From a virus: a stretch of DNA of 39,451 bases. Below, one piece after another: positions 1 through 39,451 of this stretch (position 1 is its first letter; the number at the start of each line of letters is the position of its first letter). Made by a program: the position numbers and the translations under genes. The notes below the pieces were generated by a model that saw only the letters and a list, made by a program, of their open reading frames with translations, was not told the DNA's origin and did not search any database. The stretch is taken from IMG/VR virus record IMGVR_UViG_3300042868_011883, positions 1 through 39,451 of that record. The stretch is one strand, 5' to 3'.

Positions 1-183
1 TGTTGCGATTGTTTTGAATGGCATTTTCTTTGTTGTAAGAAGTGGAAAACCATCCTTCATATTGTGACGTATTTGTCTTCCAAATACGCTAATGATACCC
101 GTACCAGTACGGTCTTGCTTTGTTACTCCATTTTCAAGAATATCTTGAAGTAGGTCTGTATATTGTTTATCTAGTTTGTTCAT
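1..183 (-). CDS. thyA: Thymidylate synthase, N-terminal part (cut by window edge)
   Basis: The minus strand from an ATG at 183 is open to the window edge, 61 codons. The N-terminus is typical of ThyA: a QY-DLL helix, then [19 protein letters not shown], then [11 protein letters not shown], which is the folate and dUMP binding start of the family. ThyA converts dUMP to dTMP with methylene-tetrahydrofolate in the cytoplasm. Phages carry it to feed DNA synthesis. The start overlaps the end of the upstream 73-residue gene by 17 bases, so translation may be coupled. The catalytic cysteine lies outside the window and cannot be checked. Confidence 0.93.
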
Positions 184-388
184 TGAAATATCTGTCAATC
201 ATTTCTAATCTATCCTCAGCATCAGCTAAAAGTAGTAATGATTCTGTGGCATCAGCTAAAAAATCATTAGCGGTATGGTCACCAATACCTACTCCTTGGT
301 TTTCTAATAAATCTAAAGACATAAGTGCTTTTTCTCTATCAGCCAACGCTTGAGCTTTTAATGCTGATATTACTCTTGTTTTTCTCAT
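167..388 (-). CDS. Small helical protein upstream of thyA
   Basis: 73 residues, not recognised. It looks wholly alpha-helical, with a lysine/arginine-rich start and an acidic second half ([18 protein letters not shown]). Its 3' end overlaps the thyA start by 17 bases, which suggests one transcript and coupled translation. It is the third small gene downstream of the promoter near 1580. Confidence 0.7.
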
Positions 389-408
389 TTTATTTAATTT
401 TATCTATG

Positions 409-831
409 TTATTTTTTCTTTTTAGGGTAATACATATCCACAAATTCTTTACCTGTAGTATCTTCATCACCGTTATCCGAAAGAAAGAAGAAAGCTCTAT
501 CAACAGCCTTAATTAACTCTTTTCTAGTGAATTCTTTCTTTTCTTGTTTAGGTTTATCTGGAACCAAAGCTAAAAACTCATCAATTTGTTCTTGTCTAGG
601 TTTTGCATTTTCATGCTCATTGGCATAGTTAAATGTTTTACCATAACTAGTGGTTAATTCAATCTCGCCACTAAAGAACTTTTGTAATTTGTTTTTAGTT
701 AGTGTTTGGATAAAATTACCACGGTCATCAACTATTAAGTATGTATTGTTAGTTGGTAAATGGTAAGCTTTTAAAACATCACCTTCGAAGTTTAAAAGAC
801 CTAATCTTTTGTTGTTTTTATTTTTCATCAT
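409..831 (-). CDS. Hypothetical protein, 140 residues, lysine-rich tail
   Basis: Not recognised. The N-terminal half reads as beta-rich (LLNFEGDVLKAYHLP, TYLIVDDRGNFIQTL), with GEIEL at about residues 55-59. The C-terminal half is charged and helical and ends in YYPKKKK. Two adjacent ATG codons exist at 831 and 828. It lies in the leftward operon between the KTSC protein and the 73-residue gene. Confidence 0.7.
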   Translation of the reverse strand: MMKNKNNKRLGLLNFEGDVLKAYHLPTNNTYLIVDDRGNFIQTLTKNKLQKFFSGEIELTTSYGKTFNYANEHENAKPRQEQIDEFLALVPDKPKQEKKEFTRKELIKAVDRAFFFLSDNGDEDTTGKEFVDMYYPKKKK

Positions 832-854
832 TTTTTAATAAGTAAGTATTATGA

Positions 855-1319
855 TTAACCATTAACTTTATCCAGCTTAGGTTCAACTGCTTTATCGTAT
901 GCAGCAATAGCATCTTTTGCTTTGTTTAATAATTTTAATTCAACATCAGCTGTTGTATCGTAATATGCAACCACAGCTTTCAATTGGTCAACCATAAACT
1001 TAATAGCGTAATCAATCTTAGCTTTGTCTTCGGCACCTTGGATTTCAGTAACTTCAACTAGGATATCTTTAACATCAACTGTATCCAATTTTTGGAAAGG
1101 ATATTTTTTAATGTGAGAATTGAAAACAGCACCTTGACTATCAGCCATTTCAAACCTGGTGTAATCAGTATTAGTAACACCTTCGTATAGGTATTGGCCA
1201 CCATTATTAAAAATAATAGTCAATGCACTAGTTGATTTATCATAAATTGATGCACAAATGTTTGATGATGCGTAAATTGATTTTGTTTTGTTGTCTTGTT
1301 CTTGTGTTTTTAAAAGCAT
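855..1319 (-). CDS. KTSC-domain protein
   Basis: 154 residues. Residues about 20-78 match the KTSC domain, a small beta-rich fold found in phage and bacterial proteins: IYDKSTSALTIIFNNGGQYLY, then a V-x-x-x-x-Y-x-x-F-x-x-A-x-S-x-G block (VTNTDYTRFEMADSQGAVFN), then HIKKYPFQKL. The rest is a charged helical tail. KTSC domains are often linked to nucleic-acid enzymes, but their function is unknown. The domain call is firm; any role is not. Confidence 0.8.
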   Translation of the reverse strand: MLLKTQEQDNKTKSIYASSNICASIYDKSTSALTIIFNNGGQYLYEGVTNTDYTRFEMADSQGAVFNSHIKKYPFQKLDTVDVKDILVEVTEIQGAEDKAKIDYAIKFMVDQLKAVVAYYDTTADVELKLLNKAKDAIAAYDKAVEPKLDKVNG

Positions 1320-1343
1320 TTCTTTTTTTATTTAAATTATTTG

Positions 1344-1559
1344 TTATGTTGTTTTGTAACCTTTTATTTTATCTAAATGATATGGCGTTGATTCGTATTT
1401 CTTTTTATCCATTTTATCATGGGTATTAAAAATAACGTAGTTTCCTGATAATGTAACCGATGCATTAAAGAATTCAATTTTATTGGTACTTGGTATTGCA
1501 GTATCAAATGTGCTTTTAATTACTAATACATCTAATATATTGTATATTTTATTATCCAT
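1344..1559 (-). CDS. Hypothetical protein, 71 residues
   Basis: Not recognised. It appears beta-rich (VTLSGNYVIFNTHDKMD) with a lysine-rich end. It is the first gene of the leftward operon, about 15 bases downstream of a good -7 box at 1574-1581. Confidence 0.65.
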   Translation of the reverse strand: MDNKIYNILDVLVIKSTFDTAIPSTNKIEFFNASVTLSGNYVIFNTHDKMDKKKYESTPYHLDKIKGYKTT

Positions 1560-1573
1560 ATTTTAAATTTTTA

Positions 1574-1604
1574 CAAATATACTAATAATAAATTTAACAA
1601 TCAA
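1574..1604 (-). promoter_or_regulatory. Bacteroidetes-type promoter, leftward operon
   Basis: Reading leftward: TTG (1602-1604), 20 bases, TATATTTG (1574-1581). This matches TTG-N19-21-TAnnTTTG. It is divergent from the clpC-like promoter; the two cores interlock. Confidence 0.8.
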
Positions 1605-1606
1605 GG

Positions 1607-1637
1607 TTGTTTTATTAAAAAGAATGTAGTATATTTG
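1607..1637 (+). promoter_or_regulatory. Bacteroidetes-type promoter for the ClpC-like gene
   Basis: TTG at 1607-1609, 20 bases, TATATTTG at 1630-1637. The leader is about 30 bases, A-rich, with no Shine-Dalgarno sequence. Confidence 0.8.
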
Positions 1638-1670
1638 CGATAGAATAATTAAATAAATAAAAATTAATAG

Positions 1671-4166
1671 ATGAATAAAGACATCCATCCTAAACTAAAA
1701 GCAATAATTAACCAAGCAATTAAAGAATCAGAGTCTTTTGATGATTTAAAAGTAAGACCAGAACATCTGATATTATCAATGCTTAACGATAATAATAACG
1801 CTACTACTAAAATAATCAAATCGTTAAAGGTTGATATTAATGATTTACATGATACAATATCAGATTATTTAAGAAAAACTGATTTAATTCCTAGGATTGC
1901 GGTTACAAATAAAAGAAAACCACCGTTTTCTGAAGAAACAAAAGCAATCTTTAAATTAGTGGATAAAGAATGTGAAAAACACAACGATAAAATGATTGAT
2001 ACGCAACATATAATGTTAACTATTTTATCGTCAAAGTTACCAATAAACGATATTCTAAACGAAGTGGGTATTAATTATAATAGTTTTAAAAACAAAATGA
2101 AAGAAGAAATTAAAAGTAGTGCATTCGATGATTCAGATATGGATGATGCGAATGATGGGTTTAAGAAAAAACCTATCAACAAAGGAGATACAAAATCTAA
2201 AACACCTGTATTGGATAATTTTTGTAGAGATGTATCTAAAGCTGTTGAAAATGGTGAGATTGACCCAGTAATCGGTAGAAAAAATGAAATTAAACGTGTG
2301 TCTCAAATTCTTTCTCGTAGAAAGAAAAACAACCCAATCCTTATTGGTGAACCTGGTGTTGGTAAAACTTCTATCGTTGAAGGGTTGGCTCAACTTATTA
2401 AAGATGGCACAGCACCAAGAACACTTCTTGGTAAAAGAATATTTACACTTGACTTAGCTTCAATCGTTGCTGGAACAAAATTCCGAGGACAATTTGAAGA
2501 AAGAATGAAAGCAATCCTACAAGAATGTAAAGCAAACCCAGATGTGGTATTATTCATAGATGAGTTACATACCATTATAGGTGCTGGAAATGCTTCAGGT
2601 TCATTAGATGCTTCAAACATATTCAAACCAGCGTTGGCTCGTGGAGAACTTCAAGTAATCGGAGCAACAACACTTGATGAATACCGTGAAAACATTGAAA
2701 AAGATGGTGCACTTACAAGACGTTTTCAACAAGTTCTTGTTGAAGAACCAACGCTTGATGAAACTAGAACTATCTTGTTAAACATCAAAGATAAATATGA
2801 AAAACATCATAAGGTTAAATACACTGATGAAGCTATTGAAGAATGTGTGAAATTATCAGCTCGCTACATCATGGATAGAAGTATGCCTGACAAAGCGATT
2901 GATGTATTGGATGAAGCTGGTGCTAGTACCAACGTTAGTGTTGAGAAACCAGAAAAAATTAAAAAGTTAGAAGTTAAAAGACTTGAAATCATCGAAAAGA
3001 AAAAAGAAGTTGTTCTTAAACAAAAGTATGAAGAAGCGGCTAAACTTAGAGATGAAGAGAAAAAAATTGATGATGCGTTGGAAAAAGCTTTGTACGAATG
3101 GAATGAAAGCCTAGACCAAGACATAACTGAAATTGGTGTTGAAATCATTTCAGAGATAGTATCAATGATGACTGGGATTCCATTGAATAAAATCTCAACT
3201 CAAGAAGGTAAAAGACTTTTAAACTTAGACAAAGAATTAAGTGGAAGTGTTATCGGTCAAGAATCAGCAGTTGTTAAGGTCGTAAAAGCGATTAAACGTA
3301 ACCGTATTGGAATAAAAGATAAAAACAAACCAGTTGGTTCATTTATATTTTTAGGTCCAACTGGAGTAGGAAAAACACTCTTGGCTAAATTACTTGCTGA
3401 ACAAGTATTTGGTGATGCGGAAGCACTTGTTAGAATGGATATGTCAGAATACATGGAAAAACATTCAGTGTCCAGACTTATAGGTCCACCACCAGGATAT
3501 GTAGGTTATGACCAAGGTGGTCAGTTAACAGAAAAAGTGAGAAGAAAACCACACTGTGTAATCTTATTTGATGAGATTGAAAAAGCACACGAAGATGTAT
3601 TCAACTTATTGTTACAATTATTAGATGAAGGTCAATTAACAGATGGTTTAGGTCGTAAGGTTAATTTCAAAAATGCTTTGATTATTATGACATCAAACAT
3701 TGGTGTTAAAGAAGCAAATTCATTTGGTAAAAACATGGGATTTGAAACTGACTCTAAAATTCTTTCTGAAGAAACTAAAGTTAGAGAAATAATCGAGAAA
3801 GCTCTTAAGAAAAAATTCAAACCAGAATTTCTTAATCGTATTGATGAAGCGATTGTTTTTAATTCATTAACTAGAGAAGACATACATAAGATTATTTATG
3901 TTGAAATTGAAAAATTAAAAGGTAGAATCGAAGAAATGCATTACGGTTTAAATGTTACAGAAGACGCAATTGATTTCTTAGCTGAACAAGGTTATAGTGA
4001 AGAATACGGTGCCAGACCACTTAATAGAGCAATTCAACATTATATTGAAGATTCTGTTGCTGATGAAATCCTTAATGATAATATCAAAGAAGGTGAGATA
4101 ATCAACATTGATTATGTTAAAGGTGAGATAGTTGTAAAGACAACAAAAAAGTCAAAAACCAAATAA
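1671..4166 (+). CDS. clpC: ClpC-like AAA+ protein unfoldase
   Basis: 831 residues with the full ClpC layout. A Clp N domain spans about 1-145. D1 has Walker A GEPGVGKT (226-233), Walker B VVLFIDE (292-298) and arginines at 350-351. A short middle region carries a UVR-like motif (KYEEAAKLRDEEKKI, about 452-466) rather than the long coiled coil of ClpB. D2 has Walker A GPTGVGKT (562-569) and Walker B ILFDEIE. The loop that binds ClpP in ClpC/ClpA (hydrophobic-G-F) is present as MGF at 689-691. Known family role: ATP-driven unfolding of proteins and feeding to ClpP. Inference: the phage protein may dock on host ClpP to redirect proteolysis. It has its own promoter and terminator. Confidence 0.93.
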   Translation: MNKDIHPKLKAIINQAIKESESFDDLKVRPEHLILSMLNDNNNATTKIIKSLKVDINDLHDTISDYLRKTDLIPRIAVTNKRKPPFSEETKAIFKLVDKECEKHNDKMIDTQHIMLTILSSKLPINDILNEVGINYNSFKNKMKEEIKSSAFDDSDMDDANDGFKKKPINKGDTKSKTPVLDNFCRDVSKAVENGEIDPVIGRKNEIKRVSQILSRRKKNNPILIGEPGVGKTSIVEGLAQLIKDGTAPRTLLGKRIFTLDLASIVAGTKFRGQFEERMKAILQECKANPDVVLFIDELHTIIGAGNASGSLDASNIFKPALARGELQVIGATTLDEYRENIEKDGALTRRFQQVLVEEPTLDETRTILLNIKDKYEKHHKVKYTDEAIEECVKLSARYIMDRSMPDKAIDVLDEAGASTNVSVEKPEKIKKLEVKRLEIIEKKKEVVLKQKYEEAAKLRDEEKKIDDALEKALYEWNESLDQDITEIGVEIISEIVSMMTGIPLNKISTQEGKRLLNLDKELSGSVIGQESAVVKVVKAIKRNRIGIKDKNKPVGSFIFLGPTGVGKTLLAKLLAEQVFGDAEALVRMDMSEYMEKHSVSRLIGPPPGYVGYDQGGQLTEKVRRKPHCVILFDEIEKAHEDVFNLLLQLLDEGQLTDGLGRKVNFKNALIIMTSNIGVKEANSFGKNMGFETDSKILSEETKVREIIEKALKKKFKPEFLNRIDEAIVFNSLTREDIHKIIYVEIEKLKGRIEEMHYGLNVTEDAIDFLAEQGYSEEYGARPLNRAIQHYIEDSVADEILNDNIKEGEIINIDYVKGEIVVKTTKKSKTK

Positions 4167-4172
4167 TTTAAA

Positions 4173-4199
4173 AACCCACAATTTTTTGTGGGTTTTTTT
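4173..4199 (+). terminator. Rho-independent terminator after the ClpC-like gene
   Basis: CCCACAA (4175-4181) pairs with TTGTGGG (4186-4192), followed by a T run. Confidence 0.9.
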
Positions 4200-4211
4200 A
4201 TATTTATAAGT

Positions 4212-5084
4212 ATGATAGAACAGATACTACAAAATAAATATGGAGAAAGCCTTAAAGCTTTAGATATATACGAAACCAAAACTAGCCTTATACTTTCTAG
4301 GATTATTGTTAATCCAGAAACTAGAGAAGTTGGTGTTGGTACTAGTGTCATGGAAGATTTGGAAAAATATGCCGATGAAAATGGACAAATCATAGCTCTA
4401 ACACCTTCTAGCGATTTTGGGGGTAATGTGAATAGACTAGTACAATTTTATAAAAGATTCGGTTTTAAAATGAATAAAGGTCATAATAAAAACTTTCAAT
4501 TTAAAGATACTATGATTAGATACCCAAAATTACCAGGAATGAAAGAAAATATTAAACCTATGATTAAATCGCTTCTTAGAGAAGCCTTGGATAAAACAAT
4601 CACATGTACTGAATGTGGTTGGCATTGGAAAGAATCTGAATCAGATAAAAAAGACCTATACATTTGTCATGAATGTGGTCATGACAATACACCAAAAAAA
4701 GAAAATCTTAATGAAAGACTTTTAACAAAAAAAGAAAAAGATGTTAAGGTAATGGCAGCATTTGTAAACTTTGCCAAAAAAGAATTAGGTATAGATGATG
4801 GAATCAAAGTAGCTTTGGCTTACGAAAGAACACCAGACATAAAAACAACAGCTTATTATAACATGAGTGGGTTTGTAAAGATTTATGTTAAAGATAGAGC
4901 AATAATCGATGTATGTCGTTCTATTGCACACGAATTGGTTCACCATAAACAAAACATAGAAGGAAGACTTAGTGATTCTGTAAAAGATGGTGAAGATGGA
5001 AGTGACATTGAAAATGAAGCCAACGCAGTTGCTGGGGTTATAATAAGAAAATGGGGAAAATTATATCCAGAATTATATGTATAA
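4212..5084 (+). CDS. GNAT-like / zinc-ribbon / HExxH metalloprotease-like fusion
   Basis: 290 residues. Residues 15-105 look like a GNAT acyltransferase (VNPETREVGVGTSVMEDL as motif A; LVQFYKRFGFKM as the C-terminal part). Residues 110-126 are a helix, KENIKPMIKSLLREAL, that resembles the leaders of other proteins in this window. Residues 132-155 hold a zinc ribbon (C132, C135, C152, C155). The C-terminal part has HELVH (240-244) and a downstream ENEANAVAG glutamate (about 269), as in zinc proteases. I chose the ATG at 4212; the upstream in-frame codons run through the terminator. It overlaps the next gene by 8 bases. It may be a fusion of two proteins. Substrates are unknown. Confidence 0.78.
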   Translation: MIEQILQNKYGESLKALDIYETKTSLILSRIIVNPETREVGVGTSVMEDLEKYADENGQIIALTPSSDFGGNVNRLVQFYKRFGFKMNKGHNKNFQFKDTMIRYPKLPGMKENIKPMIKSLLREALDKTITCTECGWHWKESESDKKDLYICHECGHDNTPKKENLNERLLTKKEKDVKVMAAFVNFAKKELGIDDGIKVALAYERTPDIKTTAYYNMSGFVKIYVKDRAIIDVCRSIAHELVHHKQNIEGRLSDSVKDGEDGSDIENEANAVAGVIIRKWGKLYPELYV

Positions 5085-5931
5085 CATTAAATCATTATTA
5101 ACGGAGGAATTAATTCTCAATGAGAAGAAAAATCAATTAACTGAACATACATTAATGATGATTAGTGACCCAATGTATGTTAAACATGTGTTAGGTATTG
5201 ATGTTCCATTGAATGAACATTACTCTTTGGCATTAAGAAAAAAGATTATAGAAGAAGCACTATCAATGCAAGGTGTCTTGGCTTCTGCTAATAAATTTCT
5301 TGGTGCTGCAATTGAAAAGGGAAAAGAAGCTGCTATTGTTGTTATAGATACGGTAAAATCAACCAAAGATATTGTGATGTTATTCAGAGATGTTATATTA
5401 TCACCTGAAAATATGGACAGAGCCAACAAAGCATTAAATGGTGTTTGTGATAAATTAGGTTTAGAAATAGATAAAGTAATTACATTTTTAACTGAAAAAT
5501 TAGGTGCGACTATTGCAGGGTTTACCGATAAAATGGTTAAGATGTTAACACATGTTAAAAATGTCTTATCCAAAATAATATCAAGCAATGGATGGTTAGG
5601 TTTTTTATCTAAGTTAGGTTTTGCAATTATAGTTACATTTGTTAAATTAAATTTTTTAGATAAAATACAAAGTATGGGTATTGATTTTATTAAAGATGGT
5701 AATGGATTATTTGATGGAGTTGCTTCTTTGTTTAATATGTTTGAGAATTTTAAAAATACAATAATCAATTCTGTTGATGTCTCTGGAATTATTTCATGGA
5801 TTACCAGTGTTGGAACACAAGCAGCAGCAGCAAAATTAACATTAGCTTTTGATATATTGGTAGCCGTTACAGCAGTTACCGCACCAGTAATAAAATCAAT
5901 GTACTGGCAACAAAAATTACAAAAAAAATAA
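5077..5931 (+). CDS. Amphipathic, possibly membrane-active virion protein
   Basis: 284 residues, not recognised. It starts with MYNIKSLLTEEL, a short helix with an (L/I)-x-E site similar to T4 capsid-targeting leaders. The body is strongly helical with long hydrophobic runs (LGFAIIVTFVKLNFL; an alanine-rich stretch near the end, LAFDILVAVTAVTAPVI). This suits an internal virion protein that acts on membranes, but that is inference. The start overlaps the previous stop by 8 bases, so the two are probably co-translated. Confidence 0.75.
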   Translation: MYNIKSLLTEELILNEKKNQLTEHTLMMISDPMYVKHVLGIDVPLNEHYSLALRKKIIEEALSMQGVLASANKFLGAAIEKGKEAAIVVIDTVKSTKDIVMLFRDVILSPENMDRANKALNGVCDKLGLEIDKVITFLTEKLGATIAGFTDKMVKMLTHVKNVLSKIISSNGWLGFLSKLGFAIIVTFVKLNFLDKIQSMGIDFIKDGNGLFDGVASLFNMFENFKNTIINSVDVSGIISWITSVGTQAAAAKLTLAFDILVAVTAVTAPVIKSMYWQQKLQKK

Positions 5932-5942
5932 AAAGAAAAATT

Positions 5943-7637
5943 ATGCCGTATAAAGTAAAAGGGCAATGTATCTATAAAAAAGAAGGTGGAGCCAAAGTTG
6001 GTTGTACCAAAGGTGATGTTAATAAATATTTAGCAGCATTGCATGCAAATGTAGATGATATAAATGAATCAAACAAACTTAAAGGTGGTAAAGCAGATAA
6101 ACTTACACCAGAAGATATAGCTAAAAAATTTAAGATAACTATATCAAGAATTCATGCTCAAATTCGTAAAGGAATCAAAGTTGAAATGGAACATACTAAG
6201 GATAGAGAAAAAGCTAAAGAAATCGCAACTGACCATATATCTGAATTTCCAGACTATTATGATAGACTAAAGAAGATGGAAAAAGATGCAAGTAAAAAAT
6301 GGGAAACTAATGAAGGTATAAAAAAATCTCTAGCCGCAGCCTCATTGGGTTTAAGTTTAATGGGTAATCCTCAAATGACAAAAGGTTCAAATATAACGCC
6401 AATGAGTCAAACACAAACACAAAAGGTTTTAGCTATAGTAAACTTTGAGGCGTATCAACCAATATCTAACCCAGATTTAGATTTAGTTCACGGTGCTTTA
6501 GGTTCAAATAGATTACAAGATGATTTTGAAAAAAGAGTTGAAGACGAATTAAAAAACCAAGTAAAAAATGGTAATAAACCAGACGTGTCTAATATACAAG
6601 TAAGAACCTATGTACAAGGTGATAAAATAATAACTAAAGCGTCCTGCGATATTGTTCAATCAGTAGACGGAATAGCTTATACACATTTTACAACTAGAGG
6701 TTCTATAGGGTTTAATTATTCTCAAAGACATGATAATCAAATAAATGGTTTAATTGATAGATTGGAAAGTCATTATGGTGGTGTTGCTAAACAAGTTGGT
6801 GACTCAATTGAAATTTCATTTAAATTAAATAATAACATCATAGTTTATAAACAAAGTTTTTTTGTTTCTTCTGATGATAAAAATATTGCAAATAACCAAG
6901 ATACACAACAAATTACTGGTACTGATATTAATAATCTAAGAGACAAATTAAATACAGAAACAAAAGATATTTATATTGATATTAATTCTATTAACGCAGA
7001 TATAAAAAATTATAGATTATCATATAAAAGTGGTAATGTTAAGATATATAAAATTTCTTTATTGTTTGACGATTCTGGTAATTTAGATAATCGATTAAAA
7101 AATATAAAAAGTAAAAATCCAACATTTACAGAAATAAAAAGAGGTAGGATAAATAATTTGGATTGGGCGATAAGCATAATACCTTATGAAGAAATAACAA
7201 AAGAAACAAAAACAAAAAACATGAATGAGAATACTAAATCACTAATAAAACGTCTTCTACGTGAAGAATTAGAAGAAGGTAAACTTGGAAGAATGGCTGG
7301 TACATTAGGTATGGCAGCTGCTTCTATGATGCCAGGTCAAATGAACGCTAACCCAGATAGAGAACCAATAGAATATTCAAAAGATGAGGAAACAAAACTT
7401 GGGGTGACTAGAAATCTAGATGGTAGCTTCACATCAACAGCTATTACTGATGGACCAAATGCTGAATTAGCTCTAAAGTTAGCAATAGACAAAGCTAAAA
7501 ATCAAGTATTGAAAGCTTTAGATTTAGATTCAGATTCTGGGCGTGTAGTTAAAGTTAGCAGTTTGAAAAAGAAACTAACTAAAGATGATTCAGGAAAAAT
7601 ACTTTGTAAAGTAACTATCACTGTAACAGTAGAATAA
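5943..7637 (+). CDS. DUF5661-type domain fused to two beta-rich modules
   Basis: 564 residues. Residues 1-40 (YKVKGQCIYKKEGG, C-rich) resemble a common phage N-terminus. Residues about 55-115 resemble DUF5661: a KKFKIT helix, then VEMEHTKDREKAKEIATDHI and FPDYYDRLKKME. Residues 120-425 are beta-rich and unrecognised. At M427 (7221) a new leader-like helix begins, ENTKSLIKRLLREELEEG, followed by a 120-residue module. That point could be an internal start or a cleavage site. The gene follows the previous one by 11 bases and ends at a bidirectional terminator. Confidence 0.75.
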   Translation: MPYKVKGQCIYKKEGGAKVGCTKGDVNKYLAALHANVDDINESNKLKGGKADKLTPEDIAKKFKITISRIHAQIRKGIKVEMEHTKDREKAKEIATDHISEFPDYYDRLKKMEKDASKKWETNEGIKKSLAAASLGLSLMGNPQMTKGSNITPMSQTQTQKVLAIVNFEAYQPISNPDLDLVHGALGSNRLQDDFEKRVEDELKNQVKNGNKPDVSNIQVRTYVQGDKIITKASCDIVQSVDGIAYTHFTTRGSIGFNYSQRHDNQINGLIDRLESHYGGVAKQVGDSIEISFKLNNNIIVYKQSFFVSSDDKNIANNQDTQQITGTDINNLRDKLNTETKDIYIDINSINADIKNYRLSYKSGNVKIYKISLLFDDSGNLDNRLKNIKSKNPTFTEIKRGRINNLDWAISIIPYEEITKETKTKNMNENTKSLIKRLLREELEEGKLGRMAGTLGMAAASMMPGQMNANPDREPIEYSKDEETKLGVTRNLDGSFTSTAITDGPNAELALKLAIDKAKNQVLKALDLDSDSGRVVKVSSLKKKLTKDDSGKILCKVTITVTVE

Positions 7638-7639
7638 TA

Positions 7640-7658
7640 AAGGGCCGTTAAGGCCCTT
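7640..7658. terminator. Bidirectional terminator
   Basis: AAGGGCC (7640-7646) pairs with GGCCCTT (7652-7658). It sits between two converging genes and overlaps the stop codon of the leftward one. Confidence 0.85.
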
Positions 7659-8073
7659 ATTTATTTCCTATGTATTCATGACTGAAACATACTCGTTTGG
7701 TGTCAAAATAATGTTCTTTGAACATATCTTTGATTGTAACGTCTTTTCTTAATTTTCTATTCTTGCTTGTGGGTTTCCATAACGCTGATTTTTCAAAATA
7801 AAAACCAATTCTAGGGTGTGCAGTTCTAACAAAGAATTTGTGGCCTTGTTCTAAGTGGATTTGAGCGATTGTATCTATTAATCGAACTCCTAACCCTATT
7901 CCTTGAAATTCTGGCAACACAACAGCTCTATGCAATCGCCAGCCATTCTTTATTGTTCCACTCGGTATAGTAATAGTTGAAGCAAACCCAATAACTCTAT
8001 CTTCCCATATAGCAACATAGCATCTGGAAGCTTTATTTATGTTTGCACTTAAATAGTGATGGTCTTTAAACAT
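7657..8073 (-). CDS. GNAT acetyltransferase domain, probable C-terminal half of the ABC-ATPase
   Basis: 138 residues from the ATG at 8073. Motif A is clear: AVVLPEFQGIGLGVRLID. The frame is open further upstream, to 8127 and beyond, and there encodes a stretch (RPRIDIQVYQTTYDKWE, then MFKDHHYL) that in known ABC-ATPase/GNAT proteins links the two domains. This is therefore most likely the second half of one ~360-residue protein, joined to the upstream gene by a -1 shift at nine T. If only the short form is made, translation would start inside the preceding gene. Confidence 0.85.
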   Translation of the reverse strand: MFKDHHYLSANINKASRCYVAIWEDRVIGFASTITIPSGTIKNGWRLHRAVVLPEFQGIGLGVRLIDTIAQIHLEQGHKFFVRTAHPRIGFYFEKSALWKPTSKNRKLRKDVTIKDMFKEHYFDTKRVCFSHEYIGNK

Positions 8074-8738
8074 TTCCCATTTATCATACGTTGTTTGATA
8101 AACTTGAATATCGATTCTTGGTCGGGCAAAAAAAAACCGTGAAGTAATTCACCTGTATCAGCATTTAAAACCCAATCAGGTTCTAACCAATCCAAAATAT
8201 CATGGTGACATGTTGAAACAACAATGTTTTCTAAATCATTATTCTTTATGTATTTTGATAATGATACACTGGCCGCTTTGGCCACATCCCTATCGACAAC
8301 ACTAGTAAACTCATCAATTACACTGTTAGATTTAATCTTACGAGCCAAATCAGCTCTAAACTTCTCACCATTGGATAATACATGATATGGTTTATACCAT
8401 GAAGGTATAGAATTTAATCCAACGCTACCTAATTTATTTATTGCTTCATCTGGAGATTCAAAATGTGATACGATTGATTTGTTTGGTTCCCATATTGGGA
8501 ACTCTTCAGTTCCAAAGTTTTTCAACATAGTTGATTTACCTGAACCACTAGAACCTACGATTACACCTAGTTTAAATTTTGTTGGGATTTGTGTTGGAAC
8601 TTTCCATGGGTAAAATTTAGAAGTACCATCAAAGGTACAGTCAAAAGCCTTCTCACTAGCTATGATAAATTCATCACGCTCTACGCTGGATACCAAAGGA
8701 GTGGTATCTCTTTCTAATTTTTGTATAACTCTTTCCAT
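8049..8738 (-). CDS. ABC-type ATPase, N-terminal part of an ATPase-GNAT protein
   Basis: 229 residues in this frame. Walker A GSSGSGKST (62-70), ABC signature LSNGE (121-125), Walker B SVIDEF (139-144) and an H-loop STCHHD (175-180) are all present, with no membrane segments. This fits the soluble ABC-ATPase/GNAT proteins seen in phages and bacteria. True homology ends near residue 203; the last 27 residues (after GFFLPD) are the out-of-frame tail past the nine-T run. Cellular role unknown. The upstream gene ends at a strong hairpin, so this gene may have its own start signal. Confidence 0.85.
   Translation of the reverse strand: MERVIQKLERDTTPLVSSVERDEFIIASEKAFDCTFDGTSKFYPWKVPTQIPTKFKLGVIVGSSGSGKSTMLKNFGTEEFPIWEPNKSIVSHFESPDEAINKLGSVGLNSIPSWYKPYHVLSNGEKFRADLARKIKSNSVIDEFTSVVDRDVAKAASVSLSKYIKNNDLENIVVSTCHHDILDWLEPDWVLNADTGELLHGFFLPDQESIFKFIKQRMINGKCLKTITI
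8128..8138 (-). other. Homopolymer frameshift site (nine T)
   Basis: Coding strand GGT TTT TTT TTG. A -1 slip joins the ATPase frame (..ELLHGFF) to the GNAT frame (F-A-R-P-R-I-D..). The GNAT frame is open from a TGA just upstream of this run to 7657. Either programmed slippage, a real indel, or a homopolymer error. Confidence 0.75.
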
Positions 8739-8756
8739 AAAACTATTAAAAATAAA

Positions 8757-8791
8757 ATAGCTAGAGAAGCATGTAATATGTCTCTAGCTAT
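8757..8791 (-). terminator. Terminator hairpin
   Basis: ATAGCTAGAGA (8757-8767) pairs perfectly over 11 bp with TCTCTAGCTAT (8781-8791). Leftward it is followed by a T-rich run. It ends the 8811-9029 gene. Confidence 0.8.
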
Positions 8792-8810
8792 TGATATTTT
8801 GAGATAAAAA

Positions 8811-9029
8811 TTACTTTTTACCTTCTGTTAATCTGTTAACGATTGCTTCTAATTTAGCAAGTTTGTTTTCCAAAACCGCAGTTTTATTATTAGCTTTATT
8901 AGCTTGTTCGTTAATCCACTCTTGTTTTTTAACGGCAACAGCTTCTTTAACGATGTTATCGATTAAATCAACAAGGTCATTTTCGTTAATTTTAACTGTT
9001 TTTTTTGCAACTGGTTTTAAGTTTGACAT
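8811..9029 (-). CDS. Small coiled-coil protein
   Basis: 72 residues. A basic start (KPVAKKTVK) is followed by INENDLVDLIDNIVKEAV, which resembles the N-terminal helices of other phage proteins of the LTE-x-D/Q-L type. The end is a heptad-like leucine helix (LENKLAKLEAIVNRLTEG). No function recognised. A perfect ATATTTATAA lies 34 bases upstream. Confidence 0.75.
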   Translation of the reverse strand: MSNLKPVAKKTVKINENDLVDLIDNIVKEAVAVKKQEWINEQANKANNKTAVLENKLAKLEAIVNRLTEGKK

Positions 9030-9060
9030 ATTTTTTAGATTTAAATTAAATTTATTTTCT

Positions 9061-9073
9061 TATTTATAAATAT
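9061..9073. promoter_or_regulatory. ATATTTATAA element
   Basis: Reading leftward, ATATTTATAA at 9064-9073. The site is nearly symmetric (TATTTATAAATA). It is one of at least six exact copies upstream of genes between 4 and 23.3 kb. Confidence 0.5.
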
Positions 9074-9097
9074 GTAGTAAAATGAAAAAGTTATAAA

Positions 9098-9253
9098 TTA
9101 TCTAACAAAAATAACTACTTCAAAAATTTTTAATAATTGATTAGTTGTAATTTTTTTTAATTTAGAGAAATTATCAATCGCTTCAGTTAGATTATTGGCT
9201 GAGGTTGTGTTAATTACTTCACCATTTTTGTGTTTCAATGCGTATTTTATCAT
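9098..9253 (-). CDS. Hypothetical protein, 51 residues
   Basis: Not recognised. I chose the ATG at 9253 (MIKYALKHKNGEVI) because ATATTTATAA (9268-9277) sits just upstream; a longer reading would run through it. The N-terminal beta pattern with GEVINT suggests a small alpha/beta protein. Confidence 0.65.
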   Translation of the reverse strand: MIKYALKHKNGEVINTTSANNLTEAIDNFSKLKKITTNQLLKIFEVVIFVR

Positions 9254-9307
9254 AGTTTTTGTTTTTATTATAAATATACAAATTAAACCCAAAACGTAAA
9301 GCAATTC

Positions 9308-9838
9308 CTAACATTTATTATCAGCTGCAGTACTAGCTGCCCATGCATCTGGTTTGATTTTAAAATCATAACCCATACCTAAAATATACCCAACAGCAGA
9401 TTGTAAAGCTTTGTTAGATTCGTGTTTTGGGTCAGGGTTAATATCAGCGTGAATTTCCATCTTGATTTCATATAAATCCAATAATTCTGCTATTTGAGTA
9501 GCAACCTCAATTGATTTACCAACTTCAAATACCATTCTTTCATTAACCAATTCTTTATCTCTATTTTTAGCTTCTACTTCTTTTTTCATAAAGTCATGGT
9601 TATACGTTGCTGAAATAATCATACCACCACGACCCCAAATAACACCACCACCTAAATCTTCTGTGCTAGTAATAAGAATTACTGTAGCAAACTTATATAG
9701 TGTTTTTGTAATTTTTTGTGAGTCAGTACCAATAGATACTTTAAGATTGTAATTTTTTTCTAATTGCTCATCAAACAATTTTTCTAAGTAATCTACTATG
9801 TTTTCTTCAATTACCTTGTTGTTTCTTTTCCATTCCAT
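9308..9838 (-). CDS. YkuK/DUF458-like RNase H-fold protein
   Basis: 176 residues. It matches the YkuK (DUF458) family: VSIGTDSQ (about 35-42) gives the first RNase H-fold acidic residue. Further blocks are a GGGVIWGRGG strand pair, a helix with EVGKSIEVATQIAELL, HADINPDPKHESNKAL, and VGYILGMGYDFKIKPDAWAA. The family is predicted to be an RNase H-like nuclease; activity is unproven. It is a single gene between an orphan and a terminator. Confidence 0.85.
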   Translation of the reverse strand: MEWKRNNKVIEENIVDYLEKLFDEQLEKNYNLKVSIGTDSQKITKTLYKFATVILITSTEDLGGGVIWGRGGMIISATYNHDFMKKEVEAKNRDKELVNERMVFEVGKSIEVATQIAELLDLYEIKMEIHADINPDPKHESNKALQSAVGYILGMGYDFKIKPDAWAASTAADNKC

Positions 9839-9869
9839 TTTTTAAAACTTAATTTTTGTTATAATAAAA

Positions 9870-9890
9870 AAGGCTCCTAAACGGAGCCTT
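9870..9890 (-). terminator. Terminator of the LRR gene
   Basis: AAGGCTCC (9870-9877) pairs with GGAGCCTT (9883-9890), followed leftward by T-rich sequence. Confidence 0.85.
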
Positions 9891-9898
9891 ATAATTTT

Positions 9899-11311
9899 TT
9901 ATCCTAAAATAGTTGTTGGTAGCAACTCTTTTAATTTTTTATAATTCTTTTCCCCTATTTGTTCTACATCCATGGCTATTCTCAATAACGAGCCACCATT
10001 TGATTTATCTAAATACGCAAGCGTTTCTGGAAAATCCTGTACGGGATTTCCACTTAAATTAATAAACTCTAATTTTTTTAACGCACCAATTTCTTTTGGT
10101 AACGATTTAATACGATTGTTTGTTAATACTAACATTTCTAAATTTGTTAATTTACCAACAGAATCATGCAACTCAACCATCTTAGCATCAGTAATGACTA
10201 TTTGGTCAACATTTCTGAAACGACTAATATCTGGTAGTCTTGGTATTTCTCTGTTCATAAATTTTATTGCTGGTGTTTGTTCATCCAATAATTCAAATAA
10301 GCTTTCTGCAAATCCGAATTGAATTAGATAATCCAAATACTTATTATTTTCCATTCCTTTTTTATGAGCTTTGGCCATGGCCATTAATTTCTCATAAAAA
10401 TAATTTGTAATCCCTTCGCTTTCTGATAGCACATTTTCAAAAATACTTACATTCTGACCATTCTTTCTATCCTTTAATTGGTTAGATTCAAAATGGATTT
10501 GATATATTTCATCAGATTCTCCAGAAAAGAATTTGTTGTTAATTAATATATAAATATTAGAATTAGTGTTATCAGGTGTTTTATAATTTTCGGTATAGTT
10601 TTTAAACATACCATTTCCTGCTCTAGCTGTACACCAGTTAGCGTGATTTTCAAACACTACACTAGCATCAGTCGACTTAGGGATATATAACATATACTTT
10701 CTATCATGTACAGGAATTTCAGCATTACCAGTTTCAACGAACTTCCAAAGAGTTCTCTCAATAGCACTAGCATCTTTTTCTATAAATGGGTCAACAGCAT
10801 CAAATAATTGAGACAATGACTTATATTGATTAATATCCGTTGGGTCTGTAATTCCTTTTAAAATATACGAACCATGACATAATTCTTTAAACTTTCTTTT
10901 ACGTTTGTTATCTTCAAAGATTGTTAAATAATTATTTGCTTGTGGCAAATCCTCATTAACAAAACGTATGGCTGATTCTATACTTAATAACCCACCATCT
11001 TTGATAAAACGTGTAAATAAATTAAGCATCCATTGTAAATACATCTTGTTTTCACTTGGGTCCGCTATAATCATTCCAGTAAATACTTCAGAACAAATAC
11101 TTACTTTTTTAAGTATTCTTTCTTTTTCATTTGTTTTATATGATGATATAGCAATGATATCCCCAGACTGTGTTAGTATAGGTGTTGAAATATAATCATC
11201 CTGAGCCAATAACTCCAATTTCTCGCTGATTTGATTTTCATCACCACACTCAAAAACATCGAAGCTTTCTGCTAAGAAAGTTAATCTATCATTTACGTTT
11301 TTTTCTTTCAT
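9899..11311 (-). CDS. Leucine-rich-repeat protein with an NWCTA phage domain
   Basis: 470 residues from the ATG at 11311, chosen because a promoter (TATATTTG, 11326-11333) lies just upstream. Residues 1-200 are unrecognised. A middle domain has ENHANWCTARAGNGMF..Y, YILINNKFF and YQIHFESNQLKDR, a pattern I associate with phage-encoded proteins of unknown function. The C-terminal 130 residues carry 3-4 leucine-rich repeats (LTNLEMLVLTNNRIKSLP; LKKLEFINLSGNPVQDFP). LRRs normally bind protein. The start also fits an L-x-E leader (DRLTFLAES). No neighbour tells the role. Confidence 0.82.
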   Translation of the reverse strand: MKEKNVNDRLTFLAESFDVFECGDENQISEKLELLAQDDYISTPILTQSGDIIAISSYKTNEKERILKKVSICSEVFTGMIIADPSENKMYLQWMLNLFTRFIKDGGLLSIESAIRFVNEDLPQANNYLTIFEDNKRKRKFKELCHGSYILKGITDPTDINQYKSLSQLFDAVDPFIEKDASAIERTLWKFVETGNAEIPVHDRKYMLYIPKSTDASVVFENHANWCTARAGNGMFKNYTENYKTPDNTNSNIYILINNKFFSGESDEIYQIHFESNQLKDRKNGQNVSIFENVLSESEGITNYFYEKLMAMAKAHKKGMENNKYLDYLIQFGFAESLFELLDEQTPAIKFMNREIPRLPDISRFRNVDQIVITDAKMVELHDSVGKLTNLEMLVLTNNRIKSLPKEIGALKKLEFINLSGNPVQDFPETLAYLDKSNGGSLLRIAMDVEQIGEKNYKKLKELLPTTILG

Positions 11312-11325
11312 AATTTTATTTTGTT

Positions 11326-11356
11326 CAAATATAGGAAAAATAAAATTAATAATCAA
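11326..11356 (-). promoter_or_regulatory. Promoter of the LRR gene
   Basis: Leftward: TTG (11354-11356), 20 bases, TATATTTG (11326-11333). Confidence 0.75.
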
Positions 11357-11359
11357 GTA

Positions 11360-11704
11360 CTATACGTAAAATCTTTTCATAAAATCATCTTCCAAATATT
11401 CTTCTATTCTTCTTTTCAATAACCAAGCCAATCCATCAACTTCTAAAACGTTCCTTTCAATGAAATTAAGTAAAACTTCATTTAAATTTTCACCGTCTGT
11501 TACCCTATATTTCATCTCAGCAATGTAATTGTGATTATCATTTTTGATTAATGAATTTACTATCAAATTATACGTGTCCCATCTTTCTTCTTCTTCTTCA
11601 TCAAAAGTCATCTGTGTGTTGACAATGTGCTTTTTATAAGCTCTATCCAACGTGGTATTTTTAACTCGACCAGCTTGTACTAATAAATATTTTTTAGCGT
11701 CCAT
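11360..11704 (-). CDS. Hypothetical protein, 114 residues
   Basis: Not recognised. Helical and acidic, with a run of five glutamates (DEEEEERWD) and FIERNVLEVDGLAWLLKRRIEEYLEDDF at the end. An ATATTTATTA variant lies upstream at 11734-11743. The −33 box of the next promoter touches its stop codon. Confidence 0.65.
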   Translation of the reverse strand: MDAKKYLLVQAGRVKNTTLDRAYKKHIVNTQMTFDEEEEERWDTYNLIVNSLIKNDNHNYIAEMKYRVTDGENLNEVLLNFIERNVLEVDGLAWLLKRRIEEYLEDDFMKRFYV

Positions 11705-11784
11705 CAGTGTGTTTTTAGTTAAATGTTATTTACTAATAAATATCTAGATAACAGCAATACTACCAACTCGGAAGCAAATATTAA

Positions 11785-12105
11785 TTATAAATTTTGGATT
11801 TTTTCGTATAGTCTTGTTAATTCAGGAGTTAGAGTTTTAACACCCTCAATTACTTTCATACACTCTAAATTTGGATTGGTATTTTCAGTTAAATTGTATT
11901 GTAACTGCTTAACCCTCAATATATCATGCAAAGAAAATTTTAGTTCTAGAATAACTTGGTTATAAGTGGCCCAAGCTCTTTTTGTTTTATAATCGCCTAC
12001 AATAAGATTTTCGGTCAATTTGTTTTCATATTCAATTTCTAAAAATGAATTGAATTCACCATAGTGCTCTTTTAATACGTTTCTTATTTTGAGCTTGAGG
12101 TCCAT
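11785..12105 (-). CDS. Hypothetical helical protein, 106 residues
   Basis: Not recognised. The start, LKLKIRNVLKEHYGEF, is an amphipathic helix. Several tyrosines and a KTRAW-like centre (YKTKRAWATYNQ) are visible. It follows the 12110 gene by 4 bases, so the two are probably one operon. Confidence 0.65.
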   Translation of the reverse strand: MDLKLKIRNVLKEHYGEFNSFLEIEYENKLTENLIVGDYKTKRAWATYNQVILELKFSLHDILRVKQLQYNLTENTNPNLECMKVIEGVKTLTPELTRLYEKIQNL

Positions 12106-12109
12106 AACA

Positions 12110-12499
12110 TTAATTTAATGGAATTACTTTCGATAATGAATAATCACTACTAATGTTGCCATTAACCCAATCCGTAATTACTTGTTTTAAAAATTCTTTA
12201 GAAGGTGTTTTCTTAACTGGTTTATCAGTAGTTTCATCAATGTCATCACCAATACCATGTTTGTATTTCATATAATCGTATAATTCTTTTACTGAAATTT
12301 CTTCTTCGTCAGTCAAACATTTTACCATAGCAGTAGGAGAGTATTCTCCACCCTTACGAACATACTTTTCTATAGGTTCATAGTTTGAGTCCAAATCAGC
12401 TTTTAGTTGCTTTACAACCAAAGCATGTGTGTTCTGTTCGTTAAGAGTTACCTTTAAACGTTCTAACTGGCTTTCTGTTATTATAAGTTTCTTTTTCAT
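12110..12499 (-). CDS. Leader-bearing phage protein (ITESQLERLK type)
   Basis: 129 residues from ATG 12499. It begins KKKLIITESQLERLKVTLNE, a helix ending in L-N-E that resembles the leaders of the 13960 gene and others here. The rest is a small helical domain with a DEEEISVKELYDYMKYKHGIGDD segment. I suspect a virion or capsid-targeted protein on the basis of the leader; no function is known. ATATTTATAG lies directly before the start. Confidence 0.7.
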   Translation of the reverse strand: MKKKLIITESQLERLKVTLNEQNTHALVVKQLKADLDSNYEPIEKYVRKGGEYSPTAMVKCLTDEEEISVKELYDYMKYKHGIGDDIDETTDKPVKKTPSKEFLKQVITDWVNGNISSDYSLSKVIPLN

Positions 12500-12524
12500 A
12501 TCTATAAATATCATATAAAATAAA

Positions 12525-12547
12525 AAAGGCCCGATAATCGGACCTTT
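12525..12547 (-). terminator. Terminator of the thioredoxin gene
   Basis: AAAGG..CCGAT (12525-12535) pairs with ATCGG..CCTTT (12537-12547), with T runs on the leftward side. Confidence 0.85.
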
Positions 12548-12550
12548 TTG

Positions 12551-12871
12551 TTAATTTAATAATGCGTTGATTTTTGTTTGTAAAGCTTCTTTGCTTTGAA
12601 CACCTGTTGTTCTTTCAACCTCAACACCATCTTTTAAAAATACTAGTGTTGGAATGTTTCTAACACCATACTTAACACCAATCTCAGAACTAGCATCTAC
12701 ATTTACTTTTCCGATGGTTAAATCTTTGTCAGAATTTTCTTCAGCTAATTTTAACATCACTGGAGTTAACATTTTGCATGGTCCACACCATTCTGCTGAA
12801 AATTGTAATACTGTTATGGTTTTTGCAGCTAATACCTCTGCTAGGTTCTCATTATTTACTTCTAATGCCAT
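12551..12871 (-). CDS. trxA: Thioredoxin
   Basis: 106 residues, the normal length of thioredoxin. The active site WCGPC is at 28-32 and the cis-proline is P74 (RNIPTLVF). The strand and helix order is standard (TVLQFSAEWCGPCK; IGKVNVDASSEIGVKYGV; GVEVERTTGV). It reduces disulfides in the cytoplasm. In a phage it could supply electrons to ribonucleotide reductase or act as a partner of other enzymes; no reductase gene is in view. Single gene with its own terminator. Confidence 0.95.
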   Translation of the reverse strand: MALEVNNENLAEVLAAKTITVLQFSAEWCGPCKMLTPVMLKLAEENSDKDLTIGKVNVDASSEIGVKYGVRNIPTLVFLKDGVEVERTTGVQSKEALQTKINALLN

Positions 12872-12916
12872 TTTTTTGTTTTTAAGTTATTGTTATATTT
12901 ATTAAATATAAGTAAA

Positions 12917-13234
12917 ATGAATCAAATAATCAATACTGACAGAGAATTAATTATTAAATATAGAGAATTAATTATTAAATGTTTAAATAGAGAATTTAAA
13001 GATGACCATCCAGCTGTGTATTTATATGTTTATGGTCATGCCAGAACAAAAAATACCGCAATATTCAATCTTATGAAATATGCTAGGATTGTTTTTTATA
13101 ATTGCTTTGATGATAGTTACCTAGAAAAACACATTGTTGAATTTCTAAATTATAAAAAAGAACAACATGAAAATGGTGAAATTGAAGTTAAGCCATTTTA
13201 TTTTAATCTGGAAAAGCCGTTTGAGTTAAAATAA
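12917..13234 (+). CDS. Hypothetical protein, 105 residues
   Basis: Not recognised. I chose ATG 12917, after an ATATTTATT element. Residues 10-23 are a tandem duplication (RELIIKY, RELIIKC) that matches a 21-bp DNA repeat. It is a rightward gene among leftward ones, and its last 32 bases overlap the end of the opposing gene. Confidence 0.6.
   Translation: MNQIINTDRELIIKYRELIIKCLNREFKDDHPAVYLYVYGHARTKNTAIFNLMKYARIVFYNCFDDSYLEKHIVEFLNYKKEQHENGEIEVKPFYFNLEKPFELK
12941..12982. repeat. 21-bp in-frame tandem repeat
   Basis: Two copies of AGAGAATTAATTATTAAAT plus two bases (12941-12961 and 12962-12982) that differ at one position. They encode RELIIKY and RELIIKC. Confidence 0.85.
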
Positions 13235-13502
13235 CACACTTCTCAAATTCCCTAATATTATCGGAAGTAAAATAATCAAACAGGTACTTACCAGTTGTTG
13301 CCGCATCCATAGAATATATTATATCCAACATCTCAATAATTTCTTCCAAATTTCTAGTTTGAGATTTATTAACAGTGTTAGTTTTCAATGATAATCCCAT
13401 ATCATAACAATAATTCACGTAATTTATAAACTTCGATTTCTTAAAACATTCCATCGAAACTTCACAAATTGTTAAATAAATACGATTATCAAATTTACTC
13501 AT
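13203..13502 (-). CDS. Hypothetical protein, 99 residues
   Basis: Not recognised. Mostly helical, with several cysteines and tyrosines in the first third (ICEVSMECFKKSKF, YVNYCYDMG). It converges on, and overlaps by 32 bases, the preceding rightward gene. It diverges from the 13531 gene over a 28-base A+T-rich gap. Confidence 0.6.
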   Translation of the reverse strand: MSKFDNRIYLTICEVSMECFKKSKFINYVNYCYDMGLSLKTNTVNKSQTRNLEEIIEMLDIIYSMDAATTGKYLFDYFTSDNIREFEKCVILTQTAFPD

Positions 13503-13530
13503 TTTTATTAATATTTATAATTAAAAGGTT

Positions 13531-13773
13531 ATGGTGGAAAATAATGGCATGGAAAAAATGATGCTTAAATTTATAAGTCGATACTATCCAGTATCCAGAT
13601 ATAAAATAAAAGACCGATTCAAACGTGGTATTTTATTAGATGATGGTCACATTTATCAATTAAGTGATAAAAAAGAAATGGACCAACTCTACCATAAACT
13701 AATTGGTGTGCTTAAAGTTGTCTTTGATTGTAACGAAGAAATGTGTAAACTCGTTTTAAACCAAGTTTTATAA
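13531..13773 (+). CDS. Hypothetical basic protein, 80 residues
   Basis: Not recognised. A basic beta-rich centre (YPVSRYKIKDRFKRGILLDDGHIYQLSD) could form a small nucleic-acid-binding fold, but that is a guess. An exact ATATTTATAA sits at 13511-13520. Its 3' end overlaps the convergent small gene by 62 bases. Confidence 0.55.
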   Translation: MVENNGMEKMMLKFISRYYPVSRYKIKDRFKRGILLDDGHIYQLSDKKEMDQLYHKLIGVLKVVFDCNEEMCKLVLNQVL

Positions 13774-13909
13774 TTACCATAGTTTTAGAAAAAACCATTT
13801 TAATATAACTTTTCATCATTAAAAATACTGGACCCAACCCTAACAAACATAATAAACTAGGATGTCCCTCACCACATAAACCAAATGTATGTCTTATTAC
13901 TTCTATCAT
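13712..13909 (-). CDS. Small hydrophobic GLCGEGHPS protein
   Basis: 65 residues from ATG 13909, placed just after a good promoter. The start IEVIRHTFGLCGEGHPSLL followed by LCLLGLGPVFLMM resembles small phage membrane proteins with a GLCGE-x-HP motif and one membrane segment. The tail is antisense to the end of the opposing gene, so the gene may have lost an earlier stop. Function unknown. Confidence 0.6.
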   Translation of the reverse strand: MIEVIRHTFGLCGEGHPSLLCLLGLGPVFLMMKSYIKMVFSKTMVIIKLGLKRVYTFLRYNQRQL

Positions 13910-13924
13910 ATACTTATTTTTTTG

Positions 13925-13955
13925 CAAATATATGAATTAAAATTTAAAATACCAA
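13925..13955 (-). promoter_or_regulatory. Promoter of the GLCGEGHPS gene
   Basis: Leftward: TTG (13953-13955), 20 bases, TATATTTG (13925-13932). Confidence 0.75.
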
Positions 13956-13959
13956 AGTT

Positions 13960-14406
13960 TTATTGAATATCTGTAATATCTAACGATGGAAATTTAGAAA
14001 ATGCTTCTTTTTCAATGAAAAAATCTTTTATCTTTTTCATTTCGTATAATAAATCATCAACAATTTCAATCTTGTTATAAAAACCCCTATAAGCATCATC
14101 TAATTGACCCTCTAACTCCCAATTATCCTCTTCTGGCTGAGTTTCAATATAATTATTTGCACGTCCTCTAAGATAATCTAACATATCACTAAACTTAGAT
14201 GTGGTATCACTAACACTATCAAAATCATAATCAGATATTTCCATAAGCGTTAAATTTGTTAATTCGTTAAATATCTTAACAATAATAGGTTCATTACGCC
14301 CAACATAATTACGTAATATCTGAATAGGGTCAGTATTTAAAGGCAATGATTCTTCATTTATCAGTTTAAGCCTTTTAGCTTGGGTTTCTGTTATTTTTAT
14401 TTTCAT
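13960..14406 (-). CDS. Leader-bearing phage protein (ITETQAKRLK type)
   Basis: 148 residues. It starts KIKITETQAKRLKLINEES, clearly similar to the 12110 gene's leader and ending in I-N-E. The remainder is acidic and helical (PEEDNWELEGQLDDAYRGF) with no recognised domain. An exact ATATTTATAA (14418-14427) lies 11 bases before the start. Possibly an internal virion protein, by analogy of the leader only. Confidence 0.7.
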   Translation of the reverse strand: MKIKITETQAKRLKLINEESLPLNTDPIQILRNYVGRNEPIIVKIFNELTNLTLMEISDYDFDSVSDTTSKFSDMLDYLRGRANNYIETQPEEDNWELEGQLDDAYRGFYNKIEIVDDLLYEMKKIKDFFIEKEAFSKFPSLDITDIQ

Positions 14407-14463
14407 ATGAGTTTTTATTATAAATATACTTGATTGCTGATAAAATTTTAACTATATTTAAAC

Positions 14464-14916
14464 ATGGCAAATTTAGATTTTAAAACAGACCTAAAATTAG
14501 GTAACGATGGGGAAGATGTTATAATAAACTTTCTGGAATCAAAAGGCTGCAGTTATGTAGACTCTAACAACGATAACAGATACGATTTAAAAATGATAAC
14601 CAACGGCAAGGAAACTACCTATGAAATCAAAACAGACGTGTTTATAGCACCAATTTATGATACTGGAAACATATTCATTGAATATGAATCTAGAGGTAAG
14701 TCTTCAGGTATATCAGTTACTCAAGCAGATTGGTTCGTTACCTATTTCAAATACTTAAAAGAAATTTGGTTTATCAAATCAGAAACTCTTAAACAATTAA
14801 TCTCAGAAAATAATTTTCCAGTTTTTTATGATGCTGGAGATGTCGGAAGCAAAACTCATGGATATTTAATAAAAAGAAAAGACTTTAAAAAATATTTCCA
14901 TGTGTGCAAAATCTAA
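14464..14916 (+). CDS. PD-(D/E)xK-like nuclease
   Basis: 150 residues. The order G-N-D-G-E-D-V-I-I-N-F-L (about 12-23), NRYDLKM (39-45) and TTYEIKTD (51-58) gives the E...D...E-x-K core of restriction-endonuclease-like folds. It is followed by NIFIEYESRGKSSGI and TQADWFVTYF, as in phage resolvase-like nucleases. Likely a DNA nuclease, such as a resolvase or degradation enzyme. It overlaps the HNH gene by 17 bases, so the two form a rightward pair. Confidence 0.8.
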   Translation: MANLDFKTDLKLGNDGEDVIINFLESKGCSYVDSNNDNRYDLKMITNGKETTYEIKTDVFIAPIYDTGNIFIEYESRGKSSGISVTQADWFVTYFKYLKEIWFIKSETLKQLISENNFPVFYDAGDVGSKTHGYLIKRKDFKKYFHVCKI

Positions 14917-15532
14917 AATAAAACTAGCAGTAGAGCTAGTACCATCAACTTGCCATTTCTCAAATGTGCGTTCAACCGTTACATCAGCAGAATGGGATAA
15001 AATAAGATTTATATCTTATGCCGCTGCCGATAATAAATGTGAAATTTGTGGTGGTGACGGAAAATCACAAGGCTACAAACATAAAGTAGAATGCCATGAA
15101 ATATGGGATTACGATGATGTTAATCACGTACAAACGTTAACTGGATTAATTTCCCTATGCCCTACATGCCACCAAGTAAAACACATTGGCCGAGCAATAG
15201 CTATTGGTAAACAAGAAATATGTTTTCAACAACTTGCAAAAATTAATAAATGGACGGAAAAAGAAATAGAAGAACACATTGTGGCTTCATTTCAGCTCCA
15301 TAAAGAACGTTCTAAGTTTCAATGGACACTTGATATCTCTTTGCTAAGAACAGAGCCTTATTCAATCAATATTAAAGAAACCAAAGAAAGAATATTCGAA
15401 GTTAAAAAAAAGTATAAGAAAAAAAAGAAAGTTGCTGGTGCAGCTAAAAAGATTCATCCAAAAGCTAAAATTGCTGCAGCACTTAAACCTAAAACTACTA
15501 GTAATAAAAGACCACCTAAGAGTAGTGTATAA
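14900..15532 (+). CDS. HNH endonuclease-like protein
   Basis: 210 residues. The zinc-binding pairs are C47-x-x-C50 and C87-x-x-C90. The HNH core is VECHEIWDYDDVNHVQTL, followed by GLISLCPTCHQVKHIGRA. This is the HNH type common in phages and may cleave DNA. The last 50 residues are a lysine-rich tail (KKKYKKKKKVAGAAKK) suited to DNA binding. It shares a transcript with the nuclease upstream and converges on the metallophosphoesterase gene. Confidence 0.85.
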   Translation: MCAKSKIKLAVELVPSTCHFSNVRSTVTSAEWDKIRFISYAAADNKCEICGGDGKSQGYKHKVECHEIWDYDDVNHVQTLTGLISLCPTCHQVKHIGRAIAIGKQEICFQQLAKINKWTEKEIEEHIVASFQLHKERSKFQWTLDISLLRTEPYSINIKETKERIFEVKKKYKKKKKVAGAAKKIHPKAKIAAALKPKTTSNKRPPKSSV

Positions 15533-16241
15533 GACCCCAGTTACCATCCAAATCTTCAACCAAAGCTGAATTAGATTCAACCCAATCACCAGAATTCATA
15601 TATTCTAAACCATCAATTGATTTTATTTCAGGTTTATGAATGTGACCACATATAACACCATCACAATTCAAAGATTTTGCATGCACAACCATATGGTTTT
15701 CAAAATCACCAATAAAATTTGTTGCTTCTTTGACGCTGGCTTTTATTTTTTGTGATAATGAAAAGTATTCCAAGCCTCTAAGTGCTCGGTATTTATTATA
15801 CCATTTGTTCATCCAAAGAGTAAAATCATATCCAACAGAACCAATCTTGGCCAACCATTTCATATTGTTAATAAAAATATCAAAAATATCCCCATGAAGA
15901 ACCAAATACTTCTTGCCATTTATACCAATGTATTCCAAATCTTCTCTTAAAAGAATTTTACCAAAATCAAATGGGATAAATTCATGAAGGAAATCATCAT
16001 GGTTCCCACGAAGCCAATAAACATTTGTTGTTTTTGATTTTTTAATTATTTTACGAATGCATTTCATATGGTCATCATTCCACGTACCACCCCTTTTAAG
16101 AGCCCATCCGTCAATAATATCACCATTTAATATAAGAGTATCACATTTATTTTTTGATAAAAAACTAGTAACGTCTTTGGCTCTGGAATAAGTTGAACCT
16201 AAGTGTAAATCTGATATAACTATTGTTTTATATTTCATCAT
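15516..16241 (-). CDS. Metallophosphoesterase, LpxH-like
   Basis: 241 residues. All calcineurin-type motifs are present: SDLHLG, NGDIIDGW, RGNHDD, LHGDIFD and CGHIHKPEI, ending with MNSGDWVESN. This layout is that of UDP-2,3-diacylglucosamine hydrolase relatives, so a lipid or sugar-phosphate substrate is plausible. I used the ATG at 16241, which overlaps the TGA of the glycosyltransferase. Being co-transcribed with a glycosyltransferase suggests the pair alters a surface glycolipid or other glycoconjugate. Confidence 0.85.
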   Translation of the reverse strand: MMKYKTIVISDLHLGSTYSRAKDVTSFLSKNKCDTLILNGDIIDGWALKRGGTWNDDHMKCIRKIIKKSKTTNVYWLRGNHDDFLHEFIPFDFGKILLREDLEYIGINGKKYLVLHGDIFDIFINNMKWLAKIGSVGYDFTLWMNKWYNKYRALRGLEYFSLSQKIKASVKEATNFIGDFENHMVVHAKSLNCDGVICGHIHKPEIKSIDGLEYMNSGDWVESNSALVEDLDGNWGLIHYS

Positions 16242-16942
16242 AACCAATATCCAATGTCTTGTTTGAAGTATTCTTTATTATTTCTTTTGAATGTGTTTTT
16301 GATAAAATACATTACCATATTCATATAACCCAATTTTTTGAAACGTCTATCATCAGTATAAACATAACCATTAAACAATGAGAACTTTTTAGAATTAACT
16401 TCTTTGCTTAAAAAATAATCCTCACAATGCATAAGACTTTCATCAAATCCACCCAATTCAAAGAACTTATTTTTATCTATCATAAAATAAGTTCCAACCA
16501 CAAATGGTTTATCAAACTTGGATAAATCAACAATTATATTACAGAAAAAATATATCAATTTAACAAACCAATTATGTTCAATGTTTAAATAACATCCCAA
16601 CAAATCTAATTTTCTTTTATTAAAAACCCTAACAGAATGTCTAATAATATTAGTATCTTTAAAATACGCATCGGCATCAATAAATAATAATGTGTGACCT
16701 TTGGCTTCTTTGGCACCCAAATTCCTACCTACGCTAGGTAACCCACCCTGAATAACTTTAAGGTTAGGTAACTTAACATAATACGAATTCACTATATCCA
16801 ATGTTTTATCAGTTGAATTAGCATCGGCTATGATTATTTCAAAACTTTGTGACAAATGTTGGTGCTCCAAAGAACTCAATAATTTGCCAATATATCCTTG
16901 CTCATTTTTGCAAGGGATAATAATAGATACATTTATTTTCAT
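16238..16942 (-). CDS. Family 2 glycosyltransferase
   Basis: 234 residues. The GT-A fold is clear: VSIIIPCKNEQGYIGKLL, IIIADANSTDKTLDIV, LPSVGRNLGAKEA, and the DxD motif at 89-91 (FIDADAYF). It transfers a sugar from a nucleotide donor. A hydrophobic helix (WFVKLIYFFCNIIVDL) may touch the membrane. It overlaps the metallophosphoesterase start by 4 bases. Phage use could be DNA or surface modification; the partner gene favours the surface. Confidence 0.9.
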   Translation of the reverse strand: MKINVSIIIPCKNEQGYIGKLLSSLEHQHLSQSFEIIIADANSTDKTLDIVNSYYVKLPNLKVIQGGLPSVGRNLGAKEAKGHTLLFIDADAYFKDTNIIRHSVRVFNKRKLDLLGCYLNIEHNWFVKLIYFFCNIIVDLSKFDKPFVVGTYFMIDKNKFFELGGFDESLMHCEDYFLSKEVNSKKFSLFNGYVYTDDRRFKKLGYMNMVMYFIKNTFKRNNKEYFKQDIGYWL

Positions 16943-16999
16943 AATAATAAATACCTAAAATTATTTTAAAAACCACAACATATATTTTATGTTTTTGTT

Positions 17000-17009
17000 A
17001 TATTTATAT
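17000..17009 (+). promoter_or_regulatory. ATATTTATAT element
   Basis: Near-copy of ATATTTATAA, 13 bases before the GTG start at 17023. Confidence 0.4.
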
Positions 17010-17022
17010 TGAAAAATACAAA

Positions 17023-17346
17023 GTGAATATAGTACATGTAAAACCCAACGGGCAAGAGATAGAGAGTTGGATTGCTTTATTAAATAATGACGTAGTTGGT
17101 CACATTTTTATGAAAATAGAAAGCGATAATAAAATCAAATTTTTAGACGCATGGGTTCATGATGACCATAGACGAAAAGGTATATATAGAACCCTATGGG
17201 AAACCAGATGGACATACGTAAACGAAAACTACAAAGGCTACACAATATACGCATGGTGCAAAGATAGCAGCCTACCACTACTATTAGAAAAAGGCTTCAA
17301 CAAAGGTGAAATTTGTACGTATGTAGAAATTAAAATACATGAATAA
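17023..17346 (+). CDS. GNAT N-acetyltransferase
   Basis: 107 residues with a GTG start. GNAT motif A is VHDDHRRKGIYRTLWETRW, followed by YTIYAWCKDSSLPLLLEKGF as motif B. A single small acetyltransferase domain fills the protein. Substrate unknown. It stands alone, rightward, and converges on a secreted-protein gene over a shared terminator. Confidence 0.85.
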   Translation: MNIVHVKPNGQEIESWIALLNNDVVGHIFMKIESDNKIKFLDAWVHDDHRRKGIYRTLWETRWTYVNENYKGYTIYAWCKDSSLPLLLEKGFNKGEICTYVEIKIHE

Positions 17347-17366
17347 AAAAAGACCCATTGGGTCTT
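17345..17366. terminator. Bidirectional terminator
   Basis: AAGACCC (17350-17356) pairs with GGGTCTT (17360-17366), flanked by A and T runs between converging genes. Confidence 0.85.
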
Positions 17367-17757
17367 ATATTTCATCTGAACATTTGGTTAAGCATAATCT
17401 AAATTGTATCATGTCTGTCTCATCAGAATAAAAATAAAAATTTAAGTATTTTGATTCATCATCAATTTTATTTATTTTAATTCTAATTTTTTCACCTCTC
17501 CAATCATAAGCATTATATAAATAACTCTCAACGCTAAAAAATTGTTGTTTGGAAAATACATCATAAACAAATATAAAATTAGATGTAATAAGTGTTATCT
17601 CCTTATTTTTATCATCTATTTGTATTTCACCACACATTTGAGTTAGGTCCCACCCATCTGGTGTTTTCATATCCATCATATCAAATTCATATATTTTTGG
17701 TTGTGACCACAATGCGGTTACAAATAAAAGAAAAAATAATCTTGCTGTTTTTTTCAT
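17365..17757 (-). CDS. Secreted protein with signal peptide
   Basis: 130 residues from ATG 17757. The start KKTARLFFLLFVTALWSQP is a typical signal peptide, with likely cleavage before QPKIYEFD, a form common in Flavobacteria. The mature part is beta-rich (YLNFYFYSDETDMIQFRLCL). Function unknown. It has its own promoter. An exported phage protein could alter the envelope. Confidence 0.75.
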   Translation of the reverse strand: MKKTARLFFLLFVTALWSQPKIYEFDMMDMKTPDGWDLTQMCGEIQIDDKNKEITLITSNFIFVYDVFSKQQFFSVESYLYNAYDWRGEKIRIKINKIDDESKYLNFYFYSDETDMIQFRLCLTKCSDEI

Positions 17758-17784
17758 AATGTAAAAATTAATGTTATTAAAGTG

Positions 17785-17815
17785 CAAATATATATACTTT
17801 AATTAACATTAACAA
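17785..17815 (-). promoter_or_regulatory. Promoter of the secreted-protein gene
   Basis: Leftward: TTG (17813-17815), 20 bases, TATATTTG (17785-17792). Confidence 0.75.
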
Positions 17816-17842
17816 ATATTTATATAAAAAATGTAAATATTA

Positions 17843-18682
17843 ATGAAATCATATATAAAAAATAAACTAAATGAAGCCTTCTACGGTAACAGAAATACTT
17901 CCAGAGCAGATTTGTTTAGAACCGAAGATAAAATAGCAACAGCAAGAGCTTTTATCAATTCTAGACCCCTTGAAGAAAGAAAGTATTGGGAAACAATTAC
18001 CCATGACGCAATCGAACAAGGATTCAGAGCTTCAGCAGTTCTAAATAAACGTGGAGACATTCAAATAACCACATACACACCTTCAGCATCAGATGTATCT
18101 CAACATCAATTCGGTGTTAGAGGTGAAGAAGAAAATAAAACAACATTCTTTGTATCAGCTCACCCTGGTATTGACCATCCAGGTTCCGAACACCGCAGCG
18201 GCTACGCAAAAACAAGAGGTGGGATAAATGACATAACACTTGTAGGTGAAGATGAATACGGGTCACCAGCTTCAGATGCTCAAATAAAAGCATACGCACA
18301 CTACGGTGAACTTATAATGGATTTCCTTAAATCTAACCCAAAAGGCCTTGAAGCATATACCGATGGAAGCGGAGCAGCAATCGCCAACGAAATGGGAACA
18401 AGAGAAAAAATACTTAAATTAAATAAAGACCTGAAAACTAGACTTAGAAAAAATACAATACCACCAACAGAATGGAAAAGTTTTTTAAACGCTCTTACAA
18501 GAGTAGGAATTGATTTGGAACGTTTAGACTTCAGAAAAGACCTAGCAACCGATGAACAATGGAATGAAGTTCTAAGGATAGCCAAGCTAAAACCAACCAT
18601 GGCTCCACAAGATGATGAAGCAGCATATAGAGAAAAAATAGCCGCAATGGATGCACTTAAAGCCAGATATAAAAGAAAATAA
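17843..18682 (+). CDS. Leader-bearing hypothetical protein, 279 residues
   Basis: Begins KSYIKNKLNEAFYGN, a very T4-like capsid-targeting leader with a possible cut after L-N-E. Residues 45-150 form an unrecognised domain (YWETITHDAIEQGFRAS; ITTYTPSASDVSQHQFGVRG; FFVSAHPGIDHPGSEHRSGY), which is histidine-rich. The C-terminal part is helical. Plausibly packed with the capsid, on the leader alone. ATATTTATAT lies 17 bases upstream and a strong terminator follows. Confidence 0.72.
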   Translation: MKSYIKNKLNEAFYGNRNTSRADLFRTEDKIATARAFINSRPLEERKYWETITHDAIEQGFRASAVLNKRGDIQITTYTPSASDVSQHQFGVRGEEENKTTFFVSAHPGIDHPGSEHRSGYAKTRGGINDITLVGEDEYGSPASDAQIKAYAHYGELIMDFLKSNPKGLEAYTDGSGAAIANEMGTREKILKLNKDLKTRLRKNTIPPTEWKSFLNALTRVGIDLERLDFRKDLATDEQWNEVLRIAKLKPTMAPQDDEAAYREKIAAMDALKARYKRK

Positions 18683-18684
18683 AA

Positions 18685-18707
18685 AAAGGGACCTATATGG
18701 TCCCTTT
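18685..18707. terminator. Bidirectional terminator
   Basis: AAAGGGACC (18685-18693) pairs with GGTCCCTTT (18699-18707) between converging genes. Confidence 0.9.
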
Positions 18708-18712
18708 GTTAT

Positions 18713-20011
18713 TTAGAATGGTAATTCATTTACTTCCCATAAATCATGTGTCTGATACTGTTTTTGAAGCTTGGCATGCGGCTCCAACTTTATACTCGGC
18801 AATTCATAGTTGTTAAAATCATCCAACACAGCTTGAACCTTATCTTTTAATTCCTGCGGTGCCGAAGCATTTCTATACCCTTGAATTTGATTATACCATA
18901 AACCTCTTTTGGAATTAAGCAATCTGTAAGCAGACATATTGTGATTAAAGTTATTAGGTTCAAATTGCAATTCCATCGTATGACCATCAACCTTGTAAAT
19001 CGCACATATACCATTATCAACCCTATCAATATATGTGGCAACACAATGACTCATCATAAGACCATCATGAACCATATCAAAATTCGTTCTTAATAATTCA
19101 TATCCAGAATACTCAGCAAAATCCTCATAGATATGATAAATGTTCATCTTGGTATTCTTCTGATTCAACAACAATACATTGCTTATCTCTTTGGCCCAAG
19201 CATCATGCTCTTCAGTAAGTCTCTTAAGACCCCATGAACAATTTATCTTTTGATTAAGAGTAGAAGCCATCTTGCATGCATCTATAAAACCACCATGACC
19301 AAACATCTCAACTTTTAAATTCTCAACGTTAATCAATACCTTTTTCATCTCTTTCCATGTCTTGGCAAAATGAATAGGTTGCTGACCATTTCCCTTGCGT
19401 AAAACTTCCATCATCATCTCAATAACTGGATAAGGAATTCCAAAGACATGACGATAAATAGACTTTAAGTTAAATAGCTTTTTGGTAATAATAGTATTGA
19501 ATGGAACACCATGAGATACCGAATACTTATCTTCTGCCATGTTTCTTAACCATGGCAATTTCTTAAACATGTACAAGGTAATATTTGTTGTTTGACTATT
19601 ATTGTAGTAATTGCTGCAGTTAGAAATAAAAGCAGTCATTTGAGCAAAGTCCAATAATTTTATACTAGTCTTGGTTTTGCTATACCATTTGTTTGTTTCT
19701 TTCTTATAGATAAGAGCAGCCATGTTCTTTTCCGATTGGTACATTCTATTTGTAACGCTTATACCAAAAGAATGTCTAAATTGAACAACATTGATATCAC
19801 CATTGGGATACGTATATGCAACAACTCGATTGCGTTGAAAATCTTGATTGTTTCCCTGCTTGAATATAATCCTAGCATGCTTTGGATTCTCCTTGTACAA
19901 TTCAATCAAACGATTAATCTTTGTGTTGTCCTGCTCATACAATAACTCCCAATCAGGTTTAACCTTCTTAGGGTTTAATACTTCGATTTGTAATTTCTTA
20001 GCTACTGCCAT
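18713..20011 (-). CDS. PcfJ-like protein
   Basis: 432 residues. The C-terminal half has the PcfJ-like signature: LKRLTEEHDAWAKE, later DGLMMSHCVATYIDRVDNG followed by CAIYKVDGHTMELQFEP, and YNQIQGYRNASAP. PcfJ-like proteins occur on conjugative elements and in phages; their role is unknown. The conserved H-C pair suggests a catalytic or metal site. The N-terminal half is unrecognised. Single gene with its own promoter. Confidence 0.83.
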   Translation of the reverse strand: MAVAKKLQIEVLNPKKVKPDWELLYEQDNTKINRLIELYKENPKHARIIFKQGNNQDFQRNRVVAYTYPNGDINVVQFRHSFGISVTNRMYQSEKNMAALIYKKETNKWYSKTKTSIKLLDFAQMTAFISNCSNYYNNSQTTNITLYMFKKLPWLRNMAEDKYSVSHGVPFNTIITKKLFNLKSIYRHVFGIPYPVIEMMMEVLRKGNGQQPIHFAKTWKEMKKVLINVENLKVEMFGHGGFIDACKMASTLNQKINCSWGLKRLTEEHDAWAKEISNVLLLNQKNTKMNIYHIYEDFAEYSGYELLRTNFDMVHDGLMMSHCVATYIDRVDNGICAIYKVDGHTMELQFEPNNFNHNMSAYRLLNSKRGLWYNQIQGYRNASAPQELKDKVQAVLDDFNNYELPSIKLEPHAKLQKQYQTHDLWEVNELPF

Positions 20012-20038
20012 GTTTTATGTGTTTTAATATTAAGACAG

Positions 20039-20068
20039 CAAATATATAACATTATTTCTAATATCCAA
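20039..20068 (-). promoter_or_regulatory. Promoter of the PcfJ-like gene
   Basis: Leftward: TTG (20066-20068), 19 bases, TATATTTG (20039-20046). Confidence 0.75.
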
Positions 20069-20083
20069 ACATTTTATTAAATA

Positions 20084-20686
20084 TTATTCAGAAAAAGTTC
20101 CAGGACCCAAATACTTAAAATGAAAATGAGGGTTAACCCACTCGTTACCACCAGACTTAATCATAGCAATCCTATCAACAATCAATTGACGATACTCAAC
20201 ACCACTAGCACTAGCACCCCTATATGGTGGCAAATACTTTCTAGCTTCTTCCTTGTCAATCGGCATCCATTGACCATCTTCCAATACAGAATAATTAGAA
20301 TTAGAACCCGTAGGCAATATAGGTAAGTATAATCCACTCTTGCCAATTTCAGTTACCTTGAATCCCTCAACCTTGTCATACGTTCCACTTCTTTTTCCAA
20401 ATTCATAATCTGGATTGATTTTCTGAACAGCATCTTTATAAACATCAGCCCATCTAAACATAAAAAGAGTATTCTTATATATCTTCCCATGCATAGGGTT
20501 AGGTATCTTCATTCCATCATCACCAATAATGGTTTTGTTCATAGTAACTGGTGCAGTATAATATGCAGATGCCATTGTACTTGATTTTGGGTCCTGTGCT
20601 AAAAACTTAAAGAAGTCATCGATTCTGTCCTCAGTAAGTAATTGTCCTAACACTTGTTTTAATTCTTTTAAAATAAATTCTTTCAT
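20084..20686 (-). CDS. Leader-bearing hypothetical protein, 200 residues
   Basis: From ATG 20686: KEFILKELKQVLGQLLTED, a leader-like helix with L-T-E. The rest is a mixed domain with no recognised family (MHGKIYKNTLFMFRWADVY; GLYLPILPTGSNSNY). It ends in HFHFKYLGPGTFSE. It overlaps the end of the upstream 267-residue gene if the upstream ATG at 20707 is used, so it is the last gene of a four-gene leftward operon. Confidence 0.7.
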   Translation of the reverse strand: MKEFILKELKQVLGQLLTEDRIDDFFKFLAQDPKSSTMASAYYTAPVTMNKTIIGDDGMKIPNPMHGKIYKNTLFMFRWADVYKDAVQKINPDYEFGKRSGTYDKVEGFKVTEIGKSGLYLPILPTGSNSNYSVLEDGQWMPIDKEEARKYLPPYRGASASGVEYRQLIVDRIAMIKSGGNEWVNPHFHFKYLGPGTFSE

Positions 20687-20696
20687 AATTGTTTTT

Positions 20697-21500
20697 TTAG
20701 TTGTCATAGTTATATGGGTTTATTTCCTTATCAATAATGTTATCCAAATATTCTCGATATTTTTTATCGATAAATCCTTTCATTTCATAGTTTTCTTCAT
20801 CACGATATTTATCATCAATTTTTTGCATTTTTTCAGCAATATATAATTTAAGTTTAGCATTGCTTAACCCATTTATGATTTGTTCATAATGATAACTCAT
20901 AAACAAATCAGTCATGATTTTATCTACAATTCTTTTATCAGTTGTAAAAAGAATAAAATAAACAAAATTTATCGGTTTTAATTTTTCGCTTAAATCTTTA
21001 TCGTTTAATAAATATTTTATAAAACCATTTTTATTTACAATTTTATCACTAACAACAATACTTGAAATAATACTTGGAGTTAAAAATTGTAAATATTCCT
21101 TGCTACTCAGTTTGGTTATTATATGTGTATCATCTTCTATATGGCCCATCATATAACTTAATACAGAATCTGGAATACCAACATTTTTATAGTATTTATA
21201 ATATAAGTCAAAAATATGATTTATATTATTACTTCCAGCAACCCTATCGTTAGAAAACTTACTTAATAAAACCTTAAGAAATAAGTTTTGTTTATTCACA
21301 TCATCAACCAATAGTTTTATTTGCATTTGCTCATCCAAAAGATTAAACTCCCAATAACTTAAATGTCTATTATTGTTATGTGCAATAATACGCTTACGCA
21401 TATACGTCTTCTTATCGTTGTTCGATAACTTATTAAATTGGTATTCAGAAATCTCTAACCCAGTATCAACATATTGTTTTATTAAATCTCTATTGTCCAT
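20697..21500 (-). CDS. Helical-repeat protein A (paralogue of the next gene)
   Basis: 267 residues, all helical. The first 60 residues match the neighbour upstream almost position by position (LIKQYVDTGLEISEYQFNKL here, LLRQYVDSGLVISDYQIKQL there), then K-x-Y-x-R-K-R. The rest diverges. The repeats suggest a protein-binding scaffold. It overlaps the neighbour's 3' end by 11 bases. Confidence 0.7.
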   Translation of the reverse strand: MDNRDLIKQYVDTGLEISEYQFNKLSNNDKKTYMRKRIIAHNNNRHLSYWEFNLLDEQMQIKLLVDDVNKQNLFLKVLLSKFSNDRVAGSNNINHIFDLYYKYYKNVGIPDSVLSYMMGHIEDDTHIITKLSSKEYLQFLTPSIISSIVVSDKIVNKNGFIKYLLNDKDLSEKLKPINFVYFILFTTDKRIVDKIMTDLFMSYHYEQIINGLSNAKLKLYIAEKMQKIDDKYRDEENYEMKGFIDKKYREYLDNIIDKEINPYNYDN

Positions 21501-22239
21501 TTGTTAAAATATCATATCTACTTAATTCATTATAGTTAAGAGGCCAACCCTGAGCAAGTCTTTGTTTTAAATAAATCATCGCCAAATCATTAGGTGTTCT
21601 AAATAATTGTTCTGGTGTTAATTCTCTATTTTTAAACGCTGTTATGTATAAATACTTTAACTCTGGTGTTCTATCTCTATACTGCTTTTCAGTCTCATGT
21701 GCGTTGCTATGATGCTTCAAATAAACCATCTTTAAATCATCAGGCAATGCTTTGTATTTTTCGTCAGATAGTAATTTGTTAGTATACATGGCTAATACCT
21801 CTAATGCTTTACGTGTAAACTCAGGACTAGCACCATCAATAAAACTATCCTTGAAATCCCAATAACCTTCAACTCTATACTTGATGTATTTTAATTTTAA
21901 TTCATCAGGTAATAAACTATAGTTTTTAGAATCTAAAGAATCTTTATCAGCTATTAACGTATCAACATAAAATGATTTAATATCATCTGACGACAACTCT
22001 AAATAAGCTGGTGGTAAATAAGAATGTCGTTTAACAATACTTTTTATAAAGTTTCTCTTCCCATCATCATCAAATAAACTATACTCATACTCAGTTGAAT
22101 GTATATCACCATTCTCAAGAGCAATAAGCCTCTTTCTCAAATATGTATTCAATAAACTACCAGATAATTGTTTTATCTGATAATCCGATATCACCAAACC
22201 ACTATCAACATACTGTCTTAATAAATCTTTATTATCCAT
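21490..22239 (-). CDS. Helical-repeat protein B
   Basis: 249 residues built of about seven ~32-residue helical units. The unit pattern is Y-x-x-L-P-D-(D/E)-L-K-x-x-Y-(L/I)-K-x-R, seen in NYSLLPDELKLKYIKYR, KALPDDLKMVYLKHH and RTPNDLAMIYLKQR. No known repeat family recognised. It starts right after the end of the 22241 gene and overlaps its paralogue. Probably a scaffold or interaction protein. Confidence 0.72.
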   Translation of the reverse strand: MDNKDLLRQYVDSGLVISDYQIKQLSGSLLNTYLRKRLIALENGDIHSTEYEYSLFDDDGKRNFIKSIVKRHSYLPPAYLELSSDDIKSFYVDTLIADKDSLDSKNYSLLPDELKLKYIKYRVEGYWDFKDSFIDGASPEFTRKALEVLAMYTNKLLSDEKYKALPDDLKMVYLKHHSNAHETEKQYRDRTPELKYLYITAFKNRELTPEQLFRTPNDLAMIYLKQRLAQGWPLNYNELSRYDILTNGQ

Positions 22240-22240
22240 A

Positions 22241-23203
22241 CTATTTACCCATTAAATAATCAAACTGTGCATCAGTAAGAGCATGACCCCTACCAATATA
22301 CTTGCTCTTATAATCAATAGGCAATTTGATAAACCATTCCAAATCCCCATTGGCCTTGCCCAACATCTCCTGCTCCCTATTTTCCTCATCAGTCTTAGGT
22401 TGATTAGCCAACATCTTATCAACAGGAACACCCTTGGACTTCAAATACTCAACATACGAACCAACATTCCCATAATAAGGTGCAGCAATACTACCAGTGT
22501 GATTATTCGCATCAGTCAACTCAACACCATGTTTCGTATTGTCAAATACAACAATGTGCAAAGGGTCATCCAAATTAACACTCCCATCAGGCTCAGTAGC
22601 AAAATGATTCCTGTCAACAATAAAATAAAATGTAGATACCTTCGTATCACGATACGATTGATACATACGATTGCCTGGCTGACCAATACAAAAAGAATAA
22701 GCCCTACCAGTCAAAGCACCTTGGCTATATGATATACACTTTCCAACACCTAACCCCTCATAAATATCAATCCCGTTCCCAGACCATATAGGTTTCTTCT
22801 CAGCCTTGAAATCAGCATCAACACTAGACTTCATCTTATTAACACTCTCCTCATCAGCCTTCAACGCATGAACCATCTCAGAAAACTTAAGAAAATCAGG
22901 ATACAATTTATCACCAACAACAATCCCAGCCTTCGTTAATTGAATAGGTTTGATTTTTTTCTTAACCTCCAATGAATTGTAATCATTCATCACATCAAAG
23001 ATAGTATCAACATCAGTAAAACCCTTGGAATATACATAAGCAATAATTGGTATGTTCTTTTGATTCTGACTAGTATCACCTGCAGCAATAACAGAAATAA
23101 TTTCCTGTGGGTTTTCTATACCAGCTTTTTTAAGAATAGATAAGCCCTGCATTTCAGTTGCCTTGGACTCTAATAAGGATGTATAAATTTCATATATTCT
23201 CAT
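22241..23203 (-). CDS. Leader-bearing phage protein with a CISYS/YSFCIG domain
   Basis: 320 residues. Start RIYEIYTSLLESK is leader-like. The central domain (about 140-240) has GVGKCISYSQG, AYSFCIGQPGNRMYQSYRD, TFYFIVDRNHF, and LHIVVFDNTKHGVELTD. The two cysteines, the N-x-Y-x-S-Y-R block and FYF-V-D recall proteins of other large phages, but I cannot name the family. The LRR protein's NWCTA domain looks distantly similar. First gene of the operon; ATATTTATAA lies 18 bases upstream. Confidence 0.75.
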   Translation of the reverse strand: MRIYEIYTSLLESKATEMQGLSILKKAGIENPQEIISVIAAGDTSQNQKNIPIIAYVYSKGFTDVDTIFDVMNDYNSLEVKKKIKPIQLTKAGIVVGDKLYPDFLKFSEMVHALKADEESVNKMKSSVDADFKAEKKPIWSGNGIDIYEGLGVGKCISYSQGALTGRAYSFCIGQPGNRMYQSYRDTKVSTFYFIVDRNHFATEPDGSVNLDDPLHIVVFDNTKHGVELTDANNHTGSIAAPYYGNVGSYVEYLKSKGVPVDKMLANQPKTDEENREQEMLGKANGDLEWFIKLPIDYKSKYIGRGHALTDAQFDYLMGK

Positions 23204-23221
23204 AATTAATGTGTTTGTATC

Positions 23222-23231
23222 TTATAAATAT
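23222..23231 (-). promoter_or_regulatory. ATATTTATAA element
   Basis: Exact copy, leftward, upstream of the 320-residue gene. Confidence 0.5.
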
Positions 23232-23362
23232 AATACAATACATTAAGATGCCTTTTTACCCCAAAAAATTCCCAAAAAAAATTTTTTGAAAAACGACTTC
23301 CAAATAATCCATTTCCTAATTTTCCCCCACAAAAAAATTGGTAACAAGGGTCTTTTTTTTTG

Positions 23363-23441
23363 CCCCAAAAAATTCCCAGGAAAATTTCACGAACAACCCC
23401 TTTTTATTACCCCAAAAAATTCCCAGGAAAATTTCACGAAC
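23363..23441. repeat. 32-bp direct repeat, two copies
   Basis: CCCCAAAAAATTCCC followed by AGGAAAATTTCACGAAC at 23363-23394 and 23410-23441, 47 bp apart and identical. A partial third copy (ACCCCAAAAAATTCCC) is at 23258-23273. Confidence 0.9.
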
Positions 23442-23451
23442 ATCATCATGC

Positions 23452-23485
23452 CCCGTATATCCAAGCCAAAAATGGCACATACGGG
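23452..23485. repeat. Cruciform-type hairpin
   Basis: CCCGTAT (23452-23458) pairs with ATACGGG (23479-23485), enclosing GCCA/TGGC around AAAA. A second hairpin, CCTGG/CCAGG, follows at 23504-23518. Confidence 0.7.
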
Positions 23486-23572
23486 AGGGAGGTAACGGGA
23501 GGTCCTGGTACACCCAGGAGGGCATATAAGCCACGATAACGTATAAATGGTATATTGACCTATTCACATAAA

Positions 23573-23605
23573 AAAACGTGCTTAAAATGGCTTTAAACAC
23601 GTTTT
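23573..23605. terminator. Hairpin, possible bidirectional terminator
   Basis: AAAACGTG (23573-23580) pairs with CACGTTTT (23598-23605) with an inner TTAAA/TTTAA pairing. Confidence 0.6.
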
Positions 23606-23630
23606 AGTTATTTTCGATATAAGACAAAAA

Positions 23631-23656
23631 AAAAGCTACTAAAATTAGTAGCTTTT
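23631..23656 (-). terminator. Terminator of the 185-residue gene
   Basis: AAAAGCTACTAA pairs perfectly with TTAGTAGCTTTT; leftward it runs into ten T. Confidence 0.9.
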
Positions 23657-23664
23657 AAAATTTG

Positions 23665-24222
23665 TTACCTTGCGTATTCTTCGCCAAAACATTTTAGGTA
23701 TTTTATTTTGGCAATACCTAAAGTAATCATTCTAAAATCATCTTCGATACTTACAGAACCACGACCACTAGTTTTTGTGTTATCCGTATCAAAATAAGCA
23801 GGTGCAAACAAATTTAATTCTTTTGCTTTATCTTCGCTTATTTCGTTTCCGTTATGATAAAAAGCCATACGTGTAACGCTTTCGCTTTTTAAAATTTTTC
23901 CGTCTAACAAAATTTCTTCCGTTTTATCCGATACTACAAAAGTAGTTGAAATTCTACTTTTACCTTTCATTTCGTGTGCCTCAAAATCTTTGTTATCCGT
24001 TAAATTTTGCACTTTGTTAGTGTAGTTATGGTTTAAAAATAAGTTACCGATAAAAACACGTTTTTGTAGTTGTTTTTTGCCTTGAATAGTACGGCTTTTG
24101 CTTTCATCTACAATATACTCAACTGCAATAGTAGTCGATTTGGTGCAAGTACCTAACAATTCAACAATTTTCAAATCAGTTAATAAATTCATTTTTGCGT
24201 AATCTTTTTTTGTGTTTTTCAT
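23665..24222 (-). CDS. Hypothetical protein, 185 residues
   Basis: Not recognised. Mixed alpha/beta, lysine-rich, with a beta-rich centre (ISTTFVVSDKTEEILLDGKI) and a conserved-looking end (DFRMITLGIAKIKYLKCFGEEYAR). First gene right of the repeat region; own promoter and terminator. It is divergent from RNA copy 1. Confidence 0.7.
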   Translation of the reverse strand: MKNTKKDYAKMNLLTDLKIVELLGTCTKSTTIAVEYIVDESKSRTIQGKKQLQKRVFIGNLFLNHNYTNKVQNLTDNKDFEAHEMKGKSRISTTFVVSDKTEEILLDGKILKSESVTRMAFYHNGNEISEDKAKELNLFAPAYFDTDNTKTSGRGSVSIEDDFRMITLGIAKIKYLKCFGEEYAR

Positions 24223-24261
24223 AATGTTAAAATTTTTAGTTGTTCATTCATTTGAACACTG

Positions 24262-24269
24262 CAAAGGTA
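24262..24269 (-). promoter_or_regulatory. -7 box TACCTTTG
   Basis: Leftward TACCTTTG, 40 bases before the start at 24222, with a TTG 18 bases upstream. Confidence 0.65.
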
Positions 24270-24362
24270 AACTTATTTTTGGATATACAATGAAAAAGTT
24301 ATTAACATTTGATTGTTAATAACTTTTTTTTATTTTTGTCGGGTGCATTAAAAAATTGCCGT

Positions 24363-24422
24363 ACTTTGCATTGTCAAAGAGTTACAAATACGACCCCAAA
24401 GGTACGTGTAAGTAGACTCCGA
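24363..24422 (+). ncRNA. Structured RNA copy 1
   Basis: Shares TTTGCATTGTCAAAGAGTTAC at its 5' end and GTGTAAGTAGACTCCG at its 3' end with copy 2. GAGTTAC (24379-24385) pairs with GTAGACTC (24412-24419), one bulged G. The inner hairpin is ACG-ACC/GGT-a-CGT (24390-24407), loop CCAAA. The inner stem differs from copy 2 but still pairs. No protein frame. A weak promoter (GTACTTTG) abuts it. The rest of the gap to 24721 shows only A+T-rich sequence and a TATCTTTG at 24643-24650. Confidence 0.55.
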
Positions 24423-24721
24423 CCTACTTTTTATTTTTTTTACGTGTGTACGCCTACGGGTGCGTGTGTGTGCGTAGTATAATAAATTTATTTTATATAT
24501 CCTACTACTTTAACAAAAATTTAACATATTATTTTTTTGGTTTGGTCCGACTTAATTTTAGCCGTTTTAAGGCGTTAAATTTATATAAACCATATCAATA
24601 TACTATTTTGATATAAAAGTGCCTTAGAAGTCAAATTCTGGCTATCTTTGTGCATTGTGTTATATTGATTAGATAGTATTAATTTTAGTTTATATTATTT
24701 GCTGCTGCAACTATAACGCAA

Positions 24722-24750
24722 AAAAAAACGCTACCCGAAGATAGCGTTTT
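24722..24750 (-). terminator. Terminator of the DUF932 gene
   Basis: AAAACGCTA (24725-24733) pairs with TAGCGTTTT (24742-24750), then a T run leftward. Confidence 0.88.
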
Positions 24751-24758
24751 GATATAGA

Positions 24759-24772
24759 TACACAAATGTGTA
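24759..24772. repeat. TACACAaaTGTGTA inverted repeat
   Basis: Lies between the DUF932 stop codon and its terminator. One of four related copies. Confidence 0.75.
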
Positions 24773-24774
24773 CA

Positions 24775-25674
24775 TTAGTTTGCACCTACCAATTCAGTAA
24801 CGAAGTCAAGTGCTTTTTGGTTCATTTTGTAACCACCACCCGACATCAAACTTTCGTTTCGTGAATTTTCACGTTTTGGTACGCTTTGTGTATGCGTAGT
24901 GTAACGTGTAATACCACCTAATAACGCCCACGCATTTAAACCTACTTGATTAAATTCGGTTTCAATATCGGTGCTAATAGCATCAAGGATATTGATTGCT
25001 TTAGTAGATTTTTTTGCCAATTCGTCCATAGCTGTAAATTCTCTATCGTAGCCAATAATTGACTTAATCATTTGGTTAGCCAAAGAACGTGTAACAGGCG
25101 TTGATACAAATTTGTTGTATAACTCGATTTGGCGTAAACTTTCGTTTAAAGCGATTTCAATAAGCATAGGAATTTCTTTAATTCTTTGCTCGATTGTAGC
25201 CGTATGACGAAATTTAGCATTTCCTGCTTTGTAGAACTTGAAAAACTGATTTTGACAACGCATACAAATATCGCCAATACCAATAGACAATGACGTTGAG
25301 CCATCATTACTATCAATGATTGTAACGTATTGCGTTAGCGTATCGTTACCGACTTTTTTCTTACCCTCAATTTTCAGTTGTAAAAATACTTTACGCCCAC
25401 CATTTAACGCACCACCAAAAGAAACGTCCAATTTGTCCGAAAACGGTGCTATACCACGCAAAACCATTTCAACAACTTCTGCATTTTGGCTAATAGTGTA
25501 ACCCTCTTTTACGCTATTAATAACCTCGCCACTTTTGGTATTTAATAAACCAAAATAAGAAGTTTCAATAGTTGAAAAGTCTTTTCCAAAAGCGAACAAA
25601 GGCACTTTTTGAATTTCAAAATCTAAACCATTTTCCACTAAAATCGATTGTACTTGTGTTTGAATTGCATTCAT
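24775..25674 (-). CDS. DUF932-family protein
   Basis: 299 residues. It matches the DUF932 (phage/plasmid-like) family: a conserved start, then YFGLLNTKSGEVINSVKEGYTISQN, VEMVLRG, and GGRKVFLQLKIEG. Next come a block with DSNDGSTSLSIGIGDICMRCQN and the typical end ALLGGITRYTTHTQSVPKREN. The family is widespread on phages and plasmids; function is unproven. The gene has its own promoter, a TACACA/TGTGTA element and a terminator. It lies exactly between the two structured RNA copies. Confidence 0.88.
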   Translation of the reverse strand: MNAIQTQVQSILVENGLDFEIQKVPLFAFGKDFSTIETSYFGLLNTKSGEVINSVKEGYTISQNAEVVEMVLRGIAPFSDKLDVSFGGALNGGRKVFLQLKIEGKKKVGNDTLTQYVTIIDSNDGSTSLSIGIGDICMRCQNQFFKFYKAGNAKFRHTATIEQRIKEIPMLIEIALNESLRQIELYNKFVSTPVTRSLANQMIKSIIGYDREFTAMDELAKKSTKAINILDAISTDIETEFNQVGLNAWALLGGITRYTTHTQSVPKRENSRNESLMSGGGYKMNQKALDFVTELVGAN

Positions 25675-25719
25675 AATAAATAAGGTTTTTAAGAACTAAC
25701 TTCAGTGTTAATTCGAGTG

Positions 25720-25727
25720 CAAATATA
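25720..25727 (-). promoter_or_regulatory. -7 box TATATTTG of the DUF932 gene
   Basis: 46 bases before the start; the -33 box is not clear. Confidence 0.6.
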
Positions 25728-25880
25728 CGATTAGTTTTGATATAAAACGATATAAAACAAACTTTAACATTTCTTTAACGTTTGTTTCAACTTCTGGATA
25801 TAAAGTTAAACAAAAATACCATGTTAAAATTTTATGAAAACTTTAACATTTCATTAACATTTTATTAAGATATTTTGGTT

Positions 25881-25943
25881 TACCTTTGCATTGTCAAAGA
25901 GTTACAGATACACCCAGTCGCTGGGGTGTGTAAGTAGACTCCG
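25881..25943 (+). ncRNA. Structured RNA copy 2 with promoter
   Basis: The -7 box TACCTTTG (25881-25888) leads straight into the RNA. GAGTTAC (25899-25905) pairs with GTAGACTC (25934-25941); the inner hairpin is ACA-CCCAG (25910-25917) with CTGGG-g-TGT (25921-25929), loop TCG. The outer sequence is nearly identical to copy 1, with one change in the first 27 bases. The 3' extent is unknown; a GC-rich stretch (GGCTGGCTGGGCCCG) follows to 25970. No protein frame in the 25675-26059 gap. Confidence 0.62.
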
Positions 25944-25998
25944 CCACGTCTATATGGCTGGCTGGGCCCGATTGTGTAGTTTGTGAAAACTTTAACAT

Positions 25999-26020
25999 TT
26001 TCATATAGTTTTATATGAAA
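25999..26020. promoter_or_regulatory. Perfect inverted repeat, likely operator
   Basis: TTTCATATA, GTTT, TATATGAAA: 9-bp arms. It covers the -33 position of the promoter at 26029-26036. Confidence 0.6.
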
Positions 26021-26028
26021 ATAATTAT

Positions 26029-26036
26029 TATCTTTG
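26029..26036 (+). promoter_or_regulatory. -7 box TATCTTTG
   Basis: 24 bases before the ATG at 26060, with the same GAATTTAAAA leader as the leftward genes. Confidence 0.7.
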
Positions 26037-26059
26037 CTATGAATTTAAAATCAATTATT

Positions 26060-26293
26060 ATGAGAAGTTTAAGAGTTATTGCAAGTGAAGTTAAAGCCGA
26101 TTGGCAAAATGTTAATTATGGTGCAAAGCCATATTTAGACGCTATGAGTCAATTAGATTCCATTAATGATAAATATTATCAGGATTCTGCCAAAAGTATT
26201 GTATTGTATTTTTTAAGTAATGCAAGTGGTTGGCGAGGTGAAGTTGCCAAAAGAGTTAAAGCTGAATTAAAGCAATTAGCTGGACTCAAATAA
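26060..26293 (+). CDS. Conserved small phage protein, 77 residues
   Basis: I chose ATG 26060 because the promoter and the standard leader end there. RSLRVIASEVKADWQNVNYG, AKPYLDAMSQLDSINDKYY and SIVLYFLSNASGWRGEVAKR resemble a family of small phage proteins of unknown function. It looks alpha-helical. It is the only rightward coding gene in the right-hand region. Confidence 0.75.
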   Translation: MRSLRVIASEVKADWQNVNYGAKPYLDAMSQLDSINDKYYQDSAKSIVLYFLSNASGWRGEVAKRVKAELKQLAGLK

Positions 26294-26299
26294 AACGTA

Positions 26300-26313
26300 T
26301 ACACAAATGTGTA
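26300..26313. repeat. TACACAaaTGTGTA inverted repeat
   Basis: 6 bases after the stop of the 77-residue gene and before its terminator, as at the DUF932 gene. Confidence 0.75.
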
Positions 26314-26324
26314 CATAGCAACAA

Positions 26325-26351
26325 AAAACCCTACCGATTAAGTAGGGTTTT
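26325..26351. terminator. Bidirectional terminator
   Basis: AAAACCCTAC pairs with GTAGGGTTTT between converging genes. Confidence 0.88.
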
Positions 26352-26372
26352 TTCATATAGGTTTATATCAAG

Positions 26373-26705
26373 TTAGTAACCACTGACTGCCATATTTTGA
26401 TTCAGTTCATACGTTTGCCCTTCCCATTCTGTATCGGGATTGGTAAGGTTATGATAATAGCGTTTAAGTTCCTCGCCTATCTTTTCTAACTTTGCCCTTT
26501 GTTTGTCCGTACAAGGTCTATTAAAGCTTGTGATTGTATCATTAACACAAACCCTACCTAACATACCACCACCTAAATAATTTTGGTACGCTGACATTTT
26601 CTGCCCAGGAAAACCTTTGCGTGTTAAGTCAATTTCAACGCCACCACCTCGTGATGATACTTCAAGTCGTAATGTGATTTCTTCAAATGTGATTTTCTTT
26701 GCCAT
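26373..26705 (-). CDS. Hypothetical protein, 110 residues
   Basis: Not recognised. Glycine-rich centre (SSRGGGVEIDLTRKGFPG; QNYLGGGMLGRVCV), then a charged helix (TDKQRAKLEKIGEELKRYY). The end resembles a mixed alpha/beta fold. It follows the 29-residue membrane peptide by 10 bases, probably in one operon. Confidence 0.68.
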   Translation of the reverse strand: MAKKITFEEITLRLEVSSRGGGVEIDLTRKGFPGQKMSAYQNYLGGGMLGRVCVNDTITSFNRPCTDKQRAKLEKIGEELKRYYHNLTNPDTEWEGQTYELNQNMAVSGY

Positions 26706-26715
26706 TGTGATTTGA

Positions 26716-26805
26716 TTAAAATGTTATTGAATAAATAATGTAACCAAAGATAATAACTGCTACTACCTTAAAAATGTTTGCCCATTGTTGTTGTGATACT
26801 TTCAT
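26716..26805 (-). CDS. 29-residue membrane peptide
   Basis: KVSQQQWANIF followed by one membrane segment, KVVAVIIFGYIIYSITF. It has the standard leader (AATTTAAAACTTAATCATT before the ATG) and a promoter 25 bases upstream, which makes the tiny gene credible. Confidence 0.6.
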   Translation of the reverse strand: MKVSQQQWANIFKVVAVIIFGYIIYSITF

Positions 26806-26829
26806 AATGATTAAGTTTTAAATTCCATA

Positions 26830-26887
26830 CAAAAGTATATAAAAAAACCCTATCTTTTACAATAGGGTTAGTTAAAAATTTGTTAAA
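26830..26887 (-). promoter_or_regulatory. Promoter module with terminator and 18-bp element
   Basis: -7 box TACTTTTG (26830-26837), hairpin AACCCTAT/ATAGGGTT (26846-26869) that can terminate the upstream gene, and the 18-bp element (26870-26887). Confidence 0.65.
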
Positions 26888-26891
26888 GTTT

Positions 26892-27275
26892 TTATGGTAC
26901 TTGATACGATAAATTACCTATTCCACTCTTAACAACTTCGCCATTTATTTTAAATGTAATATTGCCTATTACGTTAACGTTTGGTGCACCATAATTGTTT
27001 GAGTTATCGATTGAATAGCTATAACCGATTGCGGTTATTACATCGCCTTTATTTACGTTTCTTGTAATGTAAGGTTGTGTTAAATAAATCATAGGACTAT
27101 TTAACCCTTTTATAAAACATTCGGGTGAAAGTCCCTCAATGATAACTTCAAGTTTTTTGGCTTGTTCTTGTGGTGTTGGTGTTGGGATTTCTTCGGGACT
27201 GCATGATGCAAATAAACTGATAAGGCATAATGCTACTACTAAAAGGATTGCTTTGATAACTAATAATTTTTTCAT
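26892..27275 (-). CDS. Surface lipoprotein
   Basis: 127 residues. The start is a lipoprotein signal: basic KK, hydrophobic core LLVVALCLISLFAS, and the lipobox cysteine at 25 (LFASC), followed by SPEE, whose acidic residues resemble the Bacteroidetes surface-export signal. The mature part is beta-rich, immunoglobulin-like in length (NVIGNITFKINGEVVKSG). Inference: displayed on the outer membrane of the infected cell, perhaps for superinfection exclusion. Located next to the outer-membrane barrel gene. Confidence 0.8.
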   Translation of the reverse strand: MKKLLVIKAILLVVALCLISLFASCSPEEIPTPTPQEQAKKLEVIIEGLSPECFIKGLNSPMIYLTQPYITRNVNKGDVITAIGYSYSIDNSNNYGAPNVNVIGNITFKINGEVVKSGIGNLSYQVP

Positions 27276-27299
27276 TTTGATTAAGTTTTAAATTCAAGG

Positions 27300-27346
27300 C
27301 AAAGATAAACAATATATCAATACCAAAATGTTAAAGTTTTGTTAAA
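27300..27346 (-). promoter_or_regulatory. Promoter module
   Basis: TATCTTTG (27300-27307) with the 18-bp element at 27329-27346, for the lipoprotein gene. Confidence 0.65.
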
Positions 27347-27352
27347 AGAAAA

Positions 27353-27377
27353 TGCCCTATCTAAATTAGATAAGGCA
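27353..27377 (-). terminator. Terminator of the outer-membrane protein gene
   Basis: TGCC-TATCTAA pairs with TTAGATA-GGCA. Here the terminator separates the gene end from the 18-bp element. Confidence 0.75.
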
Positions 27378-27403
27378 CTCAATTTGGTAGTGTTTTATTT
27401 GTA

Positions 27404-27919
27404 TTAAAAACCTGCCGTAAAACCTAAAGTCATTGTGCTGAAACTATCAATTCCAACATTAAGTCTAAATCTACTCGACAAGCAATAACCAACACTCGCA
27501 CCTACCATTGTTGTATATTCGTTTGCATCTTTTTCAAAGGTATGGCTACCCGTTGAGAATAGTTTTTTGTTCCAATCTGCCATATTTTGTTTACCATACT
27601 TAACCCCAATAACCCAACTATTAACTTGTCGTGCATACGTTAAATACAACGCTTCATTTTTAACGTGGTATTGGTTTTGTTCAGCGTTTAAATAAGCTGA
27701 ATTTGAGCCAACAAAACCAGCGTAACCAAAACCAAAAATGTTTTTACCATTTTGGTAAAGTAGTTCGCCACCTAAACTTGGTGCAATACCATAATTGACT
27801 GATAATTGTATTGGCGAATACTCTCTGTAATTTGAACAACGTGGTCTATACGTTGAACATTGAGAATAAGAAATTGCGGTTGCCAATAATAACCCTAATA
27901 CTAATGCTAATTTTTTCAT
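27404..27919 (-). CDS. Outer-membrane beta-barrel protein
   Basis: 171 residues from ATG 27919, chosen by leader and signal peptide. KKLALVLGLLLATAISYSQ is a signal peptide. The mature protein alternates polar and aromatic strands (IQLSVNYGIAPSLGGELLY; NIFGFGYAGFVG; EALYLTYARQVNSWVIGVKYG) and ends in phenylalanine (LGFTAGF), typical of small outer-membrane barrels. Inference: inserted by the phage into the host outer membrane. Confidence 0.82.
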   Translation of the reverse strand: MKKLALVLGLLLATAISYSQCSTYRPRCSNYREYSPIQLSVNYGIAPSLGGELLYQNGKNIFGFGYAGFVGSNSAYLNAEQNQYHVKNEALYLTYARQVNSWVIGVKYGKQNMADWNKKLFSTGSHTFEKDANEYTTMVGASVGYCLSSRFRLNVGIDSFSTMTLGFTAGF

Positions 27920-27942
27920 AACGATTTGTTTTAAATTCTTTG

Positions 27943-27999
27943 CAAAGATATTACATATAAAATAATATGCAATACCCAAAGTGTTAAAACTTTGTTAAA
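27943..27999 (-). promoter_or_regulatory. Promoter module
   Basis: TATCTTTG (27943-27950); the 18-bp element variant (27982-27999) overlaps the stop of the upstream gene. Confidence 0.6.
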
Positions 28000-28442
28000 T
28001 GTTTTTCAAGCAATTTCCAAAATACTTCGTGGTTGTGTTGGACTGGACTTTTAACACTAATCATAACCGCACCATTATTAAAATAGTTACTATCGGTCAT
28101 ACAATTCATAGGAATTTCAGGTTTTAAATTCTGTACAATATCTTCAACGGGAACACATTGAAAATCGGCAAGTTTTTTGTTGCACTCATCAACAAAAATT
28201 CTTATTGTTGAATTTTTAACATTTTCTGATACAAGTATCCAAAGACTTGATACATAATTTTTATCATTGGCGTATGTTCTTCTTCGGGAATAAAGCGTTT
28301 GGATATTGTTGCTATTATTAATTCGTGTCAATAAATCGGCTAAACCATCGTCAAGTTTCCAAAATTCATCTTTACAAGGTAATACGTTTTCAACAAAGTC
28401 AGCCATATAATAGGCTTTTAATTCGGGTGTTAGATTTTTCAT
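27984..28442 (-). CDS. Hypothetical protein, 152 residues
   Basis: Not recognised. Mixed helical protein with a tyrosine/arginine stretch (TLYSRRRTYANDKNYVSSLW) and several cysteines. It starts in the TATATAAAACGATATG motif and ends in the 18-bp element. Third gene of the operon from 28824. Confidence 0.68.
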   Translation of the reverse strand: MKNLTPELKAYYMADFVENVLPCKDEFWKLDDGLADLLTRINNSNNIQTLYSRRRTYANDKNYVSSLWILVSENVKNSTIRIFVDECNKKLADFQCVPVEDIVQNLKPEIPMNCMTDSNYFNNGAVMISVKSPVQHNHEVFWKLLEKHLTKF

Positions 28443-28458
28443 ATCGTTTTATATAAGA

Positions 28459-28578
28459 TTATTTATTTAGATTAAAATAAGTGATTAACAAAGGTACATA
28501 AACCCCTACCATTTTAAATGAATGTATCATAACAAAATGATTTCTAAAAATCCGCTTAGGTGTGAAATTACGTTTCAT
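28459..28578 (-). CDS. 39-residue basic peptide
   Basis: KRNFTPKRIFRNHFVMIHSF then a hydrophobic end (VGVYVPLLITYF). It starts in TATATAAAACGATATG, seven bases after the stop of the gene upstream, exactly as larger genes here do. That placement is the main support. Confidence 0.5.
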   Translation of the reverse strand: MKRNFTPKRIFRNHFVMIHSFKMVGVYVPLLITYFNLNK

Positions 28579-28584
28579 ATCGTT

Positions 28585-28800
28585 TTATATAAGTTTAAAA
28601 TTAAAGATTGCACGTAACCAAGTTTTTTGTCTTGCCGTAATGTTTTCCAATTCTTCTGCTTGTTTAAGTGTTATATCTGAATCAACATAGTTAAGCAATA
28701 TTTCAGTTAATTCTTTTACTGCTAATTTACGTTGACTTGAAGTTGCACCAGCTGATGAAAACCTTAAAATTTCTACGATTGTTTTGATTGATAATACCAT
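28585..28800 (-). CDS. Hypothetical helical protein, 71 residues
   Basis: Not recognised. A helical protein (VLSIKTIVEILRFSS; LAVKELTEILLNYV; LKQAEELENITARQKTWLRAIF). I chose ATG 28800, at the end of the standard leader. Its last codons (CTT ATA TAA) are part of the next gene's start motif. Confidence 0.68.
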   Translation of the reverse strand: MVLSIKTIVEILRFSSAGATSSQRKLAVKELTEILLNYVDSDITLKQAEELENITARQKTWLRAIFNFKLI

Positions 28801-28823
28801 AATGAATAGTTTTAAATTCTCTG

Positions 28824-28876
28824 CAAAGATATAGCATATTGTTTTATATAAAATACTCTTTAACAAAACTTTAACA
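28824..28876 (-). promoter_or_regulatory. Promoter module, inverted 18-bp element
   Basis: TATCTTTG (28824-28831); 18-bp element in the opposite orientation (28859-28876). Confidence 0.6.
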
Positions 28877-28889
28877 CATACAAAATTTA

Positions 28890-28931
28890 ACGTATCATTA
28901 ACGTATATTTACGTATCAATACGTATATTTG
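28890..28931. repeat. Four helically phased ACGTAT repeats next to a promoter
   Basis: ACGTAT starts at 28890, 28901, 28911 and 28921, spaced 10-11 bp. The last runs into a rightward TATATTTG (28924-28931). Likely a protein-binding array. Confidence 0.7.
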
Positions 28932-28962
28932 CACTCAATATTTTGTATTGTTTTATATGAAA

Positions 28963-29229
28963 TTATTTATCTTCCATTACCAATTCAAAACCCTCTTTGC
29001 GTTCTATTGGTAAGTAAGCCAAACAACCATCAAAGGTTGAAACAATTATTTGTTTTGGTGGTGTTTGTCTTGGGTCATCACCCATATATAAAAAAGCCAT
29101 ACCACTCGAAGTCATAACCAAATGTTTACCAGCAATCAAATTGGTTTCACCTGTTTTTTTGTAGTGTGTTTGTTCTTTTAATTCTTTACCTATCAAGGCT
29201 CTTGGAAATTCTTTTGTTGTTACTGCCAT
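28963..29229 (-). CDS. Hypothetical protein, 88 residues
   Basis: Not recognised. AVTTKEFPRALIGKELKEQT then a beta-rich part (HLVMTSSGMAFLYMGDDP; IIVSTFDGCLAYLPIER). ATG 29229 chosen. A perfect TACACAATTGTGTA palindrome lies upstream. Last gene of the operon that starts at 29766. Confidence 0.68.
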   Translation of the reverse strand: MAVTTKEFPRALIGKELKEQTHYKKTGETNLIAGKHLVMTSSGMAFLYMGDDPRQTPPKQIIVSTFDGCLAYLPIERKEGFELVMEDK

Positions 29230-29252
29230 TTTTGTATGGTTTTGTATATAAT

Positions 29253-29266
29253 TACACAATTGTGTA
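29253..29266. repeat. TACACAATTGTGTA palindrome
   Basis: Perfect 14-bp palindrome between two genes of one operon, ten bases after a stop codon. Confidence 0.75.
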
Positions 29267-29275
29267 CATATAGGG

Positions 29276-29488
29276 TTATATAGTTATGTGAGTAATGTTC
29301 TCAAACCTTAAATTCCTAATCAAAGTAATATCTTCTTTGTTTACTCCTATTAAATCTCTTGTTAAGAAACTCAATAGGTTATCAACACAATATAATTTAT
29401 GATTATCTTGAATAATAGCCACGCTACAATTTTTTATTACTATTGCTTTTGTAGTACTTGTTAACTTTAAATGATGTTGAATATTCAT
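29276..29488 (-). CDS. Hypothetical protein, 70 residues
   Basis: Not recognised. Beta-rich (STTKAIVIKNCSVAIIQDNH). It starts in TATATAAAACGATATG, shared with the stop of the gene upstream. Confidence 0.65.
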   Translation of the reverse strand: MNIQHHLKLTSTTKAIVIKNCSVAIIQDNHKLYCVDNLLSFLTRDLIGVNKEDITLIRNLRFENITHITI

Positions 29489-29494
29489 ATCGTT

Positions 29495-29740
29495 TTATAT
29501 AAGGTTTTCTAAAGTCGTACCCTCAAAGTCAATATCGGCTTGTGGGTAATGTTTGTTCAAGTATTTGTTTAAAGTATCTACGTTTCTAAATCGTTTAACA
29601 ATTTCTCTATCTTGCCACGAATTTAGAAATACATACTCTTTGATAATAGCAATATAACGACCTTTGAAAATTTTACCTTTATCAGGAATTGCCAAAACAT
29701 TATCAGTCAAAACGTTTTCTCTTAATATAAATTCTCTCAT
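29495..29740 (-). CDS. Hypothetical protein, 81 residues
   Basis: Not recognised. Basic alpha/beta protein (KGRYIAIIKEYVFLNSWQDR; NKYLNKHYPQADIDFEG). First gene of its operon. Its stop (CTT ATA TAA) is embedded in the next start motif. Confidence 0.68.
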   Translation of the reverse strand: MREFILRENVLTDNVLAIPDKGKIFKGRYIAIIKEYVFLNSWQDREIVKRFRNVDTLNKYLNKHYPQADIDFEGTTLENLI

Positions 29741-29765
29741 TGTAATTAGTTTTTTAATTCGAGTA

Positions 29766-29823
29766 CAAATGTATAGCGAATAAATGAATATAGCAAATAT
29801 AAAAATGTTAAAGTTTTGTTAAA
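29766..29823 (-). promoter_or_regulatory. Promoter module
   Basis: TTG, 20 bases with TTATTCGC, TACATTTG (29766-29773); 18-bp element 29806-29823. Confidence 0.7.
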
Positions 29824-29828
29824 AAGAA

Positions 29829-30119
29829 AATGAGGGTTGCGTCCAACCCTCATTCATTAATAGAATTACTATCATCAGTCTTATGTTAATTTATGGTCAA
29901 AATAAATACAACCCTCAAAGGTTACCACTTAACAACACTTAAGTTGCATTAACAAGTCCTACGTTGCCGACAAGCAAAGATTTTAAAACAACCTTTGAGG
30001 GAACTAATAAAAAAGAAATACATATAGAATAACACAAATATATCAAATTAAGTGATAATCGAGTGGGGATAGCCAGTCAAAGGTTAGTTTGTGCGTTCCA
30101 ACTCTACCTCGATTATCAC
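29829..30119 (-). ncRNA. Candidate ~290-nt structured RNA
   Basis: A promoter (TACATTTG, 30124-30131, TTG 20 bases upstream) starts transcription at the first stem. Stem 1: CTCGATTATCAC (30108-30119) with GTGATAATCGAG (30052-30063), 12 bp perfect. Stem 2: AACCTTTGAGGG (29990-30001) with CCCTCAAAGGTT (29912-29923), 12 bp perfect. Within stem 2 a hairpin ACTTAA/TTAAGT (29926-29943). End: terminator TGAGGGTTG/CAACCCTCA (29831-29852) plus T run. The 10-mer TCAAAGGTTA occurs both in stem 1's loop (30077-30086) and in stem 2 (29915-29924), so stem 2's other arm can pair with either. No protein frame. Function unknown. Confidence 0.72.
29831..29852 (-). terminator. Terminator of the structured RNA
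   Basis: 9-bp perfect stem with a four-base loop, then a T-rich run leftward. Confidence 0.88.
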
Positions 30120-30123
30120 ATTG

Positions 30124-30181
30124 CAAATGTATGGCGAATAATTTAAACTACCAAATCAACTTCTGTTAAAGTTTTGTTAAA
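30124..30181 (-). promoter_or_regulatory. Promoter module of the structured RNA
   Basis: TACATTTG (30124-30131), TTG 20 bases upstream, 18-bp element 30164-30181. It lies inside the 3' end of the DnaA-like gene. The stretch TTTGGTAGTTTAAATTATT is identical in the tRNA operon promoter at 38.27 kb. Confidence 0.72.
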
Positions 30182-30562
30182 AATAATTGTTTCTCTTTGT
30201 TTCTTTAACTCAACAACCATTTGTTCCAAACGATAAATTTCATCATCAATACTCTCAATTCTTTGAAAATCATTTCCAGATTTGTATAGATTGATAATTT
30301 TATGTTTAATCAGTTCTAACTTTTTATTATAGAAACAAAATGTACTATATTGTGCAAGTCCGTGTATAACGGTTGCATGGTCTTTATTAACACTTCTACC
30401 TATTTTTGCAAGACTTTGACTTGGTGTTAAATCTTTTAGTATAGAATAATATAAACATCGTGCCTCAACATTGTAACGTTCTCTTGTAGTAATAGTAACA
30501 TCAATACCTAACTCGGTAATTATATGTTGCCTAACTCTTTCATTTGCCCTATCAAATACCAT
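30143..30562 (-). CDS. DnaA domain IV-like DNA-binding protein
   Basis: 139 residues. The first 75 resemble the DNA-binding domain IV of DnaA: TTRERYNVEARCLYYSIL, then LAKIGRSVNKDHATVIHGL, with the DHATVIHG box at 61-68. There is no ATPase domain. The tail is a coiled-coil helix (DDEIYRLEQMVVELKKQRET). Likely a sequence-specific DNA-binding protein for replication or regulation. Last gene of a four-gene operon; it overlaps its upstream neighbour by one base (TAATG). Confidence 0.82.
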   Translation of the reverse strand: MVFDRANERVRQHIITELGIDVTITTRERYNVEARCLYYSILKDLTPSQSLAKIGRSVNKDHATVIHGLAQYSTFCFYNKKLELIKHKIINLYKSGNDFQRIESIDDEIYRLEQMVVELKKQRETIIFNKTLTEVDLVV

Positions 30563-30873
30563 TAGTTATTTTCATCAATAAGTTCAACAATTGTGATTTT
30601 ATCTTCTATGCTATTTAAGTCATTGAACGAATAAGTATCAGCACTTTCAATATCTTCAAAATCAAAATCAACTGCAACGATTAAACCATTGCTATCAATT
30701 TGTTTTGGTATGATTGATTTTGTTTTGCTCTCACTCTCACAATAAACATCAACACAATCGTTTGTATCAATATCAATTGGGTGTGATTTTTTAATACGTT
30801 TTACACGCATATTAAATTTCTTTTCCGTTCTTTGCGTAAGCAAGTTTAACGTTTCTCTTAAAGGTAAACTCAT
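30562..30873 (-). CDS. Hypothetical acidic protein, 103 residues
   Basis: Not recognised. Basic start (TQRTEKKFNMRVKRIKKSH) and an acidic rest (IVAVDFDFEDIESADTYSF). It overlaps the genes on both sides by 1-4 bases, so tight co-translation with the DnaA-like protein. Confidence 0.68.
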   Translation of the reverse strand: MSLPLRETLNLLTQRTEKKFNMRVKRIKKSHPIDIDTNDCVDVYCESESKTKSIIPKQIDSNGLIVAVDFDFEDIESADTYSFNDLNSIEDKITIVELIDENN

Positions 30874-31085
30874 CGTTGCAATTTGTTTTTTAAGTTGATT
30901 AATTCTAAATAGGATAAATCTAAATTCATTCTATTTGCCGTAGCATTATTTATTAACCAAATCAATTGGTTAACCTCATCTTTGGATAAAATATCATTTT
31001 GCCAACAATCATCATCTAATCGTTCTCTCAATTCAGTTTGTTCGTCAATATGTACGTTTTCAAAATTTACTAATAATTTGCCCAT
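30870..31085 (-). CDS. Hypothetical protein, 71 residues
   Basis: Not recognised. Acidic helical protein (QTELRERLDDDCWQNDILS; NQLIWLINNATANR). Starts in the AAAACAATATG version of the start motif and overlaps the next gene by four bases. Confidence 0.66.
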   Translation of the reverse strand: MGKLLVNFENVHIDEQTELRERLDDDCWQNDILSKDEVNQLIWLINNATANRMNLDLSYLELINLKNKLQR

Positions 31086-31091
31086 ATTGTT

Positions 31092-31271
31092 TTATGTTAA
31101 ACTTGTATCAAATAATTTTCTGAAACGATAAGCTATTGTTGAAAACCTAACAATGTCAAGGTTTTTTACTGCAAAGTTTTTTAGTATTCTTCTATATCGT
31201 AACAAGTCATAATAACAAGGTATTATTGTAATGTTACGAATAGTAAGTCCAAATAATTTCCAATTTTTCAT
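31092..31271 (-). CDS. Small basic protein, 59 residues
   Basis: KNWKLFGLTIRNITIIPCYYD then RYRRILKNFAVKNL and VRFSTIAYRFRKLF. Basic and aromatic; could bind nucleic acid or membrane. First gene of the DnaA-like operon, just after a promoter, and 6 bases from the next start. Confidence 0.6.
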   Translation of the reverse strand: MKNWKLFGLTIRNITIIPCYYDLLRYRRILKNFAVKNLDIVRFSTIAYRFRKLFDTSLT

Positions 31272-31295
31272 CTTTGGTGTGTTTTAATTAGAGTA

Positions 31296-31352
31296 CAAAG
31301 GTAGTGAATAATTCCACTCTCGCAAGTGTGAATATGTTAAAGTCTTGTTAAA
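31296..31352 (-). promoter_or_regulatory. Promoter module, hairpin class
   Basis: TACCTTTG (31296-31303), TTG 19 bases upstream in a CACTTGCGAGAGTG hairpin, 18-bp element 31335-31352 overlapping an upstream stop. Confidence 0.7.
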
Positions 31353-31441
31353 ACTATTAGTAAAAAAATTAATAGAATAAATGATATCCATTTAACTCTT
31401 TTAAAAATAAATTTTAATTCTTTTTTGTCAATTTCTTTCAT
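31337..31441 (-). CDS. 34-residue single-span membrane peptide
   Basis: KEIDKKELKFIFKRVKW followed by ISFILLIFLLIVL. Starts in TATATAAAACAATATG and its stop codon lies in the 18-bp element. Confidence 0.55.
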   Translation of the reverse strand: MKEIDKKELKFIFKRVKWISFILLIFLLIVLTRL

Positions 31442-31457
31442 ATTGTTTTATATAAAA

Positions 31458-31754
31458 TTAATCTACGATACCATTACCATAATACAAATTGAAACTCTTT
31501 GCTTTGTAGTCCTCAGATTGCAACCATTCTTTGTAACGTGCTTTTACTTTTTCGTCAGCAAATTCGTAATAGTGTCCGTTGCAATAACGTAATTGATTAT
31601 TCTTTTTATAGAATTGCTCAAATAAGTCTATATCGTTTTGTGCGTGTAGCGTTTCACTACGTTTGTATTCGGGTTTAGTATCTAAATATCTAAAACCACT
31701 TTCAGTAACAACTGATTTGTTTGCTGGTGCAAAATAGTTTAAAATAGTGTCCAT
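31458..31754 (-). CDS. Hypothetical protein, 98 residues
   Basis: Not recognised. Aromatic-rich (YCNGHYYEFADEKVKARYKE; SFNLYYGNGIVD). It starts three bases after the stop of the two-span membrane protein. Confidence 0.66.
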   Translation of the reverse strand: MDTILNYFAPANKSVVTESGFRYLDTKPEYKRSETLHAQNDIDLFEQFYKKNNQLRYCNGHYYEFADEKVKARYKEWLQSEDYKAKSFNLYYGNGIVD

Positions 31755-31756
31755 AA

Positions 31757-31927
31757 TTATTGGTTTTTTTCTTTATGTAATAATGTACCAAAAGCAAATG
31801 AACCTATTGCAATTAATAAGTAGCCAACCCAAATAAAATTAGTTTTATTTGTTAAACCAACAACTGCAAATCCAACAATGACTAACAAACTTAATAATGA
31901 CAAACTGAATAATGATAATTTTCTCAT
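31757..31927 (-). CDS. Two-span membrane protein, 56 residues
   Basis: RKLSLFSLSLLSLLVIVGFA and NFIWVGYLLIAIGSFAFGTL form two membrane segments with a short loop (LTNKT). It has the promoter and the standard leader directly upstream. Confidence 0.65.
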   Translation of the reverse strand: MRKLSLFSLSLLSLLVIVGFAVVGLTNKTNFIWVGYLLIAIGSFAFGTLLHKEKNQ

Positions 31928-31950
31928 AATGATTAGTTTTAAATTCCCTA

Positions 31951-32002
31951 CAAAGATAAGGCGAATATTTTAATATACAATCACTTTAACAAAACTTTAA
32001 CA
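31951..32002 (-). promoter_or_regulatory. Promoter module, inverted 18-bp element
   Basis: TTG, 19 bases with ATTCGCC, TATCTTTG (31951-31958); element 31985-32002. Confidence 0.72.
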
Positions 32003-32098
32003 TATAAAAATCAAAGAAAATATAAAAGTGATAAATGCTACCAACGTTAGTATTATGAAATTAATAATAAGTAACTTTTTATTTATGTGGTCAGGCAT
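31997..32098 (-). CDS. 33-residue membrane peptide
   Basis: PDHINKK then a long hydrophobic segment (LLIINFIILTLVAFITFIF). The start overlaps the upstream stop by 8 bases (ATGCCTGA). Confidence 0.5.
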   Translation of the reverse strand: MPDHINKKLLIINFIILTLVAFITFIFSLIFIC

Positions 32099-32261
32099 AT
32101 TGTAATGCTGGTGTTTCATCGCTTTTCCAATTGGTTAAAATTTTCCATTGATTTATCCAACATATAGCGTTTTTTAAATCGGTATCGGTAATTTCATTTT
32201 TAGCGTTAATTTCCTTAACTCTACTTTCTATTTGCATTATTTCAAATTCAGTACTTGTCAT
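32091..32261 (-). CDS. Small helical protein, 56 residues
   Basis: TSTEFEIMQIESRVKEINAK then DTDLKNAICWINQWKILTNW. Helical, unknown. Starts in TATATAAAACGATATG. Confidence 0.58.
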   Translation of the reverse strand: MTSTEFEIMQIESRVKEINAKNEITDTDLKNAICWINQWKILTNWKSDETPALQYA

Positions 32262-32277
32262 ATCGTTTTATATAAGA

Positions 32278-32568
32278 TTATTGAAATTCATAACCAACTT
32301 CTGTAACGTAAATTGTGTTATTCTCAAAATCGGGTTTACGCAACATCAAAAAGTATATATCAATATCACAAAAAATATCGTGTGCATCTAAACAACACAT
32401 CAAATTGTAATCACTTGTATCACATTCATCTTTGTTATCAGTAACATCTTCGATAACCATTGGTGCATCGAGTTTAAATTCTTTTTGTAGGTGTTCTGCA
32501 AGACTTTCAAGTGAAAATCTATAATGTACCAAACCCTCTAAAATCTGTATTACTTTTGTCGGTTTCAT
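32278..32568 (-). CDS. Hypothetical acidic protein, 96 residues
   Basis: Not recognised. Basic/helical first third (FSLESLAEHLQKEFKL), then an acidic cysteine-rich part (NKDECDTSDYNLMCCLDAHD). Starts in the AAAACTATATG form of the start motif. Confidence 0.66.
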   Translation of the reverse strand: MKPTKVIQILEGLVHYRFSLESLAEHLQKEFKLDAPMVIEDVTDNKDECDTSDYNLMCCLDAHDIFCDIDIYFLMLRKPDFENNTIYVTEVGYEFQ

Positions 32569-32579
32569 ATAGTTTTATA

Positions 32580-32747
32580 TTAGAATTTACATTTCGTTTC
32601 ATTTTTAAATTCATACCACGCATCGTAAAGTTCATCTACATTGAGTGTTCTGTTTTTATAAATGCGACAAGCACCCATTGTGCTTACTTCTCTTGTGTGT
32701 TTTATTAACCACGTTGCAAAATCTTTTGCTCTACTTTCGGGTGTCAT
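32580..32747 (-). CDS. Small protein, 55 residues
   Basis: TPESRAKDFATWLIKHTREV; ACRIYKNRTLNVDELYDAWY. Helical, unknown. First gene of its operon; a promoter (32766-32773) lies 19 bases upstream. Confidence 0.6.
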   Translation of the reverse strand: MTPESRAKDFATWLIKHTREVSTMGACRIYKNRTLNVDELYDAWYEFKNETKCKF

Positions 32748-32765
32748 AGTGTTTTATTTAGAGTA

Positions 32766-32823
32766 CAAATGTAGTGAACAATTCCCACCCTTGCAAGTGG
32801 GTTAGTGTTAAAATTTTGTTAAA
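32766..32823 (-). promoter_or_regulatory. Promoter module, hairpin class
   Basis: TACATTTG (32766-32773); TTG inside the CCCACTTGCAAGGGTGGG hairpin 20 bases upstream; element 32806-32823. Confidence 0.72.
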
Positions 32824-32977
32824 TTATTTCAAAACAATTTTCATCTAATTGATTAATAGAAACTCTATCTAAAGTTATGTTTTCCCTACGCTCAACAATT
32901 TTTATTGCTCTTAACGCTGACGCATAACTACCATATTGTTTATTAATAATGTTTGACGATGTAAGTTTATTGTTCAT
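32819..32977 (-). CDS. Small protein, 52 residues
   Basis: NNKLTSSNIINKQYGSYASA followed by LRAIKIVERREN. ATG 32977 chosen by the leader. Unknown. Its stop overlaps the next 18-bp element. Confidence 0.6.
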   Translation of the reverse strand: MNNKLTSSNIINKQYGSYASALRAIKIVERRENITLDRVSINQLDENCFEII

Positions 32978-33000
32978 ATTGTTTGGTTTTAATGTTGGTA

Positions 33001-33058
33001 CAAAGATAAAAAACAAATCCCACTCTCGCAAGTGGGAAAATGTTAAAGTTTTGTTAAA
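33001..33058 (-). promoter_or_regulatory. Promoter module, hairpin class
   Basis: TATCTTTG (33001-33008); TTG in CCCACTTGCGAGAGTGGG, 20 bases upstream; element 33041-33058 right after the upstream stop. Confidence 0.75.
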
Positions 33059-33060
33059 GT

Positions 33061-33438
33061 TTATTGTTGAAAATAAGGTGCAATTATTTCTTCGCCCTCT
33101 GCTTTCAACATTGCGTCAACGTGTGCAACCGCTTGTTTGTCATCTTGGCGATAAACATACGCACCATTTGACGATGCAACCACAAATTGCTTGTTTTCTA
33201 AACCCCAAATGTAATAGTTTCTTGTGTCGGTTTCGTCAAGTGTTTTTAACGCTTTTACGCAAGTTTCATTTAGTTCGGGAAATAATCTTGGACTACCCGT
33301 AATGCTTGATACAATAGCAAGTTTCATACTGCCATTGTCAAATTCTTCTGATTCGGTTTGATTGCCGATGTTTTCTAACCCCTCAACCAATAATGATTTG
33401 TAGGCTCCTGGGTTTGCTCTTGGAAATGGATTGTTCAT
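33061..33438 (-). CDS. Hypothetical protein, 125 residues
   Basis: Not recognised. Mixed alpha/beta (NPFPRANPGAYKSLLVEGLE; YYIWGLENKQFVVASSNGAY). ATG 33438 chosen by the leader. Single-gene unit. Confidence 0.7.
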   Translation of the reverse strand: MNNPFPRANPGAYKSLLVEGLENIGNQTESEEFDNGSMKLAIVSSITGSPRLFPELNETCVKALKTLDETDTRNYYIWGLENKQFVVASSNGAYVYRQDDKQAVAHVDAMLKAEGEEIIAPYFQQ

Positions 33439-33461
33439 AATGATTAGTTTTAAATTCCATA

Positions 33462-33519
33462 CAAAAATAAGGCGAATATTTCTATTCGCCAAATTTTGCT
33501 TTGTTAAAGTTGTGTTAAA
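33462..33519 (-). promoter_or_regulatory. Promoter module, GGCGAATA class
   Basis: TATTTTTG (33462-33469); TTG leads the hairpin GGCGAATA-GAAA-TATTCGCC; element 33502-33519. Confidence 0.72.
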
Positions 33520-34097
33520 GTTTCTTTTAACGCTTTCAGTTCTTCAAGTGTAGGAACATAGTTTCTAATTTCTTCGCCATCTTCATCGTAACTTTTGATA
33601 CCAAAATTTCTTTTGTCGTGTTCGCCACAAGTATCAAAGTTTTCAATAGTGTAACCTAACCTAACAACTTTTTGTTCTGCATCAGTTAATGCTCTCCAAA
33701 ACTTTGCGTTTTTGCCAAATTGTTTTTTGAAACCTTTGCTATTTTCAACTGCTAAAAAGATTGCTTTTCTTTTTTCAGCATCATCAAAACCTAAACTATT
33801 TGATAGTGTTCTCAAACCACTTGTTTCAAGTGTTTGTTTAAGTTGGTGCAAATTATCAATTGGTAGTCCACCTAACTTGGTTGATTGTTCGTCATAATCC
33901 CAATCGTCACAATCAACAAAACCAAAACGTGTTTCTTCACAATTGTTGCACCAATAAGTAAATGATTGTTCAAAGTTACCTTTGGTTACTGCTACTTCTC
34001 CTCTTAAAGAAACGCTAATGTCAACTGCATCGTTTAGCAATTCTCCTTTTACTTCTCCCGATACGACTTGTAAGCCGTTAAATAAATTGTTTGTCAT
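33504..34097 (-). CDS. Hypothetical protein, 197 residues
   Basis: Not recognised. Beta-rich start (GEVKGELLNDAVDISVSLRG), a possible zinc site (YWCNNCEETRFGFVDCDDWD), helical middle, acidic end. Its final codons are part of the 18-bp element. Confidence 0.7.
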   Translation of the reverse strand: MTNNLFNGLQVVSGEVKGELLNDAVDISVSLRGEVAVTKGNFEQSFTYWCNNCEETRFGFVDCDDWDYDEQSTKLGGLPIDNLHQLKQTLETSGLRTLSNSLGFDDAEKRKAIFLAVENSKGFKKQFGKNAKFWRALTDAEQKVVRLGYTIENFDTCGEHDKRNFGIKSYDEDGEEIRNYVPTLEELKALKETLTQL

Positions 34098-34121
34098 AAT
34101 GAATAAGTTTTAAATTCTTTG

Positions 34122-34179
34122 CAAATGTAAGGCGAATAAAACTATCCACCAAATCTATAAGTGTTAAAATTATGTTAAA
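34122..34179 (-). promoter_or_regulatory. Promoter module
   Basis: TACATTTG (34122-34129), ATTCGCC spacer, TTG 20 bases upstream; element variant 34162-34179. Confidence 0.7.
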
Positions 34180-34477
34180 GTTTTATCACTCTAAAATTAT
34201 GTCTATACTTTTTTTCTACATAAACACAAGAACCGCTTTCATCACGATACTCATTATAATCATCATCTAACGCTTTTCCGTTTTCATCTATGTACTGGAA
34301 ATTTTCGTATTTTGAAGTCATAGGTCCGTTATCAGTTTTCAATTTCCAATTTACTGGATAATCGATACCACTTGTAAACCCCTCATTTATTGCTTTGGCT
34401 ATTTGAGATAAAACGTGTTCAATATTACGTTTATCCCCTTTATCCAATTTAATACTTAATTTATATGTTTTTGCCAT
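34175..34477 (-). CDS. Hypothetical protein, 100 residues
   Basis: Not recognised. Basic start (KTYKLSIKLDKGDKRNIEHV), acidic and tyrosine-rich end (DDDYNEYRDESGSCVYVEKK). Third gene of the operon from 34956. The start motif lies about 6 bases before the ATG. Confidence 0.66.
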   Translation of the reverse strand: MAKTYKLSIKLDKGDKRNIEHVLSQIAKAINEGFTSGIDYPVNWKLKTDNGPMTSKYENFQYIDENGKALDDDYNEYRDESGSCVYVEKKYRHNFRVIKL

Positions 34478-34490
34478 TTCTTATATAGTT

Positions 34491-34742
34491 TTATATGAAT
34501 TCTCCACCATTTTCTAAAAACTCATTTAGGTCAAACTTAAACATAACCAATCTGCAATGATTTCGTAATTGGTCTAACGGAATTTGCTCACGTTTTGATG
34601 TTGAATAATAACCTTGATGTTCAAATCGTTTTATCCATACTTGAAACGCATCGTCTGCTTTTTCGGGACTTGAATAAATCTTATCCATATACATACCAAA
34701 ACCATCGGGACTATTAATGTCGTAACCTCTTTTAAATGCCAT
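34491..34742 (-). CDS. Hypothetical protein, 83 residues
   Basis: Not recognised. AFKRGYDINSPDGFGMYMDK; helical centre with aromatic residues. Starts in TATATAAAACGATATG-type sequence (AATATAAAACGATATG). Confidence 0.66.
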   Translation of the reverse strand: MAFKRGYDINSPDGFGMYMDKIYSSPEKADDAFQVWIKRFEHQGYYSTSKREQIPLDQLRNHCRLVMFKFDLNEFLENGGEFI

Positions 34743-34753
34743 ATCGTTTTATA

Positions 34754-34936
34754 TTAGATTTTTTTTCTTAACTTTAATTCTTTGATAACTTCTGCTACCA
34801 TATCTTGCACTTCAAACTCGCTTTGGTCGTCAGTATCGGTACAATCGGGAACGTAACCCAATTCAATCAATTTATTGGTAATTGTGATACCAATTTCTTG
34901 TCTTTCATCTCGGTCTAACTTTCTTGTCTTTGCCAT
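34754..34936 (-). CDS. Hypothetical protein, 60 residues
   Basis: Not recognised. KTRKLDRDERQEIGITITNK then an acidic middle and VAEVIKELKLRKK. First gene of its operon; start in AATATAAAACGATATG, 20 bases after the -7 box. Confidence 0.66.
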   Translation of the reverse strand: MAKTRKLDRDERQEIGITITNKLIELGYVPDCTDTDDQSEFEVQDMVAEVIKELKLRKKI

Positions 34937-34955
34937 ATCGTTTTATATTAGAGTA

Positions 34956-35013
34956 CAAAGATAAGGCGAATATTTCTATTCGCCAATATCTATTTAGTTA
35001 AAGTTATGTTAAA
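34956..35013 (-). promoter_or_regulatory. Promoter module, GGCGAATA class
   Basis: TATCTTTG (34956-34963); TTG and GGCGAATA/TATTCGCC hairpin; element 34996-35013. Confidence 0.75.
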
Positions 35014-35612
35014 AGTTTAACACTTTCATTTAACGCTAAATCTGTAACTTCATCAAGCAACAATACAACGTCAGTACGCATAAAGTTTTTAACCAATTCA
35101 AACTTGCTATTTACATAAGCGTAATTTCCAGCAGTTTGTGGTGTAACTTCAATTTTTTCTTCTTTCCACGCTTGGGTGTAAACTCGGTTGTTCTCAACAA
35201 ATATTTCCCCAACATCGCCATTTCCTTCGCCTTGCCATTGAATAGTACCATTTAACACATAACCATTTGGTGCGAGTATTTTATGAATAAGATATACAAG
35301 CCATTCTGTATAAGAATAAAACTTTTCGTTTCCGTCCCATTCCAAAGATAATTTATCTTCGGTTGGTATCCATTGTAACCAAAGTCCTGGTTGTGTGCTT
35401 GGTGGTTGGTTGTAATCAACAATATTTTTTTCTTGATTGTGTCCCCAATCATCACTACCAAAAACAAAAAACTCGCCCTCGATACCAAAAACATCAGAAA
35501 CATTACGTTTCATTCTTCGTGTTTCGCTTAATAGTTTTAAGTAATTAAACATTTTGTCCGATAAAGGTTTGTTAAAATCTAACTTGCCTTGAAAATCTGT
35601 TGTGTAACCCAT
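35004..35612 (-). CDS. GYTTDF-type conserved phage protein
   Basis: 202 residues. GYTTDFQGKLDFNKPLSDKM followed by YLKLLSETRRMKR is a pattern seen in many phage and some bacterial proteins of unknown function. The middle is tryptophan-rich (GLWLQWIPTEDKLSLEWDGN; LNGTIQWQGEGNGDVGEIFV). Single-gene unit; its stop lies in the 18-bp element. Confidence 0.8.
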   Translation of the reverse strand: MGYTTDFQGKLDFNKPLSDKMFNYLKLLSETRRMKRNVSDVFGIEGEFFVFGSDDWGHNQEKNIVDYNQPPSTQPGLWLQWIPTEDKLSLEWDGNEKFYSYTEWLVYLIHKILAPNGYVLNGTIQWQGEGNGDVGEIFVENNRVYTQAWKEEKIEVTPQTAGNYAYVNSKFELVKNFMRTDVVLLLDEVTDLALNESVKLLT

Positions 35613-35637
35613 TTTTATATACGTTTTAAATTCTGTA

Positions 35638-35689
35638 CAAAGATAAAGCGAATAATTGAATATACAATCACATTAACAAAACTTTAACA
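35638..35689 (-). promoter_or_regulatory. Promoter module, inverted element
   Basis: TTG, 19 bases, TATCTTTG (35638-35645); element 35672-35689. Confidence 0.72.
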
Positions 35690-35704
35690 TTTCATTATAA
35701 ACCA

Positions 35705-35733
35705 TAAAAAAAGGGAACGCTCACTTGTTCCCT
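35705..35733 (-). terminator. Terminator
   Basis: GGGAAC (35713-35718) pairs with GTTCCC (35727-35732), then T7 leftward. Ends the 35797-36327 unit. Confidence 0.8.
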
Positions 35734-35763
35734 CTTTCCGTTGTGTGTAGTTTAGTATCGGAC

Positions 35764-35785
35764 TTTCATATAAAACAATATGAAA
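35764..35785. repeat. TTTCATAT/ATATGAAA inverted repeat
   Basis: 8-bp perfect arms around AAAACA, between the gene stop and its terminator. Confidence 0.7.
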
Positions 35786-35796
35786 ATCTAATTTCT

Positions 35797-36327
35797 TTAT
35801 TCTTCGATTAAATCGAAAATCAATTCTGTAAACCCTTTCGGTTTTGTACCTTGAACGCTGATAAAATCTCTCGCCCAACTACCAACGATTTTATTTTTAT
35901 CTTTGCCCCAAAAGTCGCCACCGCCACCACCATTGCCCTCGCAAGTCAATAAAGGTAAAGGGTGTATTCTATATCCGTCATTATAACTTGGTACTTTGGT
36001 TTTATCAACAAACATTTTCTTGCTGATATTCAAAATGTATCTACCTTGTTTTATACCAATTCTATTTTTTGGAATGACTTTTGTTTTATCTTTGCATCGG
36101 TCATAAAGATTTGTTTTACGATTTTTGCAATTACCTGCATAATCGCCACCCCAAACAACCCTTTGCGGATTTTCAAAAATAAGACTTTCAAAAGTTTCTA
36201 CAAAACTATTCGTTAAATACGAATGTTCCATTAGTTTAAGTCCGTTGCTAAAATCGTGTGAACAAACCCACGCTTTAGGTGTCGTCTTATTTTCTGCCAA
36301 AACGACTGGCTTGTAATACTGCCCCAT
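35797..36327 (-). CDS. MGQYYKPVV-type conserved phage protein
   Basis: 176 residues. GQYYKPVVLAENK, WVCSHDFSNGLKLMEHSYL and RVVWGGDYAGNC match a conserved phage family of unknown function, beta-rich, with a polyglycine loop (CEGNGGGGGDFWG). Single-gene unit. Confidence 0.78.
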   Translation of the reverse strand: MGQYYKPVVLAENKTTPKAWVCSHDFSNGLKLMEHSYLTNSFVETFESLIFENPQRVVWGGDYAGNCKNRKTNLYDRCKDKTKVIPKNRIGIKQGRYILNISKKMFVDKTKVPSYNDGYRIHPLPLLTCEGNGGGGGDFWGKDKNKIVGSWARDFISVQGTKPKGFTELIFDLIEE

Positions 36328-36359
36328 AGTTTGTAATATTTAGATTAATAATTCGAGTA

Positions 36360-36416
36360 CAAAGATAAAAACAATTTCCCACCCTTGCAAGTGGGAAATG
36401 TTAAAGTTTTGTTAAT
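36360..36416 (-). promoter_or_regulatory. Promoter module, hairpin class
   Basis: TATCTTTG (36360-36367); TTG in CCCACTTGCAAGGGTGGG; element 36399-36416 right after the upstream stop. Confidence 0.75.
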
Positions 36417-37418
36417 TTATCGCATACGTTTAACAACTACCAAAACCATTGGATAAGTATCTTGGTAGTAATGAAAATCAAGTATCTTATAATTTTTACC
36501 AACTAAATTAATGAAATAGTTTTCAAGTGCTTTATCAGATAAACCTCTATTATCACTTTCATTGTTATTATTGTAATTGCTAAATTCTTTTATTTTATCA
36601 GCGTATTTTCCACCTCTAATTGGCAACCCAAAAGTCATTAACAATAAACCATTTACTACAACTAAATCGTTGTGAAAAATATACTCAACTTGTTTCATTG
36701 CAGTAGGTAATTGGCAACAATAATCAAGTATGTAGTGTGCAAATGTATCAGCATCTTTATCGTAGATTAAATCAGCCATACTACCATTATAAGGTGTACA
36801 ATTTTTAAGTCCGTTTTCTTTTACATAACTTTTACTTTGATTGAATGTATCAACAACCCGATTAACTCCAATAAAATGATTGCCCTCAACTAAATTATTT
36901 ATTTTACGTTCAATTTCCCACGTGATATGTGGTAGTGAAGGAATAAGTCCTACAACCCCACTATTAGCAATATACTCTGCAATAATGTTACGTTCTTCTT
37001 TTTTGTTTTCGCCATCAGCGTTGTTGTAATTATCAACTAAAGGTATTTGTTCTTTTTTGATAAGTGCCAACGCTTTACGTTCCAATTCGGTAGGAATGTA
37101 ATAATCATTTTGCTCAATAACTTCTGCAACATACGTTTCAACAACTTCTGTTGTTTTTACCTGTGTAGATAAGTTATTTTTTTTGTTTTTCTGTTGTTGA
37201 TAATACGCTTTGTTATACGCTTTTTTATCAACACTTACACTGGTAGGTTGATTGGCTTTTTTGTTAGCCCTTGTCATTGCTGACTTCATTGCGGCAACGT
37301 TACTACTAATAGTACGTAAAGGTACATTTAATTTTGTTGCTAATTCTTTGTTAGATAATGTAACATTATCTTTGATAAATTCTTGTACTTGTTTTGATGT
37401 AATAAGATTTGCACTCAT
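36417..37418 (-). CDS. HTH-containing protein, 333 residues
   Basis: Residues 5-45 form a helix-turn-helix (QVQEFIKDNVTLSNKELATK then LNVPLRTISSNVAAMK), followed by a basic linker (ANKKANQPTSVSVDKKAYNK). The C-terminal 200 residues are a separate domain (HITWEIERKINNL; THEN-like block DTFAHYILDYCCQLPTAM; VNGLLLMTFGLPIRGG) that faintly recalls a methyltransferase-type fold. Best candidate for a regulator of the repeated promoter elements, by inference only. Confidence 0.7.
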   Translation of the reverse strand: MSANLITSKQVQEFIKDNVTLSNKELATKLNVPLRTISSNVAAMKSAMTRANKKANQPTSVSVDKKAYNKAYYQQQKNKKNNLSTQVKTTEVVETYVAEVIEQNDYYIPTELERKALALIKKEQIPLVDNYNNADGENKKEERNIIAEYIANSGVVGLIPSLPHITWEIERKINNLVEGNHFIGVNRVVDTFNQSKSYVKENGLKNCTPYNGSMADLIYDKDADTFAHYILDYCCQLPTAMKQVEYIFHNDLVVVNGLLLMTFGLPIRGGKYADKIKEFSNYNNNNESDNRGLSDKALENYFINLVGKNYKILDFHYYQDTYPMVLVVVKRMR

Positions 37419-37462
37419 AACTCTGATTAGTTTTGTATTAATGATTTGTTTTAAATTCGGTA

Positions 37463-37513
37463 CAAAGATATAACTTTAAAGCGAATAAAAAACTGTTTAA
37501 CAAAACTTTAACA
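37463..37513 (-). promoter_or_regulatory. Promoter module, inverted element
   Basis: TATCTTTG (37463-37470); element 37496-37513 with no gene end nearby, which argues it belongs to the promoter. Confidence 0.7.
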
Positions 37514-37537
37514 CTATGTATTTTTATGCTTTTTTAT

Positions 37538-37592
37538 TTGCATATATAAAATAATATGTTATACCTTTGTCGGCTCATATAAAACTATATGA
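37538..37592 (+). promoter_or_regulatory. Rightward promoter with inverted repeat
   Basis: TTG, 21 bases, TACCTTTG (37562-37569), then TCATATA/TATATGA (37575-37592) at the RNA start. No gene follows on this strand before the antisense tRNA operon. Confidence 0.55.
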
Positions 37593-37602
37593 AACAAATA
37601 AA

Positions 37603-37622
37603 GGGAACCCTTTCGAGTTCCC
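37603..37622 (-). terminator. Terminator of the tRNA operon
   Basis: GGGAAC pairs with GTTCCC; leftward followed by TTTATTTG. Confidence 0.75.
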
Positions 37623-37671
37623 CTTATCCTGAATACAAAACTAATTATGTACGGGCAAGCACAATAATTTG

Positions 37672-37744
37672 TAGCAATAACAGGATTCGAACCTGTGTTT
37701 CCACCCCACATGGGCAGCGTCCTTGACCGCTAGACGATACTGCA
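37672..37744 (-). tRNA. tRNA-like gene, identity unresolved
   Basis: T arm ACAGG-TTCGAAT-CCTGT and D arm (TCGTCTAGCGGTCAAGGACG) are standard. Anticodon stem CTGCC/GGTGG encloses the loop CATGTGG, which puts A at position 33 (normally U) and TGT at 34-36. The acceptor stem has a weak outer pair. No CCA encoded. It could be a decayed or unusual tRNA (Thr by position; GTG one base over). Confidence 0.7.
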
Positions 37745-37886
37745 AAACCTATAAAACCAGCTGGGAATTACGGGTCATCTCAACACTTGCAATTGAAGAG
37801 ACTAATCTTTTAACTTGGCGATTCCTATTCTTCTGACAAAACCTAAATTGTGCCAACACGCTTTCTTCGAGCTTGTAAAAGATTTG

Positions 37887-37961
37887 GGTTTCATATCGGA
37901 CTCGAACCGATGACATCTACCACCACAAAGTAGCGTTCTAACCAACTGAACTAAAGAAACC
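37887..37961 (-). tRNA. tRNA-His (GUG)
   Basis: Anticodon loop TTGTGGT between CTACT and GGTAG gives GTG. An extra 5' G (37961) faces C73 (37887), the hallmark G-1:C73 pair of tRNA-His. D arm (GTTC/GAAC) and T arm (ATCGG-TTCGAGT-CCGAT) are standard; one T-T mismatch in the acceptor. CCA not encoded. Between this and the next tRNA (37745-37886) I see no further gene. Confidence 0.9.
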
Positions 37962-37967
37962 ATGTGT

Positions 37968-37983
37968 GTACACAAATGTGTAC
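37968..37983. repeat. GTACACAaaTGTGTAC inverted repeat
   Basis: Six bases upstream of tRNA-His. Could be a processing hairpin (GUACAC-AUUU-GUGUAC) or a binding site. Confidence 0.75.
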
Positions 37984-38075
37984 ATTGTAATTAAATAACA
38001 TGAAGTCTTGACTATCATTGCTCACTACACCTAAAACTTTTAAAATAACGACTCCTTAAAATATATATAGTGCTT

Positions 38076-38243
38076 TTACTGGCATGGTATAACCATACAT
38101 TTGCAAGACGGGAATAAATTAAACGCCTTCCCCTTTTGGGCGTACTTCTTGTTATTTATTTTAAAAATGTTGATACTGACATTCCCTACTCGATAATCAG
38201 TGTTTAAGAATTGCGTATACATAGCAGTCCGAACCCTCAACAT
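38076..38243 (-). CDS. Possible 55-residue leader protein of the tRNA operon
   Basis: LRVRTAMYTQFLNTDYRVGN, then a lysine-rich part (NKKYAQKGKAF) and a cysteine-rich end (SCKCMVIPCQ). It sits 13 bases after the tRNA operon -7 box with a GAATTAA leader. It could equally be untranslated leader RNA. Confidence 0.35.
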   Translation of the reverse strand: MLRVRTAMYTQFLNTDYRVGNVSINIFKINNKKYAQKGKAFNLFPSCKCMVIPCQ

Positions 38244-38255
38244 TTAATTCTTGTA

Positions 38256-38263
38256 CAAAGATA
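38256..38263 (-). promoter_or_regulatory. Promoter of the tRNA operon
   Basis: TATCTTTG, with TTGGTAGTTTAAATTATT upstream, identical to the structured RNA promoter. Confidence 0.7.
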
Positions 38264-38303
38264 CGATAATAATTTAAACTACCAAATCTTTTTGCATTTT
38301 TTT

Positions 38304-38555
38304 TTAATCTAATAACGTATAATATTGACTTGGATACAACTTTGCAAATAAACTTATACCTAAACTAAATTTTTGGTTAAGTCCTAATGCTTCACAACCT
38401 TTGATAAAATCGTGTAACGCTACACCTCTTGCATCTAACTCACAACTTTGTCCAGAGTAAGGGTTGCTAATTGATATAGGTTTATCTGAGTTTCTATCCC
38501 ACGCTAAATCGTTAATCAAATTTTGTTCTGCCGTTGTTAATTTTTCTTGTGCCAT
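38304..38555 (-). CDS. Hypothetical protein, 83 residues
   Basis: AQEKLTTAEQNLINDLAWDR, then ISNPYSGQSCELDARGVALH and DFIKGCEALG. It resembles small phage proteins with a PYSGQ motif; no function known. Own promoter (38580-38587). Confidence 0.72.
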   Translation of the reverse strand: MAQEKLTTAEQNLINDLAWDRNSDKPISISNPYSGQSCELDARGVALHDFIKGCEALGLNQKFSLGISLFAKLYPSQYYTLLD

Positions 38556-38579
38556 AATTAGTTTGTTTTAAATTCTATG

Positions 38580-38587
38580 CAAAGATA
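38580..38587 (-). promoter_or_regulatory. -7 box TATCTTTG
   Basis: 25 bases before the start at 38555, with the GAATTTAAAAC leader. Confidence 0.65.
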
Positions 38588-38627
38588 AACTTTTATTCCA
38601 ATATACAAAACAAAAGTTTATCTTTTT

Positions 38628-38825
38628 TTAATTATTTCTTAATTCATCTGCAAATTCTTGTTCTTCTGTACTATACATTGAACTATGTTTTGGAAACCAT
38701 TGTTGGCTTTCTTCGTGAAAGAAATAATCATCAACCAATAAATCATCAGACGTTTCTTCATCATACCCTAAATTGGCACAAATTTCTTCGTGAGTTTGCC
38801 CCCACTTATTTATAAAATCTTCCAT
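38628..38825 (-). CDS. Hypothetical acidic protein, 65 residues
   Basis: EDFINKWGQTHEEICANLGY, acidic with aromatic residues (DDYFFHEESQQWFPKH). ATG 38825 chosen because it lies one base after the upstream stop. Last gene of a three-gene operon. Confidence 0.65.
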   Translation of the reverse strand: MEDFINKWGQTHEEICANLGYDEETSDDLLVDDYFFHEESQQWFPKHSSMYSTEEQEFADELRNN

Positions 38826-38826
38826 A

Positions 38827-39105
38827 TTATTCTTCTTCAAAATAATGTTCATCAGTACCATTGTGCCATACAGTATCTCCCTCTTCATTGAATATTTCAA
38901 GGGTACACAACCCATTGTTTTCTTCAACGTACACTTCTTCTTGCGTATCTAACATAAGTTCAGCACTCAATCCAAAATGGTCGCTTACATCAAGTCCTGT
39001 TTTAAGTTCTCCACTTTCTAACATCGCTTTCGCTTGTAACATTTGTTCTTCGCTTTCAAATACCATTCTATCCCAAATGGTTACTTTTGTATCTATATAA
39101 AACAT
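38827..39105 (-). CDS. Hypothetical acidic protein, 92 residues
   Basis: Not recognised. FYIDTKVTIWDRMVFESEEQ, strongly acidic (VYVEENNGLCTLEIFNEEGD). It could be a charge mimic, but nothing proves that. It lies one base from each neighbour in the operon. Confidence 0.66.
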   Translation of the reverse strand: MFYIDTKVTIWDRMVFESEEQMLQAKAMLESGELKTGLDVSDHFGLSAELMLDTQEEVYVEENNGLCTLEIFNEEGDTVWHNGTDEHYFEEE

Positions 39106-39106
39106 A

Positions 39107-39403
39107 TTACCAATTATTATCGTTAAACGCTACTTTTGTTTTAATCCAATCAAGTATTACATCGGTATAATAACTTGTAGTCAAGTCAAAAAGAAACCAA
39201 TTAACTTTGCTTTCAGCATCGCTACTTGCTAAATTTACTTCTAACCTATTCCACTCTTTCGCTTTGCTTTGGTCGCTATTTTTGCTACTACCTTTTGAGT
39301 AATCCCATTCTTTAGCAATTACCTTGACTTGCGTTTTGGTTGTTTCAATGGTAATAACACCACCTTTACAATACTCTCCAATCTTAAATGTTTTTGTTGC
39401 CAT
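39107..39403 (-). CDS. Hypothetical protein, 98 residues
   Basis: Not recognised. ATKTFKIGEYCKGGVITIET then a beta-rich basic part (VKVIAKEWDYSKGSSKNSDQ) and a helical end. First gene of the operon, with a promoter and leader directly upstream. Confidence 0.68.
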   Translation of the reverse strand: MATKTFKIGEYCKGGVITIETTKTQVKVIAKEWDYSKGSSKNSDQSKAKEWNRLEVNLASSDAESKVNWFLFDLTTSYYTDVILDWIKTKVAFNDNNW

Positions 39404-39427
39404 AACTATTAGTTTTTAAATTCTGTA

Positions 39428-39435
39428 CAAATATA
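39428..39435 (-). promoter_or_regulatory. -7 box TATATTTG
   Basis: Preceded by TTCGCCT, the same spacer end as other modules. Drives the 39403 operon; upstream part lies beyond the window. Confidence 0.65.
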
Positions 39436-39451
39436 AGGCGAACATTTCTAT

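Follow-up and report, generated by a model that had tools for sequence, protein, structure and literature searches.

The minus strand of a 39,451-base virus record (this whole stretch of DNA is called the window here) encodes a phage RNA with a core of about 150 nt, and this core belongs to an apparently uncatalogued family of RNAs with two pseudoknots. Its newness rests on Rfam and on a limited part of the open-access literature, and it applies to the RNA family and not to the function of the RNA. Comparison of the members' sequences establishes the helices H1, P1, P2, P3, and H5, and it shows that P1 interleaves with P2 and that the H1 loop pairs with an AAGACU segment. We put the chances at about even that the transcript is a stable, stand-alone phage RNA that would most likely act in trans, with both stability and trans action read from its genomic context.

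The core and its family

When the part of the RNA outside stem 1 was searched for among related jumbo-phage records, four of these matched a core around CTTGTCGGCAAYGTAGG, and three successive pattern scans of viral contigs extended the core to many phages, with protein-coding matches set aside. Forty-nine members were collected from phage contigs including those of cultured Flavobacterium phages (FL-1, Elemovirus). The covariance model R2, which was built from 13 sequences with the window left out, scores all 49 chosen sources and recovers the window copy at 30002-29855 (46.9 bits, E = 4e-10). Several other matches were rejected: a Burkholderia sequence that matched the core is part of a protein-coding frame, some pattern matches were repeats of protein genes, and weak model matches in PTm1 and MA9V-2 are without the core motif.

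In the direction from 5' to 3', the fold consists of the 5' strand of P1, the hairpin H1 (CCUUNN-UUGUCG-NNAAUGUAGG), the 5' strand of P2, a conserved joiner, the 5' strand of P3, and the 3' strand of P1, followed by a variable hairpin, the 3' strand of P3, the 3' strand of P2, AAGACUGAC, and the 3' hairpin H5, which often has a GAAAG loop. P1 and P2 interleave and form the first pseudoknot, and the second arises from pairing between the H1 loop and the AAGACU that comes after P2. The earlier note had proposed a free-standing, structured, non-coding phage RNA containing a pseudoknot; this was borne out, and the true pseudoknots are these two.

In the 13 sequences, P1 included, 95.1% of the cells are paired and 21 of the 33 pairs change on both sides, as do all eight pairs of P1. 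None of 500 shuffles reaches any of the five measures, and the paired cells drop to 30-48% in slid controls. The 49 sequences have 95.0% of their cells paired and 259 double changes, compared to 65 in shuffles, in an alignment that was fitted to the model, to the advantage of the helices in it. Neither P1 nor the H1-loop pairing is part of the model, which makes both of them independent tests. Nearly every member allows P1 to be drawn, in most cases about 8-11 nt before H1; its sequence is free while its position is fixed. When scanning for P1 the longest helix is sometimes another one, and the mean helix score of 8.5 is separated only modestly from the 6.6 of mismatched controls. Therefore, the weight for P1 rests on the covariation in the 13 sequences and on its constant position. 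In the pairing of the H1 loop with GAC, G-C is replaced by A-U in three members (L256, L292, and L283) and 100% of the cells are paired. Divergent H1 loops keep the pairing as well (GGUCC with GGACU in L265, AACC with GGUU in L283).

In H1, P1, P2, and the H1-loop pairing the window copy fits this pattern (Table 1). Its H1 has one U-G for C-G and AACGUAGG in place of AAUGUAGG, and the GUC-bearing loop is present and pairs with the GAC directly after P2. Its 12-bp P1 interleaves with P2 (CUUGUUAAU/AUUAACA). At the place of H5 there is a small AUAG/CUAU hairpin without the GAAAG loop, as in the other jumbo-phage members.

In Rfam 15 (4227 families), the window and six other members gave only chance-level scores at the RNA, even at permissive E-values, and 16 further member contigs, some of which overlap the earlier sets, gave only tRNAs at the gathering threshold. 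No Rfam family thus matches the RNA of the window or of the scanned members, in agreement with the earlier note, which had not recognised it as a known class. A blastn search of the phage collection for relatives of the whole RNA returned only short chance or promoter matches among the matches listed, and a limited search of the open-access literature found no description of a double-pseudoknot RNA family of this kind. PMC8040213 tells of thousands of unnamed structured RNAs predicted in human microbiomes, some of them phage-linked, and it is possible that the family has been predicted before without a name, for example in that set.

The locus in the window and its 5' hairpin

Gene content and synteny tie the window to the 232,931-base phage G001, its nearest relative. 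On its minus strand the locus would encode a free-standing phage RNA of about 290 nt with its own promoter, a 5' hairpin module, the core, and a terminator; for this architecture taken together with trans action we see evenly balanced chances. The promoter, two perfect 12-bp stems, an inner hairpin, and a strong terminator had been described in the earlier note, and all of them are present, with hairpins found inside the second stem. The transcript is predicted to be more stable than 100 of 100 dinucleotide shuffles (z = -3.3), and none of 500 shuffles contains a perfect 12-bp inverted repeat. The description of the RNA as free of any protein frame is nearly right: there is a 24-codon ATG frame (30023-29949), but an equally long frame appears in 22% of shuffles, and a small protein was rejected on account of this chance-level length.

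Table 1. Positions of the RNA features and of the upstream neighbouring gene in the window
Feature	Positions	Strand	Remarks
Bacteroidota-type promoter TTTG-N20-TACATTTG	30124-30155	-	Same type precedes neighbouring early small genes
5' hairpin module (stem 1)	30048-30119	-	12-bp stem 30119-30108/30063-30052; 44-nt loop with conserved bulges; outside the family core
Family core	29855-30002	-	Match of covariance model R2
P1 5' strand CCCUCAAAGGUU (5' arm of stem 2 in the transcript)	29990-30001	-	
P1 3' strand AACCUUUGAGGG	29912-29923	-	
H1 hairpin CUUUGC-UUGUCG-GCAACGUAGG	29958-29979	-	Loop 29973-29968; near-invariant family signature
P2 5' strand CUUGUUAAU	29948-29956	-	Interleaved with P1 (pseudoknot)
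P2 3' strand AUUAACA	29884-29890	-	
Inner hairpin ACUUAA/UUAAGU	29927-29944	-	Between P2 5' and P1 3'; present in the window member, variable across the family
AAGACUGA	29875-29882	-	GAC 29880-29878 pairs with H1-loop GUC 29971-29969 (second pseudoknot)
Small hairpin where the family has the 3' hairpin H5	29860-29872	-	
Intrinsic terminator	29821-29854	-	12-bp hairpin and U-run
DnaA domain IV (Bac_DnaA_C) helix-turn-helix gene	30143-30562	-	PF08299, E = 7e-8; upstream neighbour, outside the RNA

Stem 1 is a separate and portable 5' leader hairpin of 72 nt that is accessory to the core. Its single relative is found at 4669-4740 of the locus L040 in G001 (84% identity over 85 nt), where a promoter precedes it and the ATG of a gene for 52 residues follows, so that it is part of an mRNA leader. 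Three compensatory pair changes separate the two hairpins and 100% of the pairs are kept. Both stems of the earlier note are preserved by paired changes in relatives, stem 1 in L040 and stem 2, which is P1, in the family. A broad family of stem 1 hairpins was rejected, given that exact and gapped patterns in viral contigs matched L040 only. A model of stem 1 (R1) had no match in 48 related phage records, and matches of the patterns to bacterial genomes, for example in a histidine-kinase gene (L136), are due to chance. The L040 hairpin has the conserved bulges GUAGAGU, AACGC, and ACUAAC and covarying stems, and the 72-nt hairpin shared by the window and L040 is possibly a second, rarer regulatory RNA element.

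The earlier note had also seen a built-in alternative pairing, by which the 5' arm of stem 2 would pair either with its 3' arm or with the loop of stem 1 and give two exclusive folds. The 10-mer UAACCUUUGA on which this was based is indeed present twice, in the stem 1 loop (30086-30077) and in the 3' arm of P1 (29924-29915). Such a repeat is weak evidence on its own because 9% of shuffles hold some 10-mer direct repeat. The loop in L040 reads UAACAACCGA instead of the 10-mer, and the L040 locus is without stem 2, so that the alternative pairing has no comparative support. When both pairings are considered, covariation is found for stem 2, the conserved helix P1, and the relatives do not support pairing with the 10-mer in the loop. 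The predicted duplex energies favour P1 as well, by about 8 kcal/mol (-20.5 compared to -12.7 kcal/mol). One could still imagine an attenuator, in which the stem 1 loop captures the 5' arm of stem 2 and frees its 3' arm to open the terminator. Besides the 10-mer, a 9-mer (UGAGGGUUG) shared by the 3' arm of P1 and the 5' arm of the terminator and the overlap of the 24-codon frame with P1 would suit such a switch. However, repeats of 10 and 9 letters occur in 9% and 27% of shuffles, the alternative pairing is the weaker one and is not backed by the 10-mer-free relative of stem 1, P1 is conserved in members that do not have stem 1, and the next gene has its own promoter. We consider an attenuator very improbable.

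Several other features of the window were recorded. Many early genes between 26000 and 39451 have their own promoter (e.g. at 30165-30184 and 29809-29826), in which a GTTAAAGTTTTGTTAA-like element lies upstream of TTG-N19/20-TANNTTTG and a TACTCGAATTTAAAAC-like leader follows; this shared layout is probably a phage-wide early promoter module. An ORF-poor gap of 550 nt (24223-24774) holds GTCGGAGTCTACT, which is also found near a hairpin-rich gap of L040 (5230-5300), and this is possibly another non-coding element common to both. The minus strand encodes a tRNA-Thr (TGT, 37671-37744) and a tRNA-His (GTG, 37886-37960). The homologue of the ClpA-like ATPase gene at 1671-4166 is about 1.1 kb longer in the relatives L095, L097, L113, and L125 (about 501-4090), and these stretched homologues look as if they were interrupted by an intron or intein.

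Genomic neighbourhood and mode of action

The searched phage genomes that carry the RNA have one credible copy each, with varied neighbouring genes. The carriers with known hosts are Flavobacterium phages: in the cultured phage FL-1 the RNA lies in an unannotated intergenic gap, and among the Elemovirus phages of Flavobacterium sp. BAL314 (elemoA, D, and F) that of elemoF is located directly after tRNA-Met, in an unannotated gap as well. No credible match was found in eight other named Bacteroidota phages, and 395 Bacteroidota genomes yielded one GC-rich pattern match, which was judged to be chance from its sequence. In G001, to which the window phage is most closely related, no credible copy turned up (E = 0.08), so that the RNA is dispensable.

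Seven of the 49 members have a tRNA gene within about 4 nt of the RNA, either as the next gene after the RNA (L208, L210, L217, and L292) or directly before it (L211, L265, and L273). About 15 of the 49 have a U-run directly after H5, and several members end in their own terminator; a promoter of its own was found for the RNA in the window, in G026 (L166), and in L274. Many members occupy the gap that separates the stop codon of a small gene from the start of the gene after it. In five members (L255, L257, L261, L262, and L275), H5 is directly followed by an extra CCUC/GAGG hairpin with varied loop. This hairpin carries a GAGG or GGAGG that precedes an ATG by about 15-25 nt, and it could hide or present a ribosome site.

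The RNA might be a cis element, whose pseudoknot would be an aptamer or protein site and whose 3' hairpin would be the expression platform for termination or translation of the next gene. An ATG close after the 3' hairpin in most members, the U-run in about 15 of them, and the GGAGG just before the ATG in the subgroup with the further hairpin all suit such an element. However, the downstream genes are not conserved and there is no constant regulated gene; in four members the RNA is followed by a tRNA and in three it comes directly after one, and in the window it is followed by a terminator and a separate promoter. A cis element thus seems unlikely to us. What favours a stable, stand-alone RNA acting in trans is that the RNA persists amid varying flanking genes and that in many members a terminator or tRNA stands at its 3' end. 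In some genomes its own terminator would free such an RNA from the primary transcript, and in others tRNA processing at the abutting tRNA would do so. The near-invariant unpaired positions (the H1 loop, UGUA, the joiner after P2, and the segment before P3) could form a surface for binding a host or phage protein, and the RNA would serve as decoy, scaffold, or regulator during infection. Three observations speak against this reading: many members are 10-35 nt before a start codon, as expected for a cis element, the RNA is dispensable, as seen from G001, and no constant neighbouring gene points to a protein partner.

Candidate partners were considered among the neighbours. A conserved family of 74-aa ORFs (NTTAYKEEDFYLLTDL...ELYSEFELITI) precedes the RNA in a large subgroup (L174, L178, L186, L187, L201, L208-L210, L214, L217, L218, L284, and L292) but was rejected as an obligatory partner, given that Elemovirus has both apart from each other. 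A TnpB-like gene was not seen beside the members, whose neighbours were annotated unsystematically. The gene next to the window RNA is confirmed as DnaA domain IV-like. Such a gene also adjoins the RNA in G026, is one gene away in G019, and lies directly downstream in L266; it is absent beside most members and was rejected as a partner too. Together with the inverted repeats, the adjacent DnaA-like gene might suggest an element acting at the level of DNA (an origin, recombination, or packaging site) that merely resembles an RNA. It is hard to reconcile this with the sense orientation within operons, the G-U pairs, the promoter and terminator, the abutment to tRNAs, and two pseudoknots with compensatory changes, and we regard it as highly improbable. 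In particular, the structured origin considered in the earlier note is not supported because the covariation fits the transcribed strand and members are found at tRNA ends or beside terminators.

Parallels among known RNAs

HDV-like ribozymes share with the family the interleaved P1/P2 pseudoknot and a hairpin between P2 5' and P1 3' and, in many members, another hairpin between P1 3' and P2 3'. In contrast to them, the family has, between P1 5' and P2 5', the additional invariant hairpin H1 with a loop that pairs downstream of P2, and the window and the scanned members had no match to HDV-like ribozymes above the Rfam gathering threshold. The RNA could be a self-cleaving or processing ribozyme by which phages punctuate their polycistronic transcripts, with the compact pseudoknot in HDV-like order (P1 5', P2 5', P1 3', P2 3'), the way in which members closely adjoin stop codons and the ends of tRNAs, and a member contig (L169) with two near-threshold hammerhead matches, one of them in the gap just upstream, on its side. 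However, no Rfam ribozyme family matches, the HDV families included, the extra conserved hairpins are absent from HDV-type ribozymes, and the window copy, with its own promoter and terminator, has no obvious need to cleave. We regard such a ribozyme as rather improbable.

The two matches in L169 are to the type III hammerhead (237-291 and 1833-1887) and score 44.0 and 36.5 bits at a Rfam threshold of 48.5; the second is in the gap immediately before the 74-aa gene, which in turn precedes the RNA. RAGATH-type RNAs are conserved RNAs that were found near hammerhead and twister ribozymes (PMC11061315). What the family has in common with them is that it is conserved and structured and that, in this one contig, a hammerhead is close by; however, it matches no Rfam RAGATH family. 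GOLLD, ROOL, and other large RNAs of phages and mobile elements are structured, non-coding RNAs with unknown roles, some of them phage-borne and near tRNAs. RNAs of the GOLLD/ROOL type have several hundred nucleotides and form RNA-only multimers (PMC12286853), whereas the family described here has about 150 nt and no Rfam match.

The closest analogues in setting are the RNAs C and D (species 1 and 2) of T4, which are small (about 120-140 nt), structured, and apparently stable, and whose genes stand head to tail with those for tRNAs in the tRNA region of the phage. T4 RNA C differs from the family in having a tRNA-like T arm, and to our knowledge neither of the two is a double pseudoknot of this pattern. 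They were rejected as homologues, there being no sequence relation and no match of R2 in the T4 segment that was searched (L225).

Two covarying pseudoknots are seldom found in one structured RNA, and most such RNAs prove to be ribozymes, riboswitches, or RNA machines. We tentatively suggest that the family, usually single-copy in many phages and released by tRNA processing or its own terminator, may be an RNA of a new functional kind: either it would be catalytic and have a new active site, or it would act in trans and capture an enzyme or a defence protein of the host. As the RNA occurs in cultured phages (FL-1, and Elemovirus on Flavobacterium sp. BAL314), its expression, self-cleavage, and binding of host proteins are directly testable. 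As far as Rfam and the open-access search go, diverse phages thus carry, about once per genome, an uncatalogued RNA family that is an unrelated parallel to the long-unexplained stable RNAs of the T4 tRNA cluster.
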